A stretch of DNA of 64,000 nucleotides. Origin: an uncultured Lachnospiraceae bacterium (GTDB taxonomy: Bacteria; Bacillota; Clostridia; Lachnospirales; Lachnospiraceae). Positions 1 to 64,000 of this stretch are shown in pieces (positions within the stretch are counted from its first letter, which is position 1; each line of letters opens with the position of its first letter). Under the pieces are notes generated by a model that was not told where the DNA came from, made no database searches, and was given only the letters and a program-made list of their open reading frames with translations. The position numbers and the translations under genes are program-made. The stretch covers positions 62,001 to 126,000 of the forward strand of contig CANRLR010000006.1 of assembly GCA_947631505.1 (NCBI GenBank), given 5' to 3'.

Positions 1-438
1 CTGTGTATTTCCGATCTGTGGAATGGCAACGGTCTTATTTGACAATTCTTTCACGCTATTGATATTGGAACCCGCTCTTGTAACCAGAACGGCCCCGCCT
101 TTTGTTGCACCGGACAGTACAACTACGTCCCCTTGAGACTTTACATTTGCACTAATAGCCGGAACCGGACCAATATATCCAATATCAATATCTCCTGCAA
201 ACAGTGCTTCCACTTCTGCCGGACCGGCATTGAATGCCGTCCAGTTTACCTTTATATTCTCCCCTGCACTTTTCTGCAAAGTCCCCTCGGATTTCATTAA
301 TAATGCCTGAGGATGTGTAACATTATTAAAATATCCGATATTCATCTGTGTTGTCTTTTCCTCCTTCCCACAGCCTGACAATCCCGCTATCGTAAGAATA
401 AAAATTACTGACATCACGCATTTTTTCCATATTTTCAT
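1..438 (-). CDS. ABC transporter substrate-binding lipoprotein, SsuA/NrtA type (5' part only)
   Basis: Reading the minus strand from an ATG at 438 gives 146 codons open to the window edge, so the 3' part is missing. The product starts with a lipoprotein signal peptide: basic start, hydrophobic core, and lipobox LSGC at about residues 21-24. The mature part (MNIGYFNNVTHPQ, then FNAGPAEVEALFAGDIDIGY and IGPVPA) is the pattern of periplasmic-binding-like proteins for sulfonates, nitrate or taurine (NMT1/SsuA fold): a ligand lobe, then the 'G.vev..al..G.iDiG' motif. A GGAAG ribosome binding site precedes the ATG. The protein would be anchored to the outer face of the membrane and feed a permease/ATPase pair probably encoded beyond the left edge. 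It is divergent from the LacI gene, with two operator-like palindromes between them, so that regulator may control it. The substrate cannot be told from this fragment. Confidence 0.85.
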   Translation of the reverse strand, partial: MKIWKKCVMSVIFILTIAGLSGCGKEEKTTQMNIGYFNNVTHPQALLMKSEGTLQKSAGENIKVNWTAFNAGPAEVEALFAGDIDIGYIGPVPAISANVKSQGDVVVLSGATKGGAVLVTRAGSNINSVKELSNKTVAIPQIGNTQ

Positions 439-511
439 TTTAAATCTTCCTTTCCATACCGTTTTTTATTATTATACTATTTCACATTTTTACAAAAAAA
501 CATCCATATTT

Positions 512-523
512 GAAAACGTTTTC
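512..523. promoter_or_regulatory. LacI/CcpA-type operator palindrome
   Basis: GAAAACGTTTTC is a perfect 12-bp palindrome, inside TGAAAACGTTTTCT. The central CG with flanking A/T arms is the classic LacI-family (including CcpA cre) operator form. It lies between the divergent binding-protein gene and the lacI-family gene, so control of either by the neighbouring regulator or by CcpA is plausible. Confidence 0.6.
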
Positions 524-631
524 TCTTGAAAAAATTTACCTTTTTATGTTATATTTAAGGTAAATTTGAAGCATTTCAATTAGTTAGAATTTTCAAAATT
601 TACTTGTCTTTTTATTTCAACTAAGAATAAA

Positions 632-645
632 TGCAAACGTTATCA
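632..645. promoter_or_regulatory. cre-like operator upstream of the lacI-family gene
   Basis: TGCAAACGTTATCA fits the cre pattern (TGNAANCGNNNNCA). It sits 26 bp before the start codon of the LacI-type gene, where binding would block its transcription. Together with the palindrome at 512-523 it suggests autoregulation or catabolite control. It is not perfectly palindromic. Confidence 0.5.
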
Positions 646-671
646 CTTTTTTCAGAAAGGAATTTGGTCCT

Positions 672-1733
672 ATGACATTGAAAGAAATTGCAAAATTAAC
701 TGGAACCTCTGTCTCCACCGTATCCAGAGTCTTGAACCATCCGGAACACCGCTGCAACAATTCTGAGCTTGCGCAAAAAATCTGGGAAACAGCTGCCGAA
801 CATCACTATATCCCGAACTCCACAGCGCGAAATCTTCGGCTGGGCCTCTCTCGCAGCACAGAACCATATATAGTCGATATCCTCCTGACCCGTTTTGATT
901 CTTTAGATAAGGATGCTTTTTTTCTTGAACTGTTCCAGCACATAAAGGAAGAACTGATTTCTGAAGGATGCCTGTTAGGTGATATTATTCGCTCTGTGGA
1001 TGTATTAAATTTAATGCATCCTCTTGGAAAAGGCGGAAATCTTCCCCAGCAATCCCCCGTCAATAATCTGGCGAAGATTACCATTAAAAAAAATACGGGA
1101 TTAATTATTTTAGGTAAGTGCCAGTCCAATATGATTCCCATTTTAAGAAGACGATATTCCTGTATTGCCGGCATTGACCGAAATCCAACAAATTATCAAT
1201 ATGATGAAGTTATCTGCAATGGAACAACTGCTGCAGAAAAGGCAATGGAATATCTTATTTCTCTCGGCCACAAAAATATTGCCTATATTGGTGACTGTAC
1301 CTATGAAGCACGGTATATCGGATATTATCAGGCACTTTTAAATCATAAGCTGCCATTGAACCATGCCAATATACATCCCACCAATCAGACACAGGAGGAA
1401 GGCTTCCACACCATGCTTTCCATTCTGAGCGGTACTCATCTGCCAACGGCTATTTTCTGTGCAAATGACAGCACTGCACTGGGTGTCTTGCAGGCATGGA
1501 AAAAACATAAGAAAAAAGGCTATCTGCCATCCATCATTTCCATTGACAATATTCATGCTTCACAACACACCTCACCCATGCTCACTACCATTCATATTCC
1601 CAAAAGGGAGATGAGCCATCTCGCCCTGACTCTTCTATTAGACCGGAAAAACAAACATCATGAGGAAAATATCCGGTTGGAACTTCCCTGCCGGCTGATC
1701 GAACGGGAAAGCTGTTCATATCTCTATGAATAG
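672..1733 (+). CDS. LacI-family transcriptional regulator
   Basis: The 353-aa protein has an N-terminal LacI helix-turn-helix (MTLKEIAKLTGTSVSTVSRV, then LNHPE; residues 1-25) and the hinge region (YIPNSTARNLR). The effector domain is of the periplasmic-binding type, with the usual C-terminal features GHKNIAYIGD (about 200-210) and PTAIFCANDSTALGV (about 257-271). The length is normal for the family. AAAGGA precedes the ATG at 672. It is divergent from a sulfonate/nitrate-type binding-protein gene, and two LacI-type palindromes lie between them, so it probably represses that transporter and itself. The ligand is unknown. The gene ends just before the structured element at 1778-1891. Confidence 0.9.
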   Translation: MTLKEIAKLTGTSVSTVSRVLNHPEHRCNNSELAQKIWETAAEHHYIPNSTARNLRLGLSRSTEPYIVDILLTRFDSLDKDAFFLELFQHIKEELISEGCLLGDIIRSVDVLNLMHPLGKGGNLPQQSPVNNLAKITIKKNTGLIILGKCQSNMIPILRRRYSCIAGIDRNPTNYQYDEVICNGTTAAEKAMEYLISLGHKNIAYIGDCTYEARYIGYYQALLNHKLPLNHANIHPTNQTQEEGFHTMLSILSGTHLPTAIFCANDSTALGVLQAWKKHKKKGYLPSIISIDNIHASQHTSPMLTTIHIPKREMSHLALTLLLDRKNKHHEENIRLELPCRLIERESCSYLYE

Positions 1734-1777
1734 CTTGACTTTGCCCTTGAAATCACCTATACTGGCAAGAGGATAGC

Positions 1778-1891
1778 GTGAAAAATATGCTCGATAGCAT
1801 ATTTTTCACACCACTATTTGTGTCGAAGCACCACAAATAGTAATGATGCACAGGGCAAAAACAACAACGTTGATTTTTGCCCGTGCTTCGG
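1778..1891 (+). repeat. Structured multi-hairpin element, copy A (candidate ncRNA or mobile palindromic repeat)
   Basis: Three hairpins follow one another. P1 is 1778-1791 with 1796-1809 (14 bp, loop CGAT). P2 is 1813-1822 with 1832-1841 (10 bp, loop TCGAAGCAC). P3 is 1853-1861 with 1874-1882 (GGGCAAAAA/TTTTTGCCC). The P2 loop (CGAAGCAC) is complementary to GTGCTTCG at 1883-1890, so a pseudoknot enclosing P3 is possible. A second copy lies on the minus strand at 33260-33375 with compensatory changes in P1 and P2. It lies 3' of the lacI-type gene and ends 35 nt before the next start codon. It could act as a terminator-like structure, an ncRNA or a REP-like mobile repeat; the sequence does not decide. 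Confidence 0.8.
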
Positions 1892-1925
1892 AATGAAGAA
1901 TAAAAGGAAGAAAGGAGATACAAAA

Positions 1926-2183
1926 ATGCACTATGTCTATCGTACAAAGGGAACCTGTTCCCAACAAATTGAATTTGACATAGATGGAAATGTTGTTACC
2001 AACGTCTCATTTTTAGGCGGCTGCAATGGTAATTTGAAAGCAATTTCTGCATTAGTGGAGGGAATGACCATTGAAGATATCGAAAAAAAAGTTTCCGGTA
2101 TCCAATGTGGTTTTAAGGGAACTTCCTGTGCTGACCAGCTTTCCATTGCGGTAAAAGAAGCTTATGAAACAGCAAAGACATGA
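1926..2183 (+). CDS. TSCPD-domain small protein (TIGR03905 type)
   Basis: The 85-aa protein begins at the ATG at 1926, placed by the ribosome binding site AGGAG eight bases upstream; a longer in-frame reading from 1818 would run through the structured element. Conserved features are the CSQQIEFDIDG opening, FLGGCNGNLKAI, the Cys in GIQCGFKGTSC, and SCADQL, which is the TSCPD signature near the C-terminus. Family members are small standalone proteins sharing a domain with the C-terminus of vitamin-B12-dependent ribonucleotide reductases. The conserved cysteines suggest metal or thiol chemistry, but the function is not established. It precedes the riboswitch-controlled queT by 87 bp. Confidence 0.8.
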   Translation: MHYVYRTKGTCSQQIEFDIDGNVVTNVSFLGGCNGNLKAISALVEGMTIEDIEKKVSGIQCGFKGTSCADQLSIAVKEAYETAKT

Positions 2184-2219
2184 CCGCCCTGTTATCAGCA
2201 TTCTATCAGAACAAAAAAA

Positions 2220-2263
2220 CGGAGTGTTCGAAACCATCCACTCATTAAAAAAAACTAAGGAGA
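2220..2263 (+). promoter_or_regulatory. preQ1-I riboswitch upstream of queT
   Basis: A 5-bp stem (GAGTG 2222-2226 with CACTC 2239-2243) closes a 12-nt loop, followed by the A-rich tail AAAAAAAACTAAGGAG. This is the preQ1 class I layout: short P1, 12-nt loop, tail ending in ACTAAGG. The tail merges with the ribosome binding site AAGGAG of queT, so ligand-stabilised pseudoknot formation would hide the site and block translation. The downstream gene is the expected preQ1/queuosine-precursor transporter, which supports the call. The loop sequence deviates somewhat from the commonest consensus. Confidence 0.85.
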
Positions 2264-2270
2264 TTTGAAA

Positions 2271-2762
2271 ATGAACAAAAAAGTATTATTTATCTGTCAT
2301 GCAGCAATGATCGCTGCTCTTTATGTCGTACTTACTCTTGTTGCCAGTTCCATTGATTTGGCAAGTGGCAACATTCAAGTCCGCTTTTCGGAAGCACTTA
2401 CTATTTTACCTTTTTTTACACCGGCAGCAATTCCGGGACTTGCCATCGGATGTCTGATCAGCAACCTGATTACCGGCTGTGTTCCACTGGATATTTTATT
2501 TGGAACCATTGCCACTTTAATCGGTGCTCTTGGTTCTTACGCACTGCGTCGTTATAAATGGTTGGTACCTCTGCCGCCGATTCTTGCCAATGCAATTATT
2601 GTACCATGGGTACTCCGTCTGGGATATGGCATGTCACTGCCAATTCCATTTATGATGCTGACCGTCGGAGCCGGGGAAATTATCTCCTGTTATGTACTTG
2701 GGATGATACTATTATTGGCTCTGGAAAAGTCTGGAAAGGCATTGTTCCACAATCAGAATTGA
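2271..2762 (+). CDS. queT: QueT-family queuosine precursor transporter (ECF S component)
   Basis: The 163-aa membrane protein has about five or six hydrophobic segments and the QueT/DUF988 motifs GNIQVRFSEALTILPFFTPAA and GLAIGCLISNLITGCVPLDI near residues 35-85. It is the substrate-binding S component of an energy-coupling-factor importer for preQ1 or preQ0; the shared A/T module must be encoded elsewhere. The ATG at 2271 is chosen because AAGGAGA lies seven bases upstream; an in-frame TTG at 2265 overlaps that site. The preQ1-I riboswitch just upstream identifies the substrate class and implies translational feedback. The last codons overlap the -35 box of the next promoter. Confidence 0.92.
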   Translation: MNKKVLFICHAAMIAALYVVLTLVASSIDLASGNIQVRFSEALTILPFFTPAAIPGLAIGCLISNLITGCVPLDILFGTIATLIGALGSYALRRYKWLVPLPPILANAIIVPWVLRLGYGMSLPIPFMMLTVGAGEIISCYVLGMILLLALEKSGKALFHNQN

Positions 2763-2787
2763 TTTTTCCCGCCAATAAGGGTATAAT
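2759..2787 (+). promoter_or_regulatory. Sigma-A promoter for the M15 carboxypeptidase gene
   Basis: TTGATT (2759-2764), a 17-nt spacer and a perfect TATAAT (2782-2787) lie 53 bp before the next start codon. The -35 box overlaps the queT stop codon, so the downstream pair has its own promoter. Confidence 0.75.
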
Positions 2788-2840
2788 AGGTTCATATTAT
2801 ATCAAATTACGAATTTAGATAAAACATTGAGGTCATATAC

Positions 2841-3767
2841 ATGAATAAGCGTATTATACTTTTATTGGCGGTTGTTCTTTTGATTTTGGGTGGAGTCTTT
2901 GTCTATCGTCATAATAATAAAAGCACGGCTTCTCCCTCTTCTACAGCCAGTCCGGGTGCTGTCAGTGGAACCGTTCTGGAACCCACACCGACACCTACCC
3001 CTTATTTATTGCCAGAAGATCTGTCCTCCATACAGGATCCTACCAATACAGTACCAGTAGATACAATTCCTAAGAGCATTACCGCTTTGGTAAACCGCAA
3101 TTATCTTCTGCCTTCAAATTATATTCCTTCTGACTTGAAGGAACCGAAAGTACGTTTTAGTTTCAACTATAAAAGCGACAAAAGAAAGCTGCGAAAAGAA
3201 GCTGCTCATGCCTTGGAAAAAATGTTTCAGGCGGCAGAAAAAAAGAAAATCATTCTTTATGGTGTTTCCGGCTACCGCTCCTATGCAAGACAGAAACAAA
3301 TTTACAATCGCAATGTTTCCCTTTACGGAAAAAAGTCGACCGATACCGTTTCTGCTATGCCGGGAAGCAGTGAACACCAGACAGGACTTACGATAGATAT
3401 TTCTTCCCGTAGTGTCAGTTTCTTATTAGATAAGAATTTCGGCAAAACCAAGGAAGGAAAATGGGTTGCCAAGAACGCCCACAAATATGGCTATATTGTC
3501 CGGTATCCCGAAGGCAAAAGCAAAATTACCGGATACCGCTATGAACCATGGCACATTCGCTATGTAGGGAAGGATATGGCAACATATCTCTATAAACACA
3601 AACTGACATTAGAAGAATATTATGGTGTCAGCTGTAATAAAGACGAAAAGGATATGGGAATCGATGTAGAAGACTCTGAAAAGGTAAAATATGATTCCAT
3701 TAAGCCAAAAAGGAAATCGAAAGCTGCGTCCGGTTCTGCTATTTCGGAGAAAAGGAGAAATCAATGA
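2841..3767 (+). CDS. D-alanyl-D-alanine carboxypeptidase, M15B (VanY/DacB-like)
   Basis: The 308-aa protein has an N-terminal membrane anchor (about residues 4-22), then a Ser/Thr/Pro-rich linker (30-55), so the catalytic domain acts outside the membrane on peptidoglycan. The M15B zinc site is complete: SSEHQTGLTID supplies His179 and Asp186, and YEPWHIR supplies Glu235 and His238; GYRSYARQ precedes them. It would trim terminal D-Ala from stem peptides. The C-terminal tail of about 40 residues is charged and extra to the domain. The start has GAGGT upstream. It overlaps plsC by 4 bp (ATGA), so the two are translationally coupled. There is no resistance cluster nearby, so a housekeeping wall role is likelier than vancomycin resistance. 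Confidence 0.92.
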   Translation: MNKRIILLLAVVLLILGGVFVYRHNNKSTASPSSTASPGAVSGTVLEPTPTPTPYLLPEDLSSIQDPTNTVPVDTIPKSITALVNRNYLLPSNYIPSDLKEPKVRFSFNYKSDKRKLRKEAAHALEKMFQAAEKKKIILYGVSGYRSYARQKQIYNRNVSLYGKKSTDTVSAMPGSSEHQTGLTIDISSRSVSFLLDKNFGKTKEGKWVAKNAHKYGYIVRYPEGKSKITGYRYEPWHIRYVGKDMATYLYKHKLTLEEYYGVSCNKDEKDMGIDVEDSEKVKYDSIKPKRKSKAASGSAISEKRRNQ

Positions 3768-4492
3768 GAACAATCATTATTTTAATTTTGTATGTCATAA
3801 TAGCCATTTTAAGTATTCCGGCTTATTTAGTTGAAGGTGTTATTCGCCTCATTCATCCAAAAACAGCAGCAAAAATTGCTCAGGTTATTGTACGGGTTGT
3901 TTTTCGCATTGTCATGTTCGTATCCGGTTGCCGCAAAACCATTAAAGGTGTTGAAAATATTCCTGCCGGCACTCCGGTTATGTATGCTGCGAATCACCGG
4001 AGTTTCTATGATATTATTTTAGCTTATGCCACCGTGCCAAACCAGACCGCCTTTATTTCCAAAATGGAGATAAAGAAAATGCCTTGTGTGGCACAGTGGA
4101 TGTATTTCCTCAATTGTTTATTCATGGACCGGAGTGATGTAAAACAGAACCTCAATATTATTCTTCAGGCAGTCGACCTTGTCAAGAACGGCTATTCGAT
4201 CTATATTGCACCAGAAGGCACGAGAAATGCAACGGATACACTTTTAAAATTTAAGGAAGGCAGTATGAAAATTGCCACAAAGGGCAAATGTCCTATTATT
4301 CCTGTCTGTGTTCACGGAACGGAGGAAATATTTGAAAACCAGCTTCCTTGGATACATAAAGGAAAAATCCGTATCGAATATGGTGAGCCGATTTATCCGG
4401 AAAAATTAGATAAAGAGACACAGAAACATCTTGGTGCCTATGTTCGCGATATTATTTCTGATATGTATGAGAAGGGACTCACGGATTTTTAA
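3764..4492 (+). CDS. plsC: 1-acyl-sn-glycerol-3-phosphate acyltransferase (PlsC family)
   Basis: The 242-aa protein has an N-terminal hydrophobic segment (residues 3-24) and a second near 40-55. The acyltransferase box NHRSFYD (His78, Asp83) is followed by EGTR (151-154), the glycerophosphate-binding motif. It transfers an acyl chain to the sn-2 position of lysophosphatidic acid at the inner membrane face, making phosphatidic acid. The length is normal. The start codon overlaps the stop of the upstream carboxypeptidase gene, so both are read from the promoter at 2759-2787. A weak terminator follows directly. Related acyltransferases with other acceptors share these motifs. Confidence 0.92.
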   Translation: MRTIIILILYVIIAILSIPAYLVEGVIRLIHPKTAAKIAQVIVRVVFRIVMFVSGCRKTIKGVENIPAGTPVMYAANHRSFYDIILAYATVPNQTAFISKMEIKKMPCVAQWMYFLNCLFMDRSDVKQNLNIILQAVDLVKNGYSIYIAPEGTRNATDTLLKFKEGSMKIATKGKCPIIPVCVHGTEEIFENQLPWIHKGKIRIEYGEPIYPEKLDKETQKHLGAYVRDIISDMYEKGLTDF

Positions 4493-4516
4493 ACCGAAAA
4501 AGGGGTTTTCTTTTTT
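4491..4516 (+). terminator. Weak intrinsic terminator after plsC
   Basis: AAACC (4491-4495) pairs with GGTTT (4504-4508) and is followed by TCTTTTTT. The short stem overlaps the stop codon region of plsC. Confidence 0.45.
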
Positions 4517-4575
4517 CCTAAATAATGGTATCATATACTTTGTGAATGAAAAAAAATGGAGGTAACGTTAAATAA

Positions 4576-5028
4576 ATGAAAACCGTATTAATTGTACTTG
4601 GTATTATTGCCCTCGTATTGGTTGTATTAATGGTCGTTCTGTATTTCGTCGGAAAGAAAATGCAGAAAAAACAAGATGAATCACAGGCACAAATGGAAGC
4701 TGCTTCTCAGGTCGCATCCATATTGGTCATTGATAAGAAAAAAATGAAACTAAAAGATGCCGGTCTTCCTAAAATTGTCGTAGATAATACGCCAAAATAT
4801 CTTCGCGGTTCCAAAGTTCCGATTGTCAAAGCAAAGGTTGGGCCAAAAGTAATGTCATTAATGTGTGATGAAAAAATTTACCCACAGCTTCCTATCAAGA
4901 AAGAATTGAAGGTCGTCATCAGCGGTATTTACATTATGGGTGTAAAAGGACGTGGTGTTCTGGAAGCTCCACCGGAAAAGATGAGTATGTGGCAGCGTGC
5001 AAAAATGAAAGCACTGAAAAAACAGTAA
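4576..5028 (+). CDS. Single-pass membrane protein of unknown function
   Basis: The 150-aa protein has one strong N-terminal transmembrane segment (residues 3-25), a Lys/Gln-rich stretch (28-45) and a soluble domain of about 100 residues on the other side (VASILVIDKKKMKLKDAG, then PKIVVDNTPKYLRGSKVP). It ends in a basic amphipathic tail (MSMWQRAKMKALKKQ). I do not recognise the family with certainty; similar short anchored proteins are common next to housekeeping genes in Lachnospiraceae. GGAGG lies upstream of the ATG at 4576. It is separated from plsC by a weak terminator and followed by a GC-rich hairpin, so it is probably a single-gene transcript. Confidence 0.75.
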   Translation: MKTVLIVLGIIALVLVVLMVVLYFVGKKMQKKQDESQAQMEAASQVASILVIDKKKMKLKDAGLPKIVVDNTPKYLRGSKVPIVKAKVGPKVMSLMCDEKIYPQLPIKKELKVVISGIYIMGVKGRGVLEAPPEKMSMWQRAKMKALKKQ

Positions 5029-5030
5029 AA

Positions 5031-5056
5031 AGAGCGTCGTGAAAAACCGACGCTCT
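5031..5056. terminator. GC-rich hairpin between convergent genes
   Basis: AGAGCGTCG (5031-5039) pairs perfectly with CGACGCTCT (5048-5056). On the minus strand it is followed by TTTTAC, on the plus strand by no T-run. It lies immediately after the stop codon at 5028 and may stop transcription from both sides. Confidence 0.6.
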
Positions 5057-5121
5057 AACTCTGCAAAAGAAGAACTTTTTTATACTGGATTAAGGTATCA
5101 AAACAGATTACAGATTGTTTC

Positions 5122-5249
5122 GTTGCTTCGCAACTCCCACATCTCCGTTCCACTTCGGTCCGTGCTAAACGGATGTCCACTGGACATCCAGCACCTGCCC
5201 CACAATGAGCATTTTCGTGGTTTTCCCACCACTTCATGCTCATTGTGGG
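5122..5249 (-). repeat. Complex multi-hairpin intergenic element downstream of dapF
   Basis: This stretch is almost entirely paired. GTTGC/GCAAC spans 5122-5134. GGATGTCC (5171-5178) pairs with GGACATCC (5182-5189), enclosed by GTGCT/AGCAC (5162-5166, 5190-5194). A 14-bp arm (5199-5212) pairs perfectly with 5236-5249, with an inner GTGG/CCAC. It lies just 3' of dapF on the minus strand. No open frame explains it. It is not the same sequence as the element at 1778-1891, though the position (3' of a gene) and the stacked hairpins are similar. It could be a terminator, an RNA stabiliser or a REP/MITE-type repeat. Confidence 0.65.
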
Positions 5250-5255
5250 AGCGTG

Positions 5256-6098
5256 TCATAAAGTCATATCTCCTTCAAAAACAGTTGTCGCAGGACCTTT
5301 CATAAGAACCTCTCCGCTTTCCAAATAAGTGTCGTACAATCTGCCTCCGCGAATTTGCACCTCCACTTCTTCTCCCCGTTTGCAATATCCATTCAGAACA
5401 GAGGCCACGGTTGCCGCACAAGTTCCTGTTCCACAAGAAATCGTTTCACCGGACCCTCTTTCCCAAACACGCATACGAATCGTATGTTCATCTATTACTT
5501 CAACAAACTCCGTATTGATACGGTCCGGAAATAATTCATGGTTCTCAAACTTTGGTCCGATTTTCTCTAAATCCAAATCATCAATTCCTTCCGTAAAAAT
5601 TACACAATGAGGATTCCCCATAGACACACAGGTTGCCTTATACTCCCTGCCATCCACAACAAGCGGTCTGGCAATAAAATTTTCTCCCCCTGCTGCTACC
5701 GGAATATCGGACGGTTTCAAAATTGCCTCACCCATATTGACCTGAACATAAGTAACGAAGCCATCTTCCACCGTAAGCTCCAATGTTTTAATTCCGCTCT
5801 TTGTCTCCACAGTAATATGCGTGTCTGTTACAATTCCATGTTCATAAGCATACTTTGCCACACAGCGGATTCCGTTTCCGCACATCGCTCCCTCCGAGCC
5901 ATCTGCATTGTACATTCTCATTCGGCAGTCCGCCACCTCGGAAGGTGCTATCAGAATTAATCCGTCAGAGCCAATTCCAAAATGTCTGTCACTGATTTGA
6001 ACCGACAGCTTTTCCGGATTCGGTATTTGCTCTTCAAATACATTTACATAGACATAATCATTTCCTGTTCCATGCATTTTAGTAAAATGAAATTTCAC
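5256..6098 (-). CDS. dapF: Diaminopimelate epimerase
   Basis: The 280-aa enzyme converts LL- to meso-diaminopimelate for lysine and peptidoglycan. Both catalytic cysteines are present: Cys73 in MCGNGIRC and Cys222 in ISCGTGTCA. The opening MHGTGNDYV and the NADGSEG motif are canonical. The start is GTG at 6098 with GAGGGGGA six bases upstream, 12 bp after the stop of the DUF1934 gene. With ddl two genes upstream, this is a cell-wall precursor group (ddl, DUF1934, dapF) read leftward. The complex hairpin element lies just beyond its stop codon. Confidence 0.97.
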   Translation of the reverse strand: MKFHFTKMHGTGNDYVYVNVFEEQIPNPEKLSVQISDRHFGIGSDGLILIAPSEVADCRMRMYNADGSEGAMCGNGIRCVAKYAYEHGIVTDTHITVETKSGIKTLELTVEDGFVTYVQVNMGEAILKPSDIPVAAGGENFIARPLVVDGREYKATCVSMGNPHCVIFTEGIDDLDLEKIGPKFENHELFPDRINTEFVEVIDEHTIRMRVWERGSGETISCGTGTCAATVASVLNGYCKRGEEVEVQIRGGRLYDTYLESGEVLMKGPATTVFEGDMTL

Positions 6099-6110
6099 AA
6101 AAAATCCCCC

Positions 6111-6542
6111 TCATTTTTCAACTTCTATTTCCACATTACAGTGGGATACAAAGCTCTGGTTCATCTCCATATTATATCCCATATTTAATTGAAAGCCTCT
6201 ATCTTTCTCTGTCCGTTTTATATATTCTGTGTGAAGACCAATTTCAATTTCACCAAAAGGGGTAGAATAGTATGTGTAGGTAGTCTGTCCCGGCATAAAC
6301 AGCATTTGGCTTTCGTTGCCGCCTTTTTTTATGACTTCTACACTTTCCTTTCCGATCTTCATCAGGCATTTGGCCGTTTGGACAACGCCTTCATCGGTCT
6401 CCTCTGCCACTTCCTCATAATCAATACAGAGCGTTCCCTCTGTCTCATACATTTTCCCTATGGAAACAACCTCTATCGTATCTTCATTTTGTTCCCCCTG
6501 ACTATGAAGACCTCTTATCTTTAGTTTAATTTCTTCTGTCAT
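6111..6542 (-). CDS. YwiB-like DUF1934 protein
   Basis: The 143-aa protein is predicted to be beta-rich and calycin-like, as in the YwiB/DUF1934 family. Typical features are the C-terminal pattern YSTPFGEIEIGLHTEYI, then GFQLNMGYNMEMN. It has no signal peptide or membrane segment, so it is cytoplasmic. Its biochemical role is unknown. It starts five bases after the ddl stop codon and ends 12 bases before dapF, so it belongs to the same wall-precursor transcript. Confidence 0.8.
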   Translation of the reverse strand: MTEEIKLKIRGLHSQGEQNEDTIEVVSIGKMYETEGTLCIDYEEVAEETDEGVVQTAKCLMKIGKESVEVIKKGGNESQMLFMPGQTTYTYYSTPFGEIEIGLHTEYIKRTEKDRGFQLNMGYNMEMNQSFVSHCNVEIEVEK

Positions 6543-6547
6543 GTATT

Positions 6548-7597
6548 TTACCTCTCATATGCCAGTTCAATCAACTGATTCAATAATTCCGCCTTTTCCA
6601 TTCCCATTGCTTTCCAGAGCATTGGGTACATACTAATATCAGTGAATCCCGGCATTGTATTAATCTCATTAAAAATTACTTCATTCGTATCCTGTTCCAC
6701 AAAAAAATCTACACGGGATAAGCCGTAACCGCCGACTGCTTTAAAAATGGCAATGGCATTGTTCCTTACTTTTTCCTTTACCTCTTCCGGCAGGTCCGGA
6801 TCAATGACTGTTTCGGATTCCGCATTGTTGTATTTGGCATCAAAGTCATAAAACTCTGCTGCCGCCAAAATCTCACCCACCATCGATGCCTTTACCTTTT
6901 CTCCACCAAGCACGGCACACTCAATCTCACGTCCGGTAATGCTCTCCTCAATTAATACCCGGTAGTCATGCTGCTTGGCTATTTGAATCGCTTCTTTTAA
7001 TTCCTCCTGATTATGTGCTTTACTGACACCCTGTGAAGAACCGGCATTTGATGGTTTTACAAACACCGGATAACCAAGTTTTTCCTCCACTTCTGCTATT
7101 GTAGCTTCGATCTGGGAATTATCTCTGGCTGTATCCGTCACATAATCTGCCTGACGTACACCAACACGGTCAGCAAAAATTTTAGTAGATATTTTATCCA
7201 TGCCTGCCGCCGATGCCAGTACACCGCAGCCTACATATGGAATCCGGGACAATTCCAGTAATCCCTGAATCGTTCCGTCCTCTCCATACAATCCGTGGAG
7301 AACAGGAAACACCACATCAATATGCTGGATCTTAATCGTCCCATCCATTATTTTTAACAGACCATGGTGACTATGATCCGGCGAAATCACAGCGGTCTGT
7401 CTGCTCTCTCTCCAGCTTCCGTCACGAATGCTCTCAATCGTGTCGGCAAGAAGCCACTGTCCTTGTTTCGTAATACCAATCATATGTATATCATATTTTT
7501 CTGTATCCAATCCGTCCATTACATTGGCCGCAGAAACACAAGAAACGTCATGTTCCGAAGACTGTCCGCCAAAAATAACAGCAATTTGCTTTTTCAT
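6548..7597 (-). CDS. ddl: D-alanine--D-alanine ligase
   Basis: The 349-aa ATP-grasp enzyme makes the D-Ala-D-Ala dipeptide. It shows the N-terminal IAVIFGGQSSEHDVSC motif, the HGLYGEDGTIQGLLE substrate loop, the ATP-grasp motif VKPSNAGSSQGVSK (about 180-193), and the C-terminal RVDFFVEQDTNEVIFNEIN with magnesium ligands. The length is normal. GGGAGG lies upstream of the ATG at 7597. It heads the ddl, DUF1934, dapF group; 132 bp separate it from spoIIR upstream. D-Ala versus D-Lac preference cannot be decided by eye. Confidence 0.96.
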   Translation of the reverse strand: MKKQIAVIFGGQSSEHDVSCVSAANVMDGLDTEKYDIHMIGITKQGQWLLADTIESIRDGSWRESRQTAVISPDHSHHGLLKIMDGTIKIQHIDVVFPVLHGLYGEDGTIQGLLELSRIPYVGCGVLASAAGMDKISTKIFADRVGVRQADYVTDTARDNSQIEATIAEVEEKLGYPVFVKPSNAGSSQGVSKAHNQEELKEAIQIAKQHDYRVLIEESITGREIECAVLGGEKVKASMVGEILAAAEFYDFDAKYNNAESETVIDPDLPEEVKEKVRNNAIAIFKAVGGYGLSRVDFFVEQDTNEVIFNEINTMPGFTDISMYPMLWKAMGMEKAELLNQLIELAYER

Positions 7598-7729
7598 ACT
7601 GTAAGACCTCCCGCGATAAGTATCACTTTTACTTTACCATGGCAAGATAACAAATTCAAGTAGCTTCCTCGTTTTTATTCAGAACTTTTCGCCCGGAATG
7701 TCTATCTCTGTCATACTATCATGTCAGGG

Positions 7730-8362
7730 TCAAAAGGTATTATGCAGCCATTCCCAGATTTTAGAAGAATAAGTTACATTTTCACCGCCGGCAAGCAGCA
7801 TTTCATATTCTTCATTTGTCAAAGTTTCTTTCAGCTTTTCTTTCGATTCATCCGGTACGATCTGATACGTGGAATCTACAAAGCAAAGGGTAGGATACAT
7901 GACACACCACCAGTTCCGTCCATTGCTTTTTCCAATTTTTACACGCAGTGCCTCATAGTCTCCGGCAGGAAATGTTAAATCCCCGTATTCCTTAATCGGA
8001 AAATAACTTTCTCCTAAAGAAGCTTCCACCTCATAGGAATACCCTTCCATCTGCATTTTTTCTTTCGCAATTTCTTCAATATCCGGTATATGCTCTCTTA
8101 TTACCTGACGTGCATCCCCAACGGAATCAGCACGGCTCATCTCTCCCCGCAAATACGTAACAATCGTTTCTTTTACCTTCATTTTTAACTGCTGGTCTTC
8201 TTCGGAATCACTGTTCGCAATGACATGAAGCCTTATTATCTCATCTGCCACCGCTTGCTGACGTTTTTTCTCTGCCGCCGTTTCTCCATATAAATGCATT
8301 AACACACCGGTCACTGCCAATCCCAGTACGATCAGTCCCGTTGTTATTATTTTTCTTTTCAC
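7730..8362 (-). CDS. spoIIR: Stage II sporulation protein R
   Basis: The 210-aa protein has an N-terminal signal/anchor (residues 4-24) and the SpoIIR core: IIRLHVIANSDSEEDQQLK (about 42-60), then the Gly/Tyr-rich segment FPIKEYGDLTFPAGDYEALR and WWCVMYPTLCFVD. In Bacillus the forespore secretes SpoIIR to trigger processing of pro-sigma-E in the mother cell. The start is GTG at 8362 with GGGAGGT ahead. Its presence is direct evidence that the host forms endospores. It is divergent from ispE, with 122 bp between them. Confidence 0.95.
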   Translation of the reverse strand: MKRKIITTGLIVLGLAVTGVLMHLYGETAAEKKRQQAVADEIIRLHVIANSDSEEDQQLKMKVKETIVTYLRGEMSRADSVGDARQVIREHIPDIEEIAKEKMQMEGYSYEVEASLGESYFPIKEYGDLTFPAGDYEALRVKIGKSNGRNWWCVMYPTLCFVDSTYQIVPDESKEKLKETLTNEEYEMLLAGGENVTYSSKIWEWLHNTF

Positions 8363-8484
8363 TTTTTTGACCTCCCATTTTTCTCAAATTGATTTCCTAA
8401 TGTAATCATGGACAGGTTTCTAAAATTTTATTCATTTCTTTTTCATTCTGTGTTATACTTTTTAATAAATTAGGAGGGATTTCT

Positions 8485-9348
8485 ATGGACTCAATTTGGA
8501 TTAACGCACCGGCAAAAATAAATATCGGACTGGATGTACTTCGCCGCAGAGAGGATGGCTATCACGAAGTAAAAATGATTATGCAGAGCATCCGGCTTTT
8601 TGACCGGCTTACCTTGACAAAATCTGCAGAACCGGGAATCCGTCTGCAAACCAATCTGCATTTCCTGCCCGTGAATGAGGACAACCTTGTATACCGCAGT
8701 GCCAAAATGCTGATGGACGAATTCGGAATTAAAGAGGGAGTGGACATTCAGTTAGAGAAACGTATCCCGGTTGCCGCCGGAATGGCAGGAGGAAGTACCG
8801 ATGCCGCTTCCTGTATGCTGGCTCTCAATAACCTGTTCGAACTGGGTCTTACCAAACGTCAGCTCATGAAACGAGGGGTAAAATTAGGTGCCGACATTCC
8901 CTATTGTGTTCTGAAGGGAACAGTTTTATCCGAGGGAATCGGAGAACTCTTATCCACGATTCCCAAAATGCCGGACTGTCATATTCTCATTTGCAAACCG
9001 GGAATCCACGTATCGACCAAATTTGTATATACAAACTTAGTTCTGGATGAAAATACCCCTCATCCTGACATTGATTCCATGATTGATGCCATGAGAAAAA
9101 AAGATCTGCATGGATTGTGCAGCCGGCTCGGCAATGTACTGGAAACGGTAACGATTCCTGCCCATCCGGAAATTGATGTCATTAAGAAATGTATGATGGA
9201 AAATGGTGCCCTCGGCTCTCTTATGAGCGGAAGCGGTCCGACTGTATTCGGAATCTATGATGATCTGGATAAAGCAAAAGCGGCAAAAGAAAAATGCCGG
9301 GCACTTCCTTATCACTGCTTTGTTTTTGTAACAGATCTGTACCGGTAA
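8485..9348 (+). CDS. ispE: 4-diphosphocytidyl-2-C-methyl-D-erythritol kinase
   Basis: The 287-aa GHMP kinase carries out the ATP-dependent step of the MEP isoprenoid pathway. It has APAKINIGLDVLRRREDGYHEV at the start, the ATP loop PVAAGMAGGSTDAA (about 94-107), LGADIPYC (about 135-142) and the C-terminal SGSGPTVFG. The length is normal. AGGAGGG lies before the ATG, and a TATACT box at 8454-8459 may be its -10. No neighbouring gene belongs to the same pathway. Confidence 0.96.
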   Translation: MDSIWINAPAKINIGLDVLRRREDGYHEVKMIMQSIRLFDRLTLTKSAEPGIRLQTNLHFLPVNEDNLVYRSAKMLMDEFGIKEGVDIQLEKRIPVAAGMAGGSTDAASCMLALNNLFELGLTKRQLMKRGVKLGADIPYCVLKGTVLSEGIGELLSTIPKMPDCHILICKPGIHVSTKFVYTNLVLDENTPHPDIDSMIDAMRKKDLHGLCSRLGNVLETVTIPAHPEIDVIKKCMMENGALGSLMSGSGPTVFGIYDDLDKAKAAKEKCRALPYHCFVFVTDLYR

Positions 9349-9379
9349 CAAAGCTTCTTAGAAAAATTTGGTACAAAGG

Positions 9380-9407
9380 TAAAGTTTTTTCTACAACTGA
9401 CCGATAT
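9380..9407 (+). promoter_or_regulatory. Sigma-D (flagellar, sigma-28) type promoter
   Basis: TAAA (9380-9383), a 16-nt spacer, then ACCGATAT (9400-9407) matches the Bacillus sigma-D consensus (TAAA-N14-16-GCCGATAT) at all but one position. It lies 57 bp before the ATG at 9464, a sensible distance. It implies that the next gene is expressed with the late flagellar/chemotaxis regulon. Confidence 0.7.
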
Positions 9408-9463
9408 AACTGTTAGAGTATCATTTATTGATTCATGAAAATACCATTAAAGGAGGAATTACA

Positions 9464-10054
9464 ATGAGTGTAAATGGAGTTACAGGTGTAGGTGCAACTG
9501 CTTATACAACAGCAACGACCGCTCCAAAACAAGCGGAAACAGCAGCAGAAAAAACAACAGCCAAAGCAGAAGATACTGGTGTTGTTTATGAACCATCTAC
9601 CGATGCTAAGGACAGCAAAAAGATTACAGACTATTCTTCCATCGTGGCAAATATGAAGCAGGAACTTTCCAGCAAGAATACCCAGTTACAGAACTTAGTC
9701 AATGAGTTGCTCGGCAAACAGGCTACTAAATATACATCTCTTGCTGATTTGTTTAAAAATGTTACTGCTGATCCAGCCACGATTGCACAGGCTCAAAAGG
9801 ACATTGGTGAAGATGGCTATTGGGGTGTAGAACAGACAAGTGACCGTCTTGTATCTATGGCACAGGCTTTAAGCGGTGGAGATGCTTCCAAAGCAGATGA
9901 AATGATTGCAGCAATTGAAAAAGGATTTAAACAGGCTACTCAGGCATGGGGAGATGACCTTCCGGACATTTGCCGCCAAACAGTAGATGCAGCAACTGAA
10001 AAGCTCAATAAATGGAAAGCAAGTTTAAATTCAAGTGAAGTAATTGAGCAGTAA
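9464..10054 (+). CDS. DUF5610-like protein, probably of the flagellar regulon
   Basis: The 196-aa protein starts at the ATG at 9464, chosen by AAAGGAGGA eight bases upstream. The N-terminal 45 residues are low-complexity Ala/Thr-rich (MSVNGVTGVGATAYTTATTA) with no signal peptide. The C-terminal half is helical, with YWGVEQTSDRLVSMAQALSG (about 123-142), then IEKGFKQATQAWGDDLPDI and TVDAATEKLNKW, which resembles the DUF5610 core (GF.qA...G.LPdis..T.d...e.ld.w). A sigma-D promoter directly upstream suggests co-expression with motility genes. The function is unknown; flagellin- or hook-like export without a cleaved signal is possible. A strong terminator follows. Confidence 0.7.
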   Translation: MSVNGVTGVGATAYTTATTAPKQAETAAEKTTAKAEDTGVVYEPSTDAKDSKKITDYSSIVANMKQELSSKNTQLQNLVNELLGKQATKYTSLADLFKNVTADPATIAQAQKDIGEDGYWGVEQTSDRLVSMAQALSGGDASKADEMIAAIEKGFKQATQAWGDDLPDICRQTVDAATEKLNKWKASLNSSEVIEQ

Positions 10055-10075
10055 TTTTTATGATGTCAAAGTCAA

Positions 10076-10128
10076 AAGGTCAACATTGCACGTGCTTGCA
10101 CGAAAGCAATGTTTGACCTTATTTTTTT
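10076..10128 (+). terminator. Intrinsic terminator
   Basis: AAGGTCAACATTGC (10076-10089) pairs with GCAATGTTTGACCTT (10106-10120) with one bulge, followed by ATTTTTTT. The 16-nt loop holds a second small palindrome (CGTGCTTGCACG). It ends the transcript of the DUF5610-like gene. Confidence 0.85.
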
Positions 10129-10154
10129 GTTATGCTTTTATAAAACGTAATCAA

Positions 10155-11918
10155 CTAGTTCAGTTCATAATACAGCCCTTTCTTTGCCATCAATTCCTCA
10201 TGGGTACCGCTCTCGGCGATTCCCTTATTGGCAATGTACAAAATACGGTCTGAATTCCGAATTGTAGACAACCGGTGCGCAACCATGAACGCCGTTTTAT
10301 TTTGCAGCATCACATCTAATGCCTGTTTTATCAGGTTTTCTGTTTCTGTGTCAATGGAGCTGGTTGCCTCGTCCAAAATTACAATAGACGGATTTTTCAG
10401 AACGATCCGGGCAAAAGAAATCAGCTGTTTTTCTCCTGCGGAAAGCCCTGCACCGCGTTCCTCCAGCATATGATAATACCCGTCCGGGAGCTTGGAAATA
10501 AACGGGTGAGCAAATATTTTCTTTGCCGCCTCAATACATTCCTCATCCGTGGCATCCAGCCGTCCGTAACGTATATTTTCCATAATCGTTCCATGGAAAA
10601 TAAACGGATCCTGCATAAGAACGCCGACTTCCCTGCGAAGAGAATGAAGGGAGACATCCCGCACATCAATACCATCAATCTCTACACTTCCCGATATCAC
10701 ATCATAAAAACGTGTCAGCATATTAATCACGGTTGTCTTTCCTGCCCCCGTAGGTCCGACCAATGCAATCGTTTCCCCCGGATTCACATGAAGGTCAAAA
10801 TGCTCTAAAATCGGATTTCCCTCATCATAGGCGAACGTAACATCTTTGAAATCTACTTTTCCTCGTACATTTTTTAATTCCACCGCATCTTTCTTGTCCT
10901 TAATATCCACCGGATGGTCAATGGTGTCAAAGACCTGCTCTAAATTGGAGCTGACCTGTGCCAACTGCTGAATAATAATCGCAATTTGTGTCAGCGGGCC
11001 GCTGAACTGTGTCATATAAGTAGTAAATGCTACAACAATTCCCGCATCCAGTGTATTGTTCCCGGAAAGCATCAGATACAGACTGAGTCCGTAGAGACAA
11101 AGAGTGCCTGCATTCCAAAAAATCTCGACAATCGGAGTATTTAACTCATTCCGGTATACAATCTTCATCCACTGTTTTACACTGGCATCATGCACCTTGG
11201 CATAAATTTCCTCGCTCAGCTCAGAATGATTATAGCTCTTTACAATTTTTTCTCCCATAATTGTCTCAATCAAAAAAGCGGAGCGGTTCGACAGCTTTGC
11301 ACGATGCCCCGCAAATAATTTGCGGATAGCAAAACGCAGAATGAACACGAGTGCCATCATCGGGATAACAGCAGCAAATACAACGAGCGTGAGCTGCGGA
11401 CTCAGACCAAGCATAAAAAATGTTACAATTATAATTTTCAAAAGATAGGTAAGCAGTAACAAAACATAATTGGTAAAAAAGTTCGCCAGATCATTGACGT
11501 AATCCGTAACCCGTACTACGATCTTACCGTCCGGTTTTGAGTCAAAATAATCAAAGGAAAGTTCCTGTAATTTATAAAAGACATCCTGCCTGACTTTTGC
11601 AATGACATTATGCCCTAAAGTACCCATGAGCCGTTGATGAACAAAGGTAATTCCAATTTCCAGAACCGCAAGGGCAAGCATGCTGCCAATCAACAGTGCA
11701 AGTATCTTATATTCTTCTGTCATAACCACTTCATCAATTACCTTTTTCAAGAGTAATGGCGTAATCATTGCCACAACGGAAGAAAGGGACATCAGGATAA
11801 ACACAACTACAAATGTTTTCGTATAAGGGAATATATAACGCAGTACACGCCCAAACTGGCGGATATCAATTTTGCGTTGAATTTCTTCATCTTGAAAATA
11901 AGTATTTCTTTTTGCCAC
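10155..11918 (-). CDS. ABC exporter half-transporter with canonical ATPase site (BmrD/TM288-like subunit)
   Basis: The 587-aa protein has six transmembrane helices (about residues 35-320) fused to an ATPase domain (about 350-587). Walker A is GPTGAGKTT, the signature is LSAGEKQ, Walker B is IVILDEATSSID with the catalytic Glu present, and the switch His lies in VAHRLSTIRN. It starts three bases after the stop of the partner gene, so the two are coupled. Heterodimeric exporters pair one full and one degenerate site; this subunit carries the intact Walker B Glu. Substrate could be drugs, lipids or peptides. Confidence 0.92.
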   Translation of the reverse strand: MAKRNTYFQDEEIQRKIDIRQFGRVLRYIFPYTKTFVVVFILMSLSSVVAMITPLLLKKVIDEVVMTEEYKILALLIGSMLALAVLEIGITFVHQRLMGTLGHNVIAKVRQDVFYKLQELSFDYFDSKPDGKIVVRVTDYVNDLANFFTNYVLLLLTYLLKIIIVTFFMLGLSPQLTLVVFAAVIPMMALVFILRFAIRKLFAGHRAKLSNRSAFLIETIMGEKIVKSYNHSELSEEIYAKVHDASVKQWMKIVYRNELNTPIVEIFWNAGTLCLYGLSLYLMLSGNNTLDAGIVVAFTTYMTQFSGPLTQIAIIIQQLAQVSSNLEQVFDTIDHPVDIKDKKDAVELKNVRGKVDFKDVTFAYDEGNPILEHFDLHVNPGETIALVGPTGAGKTTVINMLTRFYDVISGSVEIDGIDVRDVSLHSLRREVGVLMQDPFIFHGTIMENIRYGRLDATDEECIEAAKKIFAHPFISKLPDGYYHMLEERGAGLSAGEKQLISFARIVLKNPSIVILDEATSSIDTETENLIKQALDVMLQNKTAFMVAHRLSTIRNSDRILYIANKGIAESGTHEELMAKKGLYYELN

Positions 11919-11921
11919 TTT

Positions 11922-13742
11922 CTACACCTCCTCTGCCTGCAGACTGTCAAAATCAACAACCGAAGCTTTTTGTGCTTCCTGAATGTTATAAACAGAAGCA
12001 AAATGTCCGCCAAGAGCCATTAGCTCATCAAAAGTTCCCCTCTCCACAATTTTTCCATCCAGAAGATAAAGAATCTCATCACAATCCACCACAGAAGAAA
12101 GACGGTGGGCAGAAATAAGAAGTGTTTTATTGGCATAGTATTTCTTTATATCCTCCAATAACCGCTTCTCTGTATCCACATCCAGTGCAGACGTGGAGTC
12201 ATCCAAAATGAGTACCGGAGAGTCCTTTAACAAAGCTCTGGCAATCGAAACACGCTGCTTCTGTCCGCCGGAAATACCAAGACCACGTTCTCCGACAATC
12301 GTTTCATAGCCATCCTCTAATTTCTGAATAAAGCCGTCTGCCTGAGCATGCAGAGCAGCACGAAGAACATAATCTTCATCGACTTCCGGATCCGCATAGG
12401 AAATGTTGGAATCAATGGTATTGCTGAAGAGAAATACATCCTGAAATACGTAGGCGAACTGGTCACGGAGCGATTCCAAGGTATATTCCTTAATATCTGT
12501 CCCATTGATCATAATTTTGCCGTCTGTCATATCATGGACACGTATCAGGGATTCCAAAAGCACACTTTTCCCACTTCCGGTTCCGCCGACAATACCAACC
12601 TTTTTACCGACCGGAATATCAATGGATATATCCTCAAGTATTGTCTGTCCATCTAAGACCATAGAAGCATTCTCGAACTGAATATGAGGGGACGGGTGAC
12701 TTCGGACCGTTTTATCCCCATCCGGGATTTTCGTTTCACAAGCCATGAAGTTCATCATCTTATGTCCGGATACAATTTGCTGCTGCATCTGGAACATCAT
12801 GTTATTAATCATCGTGATATAATTCATGATTTTCAAAATGTAATCTGCACATGCTACCAAAAATCCCACGCGGACATGGCCAGTCATAACTAAAACAGCA
12901 CTGACACCGATACTTCCGATATAGGCAAATTGTTTAATCGCATTAAACACCGCTTCAAAAGTAGCCGATAGTTTTACCTGCTTGATGTAAGAACGTTTCA
13001 GGCATTCATTGGATTCATCAAATTTCTCCTTTTCCCGCTCTTCGTTGGTAAAAGAACGGACAAGACGGACTGCCTCAATATTTTCCTGTACCGCAAGATT
13101 CATTTCACTGTTCCTTGCACGGATTTCACGGAAATTCACAATGGCAAGTTTCTTAAAACGAATCAGTGCCATCAAAAATACCGGTATCATGATAATCGGT
13201 ATTATGAGCAGATATACGTTAATTGTCGCTAACAAAATAGTGGCAATAACAAGGACAAAAATACTGTCAAAAATATTCGGAATAATACGACAGAACATAT
13301 CTTTGAACATAATCGTATCCGAACTTAATATGGTCAGAAGTTCACCCGTATTATACTCGGAAATGGTAGCACTGTCCAACGTCATTAATTTGTGAAAAGC
13401 AGCTACACGCAGATCCGTTTCCAAGCGAAGCCCCAGCTTTTGATTTAATATATTTCTGCTATAAATTAAAATTAATTTCACGGCAAGGAGAATGCCAAAA
13501 ATGATTGCCAGATGGAAAAATAATTCCATCGTATGTATTTCTCCGTATCTGCCATGCAGCATAAAGGAAAAGATGTTATCATCCTGAATGGTACTTTCCT
13601 TAATTATATAATCTACAAAAAGTGCTGTAATCATCGGCAGAAGCAAATCTGCTGTCATCGCAGCTGCACTCATGATTTTGCCGAGAATTGACCAACCAAG
13701 ATTTCTCTTCCAATAGCGAAATCCAAATTTTAAGACTTCCAT
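11922..13742 (-). CDS. ABC exporter half-transporter with degenerate Walker B (BmrC/TM287-like subunit)
   Basis: The 606-aa protein has six transmembrane helices (about 15-315) plus an ATPase domain. Walker A is GGTGSGKS, the signature is ISGGQKQ, and the switch His lies in SAHRLSSVVD. Walker B reads VLILDDSTSALD, so Asp replaces the catalytic Glu, as in the TM287 subunit of heterodimeric type IV exporters. It is upstream of, and coupled to, the partner at 10155-11918. The asymmetry makes a heterodimer more likely than two homodimers. The ATG at 13742 has GAAAGGAAG ahead. It lies 36 bp after the MacB-like gene and may share its transcript. Confidence 0.92.
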   Translation of the reverse strand: MEVLKFGFRYWKRNLGWSILGKIMSAAAMTADLLLPMITALFVDYIIKESTIQDDNIFSFMLHGRYGEIHTMELFFHLAIIFGILLAVKLILIYSRNILNQKLGLRLETDLRVAAFHKLMTLDSATISEYNTGELLTILSSDTIMFKDMFCRIIPNIFDSIFVLVIATILLATINVYLLIIPIIMIPVFLMALIRFKKLAIVNFREIRARNSEMNLAVQENIEAVRLVRSFTNEEREKEKFDESNECLKRSYIKQVKLSATFEAVFNAIKQFAYIGSIGVSAVLVMTGHVRVGFLVACADYILKIMNYITMINNMMFQMQQQIVSGHKMMNFMACETKIPDGDKTVRSHPSPHIQFENASMVLDGQTILEDISIDIPVGKKVGIVGGTGSGKSVLLESLIRVHDMTDGKIMINGTDIKEYTLESLRDQFAYVFQDVFLFSNTIDSNISYADPEVDEDYVLRAALHAQADGFIQKLEDGYETIVGERGLGISGGQKQRVSIARALLKDSPVLILDDSTSALDVDTEKRLLEDIKKYYANKTLLISAHRLSSVVDCDEILYLLDGKIVERGTFDELMALGGHFASVYNIQEAQKASVVDFDSLQAEEV

Positions 13743-13778
13743 AAAATATTCAACTTCCTTTCTGAAAATTGAGGAATT

Positions 13779-16214
13779 TTATTCTTTTACCGCCAAAGCT
13801 GCCGGAGGCTTTGAAAGAATTCCATATACCGGCATTATACTGATTATCACATGTACGGCATAGATCGCAGCCAACAGTAATAAAATTGACCACCATGGAA
13901 GAATCATAATTATCTGCAGGGATGGAATCGAACTGATGAACTTAATTACACCACTAGTGACCAGCACCGCCGGCAGTGATGTATAACAGGTCATCAGAAT
14001 CATTTCCAGCATATAAGCTTTTAAAATACTTCCTTTAGAAATTCCAATCAGACGGTATACTGTTAATTCTTCACTTCGGGACATTGCATTGGACTTGATT
14101 GTAAAGTAAACCATAATCATGGAAATAATGACAATCGCAAAAGTAATAAGCTGCTTGGCATCCATATCTACCATATACTCTTCTTTGTATGCAGCAACTT
14201 CCTCCTTTGACGGAATTTTCAATTCCAACGAAAATCCCTGTATCTTTCCTTTTCCTAATTTCTCATAATATTTTTTTGTTTCATTGACATTATTACTATA
14301 AATAAGGCAGGTCTTATTTTCCAAAATGGTCATGTTACGAATATCATCACAGCTTTTATCGGACAGAACATAATCCGCATTCATCTCATCCGGAAAAGTT
14401 CCGACAATATCATAAATCGGACTAGCTACTTCATTTCCAAACTGAATTACCGTCTCCCCATCTTCCAGTGCGTCATAAAGACCTTTTCGGACAAGAATTT
14501 CATTCTCTTTCAGCTCAACATCTGTATAACCATCCAGATCTGCAGCTTTCAGCTCCTCTGTACTCGCAATCTCTAATCCATTTATGCCAAGAAGCATATT
14601 CTGGCCGCAGTAAATGCTTGGTTCATTCGTATCACAAATTCCCACAACATTCATAACAACATCCGTTGAGCCAACTGCTATTTTTGTGCCGACATAAGAT
14701 TCCGGTCCGCTGCGAAGGGAAGACACTGCCCCCTTGGATTGGAGGATTCGCTCCACTAACACCAGATCCATTACAATATCGTTTCTCTTCTTTGGCATTT
14801 CACCATATATGATTTTATCCTTGGACAGATGATCCTTGGAAACATAGGAATAATTTTCAATCATCTGCGTCAGATGGTCTAACTGCTCATAGCCGCTGCC
14901 AACAAGGTAAATACTGGAAGACGGTACATAGAATAAGGAACCATTTTTTGAATTTGCCAGATGATTTTCAATATAATCCTGAATCTTTTCCTGATCATCG
15001 TAAGACATACGAAGAGAGGATTTTGCAAAGGTCAAGGAAGTATAATGGGAATCCGTGGCCCGGATCGACGCTTCATCCACCGACACGCTGCTGATAAATT
15101 GTGCCATGGAAATGGAGAGCAGAATCGCTGTCACTAGAAGAATACCGATAACAAAGGCCTGTTTCTTTCCCATCATCTGAATATTTTCCAGTGCCATATG
15201 AAATATCTCCCTGCCCGGCAGTTGGGACTTTCCCTTACTTTTCATCTTTGGAAGCTCATATGTAAAGTTATCAATATCTTCCATTTCAATTTTAGGACGT
15301 TCTTCATCCTTGATCTCTACACCATTTTCTACCCCCTCAATGAGAATATCATATGGCATATTATTTTGGATATAAAGCTTATCATCCTTCCATGCAAGTG
15401 TCAACTCAATTTTTTTGGGTTCCGATTTTTTGCCGGTATATATTTTAAACTCTGCCAGCTCATCCGAAAGCTTGGACTGTTCCATTTCTTTCAGATAAAT
15501 GTTGGCATCATCACTTCGCTCATAAGATTCCAAAGGGGTATTCGGCTCATCCCGAACAACCTTTCCATCACAGATCTCAATAATGCGGTCTGCAAAAAAG
15601 TTTGCAATTCGTTTTTCATGTGATACAAGCAGCACCAAGCACTCTTTTGAAATATTTTTCAAAATACTCATCGTGCGAAGAGTATTCTCTTCATCCAAGT
15701 TTCCTGTCGGCTCATCGGCAAATATTACATCCGGTGATTTAACAAGGGCACGGGCAATCGAAACACGCTGCTGCTGACCACCGGAAAGCTTGGATACCTG
15801 TTTTTTCTTATATTTCGCAATTCCCAGCATTTCCAACACATAGTCAACACGGGCTTCTTTCTCTTCCTCGCTCAGCTCGTAACGGTTAAGGGCAATTTTA
15901 ATATTGTAGGCAACCGAATAGTCCTGCAGCAAATAATAATTTTGGAACACATAATCAAAATGGTCGTTACGAATCGGCTCTATCACTTTTGGCTCATACT
16001 TTTCAATTACCGTGTCATCAAGAGAAATGCTTCCGGCAGAGAATGTGTCAATACCTCCCATCGTATTCAAAAGTGTTGTCTTTCCGGAACCGCTTTCACC
16101 AAGAATACAGACAAGTCCGGTTTCACCAAACTCTAAATTAATGTCATTCAGTACATGCTGTTCATTCCTTTTTCCCTTATTATAGTATTTATTCAGATTT
16201 TTTATTGTAATCAT
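13779..16214 (-). CDS. MacB-like ABC transporter, ATPase fused to FtsX-type permease (gene 2)
   Basis: The 811-aa protein has the ATPase first (residues 1-230: GESGSGKTT Walker A, LSGGQQQR signature, VIFADEPTGNLD Walker B, VSHEK switch). A linker with a beta-rich segment leads to one transmembrane helix (about 345-370), a large extracytoplasmic domain (about 375-670) and three C-terminal helices (FtsX domain, about 690-805). This is the type VII mechanotransmission layout of MacB and of bacteriocin or lantibiotic resistance exporters. It overlaps the upstream paralogue by 4 bp (ATGA). No two-component system of the usual Bce type is adjacent, so the substrate is unknown. Confidence 0.88.
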   Translation of the reverse strand: MITIKNLNKYYNKGKRNEQHVLNDINLEFGETGLVCILGESGSGKTTLLNTMGGIDTFSAGSISLDDTVIEKYEPKVIEPIRNDHFDYVFQNYYLLQDYSVAYNIKIALNRYELSEEEKEARVDYVLEMLGIAKYKKKQVSKLSGGQQQRVSIARALVKSPDVIFADEPTGNLDEENTLRTMSILKNISKECLVLLVSHEKRIANFFADRIIEICDGKVVRDEPNTPLESYERSDDANIYLKEMEQSKLSDELAEFKIYTGKKSEPKKIELTLAWKDDKLYIQNNMPYDILIEGVENGVEIKDEERPKIEMEDIDNFTYELPKMKSKGKSQLPGREIFHMALENIQMMGKKQAFVIGILLVTAILLSISMAQFISSVSVDEASIRATDSHYTSLTFAKSSLRMSYDDQEKIQDYIENHLANSKNGSLFYVPSSSIYLVGSGYEQLDHLTQMIENYSYVSKDHLSKDKIIYGEMPKKRNDIVMDLVLVERILQSKGAVSSLRSGPESYVGTKIAVGSTDVVMNVVGICDTNEPSIYCGQNMLLGINGLEIASTEELKAADLDGYTDVELKENEILVRKGLYDALEDGETVIQFGNEVASPIYDIVGTFPDEMNADYVLSDKSCDDIRNMTILENKTCLIYSNNVNETKKYYEKLGKGKIQGFSLELKIPSKEEVAAYKEEYMVDMDAKQLITFAIVIISMIMVYFTIKSNAMSRSEELTVYRLIGISKGSILKAYMLEMILMTCYTSLPAVLVTSGVIKFISSIPSLQIIMILPWWSILLLLAAIYAVHVIISIMPVYGILSKPPAALAVKE

Positions 16215-18472
16215 GCGTTCAACCGTCCTTTCAAAATGCGATTAAAGGATGCCACTGTTAAAATAATTAACAGGAAATTGTATCCGATAAACAAAAGATA
16301 TGCTGCCCCATTGTAGTACCACATAATATCCTGTACAATTCCGACACCTGTCAAACGGAGAATCCACATCAGTATTATCGTGACAGCCACTGCTGCTGCC
16401 GTGTAAACGGTCATCTCAAAATAGCTGATTCGATTAATACTGTGCACCTTCATTCCGATAAATTTAAGAACAAAGTAGTCTTTGATGCGGATTTTCATCA
16501 ACGAACGCAAAATCAGGATTTCTGCAATCAGGATTGCCAGCAGTCCGAATACCGAAATACCGATAATCAAAAGCCTCTGATTGACAAGGTCCTCTTGATA
16601 TTCTGTCATACTGACACGGTAAGAACTGATTGCCGTATAACCCAGTTTATTCAATTTTTTGATGACCGAATCGGTCTTGGCATAATTGCTTATGTAAACC
16701 GACACCTGCGTACTGTTTTCCTGATAATACTGGTCAAAAAATGATTTGCTCACTTCGATGAATGACCTTGTTGACGGATTTTTCTGCCTTAATATATTGA
16801 CATAGGAACCGCCTATTTCATCTCCCACCGGATTGTCATCCTCATCCTTCGCCTGCCAGGAATATTCGCAGAATCCCTCTGGCGGTGCATCTTCCATTTC
16901 TTCGGAAATCATCACATCTGTCCCTCTGAGGGCATCATTGATGACCGGAACCACCTCAGGATTTTTCCGATAATCCTCTAGTAATTTATCCCACACATAA
17001 TGAAGACGGTAAAAGCCTGAGTTGATATGCATGGAGAGCATCGAACAGAGCTCCTTGGAAAAATACACCTGATTGGTCTTTTCCTTCAAAATGCCGACAA
17101 CCTTCAGATTTGTCTGATAATATTCTCCCGACTGCCAAATATTGTATGCCATAAAATAGCATAAGATCTGGCTGTTCAGAGCCTTGCTGTCTTTGGAATA
17201 CAATACAATCTCATTCCGCTCTTTCGGAAGTCTGCCGGCAGATAGATCGTCTGCCGTAATGCAGTCGGTTGACATCATGAACCGCTTCTCATTCAGAAAT
17301 TTAACCGTTTTCACACCTTCCGTGCTATCACGGCTGCGTCCATATATGTATTTATAATCCTTGTCCTCTTCCATGTAGAAGTTAATATCATTCGCAATAT
17401 CGCAGGAATCTACAACCTCAACATTACGGACAGAAGCAATTTTATCCATATCCTCCTGTAAGATATCCTTTCCGTCATTCCGTTTTACAATAAGACGGGT
17501 ATCGTCTTCTTTCCGAAAGGTTGCCTGTGAATAACTTCTCGTCGGATAATCATCTTTATGAAGGAAAAGCTCACCGATAAACAAGAACGATGCTACTGCG
17601 ATAATAAGCAGAAATGCCGTGAACAGAACTGTCCGGCCAATCTGTGTCTGGAAGTTACGTTTTGCAAAAAAGAAAGCTGTCTTGTTCTGCCAGCGGCGGT
17701 TCATCGTCGGAACCATATCCGGTTTTTTCGGACGTTCTGCCGATTCTAAAGAAGCCGTGGCTGCATGTTCAAGTTCTTCTTCACTATTTACCTGAACATC
17801 GGATACGACCTGACCGTCATGTATGCGGACTTTTCTTGTAACATAAGGTTCTGCCTGATCATAGTTATGGGTAACCATAATAACCAGATGGTCTTTGGAG
17901 AGTTCCTGCAACAGTTTAATGATCTGATTTCCTGTTTCACTGTCCAAATTTCCTGTCGGTTCATCCGCTACAATAATATCCGTATTTTTTGCCAAAGCAC
18001 GGGCAATGGAAAGCCTCTGTTTCTGACCACTGGAAAGCTCATTCGCACGATGGGTCTCGTATCCCTTTAAACCGACCTGTTCCAAATAGACCATAGCAGT
18101 CTGTTCTGCCGTGACAGATTCTGCCCCCATGATCAGCAGGGCACTTTTGATATTGTCGAGTACGGTATAATGTCCTATCAGGCTGTAATCCTGAAAAACA
18201 TATCCGATTTTGGTACGACGATAATTCTCCCAATCCTCGTCATCATACTGAAAGGTCGGTTCGCCATCCACAAACATTTCACCTTCATCAAAAGTATCCA
18301 TACCACCGATAATATTCAGCAGCGTGGATTTACCACTACCGCTCTCACCGGTAATCGCGACAAATTCTCCCATTGAAAATGTCAGATTCACCTTGCGGAG
18401 AGCCTGTGTAACAGCTGTTTCAGAATAGTAACTTTTACTGATATTCTGAAGTTCAATTCTAACCTTCTCCAT
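16211..18472 (-). CDS. MacB-like ABC transporter, ATPase fused to FtsX-type permease (gene 1)
   Basis: The 753-aa paralogue of the next gene is chosen to start at ATG 18472 (GAGGG just upstream); an in-frame GTG at 18499 is an alternative. ATPase domain: GESGSGKSTLLNIIGG Walker A, LSSGQKQRLSIARA signature (Ser for the usual Gly), IIVADEPTGNLDS Walker B, THNYDQ switch. It then has one helix (about 280-305), an extracytoplasmic domain of over 300 residues, and three C-terminal helices. With the coupled gene 13779-16214 it probably forms a heterodimer, since a dimer of such fusions gives the usual two ATPases and eight helices. Confidence 0.87.
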   Translation of the reverse strand: MEKVRIELQNISKSYYSETAVTQALRKVNLTFSMGEFVAITGESGSGKSTLLNIIGGMDTFDEGEMFVDGEPTFQYDDEDWENYRRTKIGYVFQDYSLIGHYTVLDNIKSALLIMGAESVTAEQTAMVYLEQVGLKGYETHRANELSSGQKQRLSIARALAKNTDIIVADEPTGNLDSETGNQIIKLLQELSKDHLVIMVTHNYDQAEPYVTRKVRIHDGQVVSDVQVNSEEELEHAATASLESAERPKKPDMVPTMNRRWQNKTAFFFAKRNFQTQIGRTVLFTAFLLIIAVASFLFIGELFLHKDDYPTRSYSQATFRKEDDTRLIVKRNDGKDILQEDMDKIASVRNVEVVDSCDIANDINFYMEEDKDYKYIYGRSRDSTEGVKTVKFLNEKRFMMSTDCITADDLSAGRLPKERNEIVLYSKDSKALNSQILCYFMAYNIWQSGEYYQTNLKVVGILKEKTNQVYFSKELCSMLSMHINSGFYRLHYVWDKLLEDYRKNPEVVPVINDALRGTDVMISEEMEDAPPEGFCEYSWQAKDEDDNPVGDEIGGSYVNILRQKNPSTRSFIEVSKSFFDQYYQENSTQVSVYISNYAKTDSVIKKLNKLGYTAISSYRVSMTEYQEDLVNQRLLIIGISVFGLLAILIAEILILRSLMKIRIKDYFVLKFIGMKVHSINRISYFEMTVYTAAAVAVTIILMWILRLTGVGIVQDIMWYYNGAAYLLFIGYNFLLIILTVASFNRILKGRLNA

Positions 18473-18567
18473 GATTCCCTCATTTCTGTGCCTTGACACG
18501 ATTTTTTTATTTCAAACAGCAAATTGTTTATGCCGTTTTCTTTTTGTACTAAAAATCCTTTATCGCA

Positions 18568-19545
18568 CTATCCTACATGTCTTTCAAACGGTGTAAAATC
18601 TAAAATCTTTTCTATCTCTTCCTGTGCATCATCCGGAATTTCAAATCCGGCAGCCGCCAAATTGCTTTCCAGCTGGGATGGCTTACTTGCTCCTGTGATC
18701 ACACTGCTGATAACTCCCTTGCGGAGAATCCATGCCAATGCTAAAACGGACATCGTAGTGCCAAGTTGCGCCGCAATTTTTTCCAGTGCCTCCACCTTAT
18801 CCAAATTCTCATCGGTCAATAGATTATTTACTTGTCTGTCTGCCTGATGAGTAGCCCGGGAGCCCTCTGGATACGGCTGTCCCTTTTTGTACTTACCGGT
18901 AAGAAGACCTTGTGCCAGCGGAGAAAACGGTGTGATACCGATTCCGTATTTTTCACAAAGCCCCATAATCTCATGCTCAATATAACGGTCCATCATATTA
19001 TACTGTGGCTGAAGGCTGGTCATTGGATGAAGATGGTATTTCTCGATAATGTTCTGTGCTTCCACTAAACGGGAACCACCCCACTCTTCACTGACACCGT
19101 AATATAGAATTTTTCCCTGATCCACCAAAGCACTCAATGCACGGAGTGTCTCCTCCATCGGCGTTGTTGGATCGAAACGGTGACAATAATACAAGTCAAT
19201 ATAATCCAGCTGCATATTTGTCAACGTGCGGTCAATATTTTCAAAAATATGTTTTCTCGACAAGCCCCACTCCGTAGCAGCAGGTCCTGTTGGGAAAAAC
19301 ACTTTACTGGATACCACATAAGAGCTCCTGCGGTAATCTTTTAACACCCGTCCCAGAAAACGCTCTGCCTCTCCGCCGCTGTATGCATCGGCACAGTCAA
19401 AGAAATTGACTCCTTTATCATAAGCAAGACGTATCGTATCCTCTGCAATTTTGGCCTTTTCACTTCCGGCAAGGTCTGTCATCCAGCTTCCTACCGCGAT
19501 TTCACTCACCTTTAGCCCTGATTTTCCTACACTGCGGTAATTCAC
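18568..19545 (-). CDS. Aldo/keto reductase (Kv-beta/YghZ-like)
   Basis: The 325-aa TIM-barrel NADPH reductase has the family tetrad: Asp and Tyr in FFDCADAYSGGEAERFLG, Lys in VVSSKVF, and His in YIDLYYCHRFD. The cofactor-binding end is ITGASKPSQLESNLAAA. It would reduce reactive aldehydes or ketones in the cytoplasm. AGGAGG lies upstream of the ATG. Its promoter carries a MerR-type operator and the merR gene is divergent, so it is probably induced by an aldehyde, quinone or redox signal sensed by that regulator. Confidence 0.92.
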   Translation of the reverse strand: MNYRSVGKSGLKVSEIAVGSWMTDLAGSEKAKIAEDTIRLAYDKGVNFFDCADAYSGGEAERFLGRVLKDYRRSSYVVSSKVFFPTGPAATEWGLSRKHIFENIDRTLTNMQLDYIDLYYCHRFDPTTPMEETLRALSALVDQGKILYYGVSEEWGGSRLVEAQNIIEKYHLHPMTSLQPQYNMMDRYIEHEIMGLCEKYGIGITPFSPLAQGLLTGKYKKGQPYPEGSRATHQADRQVNNLLTDENLDKVEALEKIAAQLGTTMSVLALAWILRKGVISSVITGASKPSQLESNLAAAGFEIPDDAQEEIEKILDFTPFERHVG

Positions 19546-19586
19546 ACTAAATTCCTCCTTTTATAGATATATTTCTCTATTTACAA

Positions 19587-19617
19587 ATGCTAACACTTCA
19601 AGTATACTTGAAGTCAA
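19587..19617 (-). promoter_or_regulatory. MerR-type promoter with 20-bp perfect operator
   Basis: Reading the minus strand, TTGACT (-35, 19617-19612) and TAGCAT (-10, 19592-19587) are separated by 19 bp, the long spacer typical of MerR-activated promoters. Within it, ACTTCAAGTATACTTGAAGT (19595-19614) is a perfect 20-bp palindrome. The regulator would bind here and untwist the spacer to activate the aldo/keto reductase gene. Confidence 0.85.
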
Positions 19618-19680
19618 TACATATAATTACTTATTTATAAAAAAACCATTCAAATCATTATTCGGAAAGGACCGGTTACC

Positions 19681-20085
19681 ATGTGCACCTACACAATCAA
19701 ACAAATCCGGGAAAAATTTAACATTCCCTCCTCTACGCTCCGCTATTATGAAGATCTGGGACTTTTCCCTGAAGTAAAACGCACCAAGACCAATCAGCGG
19801 ATTTACACAGACGAGCATATTGACCGCCTGAATGCCATCCACTGTTTCAAACGAACCGGACTTCCCATGGCACAGATTCATGATTTTTTTGAATATGCCA
19901 AGGATCTGCATGGTCATATTGATGATATCATTCTTATGATGGAGAACCATGAGAAAGACATCATCTGCCAAATGGAAAAAATGCAGCAGGATTTGGAACA
20001 CATTCAACAAAAAGTCCGCTTCTATAACCGGATTAAAACTGCTATGGAAGACGGTACTCCATGGCCGAAGTTCGAGGACTGCTAG
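19681..20085 (+). CDS. MerR-family transcriptional regulator
   Basis: The 134-aa protein has the N-terminal winged helix (TIKQIREKFNIPSSTLRYYE, then DLGLFPEVKRTKTNQRIY) and a dimerisation coiled coil (about 80-120, MENHEKDIICQMEKMQQDLE). There is no metal-binding Cys cluster, only Cys2, Cys50 and others scattered. This places it near AdhR-like regulators that respond to aldehydes or thiol stress. It is divergent from the aldo/keto reductase, and the perfect palindrome between them in a 19-bp spacer fits control by this protein. Confidence 0.92.
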   Translation: MCTYTIKQIREKFNIPSSTLRYYEDLGLFPEVKRTKTNQRIYTDEHIDRLNAIHCFKRTGLPMAQIHDFFEYAKDLHGHIDDIILMMENHEKDIICQMEKMQQDLEHIQQKVRFYNRIKTAMEDGTPWPKFEDC

Positions 20086-20106
20086 CCGGACACGGTATGC
20101 AGTCCT
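20075..20106. terminator. Hairpin between convergent merR and marR genes
   Basis: AGGACTGC (20075-20082) pairs with GCAGTCCT (20099-20106), with an inner CCG/CGG. It spans the end of merR and stops just before the marR stop codon. There is no strong T-run on either side, so termination efficiency is uncertain. Confidence 0.45.
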
Positions 20107-20108
20107 GT

Positions 20109-20534
20109 CTAATGATCCGTGAGATTATCGGTGACACGCTCCAATAGATCCAGTAATACTAAGCGCTCTTCTTCTGTAAACCCCTGAAAACTGATATCTT
20201 CCAGCTCTTCTACATTGGTATCGACTTTTTCTGCCAATTCCCGTCCTTTCTCAGTAAGATAAATACGGTAAGCACGTTTGCCGCCGGATACCAGCACTTT
20301 TTCACGCCGGATAAGCTCCTTCTTCTCCATATTTTTTAACAGCACGGTCATAGACGGCGGCTCTACTTTACACACCTTTGCCAAATCCTTTTGTAAAAAT
20401 CCTTCTTCCTTATGAAGGACATATAAGACCTTTGGCTGGCCTGTTGTCAGATCCAATGTCTGGTAATAATCATTGCTTCTCTTTGCATGAGCGGCATATG
20501 CCGCCATTAACGTTAAAAAAATTTTACGATTCAT
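20109..20534 (-). CDS. MarR-family transcriptional regulator
   Basis: The 141-aa winged-helix protein has GQPKVLYVLHKEEGFLQKDL, the recognition region VEPPSMTVLLKNMEKKELI and the wing VSGGKRAYRIYLTEKGREL (about 85-103). Helices at both ends form the dimer. There is no obvious redox Cys pair (a single Cys in KVCKVE). It is divergent from the PHP gene, with repeated TTCTAAT-type half sites between them, so it may regulate itself and possibly the rightward genes. The ligand is unknown. Confidence 0.9.
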   Translation of the reverse strand: MNRKIFLTLMAAYAAHAKRSNDYYQTLDLTTGQPKVLYVLHKEEGFLQKDLAKVCKVEPPSMTVLLKNMEKKELIRREKVLVSGGKRAYRIYLTEKGRELAEKVDTNVEELEDISFQGFTEEERLVLLDLLERVTDNLTDH

Positions 20535-20561
20535 ATTCTCCCCTTTTATTAACTATGCATA

Positions 20562-20592
20562 TAAATTCGAGTTCTAATTTAATTCTAATTTT
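20562..20592. promoter_or_regulatory. Candidate MarR operator
   Basis: Two TTCTAATTT repeats 11 bp apart (20572-20580, 20583-20591) and an AAATTC...TTCTAATTT inverted arrangement lie about 30-60 bp upstream of the marR start. The A/T-rich half sites spaced one helical turn apart fit a MarR operator, but the region is generally A/T rich. Confidence 0.35.
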
Positions 20593-20697
20593 ATTCCCTT
20601 TTTCCTTCTATGTCAAGAGCAGAAGAGCTTACTTGCCAGTTTTTTAGTAATGAGTTAAAATAGGAAAGAATAAATCAACAACAAGGAGTGATTGCAA

Positions 20698-21453
20698 ATG
20701 AAAGCCAATTATCATACACACACCAAGCGCTGTGGACATGCCACTGGAGAGGATCGCGAATATGTAGAAGCAGCGATTCAGTCCGGGCTTGAAATTCTTG
20801 GCTTTGCCGACCACTGCCCATGGGTCTATGAGAACGGATACCGTTCCAGTATCCGGCTGTCACCTTCCGAGGTGGATGGATATTTTTCTTCTTTAGAAGA
20901 TCTGCGAAAAGAATATCGAGATGATATCTGTATTTATATTGGATTTGAGTCCGAATATCTGCCAGCCTTAATTCCGGAACAAGAGAAGCTGCTGGCGGAT
21001 TATCCACTGGATTACAGGATTCTCGGACAGCATTTTCTCGGGCCGGATCAAGAACAGATTTATGTTGGTGCTCCTTTTCAGGAGGAGTCCTATTTGGAAA
21101 AGTATGCCGCGCTTGCCATGGCAGGAATTTCTACCGGAAAATATTTGTATTTTGCACATCCTGACCTGCCGTACTTTCTCGGAAGTGATGAAGTATATCG
21201 AAAACATATGCTTCCCCTATGCCATTTTCTGAAAGAGAAAAATATTCCGATTGAATTGAATGTTCTTGGTGTAGCAGACAAGCGTCACTATCCGAATCCC
21301 AGATTTTTAGAACTTGCAAGGGAAGCCGGAAATTCCGTCATTCTCGGCATAGATGCCCATTCACCGGAACAGCTTCTCAATCATACAGCAATATCAGAGG
21401 CAGAGAAATTGTGTGAGGCCTACGGACTGGAACGGATAGAAAAAATGCTTTAG
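20698..21453 (+). CDS. PHP-domain phosphoesterase, histidinol-phosphatase (HisK/HisJ) family
   Basis: The 251-aa protein starts at ATG 20698, placed by AAGGAGTG eight bases upstream. Metal-binding PHP motifs are present: YHTHTKRCGHA (residues 4-14), GFADHCPW, the Glu in GFESEYL, the FAHPDLP segment and IDAHSPEQ near the C-terminus. Family members dephosphorylate histidinol phosphate in the cytoplasm. No other his gene is nearby, so the true substrate could be another phosphate monoester. It is followed by rmuC after 24 bp and probably shares its transcript. Confidence 0.85.
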   Translation: MKANYHTHTKRCGHATGEDREYVEAAIQSGLEILGFADHCPWVYENGYRSSIRLSPSEVDGYFSSLEDLRKEYRDDICIYIGFESEYLPALIPEQEKLLADYPLDYRILGQHFLGPDQEQIYVGAPFQEESYLEKYAALAMAGISTGKYLYFAHPDLPYFLGSDEVYRKHMLPLCHFLKEKNIPIELNVLGVADKRHYPNPRFLELAREAGNSVILGIDAHSPEQLLNHTAISEAEKLCEAYGLERIEKML

Positions 21454-21477
21454 CACACAAAAGGGGGAAATCAATAC

Positions 21478-22392
21478 ATGCAGGGAATCATCGCCGGAAT
21501 AATATCCGGAGCTGCCGTGGCAGTAATTCTTGGAATTTTCTTATATCTTATGCTGTCAAGATTCATGGAAAAAAAATTGCACCGCTATATGGAAGCCATG
21601 TTAAAGTATGAGCAGTCCATAGGAAATAATCAGATTCAGCAACTCGCCGGACTGATGGGCAAGGTAGAGACCGTTGGAAGTGGTGTAGAACATTTACAAA
21701 AGGCACTGACCAATGTAAAGACAAGAGGAATTTATGGGGAGTGGCAGCTCGGTGCTATTTTGGAAGAAATTCTCACACCAAAACAATATGAAACGGAGTG
21801 TATGGTTATACCGGGCAGTCAAAAACGAGTGGAATACGCAGTAAAAATGCCGGGCGTTTCAGGGAATACCGTATATCTTCCCATTGACTCCAAATTTCCA
21901 CTGGATGCCTATTTACAATTACAGGAAGTATTAGAAGAGGGGGATCCGGAAGCGGCAAAAGATGCCACAGACCTTTTTAAGTCACGGGTAAAACGCTTTG
22001 CCAAGGAAGTCCATGACAAATATATTATGCCGCCCTTTACGACGGATTTCGGAATTCTCTTTTTCCCATTCGAGGGAATCTATACGCAGGTATTACAAAT
22101 GGGATTGCTGGAAGAACTAATGCAGAAATATCATATTACGATTGCAGGCCCAAGCACTCTTGCCGCGATCCTGAACAGTCTTCAGGTAGGGTTCCGCTCG
22201 GTAGCACTGGAAGAAAGAACGGGAGAAATCCGGGATGCTTTATCCGGTGCACAGGAGGAGGCAGCACGGTTTGAGGAAACACTGTCGAATGTTCAAAAAC
22301 GTCTGGAGCAGACCAGCCGGGAATTAGAAAATTTAGTGGGTACCCGGATGAGGAAGCTGAAACAGAAACTGGAGTTTTTTAATTCGTTATAA
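21478..22392 (+). CDS. rmuC: RmuC-family DNA recombination limiting protein
   Basis: The 304-aa protein has an N-terminal membrane anchor (about residues 5-27), a coiled-coil stretch, and the RmuC nuclease-like core: RGIYGEWQLGAILEEIL (about 82-98), LPIDSKFPLDAYLQL (about 139-153), YIMPPFTTDFGILFFPFEGIY and IAGPSTLAAILNSLQVGF. It ends in a second coiled coil. E. coli RmuC limits inverted-repeat-stimulated recombination. It is shorter than many homologues because the coiled coils are reduced. GGGGG lies before the ATG. It sits 15 bp upstream of an antiporter gene with no obvious functional link. Confidence 0.92.
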   Translation: MQGIIAGIISGAAVAVILGIFLYLMLSRFMEKKLHRYMEAMLKYEQSIGNNQIQQLAGLMGKVETVGSGVEHLQKALTNVKTRGIYGEWQLGAILEEILTPKQYETECMVIPGSQKRVEYAVKMPGVSGNTVYLPIDSKFPLDAYLQLQEVLEEGDPEAAKDATDLFKSRVKRFAKEVHDKYIMPPFTTDFGILFFPFEGIYTQVLQMGLLEELMQKYHITIAGPSTLAAILNSLQVGFRSVALEERTGEIRDALSGAQEEAARFEETLSNVQKRLEQTSRELENLVGTRMRKLKQKLEFFNSL

Positions 22393-22407
22393 CAGGGAGA
22401 AAAGGAT

Positions 22408-23586
22408 ATGTTACTGAGTATTGCTTTGATTTTGTTATCCGGCTTGCTCTTGGGAAGCCTTTTTCATAAAATGAAGCTCCCAAGCTTACTGGGTATGATT
22501 ATAGTTGGAATTGTATTGAGTCCCCATGCCCTTAACCTGATTGACGAATCTATTTTGAACATCTCCGCTGATTTAAGACAAATCGCATTGGTAATTATTC
22601 TGACCAGAGCCGGACTATCCTTGAATTTAACGGATTTAAAAAAAGTGGGACGTCCGGCAGTCCTTATGTGCTTTGTTCCCGCCACGATTGAAATAGCAGG
22701 AACTATTTTACTGGCACCCCTATTATTGGACGTAACGTATTTGGAAGCAGCAATTATGGGAAGTGTTATTGCAGCAGTGTCTCCTGCCGTAATTGTACCG
22801 AGAATGATTCGTCTGATTGACGAGGGGTACGGAACAGACCACGGAATCCCCCAATTAATTCTAGCCGGTGCCTCGGTAGATGATGTCTTTGTGATTGTCA
22901 TTTTTACTGCCCTTACTTCTTTTGCTTCGACCGGAACAATATCTGCAGGCAGCTTTTTACAAATACCGGTTTCCATTGTTCTGGGAAGTCTGTTAGGAGT
23001 AATTACAGGTATCCTGCTTGTTAAATTCTTTCAAAAATTTCATATGAGAGATTCCGTAAAATTACTGATTATCCTTAGCATTTCCTTTTTGTTCCTTGAA
23101 CTGCAGAACCATTTCGGGGACATTGTACCGGTTTCAGGGCTTTTAGCCATTATGAGTTTAGGAATCCTCTTGAAGCAGAACTATAATATTCTAGCCCAAA
23201 GGCTTTCGGCAAAATATAACAAACTTTGGGTCGCAGCCGAGGTATTTCTATTTGTTCTTGTCGGTGCGACGGTAGATCTGCACTATGCCGTATCTGCAGG
23301 AATAAGTGCTATACTGCTTGTAATGGGAGTCTTATTATTCCGAATGCTCGGAGTAATGTTATCTTTAATTAAAACAGATTTGAACCGAAAAGAACGATTC
23401 TTCTGTATGCTTGCTTATCTGCCGAAAGCAACCGTACAAGCCGCAATCGGTGCACTTCCTCTCTCAATGGGACTTGCCTGCGGACAGGTTGTTTTAACGG
23501 TTGCCGTATTATCAATTCTCATTACTGCACCATTAGGAGCAATCTGTATTGATCATTTATATCAAAAATTACTTGAGACAAACTGA
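22408..23586 (+). CDS. Cation:proton antiporter (CPA2/KefB-like)
   Basis: The 392-aa polytopic protein has about 12 transmembrane helices and no cytoplasmic TrkA-type domain. Family motifs are LPSLLGMIIVGIVLSP (about 25-39), ALVIILTRAGLSL (about 60-72), the AVSPAVIVP loop (about 123-131) and the ion-site pair Asp158-Asp159 in AGASVDDVFVIV. Two adjacent aspartates are typical of electrogenic CPA2 exchangers. It would exchange Na+ or K+ for H+ across the membrane. GGGAG precedes the ATG. The ion cannot be told from sequence alone. Confidence 0.88.
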   Translation: MLLSIALILLSGLLLGSLFHKMKLPSLLGMIIVGIVLSPHALNLIDESILNISADLRQIALVIILTRAGLSLNLTDLKKVGRPAVLMCFVPATIEIAGTILLAPLLLDVTYLEAAIMGSVIAAVSPAVIVPRMIRLIDEGYGTDHGIPQLILAGASVDDVFVIVIFTALTSFASTGTISAGSFLQIPVSIVLGSLLGVITGILLVKFFQKFHMRDSVKLLIILSISFLFLELQNHFGDIVPVSGLLAIMSLGILLKQNYNILAQRLSAKYNKLWVAAEVFLFVLVGATVDLHYAVSAGISAILLVMGVLLFRMLGVMLSLIKTDLNRKERFFCMLAYLPKATVQAAIGALPLSMGLACGQVVLTVAVLSILITAPLGAICIDHLYQKLLETN

Positions 23587-23599
23587 ATCAATCCTTCTC

Positions 23600-23628
23600 T
23601 TGAAAAAAAATGTAATCTATGGTATCTT
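23600..23628 (+). promoter_or_regulatory. Promoter of the pantothenate operon
   Basis: TTGAAA (23600-23605), a 17-nt spacer and TATCTT (23623-23628) lie about 73 bp before panG. The spacing is ideal and it is the best sigma-A match in the gap between the antiporter and panG. Confidence 0.55.
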
Positions 23629-23700
23629 GTATCTTGAGCGGTATTCATAGGAAACTGCATCAGATGATAATGTGTTGTCGCTGACTGCGGAGGTGATAAC

Positions 23701-24594
23701 ATGAAAATAGGAATCGTAGGTGCCGGAAGGACAGGCTGTTCTCTTGGTAAATATATCATGGAAAGTTCAGCGTGCAAGAATGTGGACATTCGTATATCCG
23801 GCTTTGCGGGACGTTCAAAAGAAAGCGTGGAAACTGCTGCGACTTTTACCGAAACAAAGGCTTTTGACTCCATGCAGGACCTCATTCAAAAAAGTGATAT
23901 TATATTTATTACCACACCGGATGATGCCATTCATACGGTATGGGAAAAAATAAAAAATGATTCAATTCAAGGAAAAATTGTTTGCCATTTCAGTGGCTCA
24001 TTGTCATCCGATTTATTTTCCGGCAGGGAAGAATTTGACATATCTGCCTGCTCCATTCATCCTATGTATGCGTTCAGCAACAAATTCACATCTTATAAAC
24101 AATTAAATAACGTTCGTTTTACAATGGAAGGGGATACAAGGGCTCTCCGTACGATGAATACCCTTTTTGAAACAATGGGGAATACTGTCTGTATTATCTC
24201 ATCTGACAAAAAAACAGCCTATCATGCTGCTGCCTCCATGGTCAGCAATATGATGATTGGATTGTATGAGCAGAGCATCCGAATTTTTGAGGACTGCGGT
24301 TTTGACCGGGATCTCGCAAGGACAATGGTAAAGCCGTTAGTAATGGGTAATGTCAAAAATTTTCTTGAACACACACCGGAAGAAGCACTGACCGGGCCTA
24401 TTGAAAGAAATGACATTGATACCGTAGAGAAGCATTTAACGGCATTGTCCGGTAAAGAACGGCAGCTATACGTGAATTTGGGAGGAACACTGGCAGAGCT
24501 CGCAAAAAGAAAAAATCCTGAACGGGATTATGAAGAAATGACAAGGTTATTTGAGAACGAACAGTGTAACGTTTCAGAATGGAGGAAAAAATGA
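23701..24594 (+). CDS. panG: PanG-type ketopantoate reductase (Rossmann/DUF2520 protein)
   Basis: The 297-aa protein has an N-terminal NAD(P) Rossmann domain ([14 protein letters not shown], residues 3-16; [12 protein letters not shown] about 70-81) and a helical DUF2520 C-terminal domain ([10 protein letters not shown], then [13 protein letters not shown] and [10 protein letters not shown]). It is not the classical PanE family. PanG from Francisella, with homologues reported in clostridia and enterococci, is known to reduce ketopantoate to pantoate. Position supports this: it heads the operon and overlaps panB by 4 bp, and no panE is present although panB, C, D and coaBC are. A GGAGG site precedes the ATG. 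Confidence 0.85.
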
Positions 24595-25418
24595 AGAATT
24601 CAGTTGTTACATTTCAACAAATGAAAGAAAAAGGAGAAAAAATCTCCATGCTCACTGCCTATGATTATTCTACGGCAAAGCTGGAGGATGAAGCCGGAGT
24701 CAACAGTATTTTGGTAGGAGATTCTCTCGGAAATGTTATTTTAGGATATGAAGATACGATTTCCGTCACAATGGAAGATATGATTCACCATGGGGCGGCA
24801 GTAGCAAGAGGGGCGAAAAATGCTCTTGTAATTCTTGATATGCCATTTATGTCTTATCAGACTTCAGTTTATGATGCTGTTGTCAATGCCGGACGGTTAA
24901 TGAAAGAAGGCCGTGCCGGAGCAGTAAAATTAGAGGGCGGATTGGAAGTCTGTCCACAGATTCAAGCAATTGTGGATGCAGGAATCCCCGTTTGTGCCCA
25001 TTTAGGACTGACACCACAATCCATTCATGCTTTTGGCGGATTTAAAGTACAGGGAAAATCGGAAGATGCTGCAAGGAAAATTCTGGAGGATGCCAAAGCA
25101 GTGGAAAAGGCTGGTGCTTTCGCTGTTGTATTAGAGGGAATCCCAAAAAAGCTGGCAGATTTGATTACAGAAAAATTACACATTCCAACCATCGGAATCG
25201 GTGCAGGCAATGGCTGCGACGGACAGGTTCTTGTTTATCAGGATTTACTCGGTATGTTTTCTGATTTTACGCCAAAATTTGTCAAACGATACGCAGAGGT
25301 AGGGGAAGTCATGAAGAATGCTTTCCGGCAATATATGGAAGAAATCCAGTCAGGTGCTTTTCCGGCAAGGGAACATGAATATAGCATGGATGATGATATA
25401 ATTGAAAAATTATATTAA
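24591..25418 (+). CDS. panB: 3-methyl-2-oxobutanoate hydroxymethyltransferase
   Basis: The 275-aa TIM-barrel enzyme makes ketopantoate from ketoisovalerate and methylene-THF. Motifs: [35 protein letters not shown] (metal Asp), [22 protein letters not shown], the catalytic LEGIP, and [16 protein letters not shown]. The ATG at 24591 is preferred: GGAGGAAAAA is just upstream and it overlaps the panG stop (ATGA). A 12-nt-earlier ATG would bury the ribosome site. Confidence 0.97.
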
Positions 25419-25484
25419 AAAGCGGTGTAAAAAATTTTGCTCCGCATCAAATGATGTTTCATTTTATCAGAAAGGGAATAATGT

Positions 25485-26324
25485 ATGAAAATTGTATCAA
25501 CGGTAGAAGAAGTAAGAGCAGAAGTAAAAAAATGGAGAGCAGACGGTCTTAGCGTTGGACTGGTGCCAACAATGGGATATCTCCATGAAGGACACAAGAG
25601 CCTGATTGACAAGGCAGTAGAGGAAAATGACAAAGTTGTAGTAAGTGTTTTTGTCAATCCGATTCAATTTGGGCCAACGGAAGACCTTGCCACTTATCCG
25701 AGAGATTTAAAACGGGATTCTGCTCTCTGTGAAAATGCAGGAGCCGCCCTTATTTTTCATCCGGAAAAGGAAGATATGTATTTTGATGATTTCTGCACTT
25801 ATATTGATATGGAAAATCTTACAAAGGGACTGTGCGGAAAAACACGCCCTACTCATTTTCGCGGTGTGTGTACCGTAGTAGGAAAATTATTCAACATTGT
25901 ACAACCGGACCGGGCATACTTTGGTCAGAAGGACGCACAACAACTTGCCGTTGTCCGCCGTATGGTAAGAGATTTGAACTTTAATCTTGAAATTGTAGGA
26001 TGTCCGATTATCCGTGAGAAAGACGGACTTGCAAAGAGTTCCCGGAATACGTATCTCTCTTCCGAGGAACGAAAGGCAGCGACCATTCTCCACAAGGGAT
26101 TGTTAAAAGGAGAAGAACTGGTTCGCAGTGGTGAGAAAAACGTAACGACCGTCGTGAATGCAATTCGTGAAATTATTGAATCTGAGCCACTGGCCCGGAT
26201 CGACTATGTAGAAATGGTAGACTTTGATAACATTCAGCCAATTGATACGATTGAGGGCTCTGTATTAACTGCTGTTGCCGTATATATCGGAAAGACAAGA
26301 TTAATCGACAATTTTATTGTGTAA
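25485..26324 (+). CDS. panC: Pantothenate synthetase
   Basis: The 279-aa enzyme joins pantoate and beta-alanine through a pantoyl-adenylate. It shows the HIGH-like motif [14 protein letters not shown] (about 27-40), [41 protein letters not shown] and the KMSKS-like [16 protein letters not shown] precedes the ATG. The 66-bp gap after panB is the largest in the operon and holds no clear terminator. Confidence 0.97.
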
Positions 26325-26364
26325 AAAAGCAGCGGCTGAAAATTGTGCCGCAATGGAGGTTACT

Positions 26365-26751
26365 ATGACAATTCAAATGTTAAAAGGAAAAATTCATCGG
26401 GCCGTCGTTTTACAGGCAGAGTTAAATTATGTGGGAAGCATTACTGTAGATCCGGTACTGATGGAAGCAGCCGGTATTTTTGAATATGAAAAGGTTCAAA
26501 TTGTTGATGTGGAAAACGGAAACCGTTTCGAGACATATACAATTGCCGGAGAACCGGGAAGTGGTATGATTTGTCTGAATGGGGCTGCTGCCCGCATGGT
26601 ACAGACCGGTGACCATATTATCATCATGAGCTATTGTGATATGTCTCCAGAAGAGGCATTTACCCATAAACCAAAGGTTGTTTTTGTAGACGATAAAAAT
26701 CAGATTAAACGCATATCAAATTATGAAAAACACGGTCAGTTGTCCAACTGA
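26365..26751 (+). CDS. panD: Aspartate 1-decarboxylase proenzyme
   Basis: The start is set at ATG 26365 (GGAGG six bases upstream), giving 128 aa and placing the self-cleavage site Gly24-Ser25 exactly where E. coli PanD has it. A longer frame from 26317 has no good ribosome site. Other features: [11 protein letters not shown] (Lys9), [21 protein letters not shown] and [13 protein letters not shown] (about 72-84). Cleavage at Ser25 yields the pyruvoyl cofactor; the product beta-alanine feeds PanC. Confidence 0.96.
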
Positions 26752-26786
26752 TACCGGAAATATTTCTGAAAGAGAGGATAAGTTTT

Positions 26787-27974
26787 ATGTTAAAAGGAAA
26801 AACAGTGGTTCTTGGTGTTACCGGAAGTATTGCAGCATACAAAATTGCCAATTTGGCCAGTATGCTTGTGAAACTCCATGCGGATGTTTACGTTCTCATG
26901 ACAAAAAATGCTGCGAATTTTATTCATCCCATAACTTTTGAAACATTGACAAATCACAAATGTCTGGTAGATACGTTTGACCGGAATTTTAATTACAATA
27001 TTGAACATGTAGCATTGGGAGAACGTGCTGACGTTGTTCTGGTAGCTCCGGCATCTGCCAACATCATTGCTAAAATGGCACACGGAATTGCCGATGATAT
27101 GTTGAGCACTACTGTTCTCGCTTGTCGCTGCAAGAAAATTATTGCTCCCGCAATGAACACAAATATGTATGAAAATCCAATAACACAGGCCAATCTGGAG
27201 CGACTGAGGGAATTTGGCATGGAAGTCATTGACCCGGATTGCGGAAGGCTTGCCTGCAGTACCGTTGGCAAAGGGAAAATGCCATCAGAGGAAGTTTTAT
27301 TGGAACATATTTTACATGATATTCAGTATCCTCATGACATGGAGGGAAAGAAAGTCCTCATTACTGCAGGGGCAACAAGAGAAGCCATTGATCCGGTTCG
27401 GTATATCACGAACCATTCCACCGGAAAAATGGGATATTCTCTGGCAACCATTGCGGTAAGACGCGGAGCAGACGTTACACTTATCAGTGGTATGACTGAT
27501 TTAAATGCACCGCTGGGTGTAAACGTTATTACTGTTGAAAGTGCTGCCGACATGTTTTATGCCTTAAAAGAAGAAGCAGACGAACAGGATATTATTATTA
27601 AATCTGCAGCGGTCGCTGATTATACTCCTGTTATCACTGCTACAGAAAAAATCAAGAAGACGGAGGGCAATTTCTGCATTGAATTAAAGCGTACTACCGA
27701 TATTTTGAAATGGCTGGGAGAACATAAGAAACCCGGACAGTATATCTGTGGTTTCTCTATGGAAACAGAAAACATGCTGGAAAATTCCCGCCGAAAACTG
27801 GAGACCAAAAATGCCGACCTCATCGTAGCAAACAATGTGAAAGTTGAGGGCGCCGGATTTGGAACGGATACCAATGTCGTCACCCTTATCACAAAAGAAC
27901 AGGTCAAAGAACTTCCTCTTATGAGCAAGGAGGAGGTAGCAGAGAAGATTTTCGACTTTATTTTGGGGGAGTAA
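26787..27974 (+). CDS. coaBC: Bifunctional phosphopantothenoylcysteine decarboxylase/phosphopantothenate-cysteine ligase
   Basis: The 395-aa fusion has the FMN-dependent CoaC domain first: GVTGSIAAYK (residues 9-18), the catalytic His in IEHVAL, APASANIIAKMAHG, PAMNTNMYENP and the Cys loop GRLACSTVGKGKM. The CoaB domain (about 185-395) has VLITAGATREAIDPVRYITN, TGKMGYSLA and KSAAVADYTP. The two steps convert 4'-phosphopantothenate to 4'-phosphopantetheine. It ends the pan operon; the terminator hairpin overlaps its stop codon. Pantothenate kinase (coaA/coaX) is not in the window. Confidence 0.97.
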   Translation: MLKGKTVVLGVTGSIAAYKIANLASMLVKLHADVYVLMTKNAANFIHPITFETLTNHKCLVDTFDRNFNYNIEHVALGERADVVLVAPASANIIAKMAHGIADDMLSTTVLACRCKKIIAPAMNTNMYENPITQANLERLREFGMEVIDPDCGRLACSTVGKGKMPSEEVLLEHILHDIQYPHDMEGKKVLITAGATREAIDPVRYITNHSTGKMGYSLATIAVRRGADVTLISGMTDLNAPLGVNVITVESAADMFYALKEEADEQDIIIKSAAVADYTPVITATEKIKKTEGNFCIELKRTTDILKWLGEHKKPGQYICGFSMETENMLENSRRKLETKNADLIVANNVKVEGAGFGTDTNVVTLITKEQVKELPLMSKEEVAEKIFDFILGE

Positions 27975-27988
27975 TTTCTCCCCCTATT
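27965..27988 (+). terminator. Intrinsic terminator of the pan-coaBC operon
   Basis: GGGGGAG (27965-27971) pairs with CTCCCCC (27978-27984), followed by TATTTT. The coaBC stop codon lies in the loop. It also separates the operon from the convergent lipoprotein gene. Confidence 0.8.
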
Positions 27989-27993
27989 TTAGG

Positions 27994-29379
27994 TCAACAA
28001 TCAACATCATCCCAAATATCGTTTTTATCTTTTAGCGTCTCCGCTCTTCCTTCCGAAATCATCTCGAGCATTTTGCTTTGTAAATCGAAAGTAGCCCATT
28101 CCTCGTCTTCCATTGATTCATACAAAATTTTGCCGTCTTTTCTCAAATAGGCAAATAGATAAAAATCAGTTTGATAAAGCTCAAGAAGTTCTGTCAGTAT
28201 CTGCATTTTATCCTCTTTTATTGAACACTCAATAAGTCCCGAAGCTAAATCATCTAATTTGTCCATGTAATACTCCACATAGACCTTATTGCTGTCTACC
28301 GCCACCAGATCTCCAAAACTTACACTCGCAATATCTTGCGACTTTTTGTTTTCTGTTCGACAAATATAATCCAATAACTTTTTCCGGTTACACAGACATT
28401 TCTTTTTCTGCTTTCTCACATTATAACACCAAATTTGAACGTCACAATTCTCTCCTTCTACTATCGTCTTTTCATAACATATATAATTTCCATCCTTAGA
28501 AACCTGCAGTTCCACTTCATCATCTTCCTCTGAACAGTTCAAACTATCAATCTGTTTCACTTCTAAATTTTCTTTATTGACCTGATATATGTATCTCGGA
28601 AATAAACAGTAGAAAAATATATACTTTTGTGTGACAAAAAAACGACAGTCCTGCTCCATAAATTCATAATTGCCAATATCATAATCCTGTACATATTTTA
28701 TAGGTTGTTTACTGGATTTCTTCTCCCCTGTTTTAAAATCTAATAAATGAATTACCAATTCACCCTTTTTCTTTGATTTGGCCTTATGGACATTTTCAAA
28801 AGTAAAATAATAAAGCTTCTTATTATCCACAATAGAGCCGTCGAAATCTTCTTTCACCATACACTGCTGATTCTTCTCATCCAGCTTTTCGCCATTCTTT
28901 TTTTTCACAATAGGCACCCGATAAACCTCTGTTTCATCTTTCTGATAATACAACCACTTGTCATTTACAAATAAAACATCAAGATATTTGCTTTGAATCC
29001 CTGTATCCGTAGTCTTTTTGCCATCCAATGTACTCTGATAAATATGAGCATGGTAAACATGTTTCCAAGACACCTGATAGCGGTATTTTGTATTTTGATA
29101 ATAGGTATCATCATCCAAAACCAAATCATCTACAGCATTACCGAATTCAACTATGTCCTTTTCTACTATACTTGCCTGATTTTTCGCTTGCTGTCGTTCT
29201 ACATTATTATTTTCGCCCATAACTGCACCATTTGCCGCACTCCCGCTTGCCGTACTTTTATTGCCGATGCTGGGAGATGGCAATTCCCCTATTTCATTTT
29301 TGGTATTGCAGGCATACAGGCAGCTTACTGAAATAAAAACGGATAAACTTAAAATTACAATTCTTGCTCTTTTTCTCAT
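27994..29379 (-). CDS. Secreted lipoprotein, beta-propeller-like repeats (paralogue array member 1)
   Basis: The start at ATG 29379 (AAAGGAG seven bases ahead) gives 461 aa. The lipoprotein signal ends in CLYAC (lipid Cys about residue 24), followed by a Ser/Asn-rich linker (SPSIGNKSTASGSAANGA). The body has repeated blade-like units with aromatic-rich strands (LYYFTFENVHKA, KYIFFYCLFPRYIYQVNKEN, KVYVEYYMD) like DUF5050-type propellers, where each unit reads out 'how variable X is displayed'. It is the last member of the leftward array behind the RHS gene. The function is unknown; outer-surface immunity or ligand binding is conjecture. It converges on coaBC with 9 bp between coaBC's terminator and its stop. 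Confidence 0.75.
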   Translation of the reverse strand: MRKRARIVILSLSVFISVSCLYACNTKNEIGELPSPSIGNKSTASGSAANGAVMGENNNVERQQAKNQASIVEKDIVEFGNAVDDLVLDDDTYYQNTKYRYQVSWKHVYHAHIYQSTLDGKKTTDTGIQSKYLDVLFVNDKWLYYQKDETEVYRVPIVKKKNGEKLDEKNQQCMVKEDFDGSIVDNKKLYYFTFENVHKAKSKKKGELVIHLLDFKTGEKKSSKQPIKYVQDYDIGNYEFMEQDCRFFVTQKYIFFYCLFPRYIYQVNKENLEVKQIDSLNCSEEDDEVELQVSKDGNYICYEKTIVEGENCDVQIWCYNVRKQKKKCLCNRKKLLDYICRTENKKSQDIASVSFGDLVAVDSNKVYVEYYMDKLDDLASGLIECSIKEDKMQILTELLELYQTDFYLFAYLRKDGKILYESMEDEEWATFDLQSKMLEMISEGRAETLKDKNDIWDDVDC

Positions 29380-29395
29380 ACGCATTCTCCTTTTA

Positions 29396-30349
29396 CTACG
29401 GAGCAGTAAACACTACTTCATACTTCCCATCTTGTATGGCATATAATTTATTATCAAGAACACATATTCCCTGATTATCATTTGTCCTCAATAATTGTTT
29501 CTCTTCCCCTGTTATAAGATTAAATTGCCAAATACCATTCTGCTTCGCATTCCGAACCTCATACGGCCCTGCTATAGCTGATTTTTCACTGTCGCAGACT
29601 CTGCCTTGTATAAATACATAATTTCCGACACCTTGTGTATCCAGTTTTCTAAAATAGAGGTGGTCACTATTCAGATCCATATTGAAAAAATCTCTCCACT
29701 CCTTTGTTTTTAGATTATAAGAAGACAAATATCCACCCTTATATCCCCTTTGAAAAATCAGGTAATCTCCCAATCGGAACAGTAAGTCTTCCGGGTGATT
29801 ACTATCATAATTTTCTTTATGAACGGTAACAACTTCTTCATAAGAGGAGTCATTTTTATATCGAAATACGGTCAGATCATCTTGTACATAACGACAAAAC
29901 ATAATTTCATCATGATAAAAAATCCAATTCATAATTCCCCGTATTACCACTTTCTTTTCGTTCAAATTATCCATATCCCGATAAAATAAGTCAAAATCAT
30001 TGCCATTACAATTGTCATTAATTTTACTATAATAAATTTTTTTATCCACTACTTGGAAATCACAAATTTCGCCTCCAAGCAATTTCTTTTTTTCCTTTTT
30101 CCTATAGTCATATTGATAAAGACCATCTTCCTCACCATAATAATATAAAAAACCATCCAAAATCTGATAAGGAATCTCATTGTTTTTTTCATATGTTGTA
30201 TTTAGTTGTTGATTTTCACTTCTTTCCAGTAACATATTCCGTACTTCATAACTATTAGGAGTATTTATGAAAACCAACAACCTTACTCCCAAAGCTATGA
30301 AAGCAAGAATTAAAATAAATAATATATACTTTTTTATCTTTTTTGACAT
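29396..30349 (-). CDS. Membrane-anchored beta-propeller-like protein (array member 2)
   Basis: The start at ATG 30349 (GGAAGG nine bases ahead) gives 317 aa. It has an N-terminal transmembrane anchor (about residues 8-27) without a lipobox, then blade-like repeats: YQILDGFLYYYGEEDGLYQY, KKIYYSKINDN, DEIMFCRYVQDDLTVFRY, DYLIFQRGYKGGYLSSYNLK, and the C-terminal DNKLYAIQDGKYEVVF. This resembles the DUF5050/propeller family of its neighbours. It lies 16 bp upstream of array member 1 and probably shares a transcript. The function is unknown. Confidence 0.7.
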   Translation of the reverse strand: MSKKIKKYILFILILAFIALGVRLLVFINTPNSYEVRNMLLERSENQQLNTTYEKNNEIPYQILDGFLYYYGEEDGLYQYDYRKKEKKKLLGGEICDFQVVDKKIYYSKINDNCNGNDFDLFYRDMDNLNEKKVVIRGIMNWIFYHDEIMFCRYVQDDLTVFRYKNDSSYEEVVTVHKENYDSNHPEDLLFRLGDYLIFQRGYKGGYLSSYNLKTKEWRDFFNMDLNSDHLYFRKLDTQGVGNYVFIQGRVCDSEKSAIAGPYEVRNAKQNGIWQFNLITGEEKQLLRTNDNQGICVLDNKLYAIQDGKYEVVFTAP

Positions 30350-30461
30350 TCTCAATATCCTTCCCCCTTGTTTTGCAGCACTTTCCTTTCGTTATACCAA
30401 TAGCCAAGCTACTCTCCAGCACGCTGTGCACACTCCTGAATAAGTCACACATGGCAATATA

Positions 30462-30611
30462 ACCTGATTAGCAGTTTTTGCCAGAGAACAATTCACATTG
30501 AATTGCAGACCTGCAACGAGAATGAAAATGCAGCTTATTATTTACAATACTTCCTTCACAAATTAAAAGTAGTGTCACTTATAATACGATTCAGAAGAGG
30601 AAAATGTTGCA
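30462..30611 (-). pseudogene. Relic of a propeller-protein gene: signal-peptide stub fused to a duplicated 3' flank
   Basis: The right part (30462 to about 30545) is nearly identical to 31578 to about 31657, the signal-peptide end of the neighbouring gene; on the minus strand it still reads AGLQFNVNCSLAKTANQV. The part from about 30532 to 30611 matches 33360-33439, the region 3' of the 33459 gene, including one arm of the hairpin element (AGCTTATT.TTTACAA). The two parts meet at the shared word AGCTTATT. The simplest reading is an array copy whose body was deleted by recombination at that short homology. Confidence 0.7.
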
Positions 30612-30630
30612 TTTTCAAATAAATTTCCGG

Positions 30631-31666
30631 TTATTTCAAAATCACTTTTGCCTTCCCATTCTTTGTCAACTTATAAATATGGCGGGGAAAATACCTGTGC
30701 AGATTATTATCTTTATCACAATTGTATCTTTTAAAGTTTTTTTATTTATTTTATGCAGTCTGCGCTTTTTATCTATATAATAAATATTCTTTTTATTGGA
30801 TGAAAAAGCAGTGTAATTTTTTTTGGAAACAGAAATAATTTTCCGCCTTTCAATGGAATGATATCCCCCTGATAATACATATAGTTTTTGTCAAAATTGA
30901 TGATAGTATCATCATAAGAGTTCTTTTTTCTCTTATATTTAACAATCAGGCTTTCTTTTCTGCTTTTAATATTAAACTTGTATATCTTAACCGTCTTCCC
31001 ATGAGTAATGCCATAATACATTGTATTATTCACCCTGGTAACAAAAACCTTATTTCTCGACATTTGTACTGTAAAGTTTACATGCTCACCAGAATAAAGC
31101 GATTTGCCATTTTTTGCCATAATCGCCCAATACATAGCCCGTTTGGCATCTGTTTGTATGCTCATGAACTTTTGATTCCATACATAAATCTCTGGACACC
31201 CATTTTTCCAGTATGATTCCCAATACACTCTTTTTACCGCAAAATCTGTTTTTAGTGTTTCAAATTTATTTTTTTCATCTTCCAATTTTACTATTTGAAG
31301 ACAACCGTCGTAGAAATAACCCAGGGCATAGTATCTGTTATCCATACGAATCATGTTGTAAATATCCGCCTCTTTATTTTTAAAAGTCTTGCACACTTTA
31401 CCATTTTTATAAATCTTATATATACCTTTTTTTTCTTTCCTTAAAAAATAGAAGTTTCCATCCGATGCAACGGCTCCTCTTGCAATATCATCATAACTGA
31501 AATTTGCATACTTCTTTTTCAGGTTTAAATTTAACTTTTTCATCGATGTTTTATTTCCGCAAACATCCGTTACTGTTACCTGATTAGCTGTTCTTGCCAG
31601 AGAACAGTTCACATTGAATTGCAGACCTGCAATGAGAATGAAAACGCAGCTTATTATTTTTTTCAA
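30631..31666 (-). pseudogene. Propeller-like secreted protein gene with two frameshifts (array member 3)
   Basis: The intact reading from a TTG start at 31666 (AGGAGAT ahead) runs 297 codons to 30773 with a signal peptide (MKKIISCVFILIAGLQFNVN) and blade-like repeats. Its end (GGKLFLFPKKITLLF) does not fit the paralogue at 33459, which has YIIPINGGKIVNKP, then YIFYLDTKYKLHRVDKKDL. Skipping one base in the A-run after GGK restores GGKIISVSKK, NIYYIDKKRRLHKINKKTL. One more skipped base restores a normal C-terminus, IYKLTKNGKAKVILK, stopping at 30631-30633. So two single-base deletions have broken the gene. Sequencing error is possible but two indels make decay likelier. Confidence 0.75.
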
Positions 31667-31740
31667 GATTATCTCCTACTATTATATTGTCATAGTCATT
31701 CTTTACCTTTTCATCAGGTTGGACTATGCTATTTTAAGAT

Positions 31741-31800
31741 ACTGTGGATTGGTTCATTCCTCCTACCACTTGATGGTTTAAACGAGGCTCCAACCACAGT
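31741..31800 (+). ncRNA. Candidate bridge-RNA stem-loop of the IS110 element
   Basis: ACTGTGG-A-TTGG (31741-31752) pairs with CCAACCACAGT (31790-31800), 11 pairs with one bulged A, closing a 37-nt internal loop that could hold target- and donor-guide segments. It lies in the leader 120 bp before the transposase start, where IS110-group elements encode their bridge RNA. The guide segments themselves were not identified. Confidence 0.5.
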
Positions 31801-31921
31801 CTCTTTGTTTATTTGTTAATCAGTTAGTTACCGCATGACGGTTTATCAAAAAGTAGGTTACAATCGCAAGGAGCCCTGTGAATCTTAAAACAGTATCAAT
31901 ACCATTTCAAGGAGGTCCTAT

Positions 31922-33097
31922 ATGATTTTTGTAGGAATCGATGTTGCTAAAGATAAGCACGATTGTTTTATCACAAACTCTGATGGAGAAGTGTTATATA
32001 AAGCCTTCACTATCGCAAATAATCTGGAAGGATTTATTAATCTTTATCAAAGGATAGAATCCGTTATGGAAGATGTTCACAAAGTAAAAGTAGGGCTAGA
32101 AGCCACTGGACACTATAGCTACAATCTTCTTGGATATCTCATTGATAAAGGTTTCCCGACCTACGTTATCAATCCGTTACATACCAATCTGTACAGAAAA
32201 AGTCTAAGCCTTAGACAGACCAAAACGGATAAAGTAGATGCCCGTACAATTGCTTCTATGCTTATGTCTGATGTGAACTTAAAGTCCTACTCAGACACAT
32301 CATATCACAACGAAGAGTTAAAATCACTAACTCGTTATCGTTTTGTTAAGGTAAAGGAACGTTCTGCTTTGAAAGTTTCTATATCTAGATTGGTTTGTAT
32401 TCTTTTCCCTGAATTAGAAAAGATGGTTCCCACTCTTCATATGGCGTCTGTTTATGCCTTGTTGTATGAATTCCCGAGTGCTAAACATATAGCTTCCGCA
32501 CATCTAACCAGACTTTCTAATCTTCTTGAAAAAGTCTCCAAAGGGCATTATCACAAAGAGACTGCCATTACATTCAGAGATGCGGCAAGAAACTCTGTTG
32601 GTTCCAATATGCCAGCAAAATCACTCGAACTCAAACATACTATTAAACTGATTCAGGAACTTGATTCTGAAATCGAAGAGATTGAAAGTCAAATCAACCG
32701 TATAATGGATGAAATCTCCTCCCCCATCCTAAGCATTCCCGGAATCAGTTATCGTATGGGCGCTATGATTATTGCTGAAATCGGTGATTTTAATAGGTTT
32801 GATTCTCCTGATAAAATCCTTGCCTATGCAGGTTTATCACCTTCCACATACCAATCTGGACAATTAGATAATCCTCATTCCCGTATGGAAAAACGTGGAT
32901 CGAGATATTTAAGATATGCTTTATTCAATGCCACCAAATATGTTTGTCATTGGGATCCAACATTCAATGCTTATCTCGCCAAAAAACGAGCCGAAGGCAA
33001 ACATTATAACGTTGCAATATCTCATGCTGCTAAAAAGCTGGTCAGAGTCATTTATCAACTCGAAAAAACCAGACAAGCCTATATAAAGTCTGTCTAA
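31922..33097 (+). CDS. IS110-family transposase
   Basis: The 391-aa recombinase has an N-terminal RuvC-like DEDD domain: FVGIDVAKDKHDCF (Asp), LEATGHYSYNLL (Glu), and RQTKTDKVDARTIA (two Asp). A helical coiled-coil segment follows (about 230-265), then the C-terminal Transposase_20 domain with ILSIPGISYRMGAMIIAEIG, the conserved Ser in AGLSPSTYQSGQ, and RGSRYLRYALF. The length is full and no frameshift is seen, so it may be active. AAGGAGG lies before the ATG. It acts on DNA together with a bridge RNA from the element's own end. Confidence 0.95.
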   Translation: MIFVGIDVAKDKHDCFITNSDGEVLYKAFTIANNLEGFINLYQRIESVMEDVHKVKVGLEATGHYSYNLLGYLIDKGFPTYVINPLHTNLYRKSLSLRQTKTDKVDARTIASMLMSDVNLKSYSDTSYHNEELKSLTRYRFVKVKERSALKVSISRLVCILFPELEKMVPTLHMASVYALLYEFPSAKHIASAHLTRLSNLLEKVSKGHYHKETAITFRDAARNSVGSNMPAKSLELKHTIKLIQELDSEIEEIESQINRIMDEISSPILSIPGISYRMGAMIIAEIGDFNRFDSPDKILAYAGLSPSTYQSGQLDNPHSRMEKRGSRYLRYALFNATKYVCHWDPTFNAYLAKKRAEGKHYNVAISHAAKKLVRVIYQLEKTRQAYIKSV

Positions 33098-33259
33098 TTA
33101 TTTCTAATACCATAATTCTTCTTTCGAGCACCATTAATGATGCTCTATTTGTCATGCAGTTTTCAAGGTTCTGATTGCAATGAAAAAGTCATTGCCACTT
33201 TATTTAAAAAACATTTCTGTTTTCAACTTTTACTTGACTTTTTTTAATAGTTAGTCTTT

Positions 33260-33375
33260 CCGAAGCACGGGCAAAAATCAACGTTGTTGTTTTTGCCCTG
33301 TGCATCATTGCTATTTGTGGTGCTTCGGCACAAATAGCCTTGTAAAAAATAAGCTATCGAGCTTATTTTTTACAA
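33260..33375 (-). repeat. Structured multi-hairpin element, copy B
   Basis: On the minus strand this copy has the same order as copy A (1778-1891): P1 33373-33360 with 33355-33342 (loop CGAT), P2 33338-33329 with 33319-33310, P3 33298-33290 with 33277-33269, and the P2 loop CCGAAGCAC complementary to GTGCTTCGG (33268-33260). P1 differs from copy A in paired positions that keep pairing, and the outer P2 pair changes from A-T to G-C. The stretch from the P2 3' arm to the end is otherwise virtually unchanged. It lies about 85 bp 3' of the lipoprotein gene at 33459, same strand. Confidence 0.8.
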
Positions 33376-33440
33376 TACTTCCTCCATAAATTATAGGTAG
33401 TGTCACTTATAATACGATTCAGAAGAGGAAAATGTTGCAG
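33360..33440 (-). repeat. Duplicated 3' flank shared with the relic at 30532-30611
   Basis: About 80 bp here (including TAGTGTCACTTATAATACG and ATTCAGAAGAGGAAAATGTT) recur at 30532-30611 with a handful of differences. The copy starts inside the P1 arm of the hairpin element, so the duplicated unit included gene 3' end plus element. It records duplication within the lipoprotein array. Confidence 0.8.
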
Positions 33441-33458
33441 AATATAATGCATATATAA

Positions 33459-34862
33459 TTATTCTTCGTTCTCTATTTTCTCTAGATTCGTACCATCAAA
33501 ATCCATTGTATACAGGTCCATTTCTTCATTATCCACTTCATCCGCTGTACAATCATCTATATCGTAGTTAAATTCCTTTTCACCTTCCGCATAGTCCCCC
33601 ATAAGGGATTTGTAAAAATCAGCTTCAAACCATTTTTTATCATACTTTTTTAGATACAAATCATTTTCGGTACAATTTACACTAAAAAACTTTTTGTTAC
33701 TTATCACTTTATCTTTCTGTAAATCTTTCTTATCTACTCTGTGTAATTTGTATTTCGTATCAAGATAGAAAATATACTTACTGTTGTGTACAAAGGAATC
33801 CCCCGACAAATATTGCAGCGGTTTGTTTACTATTTTTCCACCATTAATTGGTATAATATAGTCTTCACAATATAGATAACTTTCATCCATCTGAACATCA
33901 ATGGATACGTTCCTCTCTTTTTTGCAATGAAAGGATAGAATCAACTCTTTTTTACAATTTTCCAAATCGAAACAGTATAATTTCATCTCCTGTCCCTTTT
34001 GTACTCCATAGTAAATTTTGTGATTCATAAAAAATAAATTTCCGGTGCTATCTTGATCTTTTCTGATTTTATCATAGTTACATACTGTTTGCCTTTCAAA
34101 ATTCTCCGCTATGTTCCATGTAATTAATGACCGTTTAAAATTTTTATCATTTCCCACAAAATATATTTTGTCGCCATAAAATATATAAGAATCATAATAA
34201 TTAAAATTTCCTCTAGACCAAAGTGGATAAGATTTCTCAAAATCAGTTACATTATGTACCATACTTACCTCGCCTGTGTTCAAATTTAATGTTCCAATCC
34301 TCTCTCGTATATGTTGACCATCAACCCCAGGCAATACTAGATAAAATCTGTTATTATAAATACATATATCGATATCATCACTGCTATAATATGGGAACCT
34401 AAACGTAACTAGCTTCTCCCCCCTGTCTTTATATAAGATATACTCGTAGCCATCATCTGCCCATTCGTAACAAACATAATAGAAATGGTTTTTATACACC
34501 TGATTCCAAATCACATCTCCGAACCAGCAAGAACTAGGAATTGTACCAACATCATCCGCATCTATACTGCTTCTATCCAGTTTTAAGGTACACTTTTCTC
34601 CTCTTTCATCAATTATGGTAGGCGGCTTACTTTTTGCTCCTTTGGCAGTATCTTCAGAATCTGTCTTTCCACCATCCTGTTTGGTTATGTCCTCTTCCCC
34701 AAATATGTTTTCACTTGTTGCATTCTCGCTTACCGCACTCCCACTGATACTGCTGGGAGCAGGGGATTTTTCTAGTTCACTTTTGATGCCACAGGCAGTT
34801 AAGCAGACGATTGAAACAAGAAAAGTCAAATTTAATGTTACTACAACTTTAAATAACCTCAT
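33459..34862 (-). CDS. Secreted lipoprotein, beta-propeller-like (array member 4; candidate immunity protein)
   Basis: The 467-aa protein has a lipoprotein signal with lipobox LTAC (lipid Cys about residue 24) and a Ser/Asp/Lys-rich linker to about residue 85. The propeller-like body has units such as NRFYLVLPGVDGQ, DKIYFVGNDKNFKR, HKIYYGVQKGQEM, SYLYCEDYIIPINGGK and KYIFYLDTKYKLHRVD. The C-terminus LYTMDFDGTNLEKI is typical of DUF5050-type proteins. GGAG precedes the ATG. It follows the RHS toxin gene by 41 bp on the same strand, the usual immunity-gene slot, and its outer-surface location would suit protection against a membrane-attacking enzyme. That role is inference. Confidence 0.75.
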   Translation of the reverse strand: MRLFKVVVTLNLTFLVSIVCLTACGIKSELEKSPAPSSISGSAVSENATSENIFGEEDITKQDGGKTDSEDTAKGAKSKPPTIIDERGEKCTLKLDRSSIDADDVGTIPSSCWFGDVIWNQVYKNHFYYVCYEWADDGYEYILYKDRGEKLVTFRFPYYSSDDIDICIYNNRFYLVLPGVDGQHIRERIGTLNLNTGEVSMVHNVTDFEKSYPLWSRGNFNYYDSYIFYGDKIYFVGNDKNFKRSLITWNIAENFERQTVCNYDKIRKDQDSTGNLFFMNHKIYYGVQKGQEMKLYCFDLENCKKELILSFHCKKERNVSIDVQMDESYLYCEDYIIPINGGKIVNKPLQYLSGDSFVHNSKYIFYLDTKYKLHRVDKKDLQKDKVISNKKFFSVNCTENDLYLKKYDKKWFEADFYKSLMGDYAEGEKEFNYDIDDCTADEVDNEEMDLYTMDFDGTNLEKIENEE

Positions 34863-34903
34863 AATATTTCTCCTACTTTTAATTTCATAATAAAAAATTA
34901 CGA

Positions 34904-37900
34904 TTATTTTCTCTTTTTAAGTCTAAGCTTTGGATTTAACTTTCGCGTCCGAAGGAAATAAGTAGTATCACTTAATGCATCTGTATACCTTTTATTTTTA
35001 TATTTAGATGATAATAAGACTTTACTCTCCCAATGACCAATATCCATCCCTTTTGCCTCTATAAATTCTCTATATGGATTATCCTTATAATTATCATGTT
35101 CCTGTTTTTTGTTTAGTTTTCTTTTATCTTTTGTTCCTTTATTTACCACAATTATCCCCCAATCTGCCACCCAATCATGGTGATATGCTTGAATTTTATT
35201 ACTTCGTTTTTTAAACGTCTTTTTGTTATCTTTAAAATCCGCCAAATCAGAAACATAACTATGAGCATAAAAATCCTGTATAGAATGCAGTGTCACTCCT
35301 AACATCAACATCTTCTTATCTTTATTAACAGAAATTTTTTTATACATTTCGCACGCATATTTAACTAGTTTTCTCGTCTTTTTTGCACTCTTTCCATGTA
35401 ATGCATCACTATCTTTCTTTATCTTATATTTTCCCAGTTTACTTTTTTTACCATGGCACACTTGATAAATGCTCGAAGAAACCGGTATTTTTAACTTAAG
35501 AACCTCTTTTAAAACCGTATTTCTCTTTTCCTTTGATTCACGGTAATCCGGTAATACCGAACCATAGAGTAAAACCTTATTATGATATGCTTTTATTCCC
35601 ATAAACAACGATTGATTGAATTCAAACGTTGCGGCAACATTTACCATACTTATCTTATTCATCGCCTCATTCGTCAGTGACATATGAACATAACTGTTAA
35701 GATTTGTACTTTCCTTATCATATTTAGTAAGGTCCCTTCCCCAGTGTCCGCTCGGATCGGTCATATTCACCGAATCATTATTACAATAAGTATACAGATT
35801 CAGACTAAGCGGGTCATCCTCTTCTCCCGTATAGCTGTCCGCGGTCAGGAATCTTCCCACTCCGGCGTCATAGTATCTTGCCCGCAGATAGAGCATATCC
35901 GTCTCCTTATCATAGTATTCCCCGCTATAACGGTATGGGTTGTCATCTTTCTTTTGCGGTTTCACTTCACTTCCGAACGCATCATATGTATACAGTTTCG
36001 TGACAGTTCCTTTTTCATTCAGCAGCTGTACCACATCCCCATGCGGATTGTATGCAAAGGTTACCGGTTCCGTTCCTTTTCCCGTGTCGGAATAAATCAG
36101 GTTATTTCCCCGGATATACCGTTTCTGTACCTTCCCATCCTTGTCTAATTCCATGACAATCTGGTCTCCGTCCCAAATAAAATAAGTAGCTTCTTTCTTA
36201 TTTTTCTTAACGGTCCGCAGCCCATCCGCATCATACTCATAGGTCATCTTATTCTTTCCGGCAAAGGAAGAAACCAGCTCATTTCTGGCATTATACTTGT
36301 TTACCACGTTTTCGTGCAGCTGGTTGTCACCAAGGCTGATATCCAGTGAGAAGGTCGTTCTATCCTCCCGCAAATCCAGTCTTTTTACCGTTGCCAGCTG
36401 GCTGCCGTTTTTATCATTTTTATAAAGCGTTACCGTATCTTTCTTTGTCTTGGTATTGACACGGTCTGTCCGGTACAGTTCATCGTTTTTGTTGTATTTG
36501 TAACCGGTTTTTGTGTTTTCGTACACTGCCTCTTTCCGATTGTTATGGGAATCATATGTGTAGGAAACATTTTTTATGGCTTTGTCTGTATGAGTTTCTT
36601 CCGTCAGCCTGCCGATCCGGTCATACATATAAGCATCGGTGTTTTTCTTTTGATTCTTTTCCTCATTCAAAACCTCGGAGGTCTCTTTTATTTTCTGCGA
36701 ATTGAAATTATAACTGCTCCGATAAGATGAAATCACAGAACCGTTTTCTGTTAATTGATTGGATAGACCGGTATTATCGCCTGCACAATTATATCCATAG
36801 GTTGTGGTAAGGGAAATTCCGGCTGCTGTCGACGACGCCAGTGCACCGTCTTCATTATAAGTATATTCTGCCGCCTCCTGATTATCTGCCTTTACCCTGT
36901 AGAGCCGGTCTGCTCCATCATATTCATAATTCATCGAGAGCTGTTCTGTACCATTCACTGACACATCAAAAGAAAGACAGTTATCCCCGCTGTCGTAAGT
37001 ATATTCTTTCTTCACCTTGGTATCTCCGGCCAATGAGGTCTCCTCTATCATAATATCCGATACGTTATCGTATGTAAATTCTTTCTCATCCTGCTTCGAA
37101 ATATTTCCAAAATCATCATATTCAAAGGTATGTGCTGTTTTCTTTCCCGTCTTCTTTGATATGGCTGTTTCCTTTACCGGACGGTTTTGATAATCATAAC
37201 GGTAGTTTATTATGTCGCCGTTCTTTTCTGTCTTTTTTACCATATTGCCATAGATGTCGTAGGCGTAGGTCTCCGTTCTGCCTTCCGGATCTGTCATAGA
37301 GATCAGCTGGTTTTTCTTATCATAAGCATATTTTGTCTCACTGACATGATCCTTTTTATTTTCTCCCGTTATCGTTATCTCATAGGTAACTCCCATATAA
37401 GTAAAAATATCAGACTGCTTGTCAGAAGATGGTTCTGTCACTTCTGTTACACGAAAAGTAAGCGGTGCTGTCATTCCCACAAACTGCCTTACCTTATTCC
37501 CCTCTTTATCATAAATATACTGGACATACTGGTTTTCTTTCTCCGTCACTGTGTTTGTCACCATAACAAGCTCGTTTTTGTCATTATACGTATACTCTGT
37601 TCTTGCGTTCTTATTTTCATCCAGCTGGACCTCTTCTGATATCAGATTATCGCTCGTGTCGTAACTGCCGGAGACACACTGGGTGTTTATTTTATCCCCT
37701 TCTTTTGTTATCGGATTCCACTGTTTTATCTGTCTCCCCTGAATATCATACTCATATCTGGTCGCATAACCTTCTTTGATTCCTCTTGGTGTGTAACTTT
37801 CCACCAGCTGTCCTTTGGTGTCATAAGTAGATTTCGTTGTCTGGCTGACCCATTCACCATTTGCGGAATTTCTGCTTTTTGTCGTCGTTTCCACCAGATT

Positions 37901-40900
37901 TCCCATGGTATCATAGGTGTACGAGACAATAGTTTCCTTGGTATTCAAATCCCTGCCATGGATTGTTTTCGTCTCACGGCAGCTATCTTTTGTTGCTTTT
38001 CCAAACTCATCATACTCATGATTGATTTTTGAAATCTTTTTATCCGCTCCACAAAGAATGGTTGTTTGTTCGGACTGCACGGTTCCATCTGTTCCGGTTA
38101 CTGTCGTTGTTTTTGTCTCTCTTATCTTTTTATCATCATTTCTCGTGTAATAATCCGCTGCATAGGCTTTTTTCACATAACCGGTCGGTTTCAGTTCCTT
38201 GATATCACTTTGAACGGTCACTGCCCCATTCTCATCGATTGTCTCTTCCTGCTTTTGAACCTGCCAGGAGGCACAATGGTCACAATCGATACTGCCGCCG
38301 CTAAATTCCGCGGTTTCCACTTCCACACCATAATCATCATACACATGACGGGAACCGGAAAGAATTTCATTTCCACGGCCCCCAATTTCATACTGAATGG
38401 ATACTTTGCCATCCTGATTCACCGTATATGCCTTTTCTTCTGGCTCAAAAACATAAGTCCGCTCCTCCACCAGCAGAGCCGTCGATTCACTCTGCCCGAT
38501 TTCATCCTCTGCCTCTTCCGCAGATTCCTCTTCGGTATATGCTTTTTCCAAATCGTCTACCTCACCGTCTTCCAGCTCCTCATCCATACTGTCTTCCCCC
38601 ATATCTTCTTCGTCCAAAATAAGGGTGTCATCTTCGCTGTCCGGTTCCCCATTCACTTCCCGATAGACATAATCATACTCGGTCCATGTACCGTTTGTTT
38701 CATCCTTTCGAATAATCGTATTCCCATAGGAATCCCTGATTTCAATAAGGCATCTGCCATACTCGTCTATCTCAGCAGACTTTAAACCATCCTCCGATGT
38801 ATAGGACTTGTCGGTTGTTTCCGATTCTGTACCGGCATTTTCTGTCACACTTTCTTCTTCGTTTTTCTCTTCATTATAAATTGTCTTTGTGACATTTCCT
38901 TTTTCATCGGTATAAGAAAGCTCATTCCCAAAGCTGTCATAAGTGATTTCTTCATTGGTATACGTTCGATTGCAGGAACTATCCTTCGCCGACTTGATTT
39001 CCACCACTTCTTTTATCATCTGACCGAGGGCATTGTAAGAAAAGTTGTTTTTTATAAAGGATTCCGGATCCGATATCAGGTCAGGAAATCTTTTTCCCAT
39101 CAGCTGATTTCCATTTCCATCATAGGTGTACTCTTCCCTTGTCATATCCGTATAACTGCTTCCCTGCTGGTTCACGGAGGTCACCGTGCTGCTTATATCA
39201 ATGCCATTGTCCGCCAGTTGGTTCGTCTGTTTCGATTTTGCACCAGATGACATATACCCCTCATATCCACTTACCGCAGCAAGTATCGCGGGACTATCTC
39301 CGGCAGGATAACCGGAAGATATATGAAAATAATTCACATGGGTCGTAAATTTCTCCTGCTGATTCTTATTCTTTTCCAAAAAGGCATTATTTAACTTTGA
39401 TTCTATGATATTCCGGTAAGAATCATATTGGTAACCTTCCTTGGATATACTGGCTTTTCCATTTCGGTTCCTGCCATATGTTTTTGTTGTATGATAAAGG
39501 ACAAGAGAGCCCTCTCCATTCTTATCATAGGTCAGAATGTTCTCACTTTTGCTATTGCCATCCGACACGGAGTTTTCCAACATTCCGTTTTTATTATAGA
39601 TATAGACCTCCGTACTCTTCTTTGGCCTGTTCTTTAACTGTAACGCAGCAGAGTCCAGCATGGACTTTTTGTACACATAATCGGATACCTTTTTATTATC
39701 CTTATGTTTTTGGGGGTTGTATCTTGTTTCTAACGTTACCGTATGAACCAGATCGGAACTGCCATATACCCGGAATTCCTCATTATCCACTTCGGATACA
39801 TCAATATGTCTGTCTGCCGCTTCCGCCCTTTTTTCGTCTTCCTCTTTTTCTTTAAAATCAGCATAGGAAACAAGACCGCTTTTCTGCTTCTGAAAGTAAT
39901 CATACTTAGTTCCGTTTGCTTTTTTCTTTGTTTTCGTATCCTGCTCATATTCGCGCGTGACGTACCACCGGATAGTCGCCACATCTCTTGTCATGCTGCC
40001 TTCTTTGCTCCCCCGTACAACACCGCCCCGGTATTCATAACAGCTCCTGCTTCGCCCTTCTGTGACAGACTTTAACAGGAACGTCCGGTTTGTAACCGCC
40101 CGCTGGGAAGCAATTCCGGCACCTGTACTGCTTGTTAAACTGTCGGCGATTCGATATTTGTAAATTTCCTTACTGCCATCTACTGTTACACCGGCCAGCT
40201 TTGCACCATGAACGGTGGAACCGCCTTTTGGTTTATACGATACTGCCTTAGTATCATATTGAACGGTTCTGGAAGATACACCACCGGAAACTTTCGTACC
40301 GTTTACCGTAACAGAAGAAAGCATCGGCACTCCATTGGCATCTGCTTCATAGTTAAATACAATCTCTCTTCCCACAGAGTCTGTAATTTTATTAAACCGC
40401 AGCCCATCACTTCGATAGGTGAACCGGATTGTATTTCCATGAGCATCTTTTTTTAACACAATCACCCCGTTCCGGTTAAAGTATGTCCGGTTTCCCAGCT
40501 TATCTCTCAGCAGATATGCCACCGCAATACCGTCTACTGTTTTCACATAGTTTTCCAGCTTTACATCTTTATATTGATATCCTTCCAGTCCTGTAATGAT
40601 GTACTGGCTTTTCGTAGTATCCTCTGATGCAGCAATTTTCCTTGTTCCGCTGCTGCCAAAATGCAGATACGTCGGCCGTTGTCCCTTGCTATTTCCTTTT
40701 ATGCTCTCCGTTTCTATCCATGGAAAATCATAGCTCCACCCCGCTGCAATATAATAAGGTGACACAGAAATCTTATCCGCTATGATTGTTGTTTCTGTAT
40801 TCCGTGATGTTTCATTGCTTCTTGCAACGGATTTCTTTTTATATTTCCGAAAGGTTCCCTTCAGTGCTGATTTGTAGGACTTAAAAATATCCTTGTCCAC

Positions 40901-41299
40901 AATGACAGATTTTGTTTCTTTCTTATCATTCCGAAAGCTCACCCAATACGTGTTAATATCCAGTACCTCTTTTTCAGCCGCCTTTACCAGTCCGATTCCG
41001 GCATTACTGCTGTCGTAATAACGGGATAATTCAAAATCCAGACCGGCATTTCCCTGCAGGGATAAATCATTCCGTGTAATCACCAGTCTTCCCAGTCTTG
41101 TGTCTACTCCATCCTCCCCCAGCTCTTCTAACGGAGAGCCATATAAAAACGGCATTGTAATACCTTGATAAACATTCGCGTAGCTTTCTGTCAACTCGGA
41201 ATCATACTCCACATTTACTGCCTTGACCGAAATAAAATTTAACGAACACAGGGCAATGGTTCCCAAGATAGCAATTCCACATTTTTTCAATAGATTCAT
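34904..41299 (-). CDS. Secreted RHS/YD-repeat polymorphic toxin with phospholipase-C-like C-terminus
   Basis: The 2131-aa protein has a Sec signal peptide (residues 1-28) and about 1,500 residues of YD repeats (e.g. YDKKNQLISMTDPEGRTETY). An unusually acidic linker (38490-38650, EDMGEDSMDEELEDGEVDD) interrupts them. The RHS core end YLRARYYDAGVGRFLTADSY leads to DPSGHW (about 1848-1853). The 280-residue tail resembles zinc-dependent phospholipase C: His1872 in YVHMS, Asp1918 in LYGSVLPDYRE (compare GSTYPDYD in alpha-toxin), His2005/Asp2009/His2013 in LHSIQDFYAHS and His2040-2041 in AYHHDW. The shell would carry and release the tail. It follows the DNRLRE/Kelch gene by 17 bp. The enzyme call is by motif only. 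Confidence 0.85.
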   Translation of the reverse strand: MNLLKKCGIAILGTIALCSLNFISVKAVNVEYDSELTESYANVYQGITMPFLYGSPLEELGEDGVDTRLGRLVITRNDLSLQGNAGLDFELSRYYDSSNAGIGLVKAAEKEVLDINTYWVSFRNDKKETKSVIVDKDIFKSYKSALKGTFRKYKKKSVARSNETSRNTETTIIADKISVSPYYIAAGWSYDFPWIETESIKGNSKGQRPTYLHFGSSGTRKIAASEDTTKSQYIITGLEGYQYKDVKLENYVKTVDGIAVAYLLRDKLGNRTYFNRNGVIVLKKDAHGNTIRFTYRSDGLRFNKITDSVGREIVFNYEADANGVPMLSSVTVNGTKVSGGVSSRTVQYDTKAVSYKPKGGSTVHGAKLAGVTVDGSKEIYKYRIADSLTSSTGAGIASQRAVTNRTFLLKSVTEGRSRSCYEYRGGVVRGSKEGSMTRDVATIRWYVTREYEQDTKTKKKANGTKYDYFQKQKSGLVSYADFKEKEEDEKRAEAADRHIDVSEVDNEEFRVYGSSDLVHTVTLETRYNPQKHKDNKKVSDYVYKKSMLDSAALQLKNRPKKSTEVYIYNKNGMLENSVSDGNSKSENILTYDKNGEGSLVLYHTTKTYGRNRNGKASISKEGYQYDSYRNIIESKLNNAFLEKNKNQQEKFTTHVNYFHISSGYPAGDSPAILAAVSGYEGYMSSGAKSKQTNQLADNGIDISSTVTSVNQQGSSYTDMTREEYTYDGNGNQLMGKRFPDLISDPESFIKNNFSYNALGQMIKEVVEIKSAKDSSCNRTYTNEEITYDSFGNELSYTDEKGNVTKTIYNEEKNEEESVTENAGTESETTDKSYTSEDGLKSAEIDEYGRCLIEIRDSYGNTIIRKDETNGTWTEYDYVYREVNGEPDSEDDTLILDEEDMGEDSMDEELEDGEVDDLEKAYTEEESAEEAEDEIGQSESTALLVEERTYVFEPEEKAYTVNQDGKVSIQYEIGGRGNEILSGSRHVYDDYGVEVETAEFSGGSIDCDHCASWQVQKQEETIDENGAVTVQSDIKELKPTGYVKKAYAADYYTRNDDKKIRETKTTTVTGTDGTVQSEQTTILCGADKKISKINHEYDEFGKATKDSCRETKTIHGRDLNTKETIVSYTYDTMGNLVETTTKSRNSANGEWVSQTTKSTYDTKGQLVESYTPRGIKEGYATRYEYDIQGRQIKQWNPITKEGDKINTQCVSGSYDTSDNLISEEVQLDENKNARTEYTYNDKNELVMVTNTVTEKENQYVQYIYDKEGNKVRQFVGMTAPLTFRVTEVTEPSSDKQSDIFTYMGVTYEITITGENKKDHVSETKYAYDKKNQLISMTDPEGRTETYAYDIYGNMVKKTEKNGDIINYRYDYQNRPVKETAISKKTGKKTAHTFEYDDFGNISKQDEKEFTYDNVSDIMIEETSLAGDTKVKKEYTYDSGDNCLSFDVSVNGTEQLSMNYEYDGADRLYRVKADNQEAAEYTYNEDGALASSTAAGISLTTTYGYNCAGDNTGLSNQLTENGSVISSYRSSYNFNSQKIKETSEVLNEEKNQKKNTDAYMYDRIGRLTEETHTDKAIKNVSYTYDSHNNRKEAVYENTKTGYKYNKNDELYRTDRVNTKTKKDTVTLYKNDKNGSQLATVKRLDLREDRTTFSLDISLGDNQLHENVVNKYNARNELVSSFAGKNKMTYEYDADGLRTVKKNKKEATYFIWDGDQIVMELDKDGKVQKRYIRGNNLIYSDTGKGTEPVTFAYNPHGDVVQLLNEKGTVTKLYTYDAFGSEVKPQKKDDNPYRYSGEYYDKETDMLYLRARYYDAGVGRFLTADSYTGEEDDPLSLNLYTYCNNDSVNMTDPSGHWGRDLTKYDKESTNLNSYVHMSLTNEAMNKISMVNVAATFEFNQSLFMGIKAYHNKVLLYGSVLPDYRESKEKRNTVLKEVLKLKIPVSSSIYQVCHGKKSKLGKYKIKKDSDALHGKSAKKTRKLVKYACEMYKKISVNKDKKMLMLGVTLHSIQDFYAHSYVSDLADFKDNKKTFKKRSNKIQAYHHDWVADWGIIVVNKGTKDKRKLNKKQEHDNYKDNPYREFIEAKGMDIGHWESKVLLSSKYKNKRYTDALSDTTYFLRTRKLNPKLRLKKRK

Positions 41300-41316
41300 T
41301 TTGTTCCTCCCCCATT

Positions 41317-44300
41317 TTATTCCTTCGTCTGAACCTGCATACTCACTGTTGTTACCCCTGATTGCAGAGCTTCCACCGTTACCGACTCATATGCCTCCAG
41401 CGTATCTCCTGCTTCCAGTGTCCCATCGACACGAAGCACCATAACTCCCTTTTCCTTATTACAGTACAAGAGTTTTATACCATCCATTCCCGCTTTCAAT
41501 TCTTCCTCTGTGGCATAGGAACAGATGTCAGAAAAGGAAAGTACATCACTGTCAATCCGAAGCGATACAATATAATCCTTCTTTTTTTTGAGCCCCCCGC
41601 CATTCAACTGCAGTTCATAAAATTGCCCTTTCTCTGCTGCCAGCTTTTTCTGTATTGTTTCCACATTTGTTTCGTATTTCTCCACTGCATCGAGTGTTCC
41701 GAATCCATTCATAGAGCCTCCGATACTATACAACGTATGGTCACAAGAGCACAGCAGAGAATTTTCTTTCTGCAAATTCAGAACCGGAAGTTCACCCCAT
41801 TCATCCGCATAAACGTCGTAATATATTACCTTATTTGTCTCCTGAACAGAACTCAGATAAATTCTTCCATCGATTACGGCGCCGGACTGATAATAGTCAA
41901 CGCCGGTTCTCTCTTCCCCGGCACTTATCTCTTCATAACCGGATGTGTCCACGTCATACTCACAGACTGTCAGCCGATGATTCTTCTCACAGAGCAAAAG
42001 AATTCTGCCATCCAGTGCAAAAGCATTGATGATATCGGATTTATCGGTAAACACATTTTCTTTCACCTCATTTGTTTCTGTATCAAATTCCGTAACCGTA
42101 AGTGTTTCACCGGTCCCGGAAAAGAGATAGATGTTTTTGTTATATAAGACGGCCCTTGCTCCATAGGAGGAAGCCGGCAGATCTTTTACTTTGATCCACG
42201 TATCCGCAGACAGGTCATATTTATAAATGGATGAATAACCGGCTCCTGTCGAATCTGCCCGCCCGCCGAATACATAAATACTGTCTTCTGCAGCTGCAAC
42301 CGCACCGCCACAGATTGATTTTAAAGGGAACGCTCTTAATTCCGACCAGCTGTCTTTTTTCGTATCATATACTTCAAACGTGTTGACTGCTCCACGTTCA
42401 TTCTCCCCGCCAAGAACATAGATTTTCCCCTGTACTGTTACGGCAGAAAAATTCTTCCTGTACTCCCTCATCGGTGTTACGTAACTCCACTCGGATTCCC
42501 GGTCTGTATTGTATATTTTTCTTGAAGCCTCACCCTGTACCGCTTCACTTTCTCTTGGCGTCACGGTAAAGGCAAGCGTCTTTTCTCTTGTGTCATTTGT
42601 ATATTGATAGGTAAATTCTGTATCTGTCACAACCTTCTCTTCCCATAACCCGTTTTTGTCATAGATTTTTATCAGATACTGTTTTGCCTTTTCAACCGGA
42701 TTCCAGCGAATGATGTAACTATCATTTCCTTCTGTTCCCGTAAGGACAGGAATCTCAAACCGTTTCTTTAATGTTATCGTGTAATTTCCCATTTTGTTGT
42801 TTGTTTCTTTCACTCTTACATAAGTTCTTCCGTCATAACTTCTTACAAACATAAAGTTATTTCCATGCCCGGAATTTTCATCAAATGCCAGCCTGTTCTT
42901 TTCTTTATCATATAGGGTGCCCTGCGTGTCTGCCATCTGTGCCGGATTGTCCGAATCACTGGTGTAAAGCTCATAGGCAATTCCCTTTTCCGGTTCAAAA
43001 TAATAATAGTTTTCCTGCCCCGCTTTTGTAACATCTCTTCTGATTGGTATATTTTCTTTTAATTCGACTGCCCCATCAAAGCCTGTCACGTCATAGCGGA
43101 TAGTAAAATACGGGTACTTGCTTAGCTTTGTTTCGTAGGACCCATTGCTGCCATTTGCCACCAATGCCACACCGTTGTTGGCGGTCCTGATTCTGCCCTC
43201 ATTTTTTCCGTACCAGTCCTTGACCGCATTTGTAATATCCGCTTCATAGATTCCCTTTTTTTGCAGATGAAAGGAGGCTGTTTTATTGTTATCATAAGAA
43301 GGTCTTTTTTTATAAGTCGTCTTCTTGGGAGTCCATGTTGTATTTACTTTGTGAATATCCACATCATATGTATGGGCTGACCCCATATCCATTGTTGTTT
43401 TATTCTCTATTTTAAGGTCAGCACTTAAAATGGAAACATGTTCAGAAAAAAGCTCATCTATCGTTTTCATTTTTACATAACCATAACAGGTATCTGCCTT
43501 TAATATCATGTCGGATTGATACGTATAGTTTGCCTTTGGTGTTCCTCTGTATGCAGTGCCTATGCTGACATCCCGTTCATGCTCATCCGTTTTAATGGCT
43601 GCACGAAGCTGTACCGGGAATTTTCTCTTACTGCTGTTCCACCACTTTTTATTCACCTTCAATGTCAGAATTTTCTTTTTCTTATTATACGTAACCTTAA
43701 CTTTTGATGTAGAAACTCCTTTTTTATCTGTTACGATGGTCGCCAGTCTGGTATACTTTGCTTTTCCCTTTTTATCTTTAAAATACACTCTTCCTTTTTT
43801 TACTTTGACCTTTAGTTTTCCGGAATTTAACTTGATCTGAATGCTTCTGTTTTTTGTTTTTTTATTTACCTGAAGAATTTCTGTGATTTTTTCCGGATAA
43901 ATCTGATAAATGGCAGTTGTATTTTTCCTGACATTTTTATATGTAATCTGGTTTTCGTTTAATAAATCGGTCTTACTTACTTTTTTGGGATTTTTTACAA
44001 TTGTAGATGTTTTCTTTTTCGCCTTTTTTGACATGGTTTTTAATCCGGCTAACGTCCATGATAACTGATTCTTATTTCTTTTTAATCGAATAAGAAAGGG
44101 GGATTTATAATTTTTTCCCGCCATGATAGACAGATTTGTAGATTTTGTTTTATAATAGGATTTTGAAGACGATTTTTTAAGCGTAGTGTCAATCTCGCTC
44201 CACTGTCCACCCTTTTTGTAATTTACCGGCATGGAATACACTGCCGCGGTAAAAGTACCATCCGACATAGAAAATGTCTTAGTGAATTTCGTTCGTTTCC

Positions 44301-44463
44301 CTGTTAGTTCTGATTGAATCTCTGCTTTGTTCAGCACTGGCTGTACAGCACCGGTATCGGCATAAACCTTCTGCTTTTCTTCCTCAAAATGATTCAAAAA
44401 AATAACACTGAAAATAATAACTGATACAACACAAAATAGCATAACGGTAATTCTCTTTTTCAT
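41317..44463 (-). CDS. Secreted DNRLRE- and Kelch-repeat protein (WapA N-terminus-like)
   Basis: The 1048-aa protein has a signal peptide (about 1-36), then a very Lys-rich region (about 130-285) ending WWNSSKRKFPVQL as in WapA-type proteins. A DNRLRE domain (about 295-455, SADLKIENKTTMDMGSAHTY, then VDIHKVNTTWTPKKTT) is followed by a PPC-like sandwich (about 460-560), an FN3-like domain (about 560-640) and Kelch repeats (about 660-930; GKIYVLGGENERGAVNTFEV, DSIYVFGGRADSTGAGYS). A C-terminal domain resembles a cohesin/Big-like fold. It precedes the RHS gene by 17 bp with GGAGG before both, so the two are co-translated. Together they equal a WapA divided in two. It may anchor the RHS shell to the wall. 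Confidence 0.82.
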   Translation of the reverse strand: MKKRITVMLFCVVSVIIFSVIFLNHFEEEKQKVYADTGAVQPVLNKAEIQSELTGKRTKFTKTFSMSDGTFTAAVYSMPVNYKKGGQWSEIDTTLKKSSSKSYYKTKSTNLSIMAGKNYKSPFLIRLKRNKNQLSWTLAGLKTMSKKAKKKTSTIVKNPKKVSKTDLLNENQITYKNVRKNTTAIYQIYPEKITEILQVNKKTKNRSIQIKLNSGKLKVKVKKGRVYFKDKKGKAKYTRLATIVTDKKGVSTSKVKVTYNKKKKILTLKVNKKWWNSSKRKFPVQLRAAIKTDEHERDVSIGTAYRGTPKANYTYQSDMILKADTCYGYVKMKTIDELFSEHVSILSADLKIENKTTMDMGSAHTYDVDIHKVNTTWTPKKTTYKKRPSYDNNKTASFHLQKKGIYEADITNAVKDWYGKNEGRIRTANNGVALVANGSNGSYETKLSKYPYFTIRYDVTGFDGAVELKENIPIRRDVTKAGQENYYYFEPEKGIAYELYTSDSDNPAQMADTQGTLYDKEKNRLAFDENSGHGNNFMFVRSYDGRTYVRVKETNNKMGNYTITLKKRFEIPVLTGTEGNDSYIIRWNPVEKAKQYLIKIYDKNGLWEEKVVTDTEFTYQYTNDTREKTLAFTVTPRESEAVQGEASRKIYNTDRESEWSYVTPMREYRKNFSAVTVQGKIYVLGGENERGAVNTFEVYDTKKDSWSELRAFPLKSICGGAVAAAEDSIYVFGGRADSTGAGYSSIYKYDLSADTWIKVKDLPASSYGARAVLYNKNIYLFSGTGETLTVTEFDTETNEVKENVFTDKSDIINAFALDGRILLLCEKNHRLTVCEYDVDTSGYEEISAGEERTGVDYYQSGAVIDGRIYLSSVQETNKVIYYDVYADEWGELPVLNLQKENSLLCSCDHTLYSIGGSMNGFGTLDAVEKYETNVETIQKKLAAEKGQFYELQLNGGGLKKKKDYIVSLRIDSDVLSFSDICSYATEEELKAGMDGIKLLYCNKEKGVMVLRVDGTLEAGDTLEAYESVTVEALQSGVTTVSMQVQTKE

Positions 44464-44534
44464 TCTTATCCTCCGCTTCCAAATACATTTTTATTACTGT
44501 CATACCACATTTTAAAAGCAATTTCAAGTATAGG

Positions 44535-44644
44535 TGCAATCTTTGCATTTTAAGTGCATTTTTTGCAAATAATACACGCAAATTGCATTACCAAAATGTA
44601 TTATTATCATCCAAAAATGCATGCATAATTTATCCCAATCTGCA
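44535..44644. promoter_or_regulatory. Helically phased TGCA repeats upstream of the RHS operon
   Basis: TGCA occurs at 44535, 44544, 44555, 44564, 44584, 44618, 44622 and 44641; the first five are spaced 9, 11, 9 and 20 bp, i.e. about one or two helical turns, many as TGCATTT. They lie 72-180 bp upstream of the DNRLRE gene (44463) and upstream of veg. This looks like a multi-site operator for cooperative binding. The bound protein is unknown. Confidence 0.5.
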
Positions 44645-44658
44645 TATAATGTAAGTAG

Positions 44659-44755
44659 CGTGTCTTACTATTTATACCAAAAATTGACATTTCATACATT
44701 ATGTGATAAACTAAGACACGTACACAATATGTCGTAGTTTATCTTAGTAAACTAC
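44659..44755 (+). promoter_or_regulatory. veg promoter and 5' UTR with inverted repeats
   Basis: TTGACA (44684-44689), a 17-nt spacer and TAAACT (44707-44712) form a strong promoter. It is flanked by CGTGTCTTA (44659-44667) and TAAGACACG (44712-44720), an inverted repeat that brackets it and suggests looping or a dimeric repressor. In the leader, GTAGTTTA (44734-44741) pairs with TAAACTAC (44748-44755) just before the ribosome site, so translation may also be modulated. Confidence 0.6.
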
Positions 44756-44775
44756 ATGAAATGGAGGTAGTGATT

Positions 44776-45015
44776 ATGGTAAGTGCCACAGTCGGCAACG
44801 TTCGCCGGGCAGTATCCAAGCACATTGGAAGCAAAGTGCTTGTTAAAAGTAATCTCGGACGACATAAATATGATGTGACGGAAGGTATTATTACCGAAAC
44901 ATATCCATGCATATTTTTGGTACAAGTGAAAAATGAAGAGGAAGATACGGTGCAGACCGTTTCTTACAGTTATACAGATGTAATTACAAGAGATGTACAA
45001 TTAACGCTTTGCTAA
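44776..45015 (+). CDS. veg: Veg-family protein
   Basis: The 79-aa protein starts at ATG 44776, placed by GGAGGT eight bases upstream; an in-frame ATG at 44761 lies before that site. It has the Veg/DUF1021 features: VRRAVSKHIGSKVLVKSNLG, then the beta-strand pattern EGIITETYPCIFLVQVK and VSYSYTDVITRDVQL. In B. subtilis Veg is abundant, cytoplasmic, and affects biofilm matrix genes and germination. It has its own strong promoter and terminator, so it is a single-gene transcript. Confidence 0.92.
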   Translation: MVSATVGNVRRAVSKHIGSKVLVKSNLGRHKYDVTEGIITETYPCIFLVQVKNEEEDTVQTVSYSYTDVITRDVQLTLC

Positions 45016-45038
45016 CAGCGTCATAATATTTTAAAGCA

Positions 45039-45090
45039 AAAAGAATCGGTGAATCTTATGAGTGTATGGATTTTCCGGTTCTTTTTTTTC
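45039..45090 (+). terminator. Intrinsic terminator of veg
   Basis: AAAAGAATCGG (45039-45049) pairs with CCGGTTCTTTT (45075-45085) with one G-T pair, and the right arm runs into TTTTTTTT. The loop is 25 nt. Confidence 0.8.
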
Positions 45091-45175
45091 TTCTTTCTGA
45101 ATATACTTTCCTATAATAGAAGTGGTGTGAAAAGCTTCTTATAAAATAACTGTATAAACAAGGAGGCAACGCAAA

Positions 45176-46732
45176 TTGAGACTGGTAACACAGAGAGTTT
45201 ATATGAACCGCTGCAACTGCCGGGATTCCAGACAAGTAACACTGGATCGGGATTTTAATGTACCGGATGCCAAACCGGATGCATTAAGCATCATGAAAGA
45301 ACAGGGGAATATACAGATTGAGGAAGTTCACATGGCAGATGGCAAAGCCAGTGTGAAGGGAGAACTTACTTTTCAAATACTATATGCCGTGGATGGTGAA
45401 ATGCCAGTGAGCGAAATGAACGGTGCCATTCCTTTTGAAGAAATGATTCCGTTATCCTGTGCAGACAGAGATGACGAATTAACGGTAAATGCCACGATAG
45501 AGGATTTACGAAGTGAATTAATAAATTCAAGAAAATTAGGATTGAAGGCAATTCTAAATCTGGAGGTGGCTGCAGAAACCGTTTGTGATGGAGAAGGAGC
45601 GGTTGATGTAGAAGATTCGGAAAATGTATTTTTTCAAAAGAAAACATTAGACATTTCCCGGCTTGCCTTTACACGAAAGGATACTCTCCGCGTAAGAGAT
45701 GAATGGAAAATTCCCGGTACAAAGGATTCCATTGGTCAGATTCTCTACTCCAATATACAACTGGGCGAAATCAATACCCGAATGGAAGAAAATTCACTGC
45801 GGGTGGATGGACAGGCGAGAATCTTTATCATATATCTCAGTGACAGTGAAGAACCGGAAATGAATTATTATGAAAATATAATTCCGATAGAGGGAAATCT
45901 GGATTGCGGCGGTTGTGACAGCAGCATGGTAGCACAGGTAATTACCGGAATCCACAGCCGCGACTTAGAGATTAAAGAGGATGAAGATGGTGAAAGCCGT
46001 GTATTAGATGTAGAGCTCGTTCTAGACTTTAACATAAAGGTATATGGACAGGAACAGCTGGAATTACTTACCGACTTTTATTCCACAAGAGAAATATGCA
46101 AACCCGTATATGAAGATTCTTATTTTGAAAATTTATTGGTACAGAACAAAAACCGCATTCGTATCAGTGGAAAAATCTCTTTGGATAACCGGGTACCATT
46201 ACAGATTTGGGATGTCAGCGGTGAAGTCCGTATTGACCGCAAAGAACCAAAAGAAAATGGTATGGAAGTGGAAGGTATTGTAGATGTCAGCATCCTGTAC
46301 CGCACAGAGGACAGCCGTATTCCTCTGGCATCCGCCAAGGGAACCCTGCCCTTTTCCCAATTTGTAGAGGCAGAGGGAATGGACGAAAATTCCAACGTGT
46401 GGTTTCAGGCAAGTCTGGAACAGATTAACGGCAACATAACGAACGATAAGGAAATTGAAATAAAAGCGGTTGCCGCTCTGGAAATCGTTGCCTTTGAACG
46501 GATTGAAGAACCGATTATTGCTGATTTTGAATGTGAACCAATTGATTGGAAGGCAAGAAGCCGGGAGCCCGGTATGGTAGGTTACGTCGTGCAGGCCGGT
46601 GAAGAGCTCTGGGACATTGCCAAACGATTCTTTACAACGAAAGAAGCCATTATGGAAATGAATGAAATGGAAAAAGAACAGGTAAAAGAGGGTGAAATCC
46701 TTTTAGTCCTGAAGGAAGTAACACCATCCTAG
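45176..46732 (+). CDS. sipL: SPOCS (DUF3794) and LysM protein, SipL-like spore coat morphogenesis
   Basis: The 518-aa protein begins at a TTG (45176) with AAGGAGG nine bases upstream; the next ATG has no good site. Repeated SPOCS units cover residues 30-450 (DFNVPDAKPDALSIMKEQGN, VHMADGKASVKGELTFQILY; a second from about 180; a third from about 330). A C-terminal LysM (about 465-515, GYVVQAGEELWDIAKRFFTT, LLVLKE) follows. C. difficile SipL, of nearly the same length and layout, works at the mother-cell side of the forespore in coat assembly with SpoIVA. Expression is expected under sigma-E, but I see no clear promoter. Confidence 0.85.
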   Translation: MRLVTQRVYMNRCNCRDSRQVTLDRDFNVPDAKPDALSIMKEQGNIQIEEVHMADGKASVKGELTFQILYAVDGEMPVSEMNGAIPFEEMIPLSCADRDDELTVNATIEDLRSELINSRKLGLKAILNLEVAAETVCDGEGAVDVEDSENVFFQKKTLDISRLAFTRKDTLRVRDEWKIPGTKDSIGQILYSNIQLGEINTRMEENSLRVDGQARIFIIYLSDSEEPEMNYYENIIPIEGNLDCGGCDSSMVAQVITGIHSRDLEIKEDEDGESRVLDVELVLDFNIKVYGQEQLELLTDFYSTREICKPVYEDSYFENLLVQNKNRIRISGKISLDNRVPLQIWDVSGEVRIDRKEPKENGMEVEGIVDVSILYRTEDSRIPLASAKGTLPFSQFVEAEGMDENSNVWFQASLEQINGNITNDKEIEIKAVAALEIVAFERIEEPIIADFECEPIDWKARSREPGMVGYVVQAGEELWDIAKRFFTTKEAIMEMNEMEKEQVKEGEILLVLKEVTPS

Positions 46733-46796
46733 AAAAAGTAATTTGACAAAGTACGATAAAACAAATATAATTGCAAAAAACGAAGGGAGTACAAAT

Positions 46797-47891
46797 GTGG
46801 AAAAAATAAGACAGTTCCTAAAGCGAAAAGACATTGAAATATCTCTGAAACGATATGGTATTGATGCACTGGGAGCGATGGCACAAGGGCTTTTCTGTTC
46901 CCTCCTGATCGGTACTATACTTAATACAATCGGTACACAATTTCATATCTCATTTCTTACGATGCCGGTGGCAGCCATCCAGAATACGGAATATACCGTA
47001 GGAGGTTTAGCCACTGCCATGAGCGGTCCCGCCATGGCAGTGGCTATCGGCTATGCTCTTCATTGTCCGCCTCTTGTACTATTTTCTTTGATTACGGTCG
47101 GCTTTGCGGCGAATACACTGGGAGGTGCCGGCGGACCTTTGGCTGTACTTTTCATTGCCATTGTAACAGCAGAAATCGGAAAAGCCGTATCGAAAGAAAC
47201 CAAAATCGATATATTACTGACACCACTTATTACAATCGGAACCGGGATAGCGTTATCTGTGTGGTGGGCTCCGGGACTTGGATTTATTGCCTCCAAGGTA
47301 GGAAGCCTGATTATGTGGTCAACCAATTTACAGCCATTTCTTATGGGAATTCTTGTTTCGGTATTTGTGGGTATTGCTCTTACCCTGCCAATTTCCTCCG
47401 CGGCAATCTGTGCAGCACTGGGACTTACCGGACTTGCCGGCGGTGCCGCTGTGGCAGGCTGTTGTGCCCAAATGGTTGGATTTGCGGTCATTTCCTTTCC
47501 AGAAAATAAATGGGGCGGTCTGATTTCTCAGGGAATCGGAACCTCCATGCTGCAAATGGGAAATATCGTAAAAAATCCGAAAATATGGATAGCTCCTATT
47601 GCCGCTTCGGCAATTACCGGTCCCCTTGCCACCTGCGTCTTTCATTTGGAAATGAACGGTACCCCGGTTTCTTCCGGTATGGGAACCTGCGGATTAGTCG
47701 GCCAGATCGGTATATATACCGGCTGGATGAATGATCTTGCATCCGGTACCAAAAGTGGCGTGACCTCACTGGATTGGGCCGGATTAATTCTTATTTCCTT
47801 TGTCCTTCCGGCAATATTGAGCTTAGCCATTAATTCCATATTAAAGAAAATTGGCTGGGTAAAAGATGGTGACATGAAATTAGCAGAATAA
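46797..47891 (+). CDS. PTS EIIC_2-type membrane protein (PfoR-like)
   Basis: The start at GTG 46797 (AAGGGAG seven bases ahead) gives 364 aa; an in-frame TTG at 46743 adds 18 residues but lacks a site. The protein has about ten hydrophobic segments rich in Gly/Ala (GPAMAVAIGYALHCPPLVLF, NTLGGAGGPLAVLFI, ALGLTGLAGGAAVAGCC). The soluble N-terminal end is short and basic. It matches the EIIC_2/PfoR family, named after the putative regulator of perfringolysin O in C. perfringens. No EIIA/EIIB or HPr gene is near, so sugar phosphotransfer is doubtful. It may transport or sense a small solute. Confidence 0.8.
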   Translation: MEKIRQFLKRKDIEISLKRYGIDALGAMAQGLFCSLLIGTILNTIGTQFHISFLTMPVAAIQNTEYTVGGLATAMSGPAMAVAIGYALHCPPLVLFSLITVGFAANTLGGAGGPLAVLFIAIVTAEIGKAVSKETKIDILLTPLITIGTGIALSVWWAPGLGFIASKVGSLIMWSTNLQPFLMGILVSVFVGIALTLPISSAAICAALGLTGLAGGAAVAGCCAQMVGFAVISFPENKWGGLISQGIGTSMLQMGNIVKNPKIWIAPIAASAITGPLATCVFHLEMNGTPVSSGMGTCGLVGQIGIYTGWMNDLASGTKSGVTSLDWAGLILISFVLPAILSLAINSILKKIGWVKDGDMKLAE

Positions 47892-47902
47892 ATCAGACGA
47901 TA

Positions 47903-47935
47903 AAGGGGCAGCCAAAGGCATGCCCCTTAAATAAT
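47903..47935. terminator. Bidirectional terminator between convergent genes
   Basis: AAGGGGCA (47903-47910) pairs with TGCCCCTT (47921-47928), loop GCCAAAGGCA (itself GCC/GGC). AAATAAT follows on the plus strand. It separates the PfoR-like gene from the deacetylase operon. Confidence 0.65.
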
Positions 47936-47939
47936 GCTA

Positions 47940-48749
47940 TTAGGAATAAAATTCATCCAATGTACCGAACCGGTAACCTTTCTTTTTCATATTTTTTATA
48001 ATCTGCGGCAATGCCTCCGTATTGGACTTTGAACAGGCATGAACAAGTGGTATCATACCATTGTGATGATAAGTCTCAAACCTCTGGATCACATAATCTT
48101 TCCCCGGCTGGTTCGCCGTATCATAATCATAATAGGCAAGACTCCAAAAAATAGTAGCATAACCAAGGCTCTGTGCCACCTTTACACTTCTCCTGCTGAA
48201 GTTTCCTTCCGGCGGCCGGATAAAGGAATCCATTTCGTATCCGGTAAGCTTTTTCATTGTCTTGGCACACTGGTTGATTTCTTTTTTAATCCGGCTCACA
48301 CTTAATTTTGCCATTCTCGCATGAGTGCAGGTATGGCAGCCAACTAAATGTCCCTCTTTTTTCATCCGCTTCACAAGTTTTGTGGAACTCTTTATATAAG
48401 GCTCTGTCACAAAAAATATCGCCTTCACCTTATTCTTTTTCAAAGTATTCAATATCTTTTTTGTATATCCCGCCTCATATCCACAATCAAAGGTAAGATA
48501 GATTACTTTGTCTTTCTTGGAATGTTTTCCTACATAATAGGCATCATCCTTTTTCAATTTCCAGCCCCGTGGCCCCGAACCGCCTGATTTCTTATGATTT
48601 TTGTTCAAACTCAGTCCCCAGTTATATGAGGTTGTCGAATAGTCTTTCAAGGCCTTTTTCTTTTTTGCACTTATTTCTCCTCTATCTGTACATATTGTCA
48701 ATAACATTGCAAGACAAAGAAAAATTGCAATTCCCTGTTTCTTTTTCAT
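47940..48749 (-). CDS. pdaA: PdaA-like polysaccharide deacetylase
   Basis: The 269-aa secreted protein has a signal peptide (about 1-28) and a CE4 NodB domain: the catalytic/metal motif LTFDCGYEAGYT (Asp88; PdaA-type rather than the usual TFDDGP), His139 and His143 in GCHTCTH, and RPPEGNFSRR (Arg178), with SNTEALPQ near the end. N-terminal WGLSLNKNHKKSG matches the PdaA family, which deacetylates MurNAc during muramic-delta-lactam formation in spore cortex. It is the last gene of the leftward operon behind three sulfotransferases (20 bp after the third), an unusual partner set, so another glycan target is possible. Confidence 0.85.
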   Translation of the reverse strand: MKKKQGIAIFLCLAMLLTICTDRGEISAKKKKALKDYSTTSYNWGLSLNKNHKKSGGSGPRGWKLKKDDAYYVGKHSKKDKVIYLTFDCGYEAGYTKKILNTLKKNKVKAIFFVTEPYIKSSTKLVKRMKKEGHLVGCHTCTHARMAKLSVSRIKKEINQCAKTMKKLTGYEMDSFIRPPEGNFSRRSVKVAQSLGYATIFWSLAYYDYDTANQPGKDYVIQRFETYHHNGMIPLVHACSKSNTEALPQIIKNMKKKGYRFGTLDEFYS

Positions 48750-48769
48750 TTGCTCATCCTTTTTGTTTC

Positions 48770-50398
48770 CTATTTAATTTCTGTATTGACGGGAGCAGGA
48801 ACCTCGGTTGGTAAATTGTAAAAAATACCAAAATCATACTTTATCACCCGATAAGCATATCTTTTTGATTTGTAAGTAAACTTACGAATCATTTTTCCTT
48901 CACTGTCATACTCACCATACGTATGATTCATACCGCTGTTGAATGTTATATTTCCATAATAATGCTGAACTCCGCTTACCACACTGGAATACGGTACGGA
49001 AAATTTCTTGACGAGTTTATACGTTTTTTTCTTTTCATCCACAAGATACTTATAATAATACGACGCTTTTCCTTTGCGATAGCTTCCGACACCCTTGTAT
49101 TTTTTCCAATTAAATTTAGGGAGCGTTTTTGCACTTCCAAAATTATTATTATACAGATAAAGGTAATACTGTCCTGACGGCAGGGTACTGTCCTTTTCAA
49201 CCGTAATCGTATGCTGTCCGGCATGTCCCACGAAGTTTTTACCGACCCGTTTCAACAAGTATTTTTTAAATTTTGTTTTGTTATAAAGGGTTCCACTATG
49301 AATAATATAATCAATTTTCGGCTTGGAATAAATATTTTTCACTTTTATCAGAGAGCTTTCCTCCCTGCTGCTTACAATCAACTCTCCGTCATTTACCAAA
49401 TCCAGAGAATTCAAATGCAGCCAGTCGAGTTCCGTACCACCATATGTATTTTTACCGCTCTTTCTCTGAACATGCTTCTTTCGCATAGATGACATCAAGG
49501 AGGAGAAATCAACTAATTTTTTTACCTTTTTCGTGTTCAGATCCACCGAAATCACAACATCTTCAATCGTATTCTTTTTTTTGTCATTCACAAGACATAA
49601 CAGCTTTTTGTGTGATTCATCATACATAAAATCGTGATGTAATTGGTAGCCCTTCAGCGTAATCTTTTTTACTACCCGCCCCAAACGGTTCATAATCGCA
49701 ATCTTATTTAGGTCATAAGAAAAAATCCATTTGCCGTCAACTGTAAGGATCCGGTCCGTGCGATATCCATTTAACGGTGTCCGTCCACGATTTACCCCTT
49801 TATTATCATAATAATAAATGTTGGTCGCTTTCGATTTATCGTGTCCGAACATGGCATAAATACCCTCACTGACTGCTGCCTTGCTTTTTCCCTTTTTTAC
49901 CTTCGTAATTTTTGGAATCACCTTGTCCTTTTTCATTGTTATGGAATATTTCATCTCTTTTTTAAGGACCTGATTTTCATCATAAAATTGTAACCGTATC
50001 GTATTTTTTTTGCCTGCCACCAAACCGGTAATCAGATACTCATGCTCTGTCGTCAGCTGATTCTTTCCATTATTGACTAACCGATGGGAGATTGTCTCAG
50101 CACCGCTTGCTGTTATCGTACAATTTACATAATAAGGTTCTTCGGAAATCCCATAAAAATAAATCGAAGTGCTCATTGTTCCAAATGGATTTTTTACAAG
50201 TAACGGATTCGTAATGGTTCTTTTTGTCTTTTTCCATTTGTTTATCTGATTCAATGCCTGTTTCTGGTATTTCTGCGTATAAACATTTTTATAAGAATGC
50301 TTCACTGTCTTTACTGCTGCATGTGAATTTATTGTATAAAAAAGAGAACCTCCAAGCAATAAACCGAATACAATAATCAAAATTTTCTTATTTTTCAC
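48770..50398 (-). CDS. Arylsulfate sulfotransferase, PAPS-independent (copy 1 of 3)
   Basis: The start at GTG 50398 (GGAGGT five bases ahead) gives 542 aa; an ATG at 50410 would overlap that site. It has a signal anchor (about 4-27), a beta-sandwich N-terminal domain (about 30-160) and a beta-propeller with the ASST active-site set: LHHDFMYD (His255), DWLHLNS (His328), SSREESS (Arg345) and GHAGQHTITV (His396, the likely sulfurylated histidine by analogy with E. coli AssT). It would move sulfate from one phenol to another outside the cell. It differs from the other copies in its high Lys content. Third gene of the operon. Confidence 0.88.
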   Translation of the reverse strand: MKNKKILIIVFGLLLGGSLFYTINSHAAVKTVKHSYKNVYTQKYQKQALNQINKWKKTKRTITNPLLVKNPFGTMSTSIYFYGISEEPYYVNCTITASGAETISHRLVNNGKNQLTTEHEYLITGLVAGKKNTIRLQFYDENQVLKKEMKYSITMKKDKVIPKITKVKKGKSKAAVSEGIYAMFGHDKSKATNIYYYDNKGVNRGRTPLNGYRTDRILTVDGKWIFSYDLNKIAIMNRLGRVVKKITLKGYQLHHDFMYDESHKKLLCLVNDKKKNTIEDVVISVDLNTKKVKKLVDFSSLMSSMRKKHVQRKSGKNTYGGTELDWLHLNSLDLVNDGELIVSSREESSLIKVKNIYSKPKIDYIIHSGTLYNKTKFKKYLLKRVGKNFVGHAGQHTITVEKDSTLPSGQYYLYLYNNNFGSAKTLPKFNWKKYKGVGSYRKGKASYYYKYLVDEKKKTYKLVKKFSVPYSSVVSGVQHYYGNITFNSGMNHTYGEYDSEGKMIRKFTYKSKRYAYRVIKYDFGIFYNLPTEVPAPVNTEIK

Positions 50399-50439
50399 AC
50401 TGACCTCCATTCCATAGCGTTTAAGCAAAGGAAGTTCCT

Positions 50440-52086
50440 TTATCCAACATAAAATATATCCTCAAAATTATACTTAATGACACGATAGGCATATCGTTCT
50501 GCTTGGTAAGTATAGGTACAGATCATGTTTCCATCCTTGTCATACTCGCCATAGGTGTGGTCCATACCACTACTGAACGTTATATTATCACCAAAGTAAT
50601 TTACCCCGCTTACGACACTGGAGTACGGAACCTCAAACTGCTGGACCATTTTATACGTTCTCTTATTTTCATCCACTAAAAATTTTGTAAAATAAGATGC
50701 TGTTCCTTCCCGGTAAGTTCCCACTCCTGGATATAAACTCCAGTCAAAATCAGGAAGTGTTTTTGCACTGCCGAAATTGTTGTCATAGAAAAACAAATAA
50801 TACTGATTCTCTTTTAAATTCTTATCGTGTTCCACCGTTACCGTATGCTGTCCGGCCGGTCCGACAATTTTTCCTTTTGATTTTAAAAGCAGCTTTTCAT
50901 ACTTAGTTCCTTCATACAAAGAACCCTTATGAATCAAATAATCAATGGAAGGATTCTCATAAATATCATTGATTTTGATCAGAACACTCTCTTCTCTGCT
51001 GCTGAAAACAGCATCCTTATCATTTAACATGTCGAAAGAATTCAGATGGAGCCAGTCAAGCTCTGTTCCTCCATATGTGTTCTTTCCCCCCTTACGCTGG
51101 ACAGAACAATCTCTCATGTCCTGTAACAGCACTTCAAAATCAACTAAATGTGTAACCTCTCCAGTCTCTAAACTAACAGAAACCAGCACATCTTCAATCG
51201 TATCCTTATCACCGTCATTCACAAGACAAAGAATTAACTTTTTCTTTGCATCATACATAAAATCATGATGCAGCTTATATTTACCTAAATTTACTTTCTT
51301 TATTACCTTCCCCAAACGGTTTACTACCGCAATATCCGAAAGACTATAGGAATACACCATATTTCCATCAATCGTTAAAATACGGTCTGTCCGGTACTTA
51401 TTCAATGGTGTTTTTCCCCGGCTCACCCCGTCATTGTCAAAATAATATATATTTTTTGCTTTGGATTTATCATGTCCCAAAATGGCAAACAATCCGTCTG
51501 TCAGTGCCGCTTTACTCTCACCCTTCTCCACCTTGGTAATCGCCGGTATTTCTTTATCCGTATTTAATCTGACCGTATAGCTCTTTTCCTGAAGCAGCCG
51601 GTCCGAACCATCATAAAAGGATAGTTTGATCTGATTCGACTGTCCTGCTGCCAAGCCGGTTATCAAATATTCCTGTTCTTTTGTCAGACCATTTTCGCTA
51701 TCATTTTTCAGACGGTTTTTTAGGACACTGCCGCGCTCCGGTGTAATTTCGCAAATCACATAGCTGTCTGACTCTGTTCTGGCATAATAATAAAATCCCC
51801 CTGTATTTGTCCCATATGGATTCCAAATTAACAACGGACTTTCCACAGAATATACATTTTCCTGTTTCCATTCTGCAATCTGCCTGTCTGCTTCTGCCTG
51901 ATATTCATCGGAATAAATGTTTTTCGTTTCATGTACAACCTCTTCGACTGTACAATCGGACTCCAAAATACCAGCTGTCTGCTGCTCCTTCGCTGTTCTA
52001 TGCGATTTTTTCCATTGAACTGCTCCGAATACAGCAGCTCCAGCTAATATAATTGTTACAATACTCAGGATTACTTTCTTTTTCAT
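50440..52086 (-). CDS. Arylsulfate sulfotransferase, PAPS-independent (copy 2 of 3)
   Basis: The start at ATG 52086 (GGAGA ahead) gives 548 aa. N-terminal anchor (about 4-22), then domain order as in copy 1: N-terminal sandwich with the NPYGTNTGGFYYYARTESDS segment, then the propeller with LHHDFMYD, ELDWLHLNSFD, FSSREESVLI and GPAGQHTVTVE. All four catalytic positions are kept. YPGVGTYREGTASYFTKFLV and SSVVSGVNYFGDN near the end are shared with the other copies. It starts 16 bp after copy 3 and ends 41 bp before copy 1. Divergence is well beyond recent duplication, which suggests distinct acceptors or donors. Confidence 0.88.
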   Translation of the reverse strand: MKKKVILSIVTIILAGAAVFGAVQWKKSHRTAKEQQTAGILESDCTVEEVVHETKNIYSDEYQAEADRQIAEWKQENVYSVESPLLIWNPYGTNTGGFYYYARTESDSYVICEITPERGSVLKNRLKNDSENGLTKEQEYLITGLAAGQSNQIKLSFYDGSDRLLQEKSYTVRLNTDKEIPAITKVEKGESKAALTDGLFAILGHDKSKAKNIYYFDNDGVSRGKTPLNKYRTDRILTIDGNMVYSYSLSDIAVVNRLGKVIKKVNLGKYKLHHDFMYDAKKKLILCLVNDGDKDTIEDVLVSVSLETGEVTHLVDFEVLLQDMRDCSVQRKGGKNTYGGTELDWLHLNSFDMLNDKDAVFSSREESVLIKINDIYENPSIDYLIHKGSLYEGTKYEKLLLKSKGKIVGPAGQHTVTVEHDKNLKENQYYLFFYDNNFGSAKTLPDFDWSLYPGVGTYREGTASYFTKFLVDENKRTYKMVQQFEVPYSSVVSGVNYFGDNITFSSGMDHTYGEYDKDGNMICTYTYQAERYAYRVIKYNFEDIFYVG

Positions 52087-52102
52087 CGGTTTTCTCCAGC
52101 CA

Positions 52103-53797
52103 TTATCGATAATAAAATTGATTGAAATCATACTTCAAAATACGATAAGAATATTTATCTGCATCATAGTAGAAAGTACGGATCATGTTTCCTGCCTTAT
52201 CATATTCTCCAAAACATTTGCTCATACCACTGCTGAAAGCAATATTTTCACCGATATGCTCAACACTACTGACAATGCTTGAATAAGGCAGTGCAAAATC
52301 ACTTACTAATTCATAGGTTCCCTTTTCCTCATCTACTAAATATTTATAATAACATGAATGGTCTCCTTTCGCAAATGCACCCACGCCAGGATACAGACTC
52401 CAATCAAACGATGGAATTGTTGCTGCATTACCAAAATTATTATTGAACATATATAAATAATATTGATTCTCCGGCAGTGCGGCGTCTTTCTCCACTGTAA
52501 TCGTATGCTGTCCTGCCTGCCCTACAAAATCACCCTTTTTCTCAAGCTGATATTGTTCATATTTTGTCCCCTTATACAGGGAACCGGCATGGATAATATA
52601 ATCAATTTCCGGTGTCTGATAAAGATTCGATACTTTAATCAGGGAACTGTGTTCGCGGCTGCTTAAAATCACTTCTCCATCCTCAATCATATCCAAAGAA
52701 TTAAAATGAATCCAATCCAGCTCTGTTCCACCATAGGTATTCTTACCATCTTTTCTCTGAATGGCACTCTTACGAAATTCCGGCATAAGCTTTTCAAAAT
52801 CTATTAATTCCTTTACTTCTCCGGTCTTACAATCAAGTCCCAGCACACGGTCTTCAATTGTGTCAGCACCCTTTTTATTCGCTAAAATCACAATGGTATC
52901 TTGTCTTTCATCATATATAAAATCATGGTGAAATTCGTAATCACCAATATCTATGGTCTTTTCCACTCTTCCTAAACGATTTACAAAAGCAATTTTATTG
53001 ATATCATAGGAATACACCATTTCATCACCGATAAACAGAATACGGTCTGTCCGGTAATGGTTCAAAGGAATACGTCCTCTCGCCTTTCCCTCATTATCAA
53101 AGAAATACACATTGGTCGCTGTCGATTTGTCATGTCCAAGCAAGGTATAAAATCCATCACTCATTGCTGCTCTGCTGTCTCCGTTCTTAACCTCCAGCAC
53201 TTCAGGAATCTGATTGTCTGCAGCCGGTTTATAGGAAAAACTGGTTTTATGAATGACTTCATTTTGTTCATTATAAAATTCCATAAAAATGTCATTTCTT
53301 TTTCCCGGCACCAAACCAATAATATTATATTCATGTTCCGTTACAAGTGCTTTCTTATCCACTGTCTGTAACGTATTCTCAATTGTGACCGCATCCTCTG
53401 ACACAATTTTACATTTTGCATAAGATGGTGTGTCTGTTCTTGCATAATAATAAAGTGCCGTCGTAAATGTACCATATGCATTTTCTACAAGCAATGGTTT
53501 AGAAAACGAATATTCTTTTTTATTTTTTAATTTTAAAATCTGTTCATCCGTTTCCAATTGATATTTGTCTGTGTAAATATCTTTTTCCTGATGAGAAATT
53601 TTCTGTACATCGGCACGAATTTCCTGACAGACAACTTCTGTCTTCTTCTCGGTTCTGACATCCTTATTGACCTCTTCCCGAACATCATTTGCCCACACCT
53701 TGTGATAAATACTAAGTGATGTAGCAATTACTGCCATTAAAAATACTGCTGTCAGTGCAGCAATTTTCATTGTTTTTTTTCCTTCGTTCCGTCCCAT
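52103..53797 (-). CDS. Arylsulfate sulfotransferase, PAPS-independent (copy 3 of 3, first in operon)
   Basis: The start at ATG 53797 (GGAGGT six bases ahead) gives 564 aa; upstream in-frame codons lack a site. A signal anchor (about 12-30) is followed by a charged linker, the N-terminal sandwich with NAYGTFTTALYYYARTDTPS, and the propeller with FHHDFIYDE, ELDWIHFNSLD, LSSREHSSLIKV and GQAGQHTITVE. The catalytic His/His/Arg/His set is complete. In gut Eubacterium A-44 a comparable enzyme transfers sulfate between phenols without PAPS; that is known biology, its use here is inferred. It leads the four-gene unit that ends in the deacetylase. Confidence 0.88.
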   Translation of the reverse strand: MGRNEGKKTMKIAALTAVFLMAVIATSLSIYHKVWANDVREEVNKDVRTEKKTEVVCQEIRADVQKISHQEKDIYTDKYQLETDEQILKLKNKKEYSFSKPLLVENAYGTFTTALYYYARTDTPSYAKCKIVSEDAVTIENTLQTVDKKALVTEHEYNIIGLVPGKRNDIFMEFYNEQNEVIHKTSFSYKPAADNQIPEVLEVKNGDSRAAMSDGFYTLLGHDKSTATNVYFFDNEGKARGRIPLNHYRTDRILFIGDEMVYSYDINKIAFVNRLGRVEKTIDIGDYEFHHDFIYDERQDTIVILANKKGADTIEDRVLGLDCKTGEVKELIDFEKLMPEFRKSAIQRKDGKNTYGGTELDWIHFNSLDMIEDGEVILSSREHSSLIKVSNLYQTPEIDYIIHAGSLYKGTKYEQYQLEKKGDFVGQAGQHTITVEKDAALPENQYYLYMFNNNFGNAATIPSFDWSLYPGVGAFAKGDHSCYYKYLVDEEKGTYELVSDFALPYSSIVSSVEHIGENIAFSSGMSKCFGEYDKAGNMIRTFYYDADKYSYRILKYDFNQFYYR

Positions 53798-53944
53798 AAT
53801 CTTATACCTCCAAAAATAGTATAAATTTATTATTGAAGATATAATATCGCTTATTATTGACAAAATAAGTTCATTTCTATGTCAAAAATATAGCAATAAG
53901 AAACTTGCAGTTATATGGCATCCTTTTAACACGGCATCACCGTC

Positions 53945-54400
53945 TTAGTATCTCTGATTCCCCTCATCCTTTTTATATGTCTCAAATAATTTCAAACATT
54001 CCTCTCTCTGCTGCTCTGTCATCATGAGCAAATCTGCCTTTCCATCCAAATATTCATAAAACACATCATCCCGAAATCCAATGCTGTCCGTATCTTCACG
54101 ATTACAACCATAATAAACCGTCTTTATATTCGCCCAGAGAATTCCTCCAAGACACATCGGACATGGTTCTGCTGTCGTATAGAGTTCGCACCCCGTGAGA
54201 TCATGAGTATCAAGATTTTTGCAGGCATCCCGGATGGCCTCCATCTCTCCGTGGCAGGTACAATCCTTTTTGAGCAGAACACGATTGTGTCCTCTGCCTA
54301 CTATTTTACCGTCTTTTACAACAATTGCACCAAATGGTCCGCCCTCTCCTTTTTCAATTCCCTCATAAGCCTCTTCCAAAGCTTCTTTCATAAAATCCAT
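53945..54400 (-). CDS. Guanine/nucleoside deaminase (GuaD-like, cytidine-deaminase fold)
   Basis: The start at ATG 54400 gives 151 aa (GGTGG five bases ahead; GTG 54409 also in frame). The zinc site is His50/Glu52 in CTCHGEMEAI (Gly for the usual Ala) and Cys80/Cys83 in EPCPMC. GGPFGAIVVKDGKIVGRGHN is typical. After the second Cys it has GFRDDVFYEYLD, which parallels B. subtilis GuaD more than TadA (tRNA) enzymes, so guanine to xanthine deamination is the best guess. It is the only purine gene here. It lies downstream of a large hairpin element. Confidence 0.85.
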   Translation of the reverse strand: MDFMKEALEEAYEGIEKGEGGPFGAIVVKDGKIVGRGHNRVLLKKDCTCHGEMEAIRDACKNLDTHDLTGCELYTTAEPCPMCLGGILWANIKTVYYGCNREDTDSIGFRDDVFYEYLDGKADLLMMTEQQREECLKLFETYKKDEGNQRY

Positions 54401-54540
54401 AATGACCACCTACTATTTTCCATTTTGCGCTGCCGGTACTCTCCCCACTCTTTTTATGATACCTTACATTTCGTTTCAATTCAAGAACTATTTGAACCTT
54501 GTTTGTGTCAAGTGAATGTTGGCACTTTTTTTAATTTCCC

Positions 54541-54681
54541 GTATTTCACGCAGAAACAAAACACTCGAACAGCCGCTCCCGCTTAATCAATTACGTAGCA
54601 CTAAGGGTGCACCGACCACGTGCACCTCTTAGTGCTGCAATTGAAATACTGTTCTCATTGTTTTGTTTCTGCGTGAAATAC
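54541..54681. repeat. 141-bp nested inverted repeat with 22-bp perfect arms (MITE-like)
   Basis: The outer arms (54541-54562 and 54660-54681; GTATTTCACGCAGAAACAAA plus AC) are perfectly complementary over 22 bp. Inside, GCACTAAGGGTGCAC pairs with GTGCACCTCTTAGTGC (one bulge) around a short loop, extended by CAATT/AATTG. The whole folds into one long rod. No open frame explains it. It lies between the 1891-aa gene and the deaminase gene. It resembles a MITE or a large attC-like hairpin; no clear target-site duplication is visible. Confidence 0.75.
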
Positions 54682-54816
54682 TGTGCAATTACAGATGTGC
54701 CTGCTTTACCAGACACAAGCTAAAATCATTCCATCCGTAGTATTCATCATACAGTCTCCTTTGTTATTAATTTTAGCAATTAATATCGGCACATCTATAG
54801 AAAACATAAAATCATG

Positions 54817-54851
54817 GAGAGGACAATGCACAAAATCAGCATTGTCCTCTC
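54817..54851 (-). terminator. Terminator of the 1891-aa surface protein gene
   Basis: GAGAGGACAATGC (54817-54829) pairs perfectly with GCATTGTCCTCTC (54839-54851). On the minus strand it is followed by CATGATTTTATGTTTTC, a weak T-run, 44 bp after the stop codon at 54895. The rest of the gap 54410-54894 holds only the nested inverted repeat at 54541-54681 and no gene I can support. Confidence 0.6.
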
Positions 54852-54894
54852 TATTGCCACTATTTAATTTTTCGACTAAAACTCCAAAGTGTTG

Positions 54895-57800
54895 TTATTT
54901 CCTAATTTTTATCTTTTTGACTTTACTCCATTTTCCATATATCTTTTTCCCTGATGATTTCTTATAAGCTCTGACACGCACATAGTATGTTTTGCCTTTT
55001 TTTAGTTTAGTAATAGTTTTTTTAGAAGTCCACTTGCCAACCATCTTACTTTTTTTCTTTTTTGTGAATTTTTTGTTCCATGCATATTGTATCTGAAATC
55101 CAGACACATTAACTTTCCAATTCCATGAAACTATCATCTTTTTCTTCTTTTTATTTTTTACCTTCAAACCGGTTACTTTCCCCGGTTTACTTACTTTAGC
55201 TGACTTTTTCACAGTTTTGGGGAATGAAGATGAAGTAGTTGGCCGATTAAATACTGTTTCAGTCTTATCATCTGAATCTATTTTAGTATTTACCTCACAG
55301 TAAACACTCTCTTTAACCTCCTCATTATCTTTTAACGAAAGATAAATTGTAGCAGTTCCATCTCCAATTGCCATAACTGTACCATCCTCCGCAACATCTA
55401 CAACATTCTTATTGCTCGAAGTAAAAAACACCTCGGCTCCCTCTCCTCTCGGAGATACAGTATACGCAATTTTTTTCTTCTGCCCTATTTTATTAAAATA
55501 TAATTTTGATGTCTCTAGATTTATTTCTTGCACTTCCGTTTTATCAGGAAAAAGGAATCCATAGTTATTCGTATAATAATTTTCCTTTGATTCTGAGGTA
55601 ATCTCCACATACAGACTATCTCCCATATCTGTCAACTTATGAATATCTGCCGAAGTGAGATGTACTTTTTTTCTTTCCCCTTTCCCAACATTGTCCAAAT
55701 CATAAGCTTTCAGAATATCACCAGTTGAATTCAACTTTCGTAGAACAATTTGCACTTTTTCTGCATCATAACATGACACATTTTTCACATAAAGTTCTGC
55801 AAAAGATTGGTCTTCTGAATTGAATTGATGAACAGACAGCTCCAGATCCGGATATCCCACGGTCACGCTTTTACTGTTATTATTCGAATTGATATCCTCT
55901 TCACATATAATACTGGCTGTCAATTGAGAGTTTGCTGAAAAGTTTTCTGGAACATCACAGGAAATTATTAGTTCCTTTTCCTCTCCTCTTTTCAAGATTC
56001 CATCTGCCGTATATGTGCCAATCACCTCATTCCCGGCCCTAACCTCTACATTATATGAAGCCACATCCTGCATCCCCACATTTTTGCAAACCACATTCAA
56101 TGAAGTTTTCTTTCCCGGAACAACCTCATTTTTATCCGCAGTTAAACTGCTTAATCCTAAATCTACATAGTTTGAAAAAGTCATCGTACATAAATCACTG
56201 TTGATTCCAAAAGAATCATCTGTAAACTCCACCCTATCCCTCTTAAACATTAAATGGATATTACCATCTACACTTGCACCATTCACATGATTAATATATT
56301 CTTTCTGTTGAGTTATGGGAATTGACGAAGATATCACTCCATCCTCATATATATATCCAACAATATCGCTACCTTTATCCGATACCTTACTTCCCAGTAT
56401 AAGTGTACTGTCACCTCTGGGAACGATATTATACTGTGTACACCCACTATTCTCTGTATCTAGCAATACTGAATATTCATCGGCATTTTTTGTATATTTC
56501 AAGCCTTTTTCCTCTGTTACAAATAACGCATTCTCTCCCCCCAGTGATGAAAATTCTAGATCAGTTATACTTTTTCCCGAATAAGAATGCCTATTCTCCT
56601 GTGATAACACATCTAGTATATTTACCTCTGTATCCTCGGTTGTTTCTACATTTCCATCCTTATCTGCCAGATAGGCAATCTGGATCTTGTCATTCAAAAC
56701 ACCTATCTTAACCTTTTCAATTGGCAAAGACTGTGAAAAAAGTTTCTCCGTCTTCCACTTGCTATCTTTGCAATACCCACAGTATACAGAATTATTTTCG
56801 GATAAAGTTAATACATCATTTGCACTGTTTGATATCCATGTTATGTATGCTACTCCATCCTTTACTGCTAAGGATGGCATAATATCTGCACAATCATTAT
56901 CAGAAAGTGTCTGACTTTCCAGAAAAGTTTTTGTGTCTGCATCAAATTTTGCCACCTTAATTTCACAAGATGAGGCAATCGCTTCCATGGAGGCATCCGC
57001 AGAAAAAGAATCTGAATTGGAGTCCACCCATGCAACATAAGCCGTTTTTCCGTCTGTCGCTAGTGTCGGATAATAATCTGCGGTTCCGTTATCCTCCACT
57101 TTTTCTGGTTTCGACCATTTTCCGCTTTCTCTGTTATATAATGAATATACTACTGCCGTGTGATTACCCGTTTTTCTTTCGCTCAAATCTGTCGTATGAA
57201 TCATCAATATCGTTCCATCGTCCAAAGCTACTATCTGTGGATTTGACTGGGTATATGTATTTTCTTGTAATACCATCATCTCACTCGCTGTTCCTGTCTT
57301 CTCTATATCCGATTTCCAATTCGACACATTATTCTGATTCGATCTGTCTATAACATACTCTTCTTCCGTTCCCAACAAAGAACGTTTCTTAATACCCGAT
57401 GTCACAATCCCTCCTGAACTATCATATATTACCTTTCTCTTATAGGGCCATAGGGACTTTTCTTTTGAAAAACATAAGAAATTCAAGGATACTCCCATGT
57501 CGCCCTTCACATAATCCTGAACATGATCTTTGTCTATTGACAGAATATTTTTTATTCCCCCATAGGCAGAAACATCTCCCACGGAAATAACACCCACACC
57601 ACCGGCTACTTTTATCCCCGGGAGCTCCAGTTCTACTGTTCCGTCCATGTACACCGCCTTTTCTGAATAGTCAAAGCCAATTGATGCCATTGTATCAACA
57701 GAAGCTCCACCTTCTACTGTTAATATTAGTGGCACATATGCTACCACTTTCTGCCATTGCTTCTTTACCGAAAAACCAATGTCGAAAACTGCCATTCCCT

Positions 57801-60570
57801 GTATCGATTGAACCCGACCTTTTGATATTGTTCCCTCTGCATATCCATAGATAGAACCTTTTACATTCGGTTTCAGCCCTGTAGACAAAGTTCCATATTT
57901 ATTTGCAAGTTTGTAAGCAAGCTCCCCATTAATGAGGTCTGCGTTCTTTGATTCTATGTTCTTCTTCAAATTATTCCATGCATTTTGTTTCAACGAAAAA
58001 AGTTTCCCTTTTTTCATTTCGATCCCAATCCCAATACGAAATGTATTCCCCGACTTTTCCGCAACAATGGGAACCGCACTGAAGTCAAAGTCAAAATCTT
58101 CTCCACCTATTACTGGAACTTCATCCGGAACCTTGAATGTGGATTTCATTCCGCTCAACTTAATATCATCCATCTCTTCTGCCTGTTCTAACAACTCGTA
58201 ATAATCCTGCTCTTCTTTTGCATTATAAGAAGCATCTTCCAAATCCCCTGTTCTGTTTGCTACATTGGTCAAATCATATATATATGCACTTTCACTGTTA
58301 TAAACCACAAATTCTTTACCATTTACTTCAAGATTATCGCACAAATGAGACAAACCAAGCTTGTCACAAATATTTCCATTTATATCATACTCATCAAGTG
58401 TAACCAATGTTTTTCCACTATTGTCAATAAGGGCACATTCATAATCATCATAACTTTCATAATCTGCAGGACACACAACACAAGCTATCCCTTTTCTAAA
58501 ATGAGATATAACCTCATATTTATAATTATTCAGCAAACTACCTTTAATATCACAAAAGGTATATCGTGCGTGGTACTTATCATCATCTTTCATATAATAA
58601 ACCGGCAGCAATCCATTCCTTTTTTCATCACTTTCCACTCTATTCGCATCTTGTATAGGTGTCTCCAAAATACACTCTCCATTATAATTATAAATCCCCG
58701 CATCCGTTACAATATTCATGTCTTCCGATATATAAATAACCTCTCCATTACCATGTTCCACCGGTTTAAGTTTTTCATTCAAAATAGTATCCGGTTCATC
58801 AGAACCTCCCCCACTAATCCAGAAAAGAGCTCTTTCCTTTTTGGCATCATCTTCTCCTTCTTTCACCATTGCACGAAAATCTAAATTTGACCATGAAGCA
58901 TCATCATCTGCTTTTCGCTCAAACTTATCCCCTGTCGCTAAATTTTGTATCATAACACCATTATTATAATTTATTCCGCTAGTTAAAAAAGCAGCATATT
59001 GCTCCCCATTTAAAAGCAGACCTGAATCAAACTTGACAGAGTAACCGCCATTTATTATTGTAGCATTTTTAACATCAATTATGTCATCTGTTGACAGTGC
59101 TATATAATCTCCCACCACATCATATATATAACCTTTAGAAGCAAGCTTATAATCTGATTCAAAAACATATACCGGATCCGTTTCGCCCCTCTTTATTATT
59201 TTATAACACCAATTGTCTTGATTTTTCTGGCTTGTTATTCCATAATCACCTTTAAAATCCAACACGTTAGTATGCCAAGATTCCGGCATGGTACTACCGT
59301 ATATTTTTTTACCATTTGAATCAATTATACCTTGGTAATAATATTCTTTTGTCCAATTGCCCTCACTATCTTTTGCAAAAGAATATGCCGACGCCCACAT
59401 ATATTCTTCTACCTCTTCCTCAGCATTACCTAATTTTTTTATATAACAATAATTACCACCTAATTTGTCATTTAAATCAATGTGTTTTTGACCGGATACT
59501 AGATATGCTTTGTCAGCATACTCACCAGAAGCTGCATCTTTTATATTGTTATCCTTATAAGCGATAACATTATTCTTCATTCGTCCTACCACGTCATTAT
59601 TTTTACCATATAAAGATGTCTCTTCTCCTGTTTTCAAATCTATGTAAACATACTTACCTTCAAAATCCTCCGCAATTACCCCCACATTTTCTTCTCGGAT
59701 TGCTCCTTTTTTATAGCAGTGGTCCACATCAGTATAATCATATGGTCTATCCCAATCCCCGTTATATCCATAAATTCCCTTATATCGACCCGTTGCTTCA
59801 AAAACACCGTCATCCGAAATCAAGGTATATATGGTGTCATCCTTTTCTTCATCATAATATGACGCAATAATCACATGCTTAGATATCTGTTCGCCTAGCC
59901 GGCCACCAAACCATATTTTATCTCCTTTCCTATTTAAAAGACCAGATTTTCCATCTTGATAGTATATAATAAAATTTGAACTATTAATATTAATATTATC
60001 AGCAACAGAATATTCAAATTTATCACAATTATATGAGAAATACTTCCCTGTAGACAAATTTAGTAAATCATATTTTCCTTTTGGATTTAATACTTGAATC
60101 AAGGTATCTTCATAACAGCCGGAACCAATATGTTGATAATTATCAAAAGCATCTTCTTTCTTGCGGCGATACCTCAATCTTTGGAAAACATCATTGGTAT
60201 GCCTAAAGGAGTTTCCAGATAAATCTCTTCCCTCAATTTTCTCCAACCATGGATCGTCAGCATCTACCAAAAATGTATGCAATACTCCCTGAGAACTAAC
60301 CAAATAAACCTTAGCTTGTACACTATGAACAATTTCTTTCACAACAACCAAATCTGTTATCCCCGTGTCGACAATACTAGCATTCTCATTTGTAATCACC
60401 AGTTTTTTTGCTATAACTTCTGCATCCTCCACGCCCTCATCCGTCACTTCTAACGAAAATGGTAATGCCTCATTTTGCTCCTCCACTGCCTTAGCATTGA
60501 TTGGCACTATTTCTGTTAGTACAATAACCATTGCTAAAATGATACCCAAACATCTTTTTGCTTTTTTCAT
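54895..60570 (-). CDS. Large secreted surface protein: WG-like repeats, propeller, CARDB, Big2 and FN3 domains
   Basis: The 1891-aa protein has a signal peptide (about 1-27). Residues 60-800 are WG-/propeller-like units (LVSSQGVLHTFLVD, GKYVYIDLKTGEETSLYGK, DYECALIDNSGKTLVTLDEY). A beta-rich middle (about 810-1100, GLKPNVKGSIYGYAEGTISK) is followed by a sialidase-like propeller (about 1120-1480, NPQIVALDDGTILMIHTTDL, PTLATDGKTAYVAWVDSNSD), two CARDB-like domains (about 1490-1690), a Big2-like domain (about 1700-1790) and a Lys-rich FN3 domain (about 1810-1885). No LPXTG, so retention may be by the basic C-terminus. Sialidase catalytic residues were not identified, so adhesion or glycan binding is likelier than hydrolysis. 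Confidence 0.8.
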   Translation of the reverse strand: MKKAKRCLGIILAMVIVLTEIVPINAKAVEEQNEALPFSLEVTDEGVEDAEVIAKKLVITNENASIVDTGITDLVVVKEIVHSVQAKVYLVSSQGVLHTFLVDADDPWLEKIEGRDLSGNSFRHTNDVFQRLRYRRKKEDAFDNYQHIGSGCYEDTLIQVLNPKGKYDLLNLSTGKYFSYNCDKFEYSVADNININSSNFIIYYQDGKSGLLNRKGDKIWFGGRLGEQISKHVIIASYYDEEKDDTIYTLISDDGVFEATGRYKGIYGYNGDWDRPYDYTDVDHCYKKGAIREENVGVIAEDFEGKYVYIDLKTGEETSLYGKNNDVVGRMKNNVIAYKDNNIKDAASGEYADKAYLVSGQKHIDLNDKLGGNYCYIKKLGNAEEEVEEYMWASAYSFAKDSEGNWTKEYYYQGIIDSNGKKIYGSTMPESWHTNVLDFKGDYGITSQKNQDNWCYKIIKRGETDPVYVFESDYKLASKGYIYDVVGDYIALSTDDIIDVKNATIINGGYSVKFDSGLLLNGEQYAAFLTSGINYNNGVMIQNLATGDKFERKADDDASWSNLDFRAMVKEGEDDAKKERALFWISGGGSDEPDTILNEKLKPVEHGNGEVIYISEDMNIVTDAGIYNYNGECILETPIQDANRVESDEKRNGLLPVYYMKDDDKYHARYTFCDIKGSLLNNYKYEVISHFRKGIACVVCPADYESYDDYECALIDNSGKTLVTLDEYDINGNICDKLGLSHLCDNLEVNGKEFVVYNSESAYIYDLTNVANRTGDLEDASYNAKEEQDYYELLEQAEEMDDIKLSGMKSTFKVPDEVPVIGGEDFDFDFSAVPIVAEKSGNTFRIGIGIEMKKGKLFSLKQNAWNNLKKNIESKNADLINGELAYKLANKYGTLSTGLKPNVKGSIYGYAEGTISKGRVQSIQGMAVFDIGFSVKKQWQKVVAYVPLILTVEGGASVDTMASIGFDYSEKAVYMDGTVELELPGIKVAGGVGVISVGDVSAYGGIKNILSIDKDHVQDYVKGDMGVSLNFLCFSKEKSLWPYKRKVIYDSSGGIVTSGIKKRSLLGTEEEYVIDRSNQNNVSNWKSDIEKTGTASEMMVLQENTYTQSNPQIVALDDGTILMIHTTDLSERKTGNHTAVVYSLYNRESGKWSKPEKVEDNGTADYYPTLATDGKTAYVAWVDSNSDSFSADASMEAIASSCEIKVAKFDADTKTFLESQTLSDNDCADIMPSLAVKDGVAYITWISNSANDVLTLSENNSVYCGYCKDSKWKTEKLFSQSLPIEKVKIGVLNDKIQIAYLADKDGNVETTEDTEVNILDVLSQENRHSYSGKSITDLEFSSLGGENALFVTEEKGLKYTKNADEYSVLLDTENSGCTQYNIVPRGDSTLILGSKVSDKGSDIVGYIYEDGVISSSIPITQQKEYINHVNGASVDGNIHLMFKRDRVEFTDDSFGINSDLCTMTFSNYVDLGLSSLTADKNEVVPGKKTSLNVVCKNVGMQDVASYNVEVRAGNEVIGTYTADGILKRGEEKELIISCDVPENFSANSQLTASIICEEDINSNNNSKSVTVGYPDLELSVHQFNSEDQSFAELYVKNVSCYDAEKVQIVLRKLNSTGDILKAYDLDNVGKGERKKVHLTSADIHKLTDMGDSLYVEITSESKENYYTNNYGFLFPDKTEVQEINLETSKLYFNKIGQKKKIAYTVSPRGEGAEVFFTSSNKNVVDVAEDGTVMAIGDGTATIYLSLKDNEEVKESVYCEVNTKIDSDDKTETVFNRPTTSSSFPKTVKKSAKVSKPGKVTGLKVKNKKKKKMIVSWNWKVNVSGFQIQYAWNKKFTKKKKSKMVGKWTSKKTITKLKKGKTYYVRVRAYKKSSGKKIYGKWSKVKKIKIRK

Positions 60571-60830
60571 ATTCTTCCACTCACTTTCCTTAAATATTGT
60601 TGCTTTTGATTGTAAAATTGACTTTATTTCTAATTGTACAATAGGCTCGTCAGAAAATCTTTTCCGTTTTTTTCACTGACATGCCATTATCAAAAAAGTG
60701 TACGTTTTGAAAATATCCCCATATGCTCAAATCGGAACATAAAAATATCAAAATCAGACTATGTACACCAAAAATCCGCCTTAAAGTAAGAAAATTCATT
60801 GCATAAGCCACGTAAATATAGTAAAATATT

Positions 60831-60903
60831 CCATGTAATTGGAGTGTCAAAAGGTACACCTTTTGACACTCCAAAACCACTCCAAACCCTATATTTTACA
60901 TGG
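60831..60903. repeat. Nested palindrome beside the resolvase gene (possible res site or terminator)
   Basis: GGAGTGTCAAAAGGT (60841-60855) and its complement (60858-60872) form a 15-bp stem with a 2-nt spacer. CCATGTAA (about 60831-60838) and TTACATGG (60896-60903) form an outer pair. It ends at the stop codon of the resolvase (60906), so it may terminate that gene or be its recombination site. The rest of 60571-60830 is A/T-rich with no gene I can support; it should contain the promoter of the 1891-aa gene. Confidence 0.65.
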
Positions 60904-60905
60904 AT

Positions 60906-61577
<672 letters not shown>

Positions 61578-61599
61578 CTACAATAGAACTTTCTCAAAA

Positions 61600-61778
61600 T
61601 CATTCTTCTGCCAATGCAGGCAGACCATTGTCACGGATATCATTTCTGATAAGGTGTAACAAGCTGCCCTCACTGTGGCAGAATCCATTTCTGCAAAATG
61701 CACATTAACCACATAGGTGGTTGCTCCAATGCGTTTTGTAAAACGGTTATTCTTTGCTTTCTCTTTGCTATCTCCCAT
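61600..61778 (-). pseudogene. tnpW-like transposon gene, frameshifted
   Basis: From ATG 61778 (GGGAGG ahead) the reading MGDSKEKAKNNRFTKRIGAT, then TYVVNVHFAEMDSATV matches the TnpW/DUF family of small proteins in Firmicute conjugative transposons. After SATV the frame becomes non-native and runs on to 61578. Inserting one base there restores EGSLLHLIRNDIRDNG, then LPALAEE, ending at TGA 61600-61602, which is a typical TnpW C-terminus. So a single-base deletion has broken it. It lies 85 bp upstream of the resolvase gene. Confidence 0.7.
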
Positions 61779-62216
61779 AAAACCTCCCGTCTTGTGCATG
61801 GGGTTTGCACAAATTCGCCATACAAAAATTTGTATCTGCATCAAGTTTTTGTTGATATCAGAACATTTGTTTTGTATAATATCTATATGGTGGCGGTCTG
61901 TAACAAAAGCAATAAATACCAGTTTGAGATTTCATATATGCCATATCCCAATTCCCCTTTCTGATTTTTGTAATTTGTGGAAAAATCTTCCTTGAAAGTC
62001 TGTAAACACTATGGCAAAGTGTTCCTTGTCTCTAGACCAAATACAGGCTTTTGCAGTGGTCAGTGTAAGAACCAATATAATATTTACAAGAGCAGAGGGA
62101 AAGACAGGAAGGAGAATTTTTCAGATGGAGAATTATAGATCTGGAAAATATCGTTATCTACCAGAAAGAAAAATGCATATCTGCAACATTTATGCAAACA
62201 TGACATTATATGGTAT

Positions 62217-62249
62217 TTTGAACTTGTAAGAAATTCTTACAAGTTCAAA
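62217..62249. repeat. 33-bp perfect palindrome (16-bp arms)
   Basis: TTTGAACTTGTAAGAA (62217-62232) and TTCTTACAAGTTCAAA (62234-62249) are exact complements around one A. It sits 49 bp before the HNH gene and could be an operator, a terminator of a lost gene or a recombinase site. The gap 61779-62216 holds only a weak 72-codon frame (62011-62229) that I do not recognise and take as non-coding or decayed. Confidence 0.75.
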
Positions 62250-62297
62250 CAGAGGGAAAAAGACAAATCAATTGAAAGAAAATGGGGTGACAGTTTT

Positions 62298-63053
62298 ATG
62301 GAACAACGGAAACGATTTGGCGGGAACAGCGGATTGGGGTATTATACATCATGGGAAAAATCGAAGAATAATGGTTGTATTTATTGCGGCAATCCTGCTA
62401 CAACACGGGAACATGTTCCCTCAAAAGCATTTTTGCAAGAACCATATCCGGACAATCTGCCTACCATTCCTGCCTGCTTTGCATGTAATAATGGATATTC
62501 AGAAGATGAAAACTATGTTGCCTGCTTTCTGGATGTTTTAAAAAGTCAGGTATATTATGATTATTCCGAGCAAGAGCAAACGGATTGTAGAATAGCAAAA
62601 GACAAAAAACTTCAAAAAAATTTACAAGAACAAATAAAATCAACAGATGGAAAAATACTTTATCAACTAGATGAACAAAGATTTGATCGAATATTACTTA
62701 AATTAGCAAGAGGACATGCTGGTTTTGAGTATGATTATGTAGATTTTGATAACACCAAAATAAAGATATGGTATGATTTTATGTTTAATTTGCCCGAAAA
62801 TGTTTTAATGAATTTCGAGGCAATTCCAGAAACCGATATAGCACCAGAGGTTGGTTCAAGAAGTATTACAACTCCATTCATATTACAAAATATAGCAACA
62901 GGTGATGCAATGAGATTCTCGGCATGGAATGAGGTGCAGGAAAACATATACCGCTATCAGGTATCACATAATGAAAATGGAGATATAACCGTTAAAATCG
63001 TTATATTTGAGTTTTTATATTGTGTGGTTGAATTTGGCACACAAATTGTGTAA
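62298..63053 (+). CDS. HNH-endonuclease-like protein
   Basis: The 251-aa cytoplasmic protein has an N-terminal HNH zinc finger: Cys27-x2-Cys30 in GCIYCG, then TTREHVPSKAFL (His39), and CFACNNGYSEDE (Cys60, Cys63, Asn65), all with the usual spacing. The remaining 180 residues are helical then beta, with no family I recognise. Such standalone HNH proteins often occur in mobile elements and phage-defence islands. GGGGTGA precedes the ATG. Base composition is more A/T-rich than the left of the window, consistent with transfer. Target and function are not known. Confidence 0.75.
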   Translation: MEQRKRFGGNSGLGYYTSWEKSKNNGCIYCGNPATTREHVPSKAFLQEPYPDNLPTIPACFACNNGYSEDENYVACFLDVLKSQVYYDYSEQEQTDCRIAKDKKLQKNLQEQIKSTDGKILYQLDEQRFDRILLKLARGHAGFEYDYVDFDNTKIKIWYDFMFNLPENVLMNFEAIPETDIAPEVGSRSITTPFILQNIATGDAMRFSAWNEVQENIYRYQVSHNENGDITVKIVIFEFLYCVVEFGTQIV

Positions 63054-63158
63054 TAACTCAGACAAATATGGAAATGCAGGACTATAAAAAATGCGTGACG
63101 AAGAGCTTTCCTCCAAGTAGGGTACAATTTGTACCCCACTTCAGATGCTTGCTCCTGA

Positions 63159-63302
63159 TGGAAAAATGAGAAAAACACAGGCTGCCAATGTGGGGCATAC
63201 AAAAAACTCAAAGGATTAAGAAAAGAAATTCTGCGGGATAATATGACAAATACTAAAGATTTTGACCAGACGAAAGATGTTTCCAAGAGAAAAGAGAGAT
63301 AA
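63159..63302 (+). other. Possible coding relic before the small Cys-rich gene
   Basis: A 47-codon open stretch without a start reads NTGCQCGAYKKLKGLRKE, then ILRDNMTNTKDF and VSKRKER, and stops at 63300-63302. The composition is protein-like (C-x-C, helical Lys/Arg) and it ends 1 bp before the ATG of the next gene. Upstream frames are broken by stops. It may be the 3' end of a decayed mobile-element gene. The rest of 63054-63158 shows nothing. Confidence 0.3.
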
Positions 63303-63303
63303 A

Positions 63304-63648
63304 ATGAACACGAAAGAGCTACTAGACCAATTCAAGGGACACCGCACCACGGCCAAACATACAGTGCTTTCCACTACCACGGAACAGCTTCGTATCACAG
63401 ATGAAGTTACGGGAGAAAATCAAGTCTTTTCTCCCAGCGTTTACCAAAGCTGTATGCACCCGGAAACGATACGGATCTATGAAATGACGTTACAAATTAT
63501 ATCCGATACAGAATTACAGATTCAAACCCACTATGGAAAATGGACGGTAAACCTTTCTGGAAAACGTGTAGAAGTATCTGATTGGAAAGGGGAAATCCAT
63601 AAAGTGGACTGTAAAAAATGTGAAAACTGTGGCCGTTGTGGATGGTAA
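63304..63648 (+). CDS. Small Cys-rich-tailed protein of unknown function
   Basis: The ATG at 63304 (GAGAG nearby; an in-frame upstream codon at 63262 has no better site) gives 114 aa. The N-terminal half is charged and polar (MNTKELLDQFKGHRTTAKHT), the middle predicted beta (TLQIISDTELQIQTHYGKW, TVNLSGKRVEVSDW). The C-terminus carries DCKKCENCGRCGW, a CxxCxxCxxC cluster suited to metal or Fe-S binding. I do not recognise the family. Neighbours are a probable coding relic and an AraC regulator, so it is likely mobile-element cargo. Confidence 0.6.
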   Translation: MNTKELLDQFKGHRTTAKHTVLSTTTEQLRITDEVTGENQVFSPSVYQSCMHPETIRIYEMTLQIISDTELQIQTHYGKWTVNLSGKRVEVSDWKGEIHKVDCKKCENCGRCGW

Positions 63649-63674
63649 ATCCCTTTTTCCCATTCCTGTACCAG

Positions 63675-64000
63675 CTATTCCCTCCCGCTATTTGTCCGAT
63701 ATTTTTTCGGTGTACAATTTGAGTAACGGAGAAATAGCTTATTAAAGTAACTAGTGGAATTGAACCCACACCTTGATGCGATTTCCGTTACGGATAGCTG
63801 TGTACGGATAAGTAACTCTTTGCTTCGCTGTATCCGGTATTGATTCAGGTACACAATAGGAGAAGTACCGGACATCTCTTTAAACACCCTGCACGAGTAT
63901 TCTTTACTCATGTGGATTTCATCGCATAGATCATTGAGCGTGACCGGTTCCGCATAGTGTGTCTCTATATATTTTATCATAGTTCTAACAAGCTTCCCTT
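63675..64000 (-). CDS. AraC-family transcriptional regulator (C-terminal part, runs off the window)
   Basis: The frame is open to the right edge, so the N-terminal sensory domain lies outside. The visible 108 residues are the double-HTH AraC domain: IKYIETHYAEPVTLNDLCDE, MSKEYSCRVFKEMSGTSPIV, YLNQYRIQRSKELLIRTQLS, then VTEIASRCGFNSTSYFNKLF and TPKKYR. A methionine at 63980 is internal by homology, not the start. The C-terminus is normal. The target genes are unknown; it may control carbohydrate or stress genes beyond the edge. Confidence 0.9.
   Translation of the reverse strand, partial: GKLVRTMIKYIETHYAEPVTLNDLCDEIHMSKEYSCRVFKEMSGTSPIVYLNQYRIQRSKELLIRTQLSVTEIASRCGFNSTSYFNKLFLRYSNCTPKKYRTNSGRE

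Follow-up and report, generated by a model that had tools for sequence, protein, structure and literature searches.

REP and BIME sequences are palindromic, extragenic and present in many copies, the REPs being 20-40 bp long. Here we describe an element from Lachnospiraceae, typically 125-135 nt in length, which is likewise palindromic, extragenic and numerous. In comparison with the REP/RAYT system, the REPs are shorter, and no Y1 transposase was matched in four genomes with high copy numbers of the element, possibly as a result of gene loss or assembly gaps.

The bcr1-bcr18 repeats of the Bacillus cereus group are many-copy intergenic repeats, of which about half are transcribed, often within UTRs or operons; bcr1-bcr3 were likened to MITEs, and bcr10 and bcr18 have conserved structures and are transcribed in 5' UTRs (PMC3446304). 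The element shares with them the many intergenic copies but occurs in other hosts, and in the part of that paper used for this comparison by description the bcr repeats neither target the interval between Shine-Dalgarno (SD) sequence and start codon nor carry an SD of their own (PMC3446304). The BOX, RUP and SPRITE repeats of pneumococcus are short, mobile, extensively structured and co-transcribed with genes, and BOX elements can supply the start codons of new ORFs (PMC3049150). According to the portion of this source considered here, BOX and RUP have terminal inverted repeats that pair with each other (PMC3049150), whereas the element begins with a hairpin, ends with a pseudoknot strand and is inserted at translation start sites. 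ERIC, YPAL, NEMIS and other MITEs are non-coding sequences of 70-300 bp that influence adjoining genes via folding of the transcript, and bacterial MITEs are described in the same excerpt as having terminal inverted repeats of 15-30 bp (PMC3733652). The element is non-coding, falls within 70-300 bp and occurs in many copies; terminal inverted repeats were not seen, as its ends GTGTGAAAAAT and CGCTCCGGAATGGAG are, by inspection of alignment A5 (see below), not inverted copies of each other.

The element resembles MITE-like repeats such as bcr1, BOX and ERIC but with an unusual targeting: insertion between SD and start codon together with an element-borne SD is absent from the bcr, BOX and ERIC descriptions in the parts of the three sources that were compared. 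Among the papers listed by our searches of the open-licence PMC literature, none was seen to describe the family. The sequence-only reading, in which two copies in our window (the whole stretch of 64,000 nucleotides analysed) were taken for a two-copy RNA-like element, knew of no described family with this order of parts, and Rfam 15 agreed with it, giving 0 matches above threshold in the window and, around copy 1, a best sub-threshold match of 22.5 bits against a cut-off of 64. We consider it probable that the copies belong to a non-autonomous mobile element, which inserts between a gene's SD and its start codon and brings a replacement SD.

Two copies in the window

The following features of the window are referred to in the text.

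1776-1891, + strand: element copy 1, without the 15-nt linker of full copies (covariance-model match of 130.6 bits, E 4.3e-30; alignment A1)
1778-1809, + strand: P1 hairpin of copy 1, arms 1778-1791 and 1796-1809, loop CGAT (fold; covariation)
1813-1841, + strand: P2 hairpin of copy 1, arms 1813-1822 and 1832-1841, loop 1823-1831 (fold; covariation)
1824-1831, + strand: pseudoknot strand in the P2 loop of copy 1, CGAAGCAC (covaries, across 86 other copies, with the 3' strand)
1848-1886, + strand: P3 hairpin of copy 1 (fold; covariation)
1883-1890, + strand: pseudoknot 3' strand of copy 1, GTGCTTCG, overlapping the P3 base (covariation; comparison with full copies)
1926-2183, + strand: gene of a TSCPD-domain protein (TIGR03905 / PF12637), preceded by copy 1 (profile matches)
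30532-30611, - strand: paralogous gene start without the element (repeats D7/D9; printed sequence)
30773-31666, - strand: gene with a TTG start, likely the former target of copy 2 (judged from the paralogous flanks D7/D9)
31922-33097, + strand: ORF of an IS110-family transposase between copy 2 and its likely gene (NF033542, 219 bits; PF01548, PF02371)
33257-33375, - strand: element copy 2, P1 at 33342-33375, with the same 15-nt deletion (covariance-model match of 117.8 bits, E 8.2e-27)

The copies had been placed at 1778-1891 and 33260-33375, and both locations were confirmed in the window sequence. Together they form an inverted pair, 92% complementary over a span of 119 nt. The fold of copy 1 had a z of -8.2 and that of copy 2 a z of -9.3, and in either case 0 of 200 dinucleotide shuffles were equally good. 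The hairpins P1, P2 and P3 and the pseudoknot, proposed from these two copies, were found in both, with covariation in the 86 other copies. The paired differences between copy 1 and copy 2 were also present, two in P1 and one in the outer P2 pair (A-T to G-C). The difference T-G to C-G between loop and 3' strand exists as well, but it alters a single side and is not a paired change.

The window copies measure 117 nt, compared with 132 nt in the copies L031-L033; the missing 15 nt, between P3 and the pseudoknot strand, were lost by a collapse between two GTGCTTC repeats. Because of this loss, the 3' pseudoknot strand and the P3 base share some nucleotides in the window copies, and the fold that these copies display is a collapsed one. 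In full copies the 3' pseudoknot strand is separate from the P3 base. At copy 1 the SD at the 3' end is decayed. Both window copies belong to a large family, of which they are worn representatives.

Both copies had been described as lying 3' of a gene; it turned out that the informative neighbour is the gene on the 3' side of the element and not its 5' neighbour. At copy 1 the start of this gene lies 32 nt on, an exception to the usual spacing. Copy 2, which is also an exception, was probably once located 5' of the gene at 30773-31666, for which the Pfam search gave no family, and is now separated from it by the IS110 insertion. The insertion (window 31660-33250) directly adjoins the 3' end of copy 2. 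A reconstruction by eye would place its target at the GGAA/GGAG border of the element, so that the insertion parted the element from its gene.

The gene start at 30532-30611 is seemingly broken (TTG TAA). An early reading of this place as a pre-insertion site was replaced by that of a possible deletion scar, in which AATAAGCT in P1 perhaps recombined with AATAAGCT in the gene. Elsewhere in the window, a unit of approx. 1.6 kb is present in three tandem copies at 48829-53482 (stretches 60-80% alike; repeats D1-D3 and D6), and an ORF of 2131 aa, whose repeats we take to be RHS/YD-like, occupies 34904-41299 on the minus strand.

Size, structure and coding capacity of the family

With copy 1 as query, BLAST matched the own genome 22 times, in part through reverse-strand matches to the palindromes. 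Matches were obtained in 25 of 61 sampled genomes, all of the same genus, and none in the 24 genomes of other families. A two-copy RNA gene was ruled out by these matches across the own genome and the genus. A covariance-model search of the own genome and of other Lachnospiraceae, which had been suggested as a check, revealed many further copies. The model was built from 33 oriented copies (alignment A1). Run on the own genome, it matched 30 places at E<=0.01, and 19 of these were strong copies with E<=3.3e-10. At E<=0.001 it matched 33 of the 39 genus genomes, the own included, and the highest count in one genome was 48 (G022 and G023, 48 each; G014, 41; G032, 40; G002, 27; G000, 24; G028, 22; G015, 18; G061, 15). 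Across the family, 42 of 299 sampled genomes, or 41 of 298 genera, were matched at E<=1e-5, with at most 10 candidates scored per genome.

In named genome records the P2-hairpin pattern was detected in at least 118 stretches. Among the 80 matches listed were Lachnospiraceae and records named only Clostridia, Eubacteriales and the like, with genera including Acetatifactor, Eisenbergiella, Lachnospira, Roseburia and Eubacterium; one of those listed (L175) was labelled Gastranaerophilales, possibly owing to a binning error. Two unannotated faecal phage records matched partially, over 49% and 46% of the query. The plasmid search returned no element match, and IMG/VR none by the P2 pattern. From the loci searched with the models 247 matches were collected, many being the same place twice. 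After dropping 22 matches whose 3' end was missed by the pattern, several of them with a start codon at the usual place, 208 distinct copies were left, 191 with enough flank.

Several copies depart from the common form. Three in the own genome (L057, L058 and L059) are without P1, with ATTCACGTTGG directly before P2 and other genes downstream; as they persist, P1 is dispensable for the persistence of a copy. Four others (L146, L152, L154 and L141) have an apparent extra small hairpin between P1 and P2. At L127 (4557-4804) a tandem pair of elements precedes one gene, at L142 another element's 3' end forms the left flank, and at L126 a P1-like remnant follows the element.

In alignment A1 (33 copies), 96.3% of 1229 cells pair and changes in both partners are seen at 18 of 38 pairs, with a covariation score of 0.312 compared to at most 0.101 in slid versions; the number of further pair types was a weaker signal, with 12 of 500 shuffles as high. 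In alignment A5 (86 non-redundant copies), 94.4% of 3607 cells pair, 29 of 43 pairs change on both sides and the score reached 0.337, versus at most 0.089 in slid versions. A5 comprises 86 of 117 non-redundant copies; the 31 removed by hand include copies that are longer, shorter or degenerate, the two of the window and some of ordinary form, and the A5 figures therefore apply to the better-preserved part of the family. Taken alone, the pseudoknot in A5 pairs in 96.8% of 688 cells, with a score of 0.329 versus at most 0.118 in slid versions and both-side changes in 69 cells versus 21 in shuffles. Its pairs with double changes (4) were not above the shuffles (293 of 500 as high), and neither were its pair types (121 of 500). 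P1 extends outward by 2 covarying bp, which are paired in 105 and 101 of 114 readable copies. Two inner P1 pairs (A5 columns 15-25 and 16-24) are paired in less than half of the copies, a consequence of the variable P1 loop region. The letters TTTG of the P2 arm are invariant in A5.

The paired changes exceed the controls in A1 and A5, which bears out the earlier claim that the folded form is selected. Chance palindromes were ruled out by the shuffle z-scores and by the covariation in both alignments. It had also been considered that the element might be only a mobile palindromic repeat. The mobile part of this statement stands; the "only" does not, given the real paired changes, the three helices with a pseudoknot and the regular position at genes.

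A reading frame from the start triplet in P1 was followed in the 117 non-redundant copies. It stops within the element in 60 copies, ends near or after the SD in a different frame in 22 and continues in frame into the gene in 12; 12 copies are without a start codon and 11 without an ATG at the right. No conserved peptide was found among the 117 copies and a uORF was rejected as a conserved feature. The element has no conserved coding capacity.

Position at gene starts, junctions and orthologous loci

The picture of an RNA gene lying 3' of genes was replaced by that of a family whose dispersed members are inserted where genes start. Of the 191 copies with enough flank, 170 had a start codon of an ORF of at least 60 codons no more than 25 nt from the 3' end (1176 of 5000 random places in comparison), and in 158 the distance was 10-13 nt. 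A sharper count used 186 of them: in 164, the same-strand start codon of such an ORF was located 8-14 nt 3' of the element end, compared with 4 on the mirror side, 29 at a displacement of +60 nt and 4 at 68-75 nt upstream; an ORF start at this distance was lacking in the other 22. Downstream genes include NAD synthase, trpS, atpD, tsf, ffh, yebC and an etfA-like gene, whose best NCBIfam match is an acryloyl-CoA reductase electron-transfer subunit. These names were assigned from N-terminal pieces, with tsf alone reaching the full-length cut-off; ruvA, downstream of one copy, was identified by sequence recognition only.

An SD-like 4-mer was found in the 5' flank of 138 of 159 copies (control, 26 of 159), usually followed by TAGT and then P1, and this SD faces a start-like GTG, ATG or TTG in 136 of 146 copies. 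The form of the right-hand SD (AATGGAG or AATGAGG) was tied to the element type (113:7 versus 10:31, p 6e-18; 38 of 199 copies, which fit neither form, were excluded), which may itself partly follow the genome. For the left-hand SD no link to the element type was seen (p 0.29), at a power limited by 63 usable copies of 199 and the exclusion of 132. It is thus supported, not proved, by these sequence forms that the left SD is that of the target gene and the right SD largely the element's own, the duplication proper being short or variable.

The left and right junctions were alike to a degree that 0 of 1000 shuffles attained (146 copies, tandem ones included). For a stricter count, 126 of 159 copies had TA at the expected right-hand place, and 7 tandem copies were set aside, leaving 119; at least one of these, L104, also has a tandem-like left flank. 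At least 10 of 11 positions were identical in 24 of the 119 copies versus 6.5 expected, with 11/11 in 14 (1.6 expected) and 10/11 in 10 (4.9 expected). The likeness was clearest just before the TA and again at position -9. Since TA on the right was a selection criterion, the TA itself is no evidence. The likeness is clear in only about one fifth of the copies and its length is not fixed. An SD duplication of a fixed 12 nt as a general rule was rejected, since much of the right-hand SD is seemingly element-borne and only a short or variable duplication is supported.

Orthologous loci were compared among the best 30 matches per gene within the genus, where most genomes are fragmented. For the etfA-like gene the element was present at 2 and absent from 16 of 18 readable loci (start not recognised in 11, too little upstream sequence in 1). 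For tsf it was present at 2 and absent from 7 of 9 (21 not recognised), and for atpD present at 1 and absent from 22 of 23 (6 not recognised, 1 with too little upstream sequence). All 30 yebC loci were readable, 1 with and 29 without the element. At ruvA 1 locus was filled and 23 were empty among 24 readable ones (6 not recognised), the filled one being identified by the covariance-model match, not by the start-pattern script. L283 and L341 were left uncounted for short upstream sequence, and L351, counted among the 22 empty atpD loci, may hold a remnant. At the etfA-like gene, four relatives (L280, L284, L285 and L287) contain CAAGAATGGAGGGTAAAATG once; the own genome contains GAATGGAGGGTA, then the element, then GAATGGAGGGTAAAATG. 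Another species (G014) has a different element copy at the same place. At the atpD start of G015 (L353), CACTTCGGAATGGAGG precedes the gene and no element is present; this is possibly the 3' end of an element, kept as SD after its loss.

Proposed mechanism and alternatives

The element forms a family with a common structure, position and orientation, and orthologues occur with and without it. For the mobile element that we favour, we propose the following scheme. The transcript would fold into P1, P2 and P3, and its 3' terminal strand would pair with the P2 loop. An enzyme acting in trans would move the element by recognising this folded form, as RNA or as single-stranded DNA, and insertion would occur in one orientation, after the SD of the target gene and before its start codon. 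The old SD would stay in front of P1, and the 3' end of the element (..CGCTCCGGAATGGAG..) would provide a new SD shortly before the native start codon, from which translation would then proceed, so that the gene is probably still translatable. The fold may be recognised by the mobiliser or may serve to keep the new 5' UTR compact, and a compact fold is predicted to keep the new SD usable. In a pseudoknot-free partition function the new SD was on average 35% unpaired (60 copies), and good translation is therefore not assured. Bringing its own SD may explain why the element is present even at housekeeping genes.

A cis-regulatory leader RNA, riboswitch-like or bound by a protein, could instead control a regulon at translation initiation, by switching between two forms, one with P2 and the pseudoknot and one in which the SD and the 3' strand are paired to the loop and 5' arm of P2. 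The covariation could also stem from such a conserved leader, and the two readings are not mutually exclusive. The location, mostly immediately 5' of the start codon and beside the SD, the occurrence in many genera and the invariant TTTG of the P2 arm also suit a leader, and RNAalifold on A1 preferred the SD-pairing alternative to P2. However, the alternative helix averaged -16.4 kcal/mol against -16.2 for the pseudoknot alone, a negligible gain, and P2 (-11.2) would be lost (60 copies). The downstream genes that were named are unrelated (NAD synthase, TrpS, AtpD, EF-Ts, Ffh, YebC) and show no association to a single pathway or orthologue, and at the five genes compared the orthologues were mostly without the element. 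We regard a leader as unlikely.

A selfish RNA family in the manner of a bacterial SINE, for which the translation-initiation region itself would be the landing site, with a folded RNA and its SD being copied into the SDs of other genes, seems to us rather improbable. The particular route of a retro-element, in which short SD homology would direct reverse transcription of the folded RNA, its SD included, into the SD of another gene, is highly improbable. It would agree with the mRNA-sense orientation, the folding of both RNA ends, the SD apparently carried at the 3' junction and the varying length of the junction likeness. RVT_1 was present in 17 of the 39 genus genomes, including the high-copy G002, G014, G022 and G032, but was not matched in the own genome, where the element has 24 matches, or in G023, G015, G028 and G061.

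Very little weight is attached to movement as single-stranded DNA by a Y1 (HUH) transposase, as in elements of the REP/IS200-IS605 kind. Hairpins with compensatory changes would be suited to recognition of folded DNA, an SD as strand-specific target would account for the fixed orientation, and a partial Y1 match was found in the high-copy G014. Yet the Y1 transposase was matched in only 10 of the 39 genus genomes, and G000, G022, G023 and G032 were all without a match. Elements of this kind make no target duplication, whereas junction likeness was seen in a subset of the copies. That the IS110 beside copy 2 mobilises the element via a guide RNA is disfavoured as barely credible: its ORF lies 160 nt from copy 2, but a later insertion accounts for this adjacency, the proteins printed beside other copies are by eye unlike IS110, and IS110 was above the cut-off in only 20 of the 39 genus genomes, with none in G023, G002 and G032.

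Neither the Y1 transposase nor the reverse transcriptase nor IS110 matches the distribution of the element in the 39 genus genomes. All three were absent above the cut-off from G023, with 48 element matches, and all three present in G014, with 41. These routes are thereby made only less likely, given the incompleteness of many genomes and the possible loss of a mobiliser once the element has spread. A scan of the fetched loci for a longer, autonomous copy largely re-detected the palindromes, and no longer version was noticed.

If the SINE-like reading were true, the RNA would be tolerable by replacing the ribosome-binding site that it displaces, and would leave altered SDs behind upon loss. 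For the mobile element in general, the question is raised which enzyme moves to start codons an element that is folded but has no inverted ends. That it can occupy the interval between SD and start codon in genes such as tsf, atpD, ffh and trpS hints at a way for a parasite to be tolerated at a gene's most sensitive place, namely by supplying a ribosome-binding site of its own, and Lachnospiraceae would thereby have a source of re-wired translation starts.
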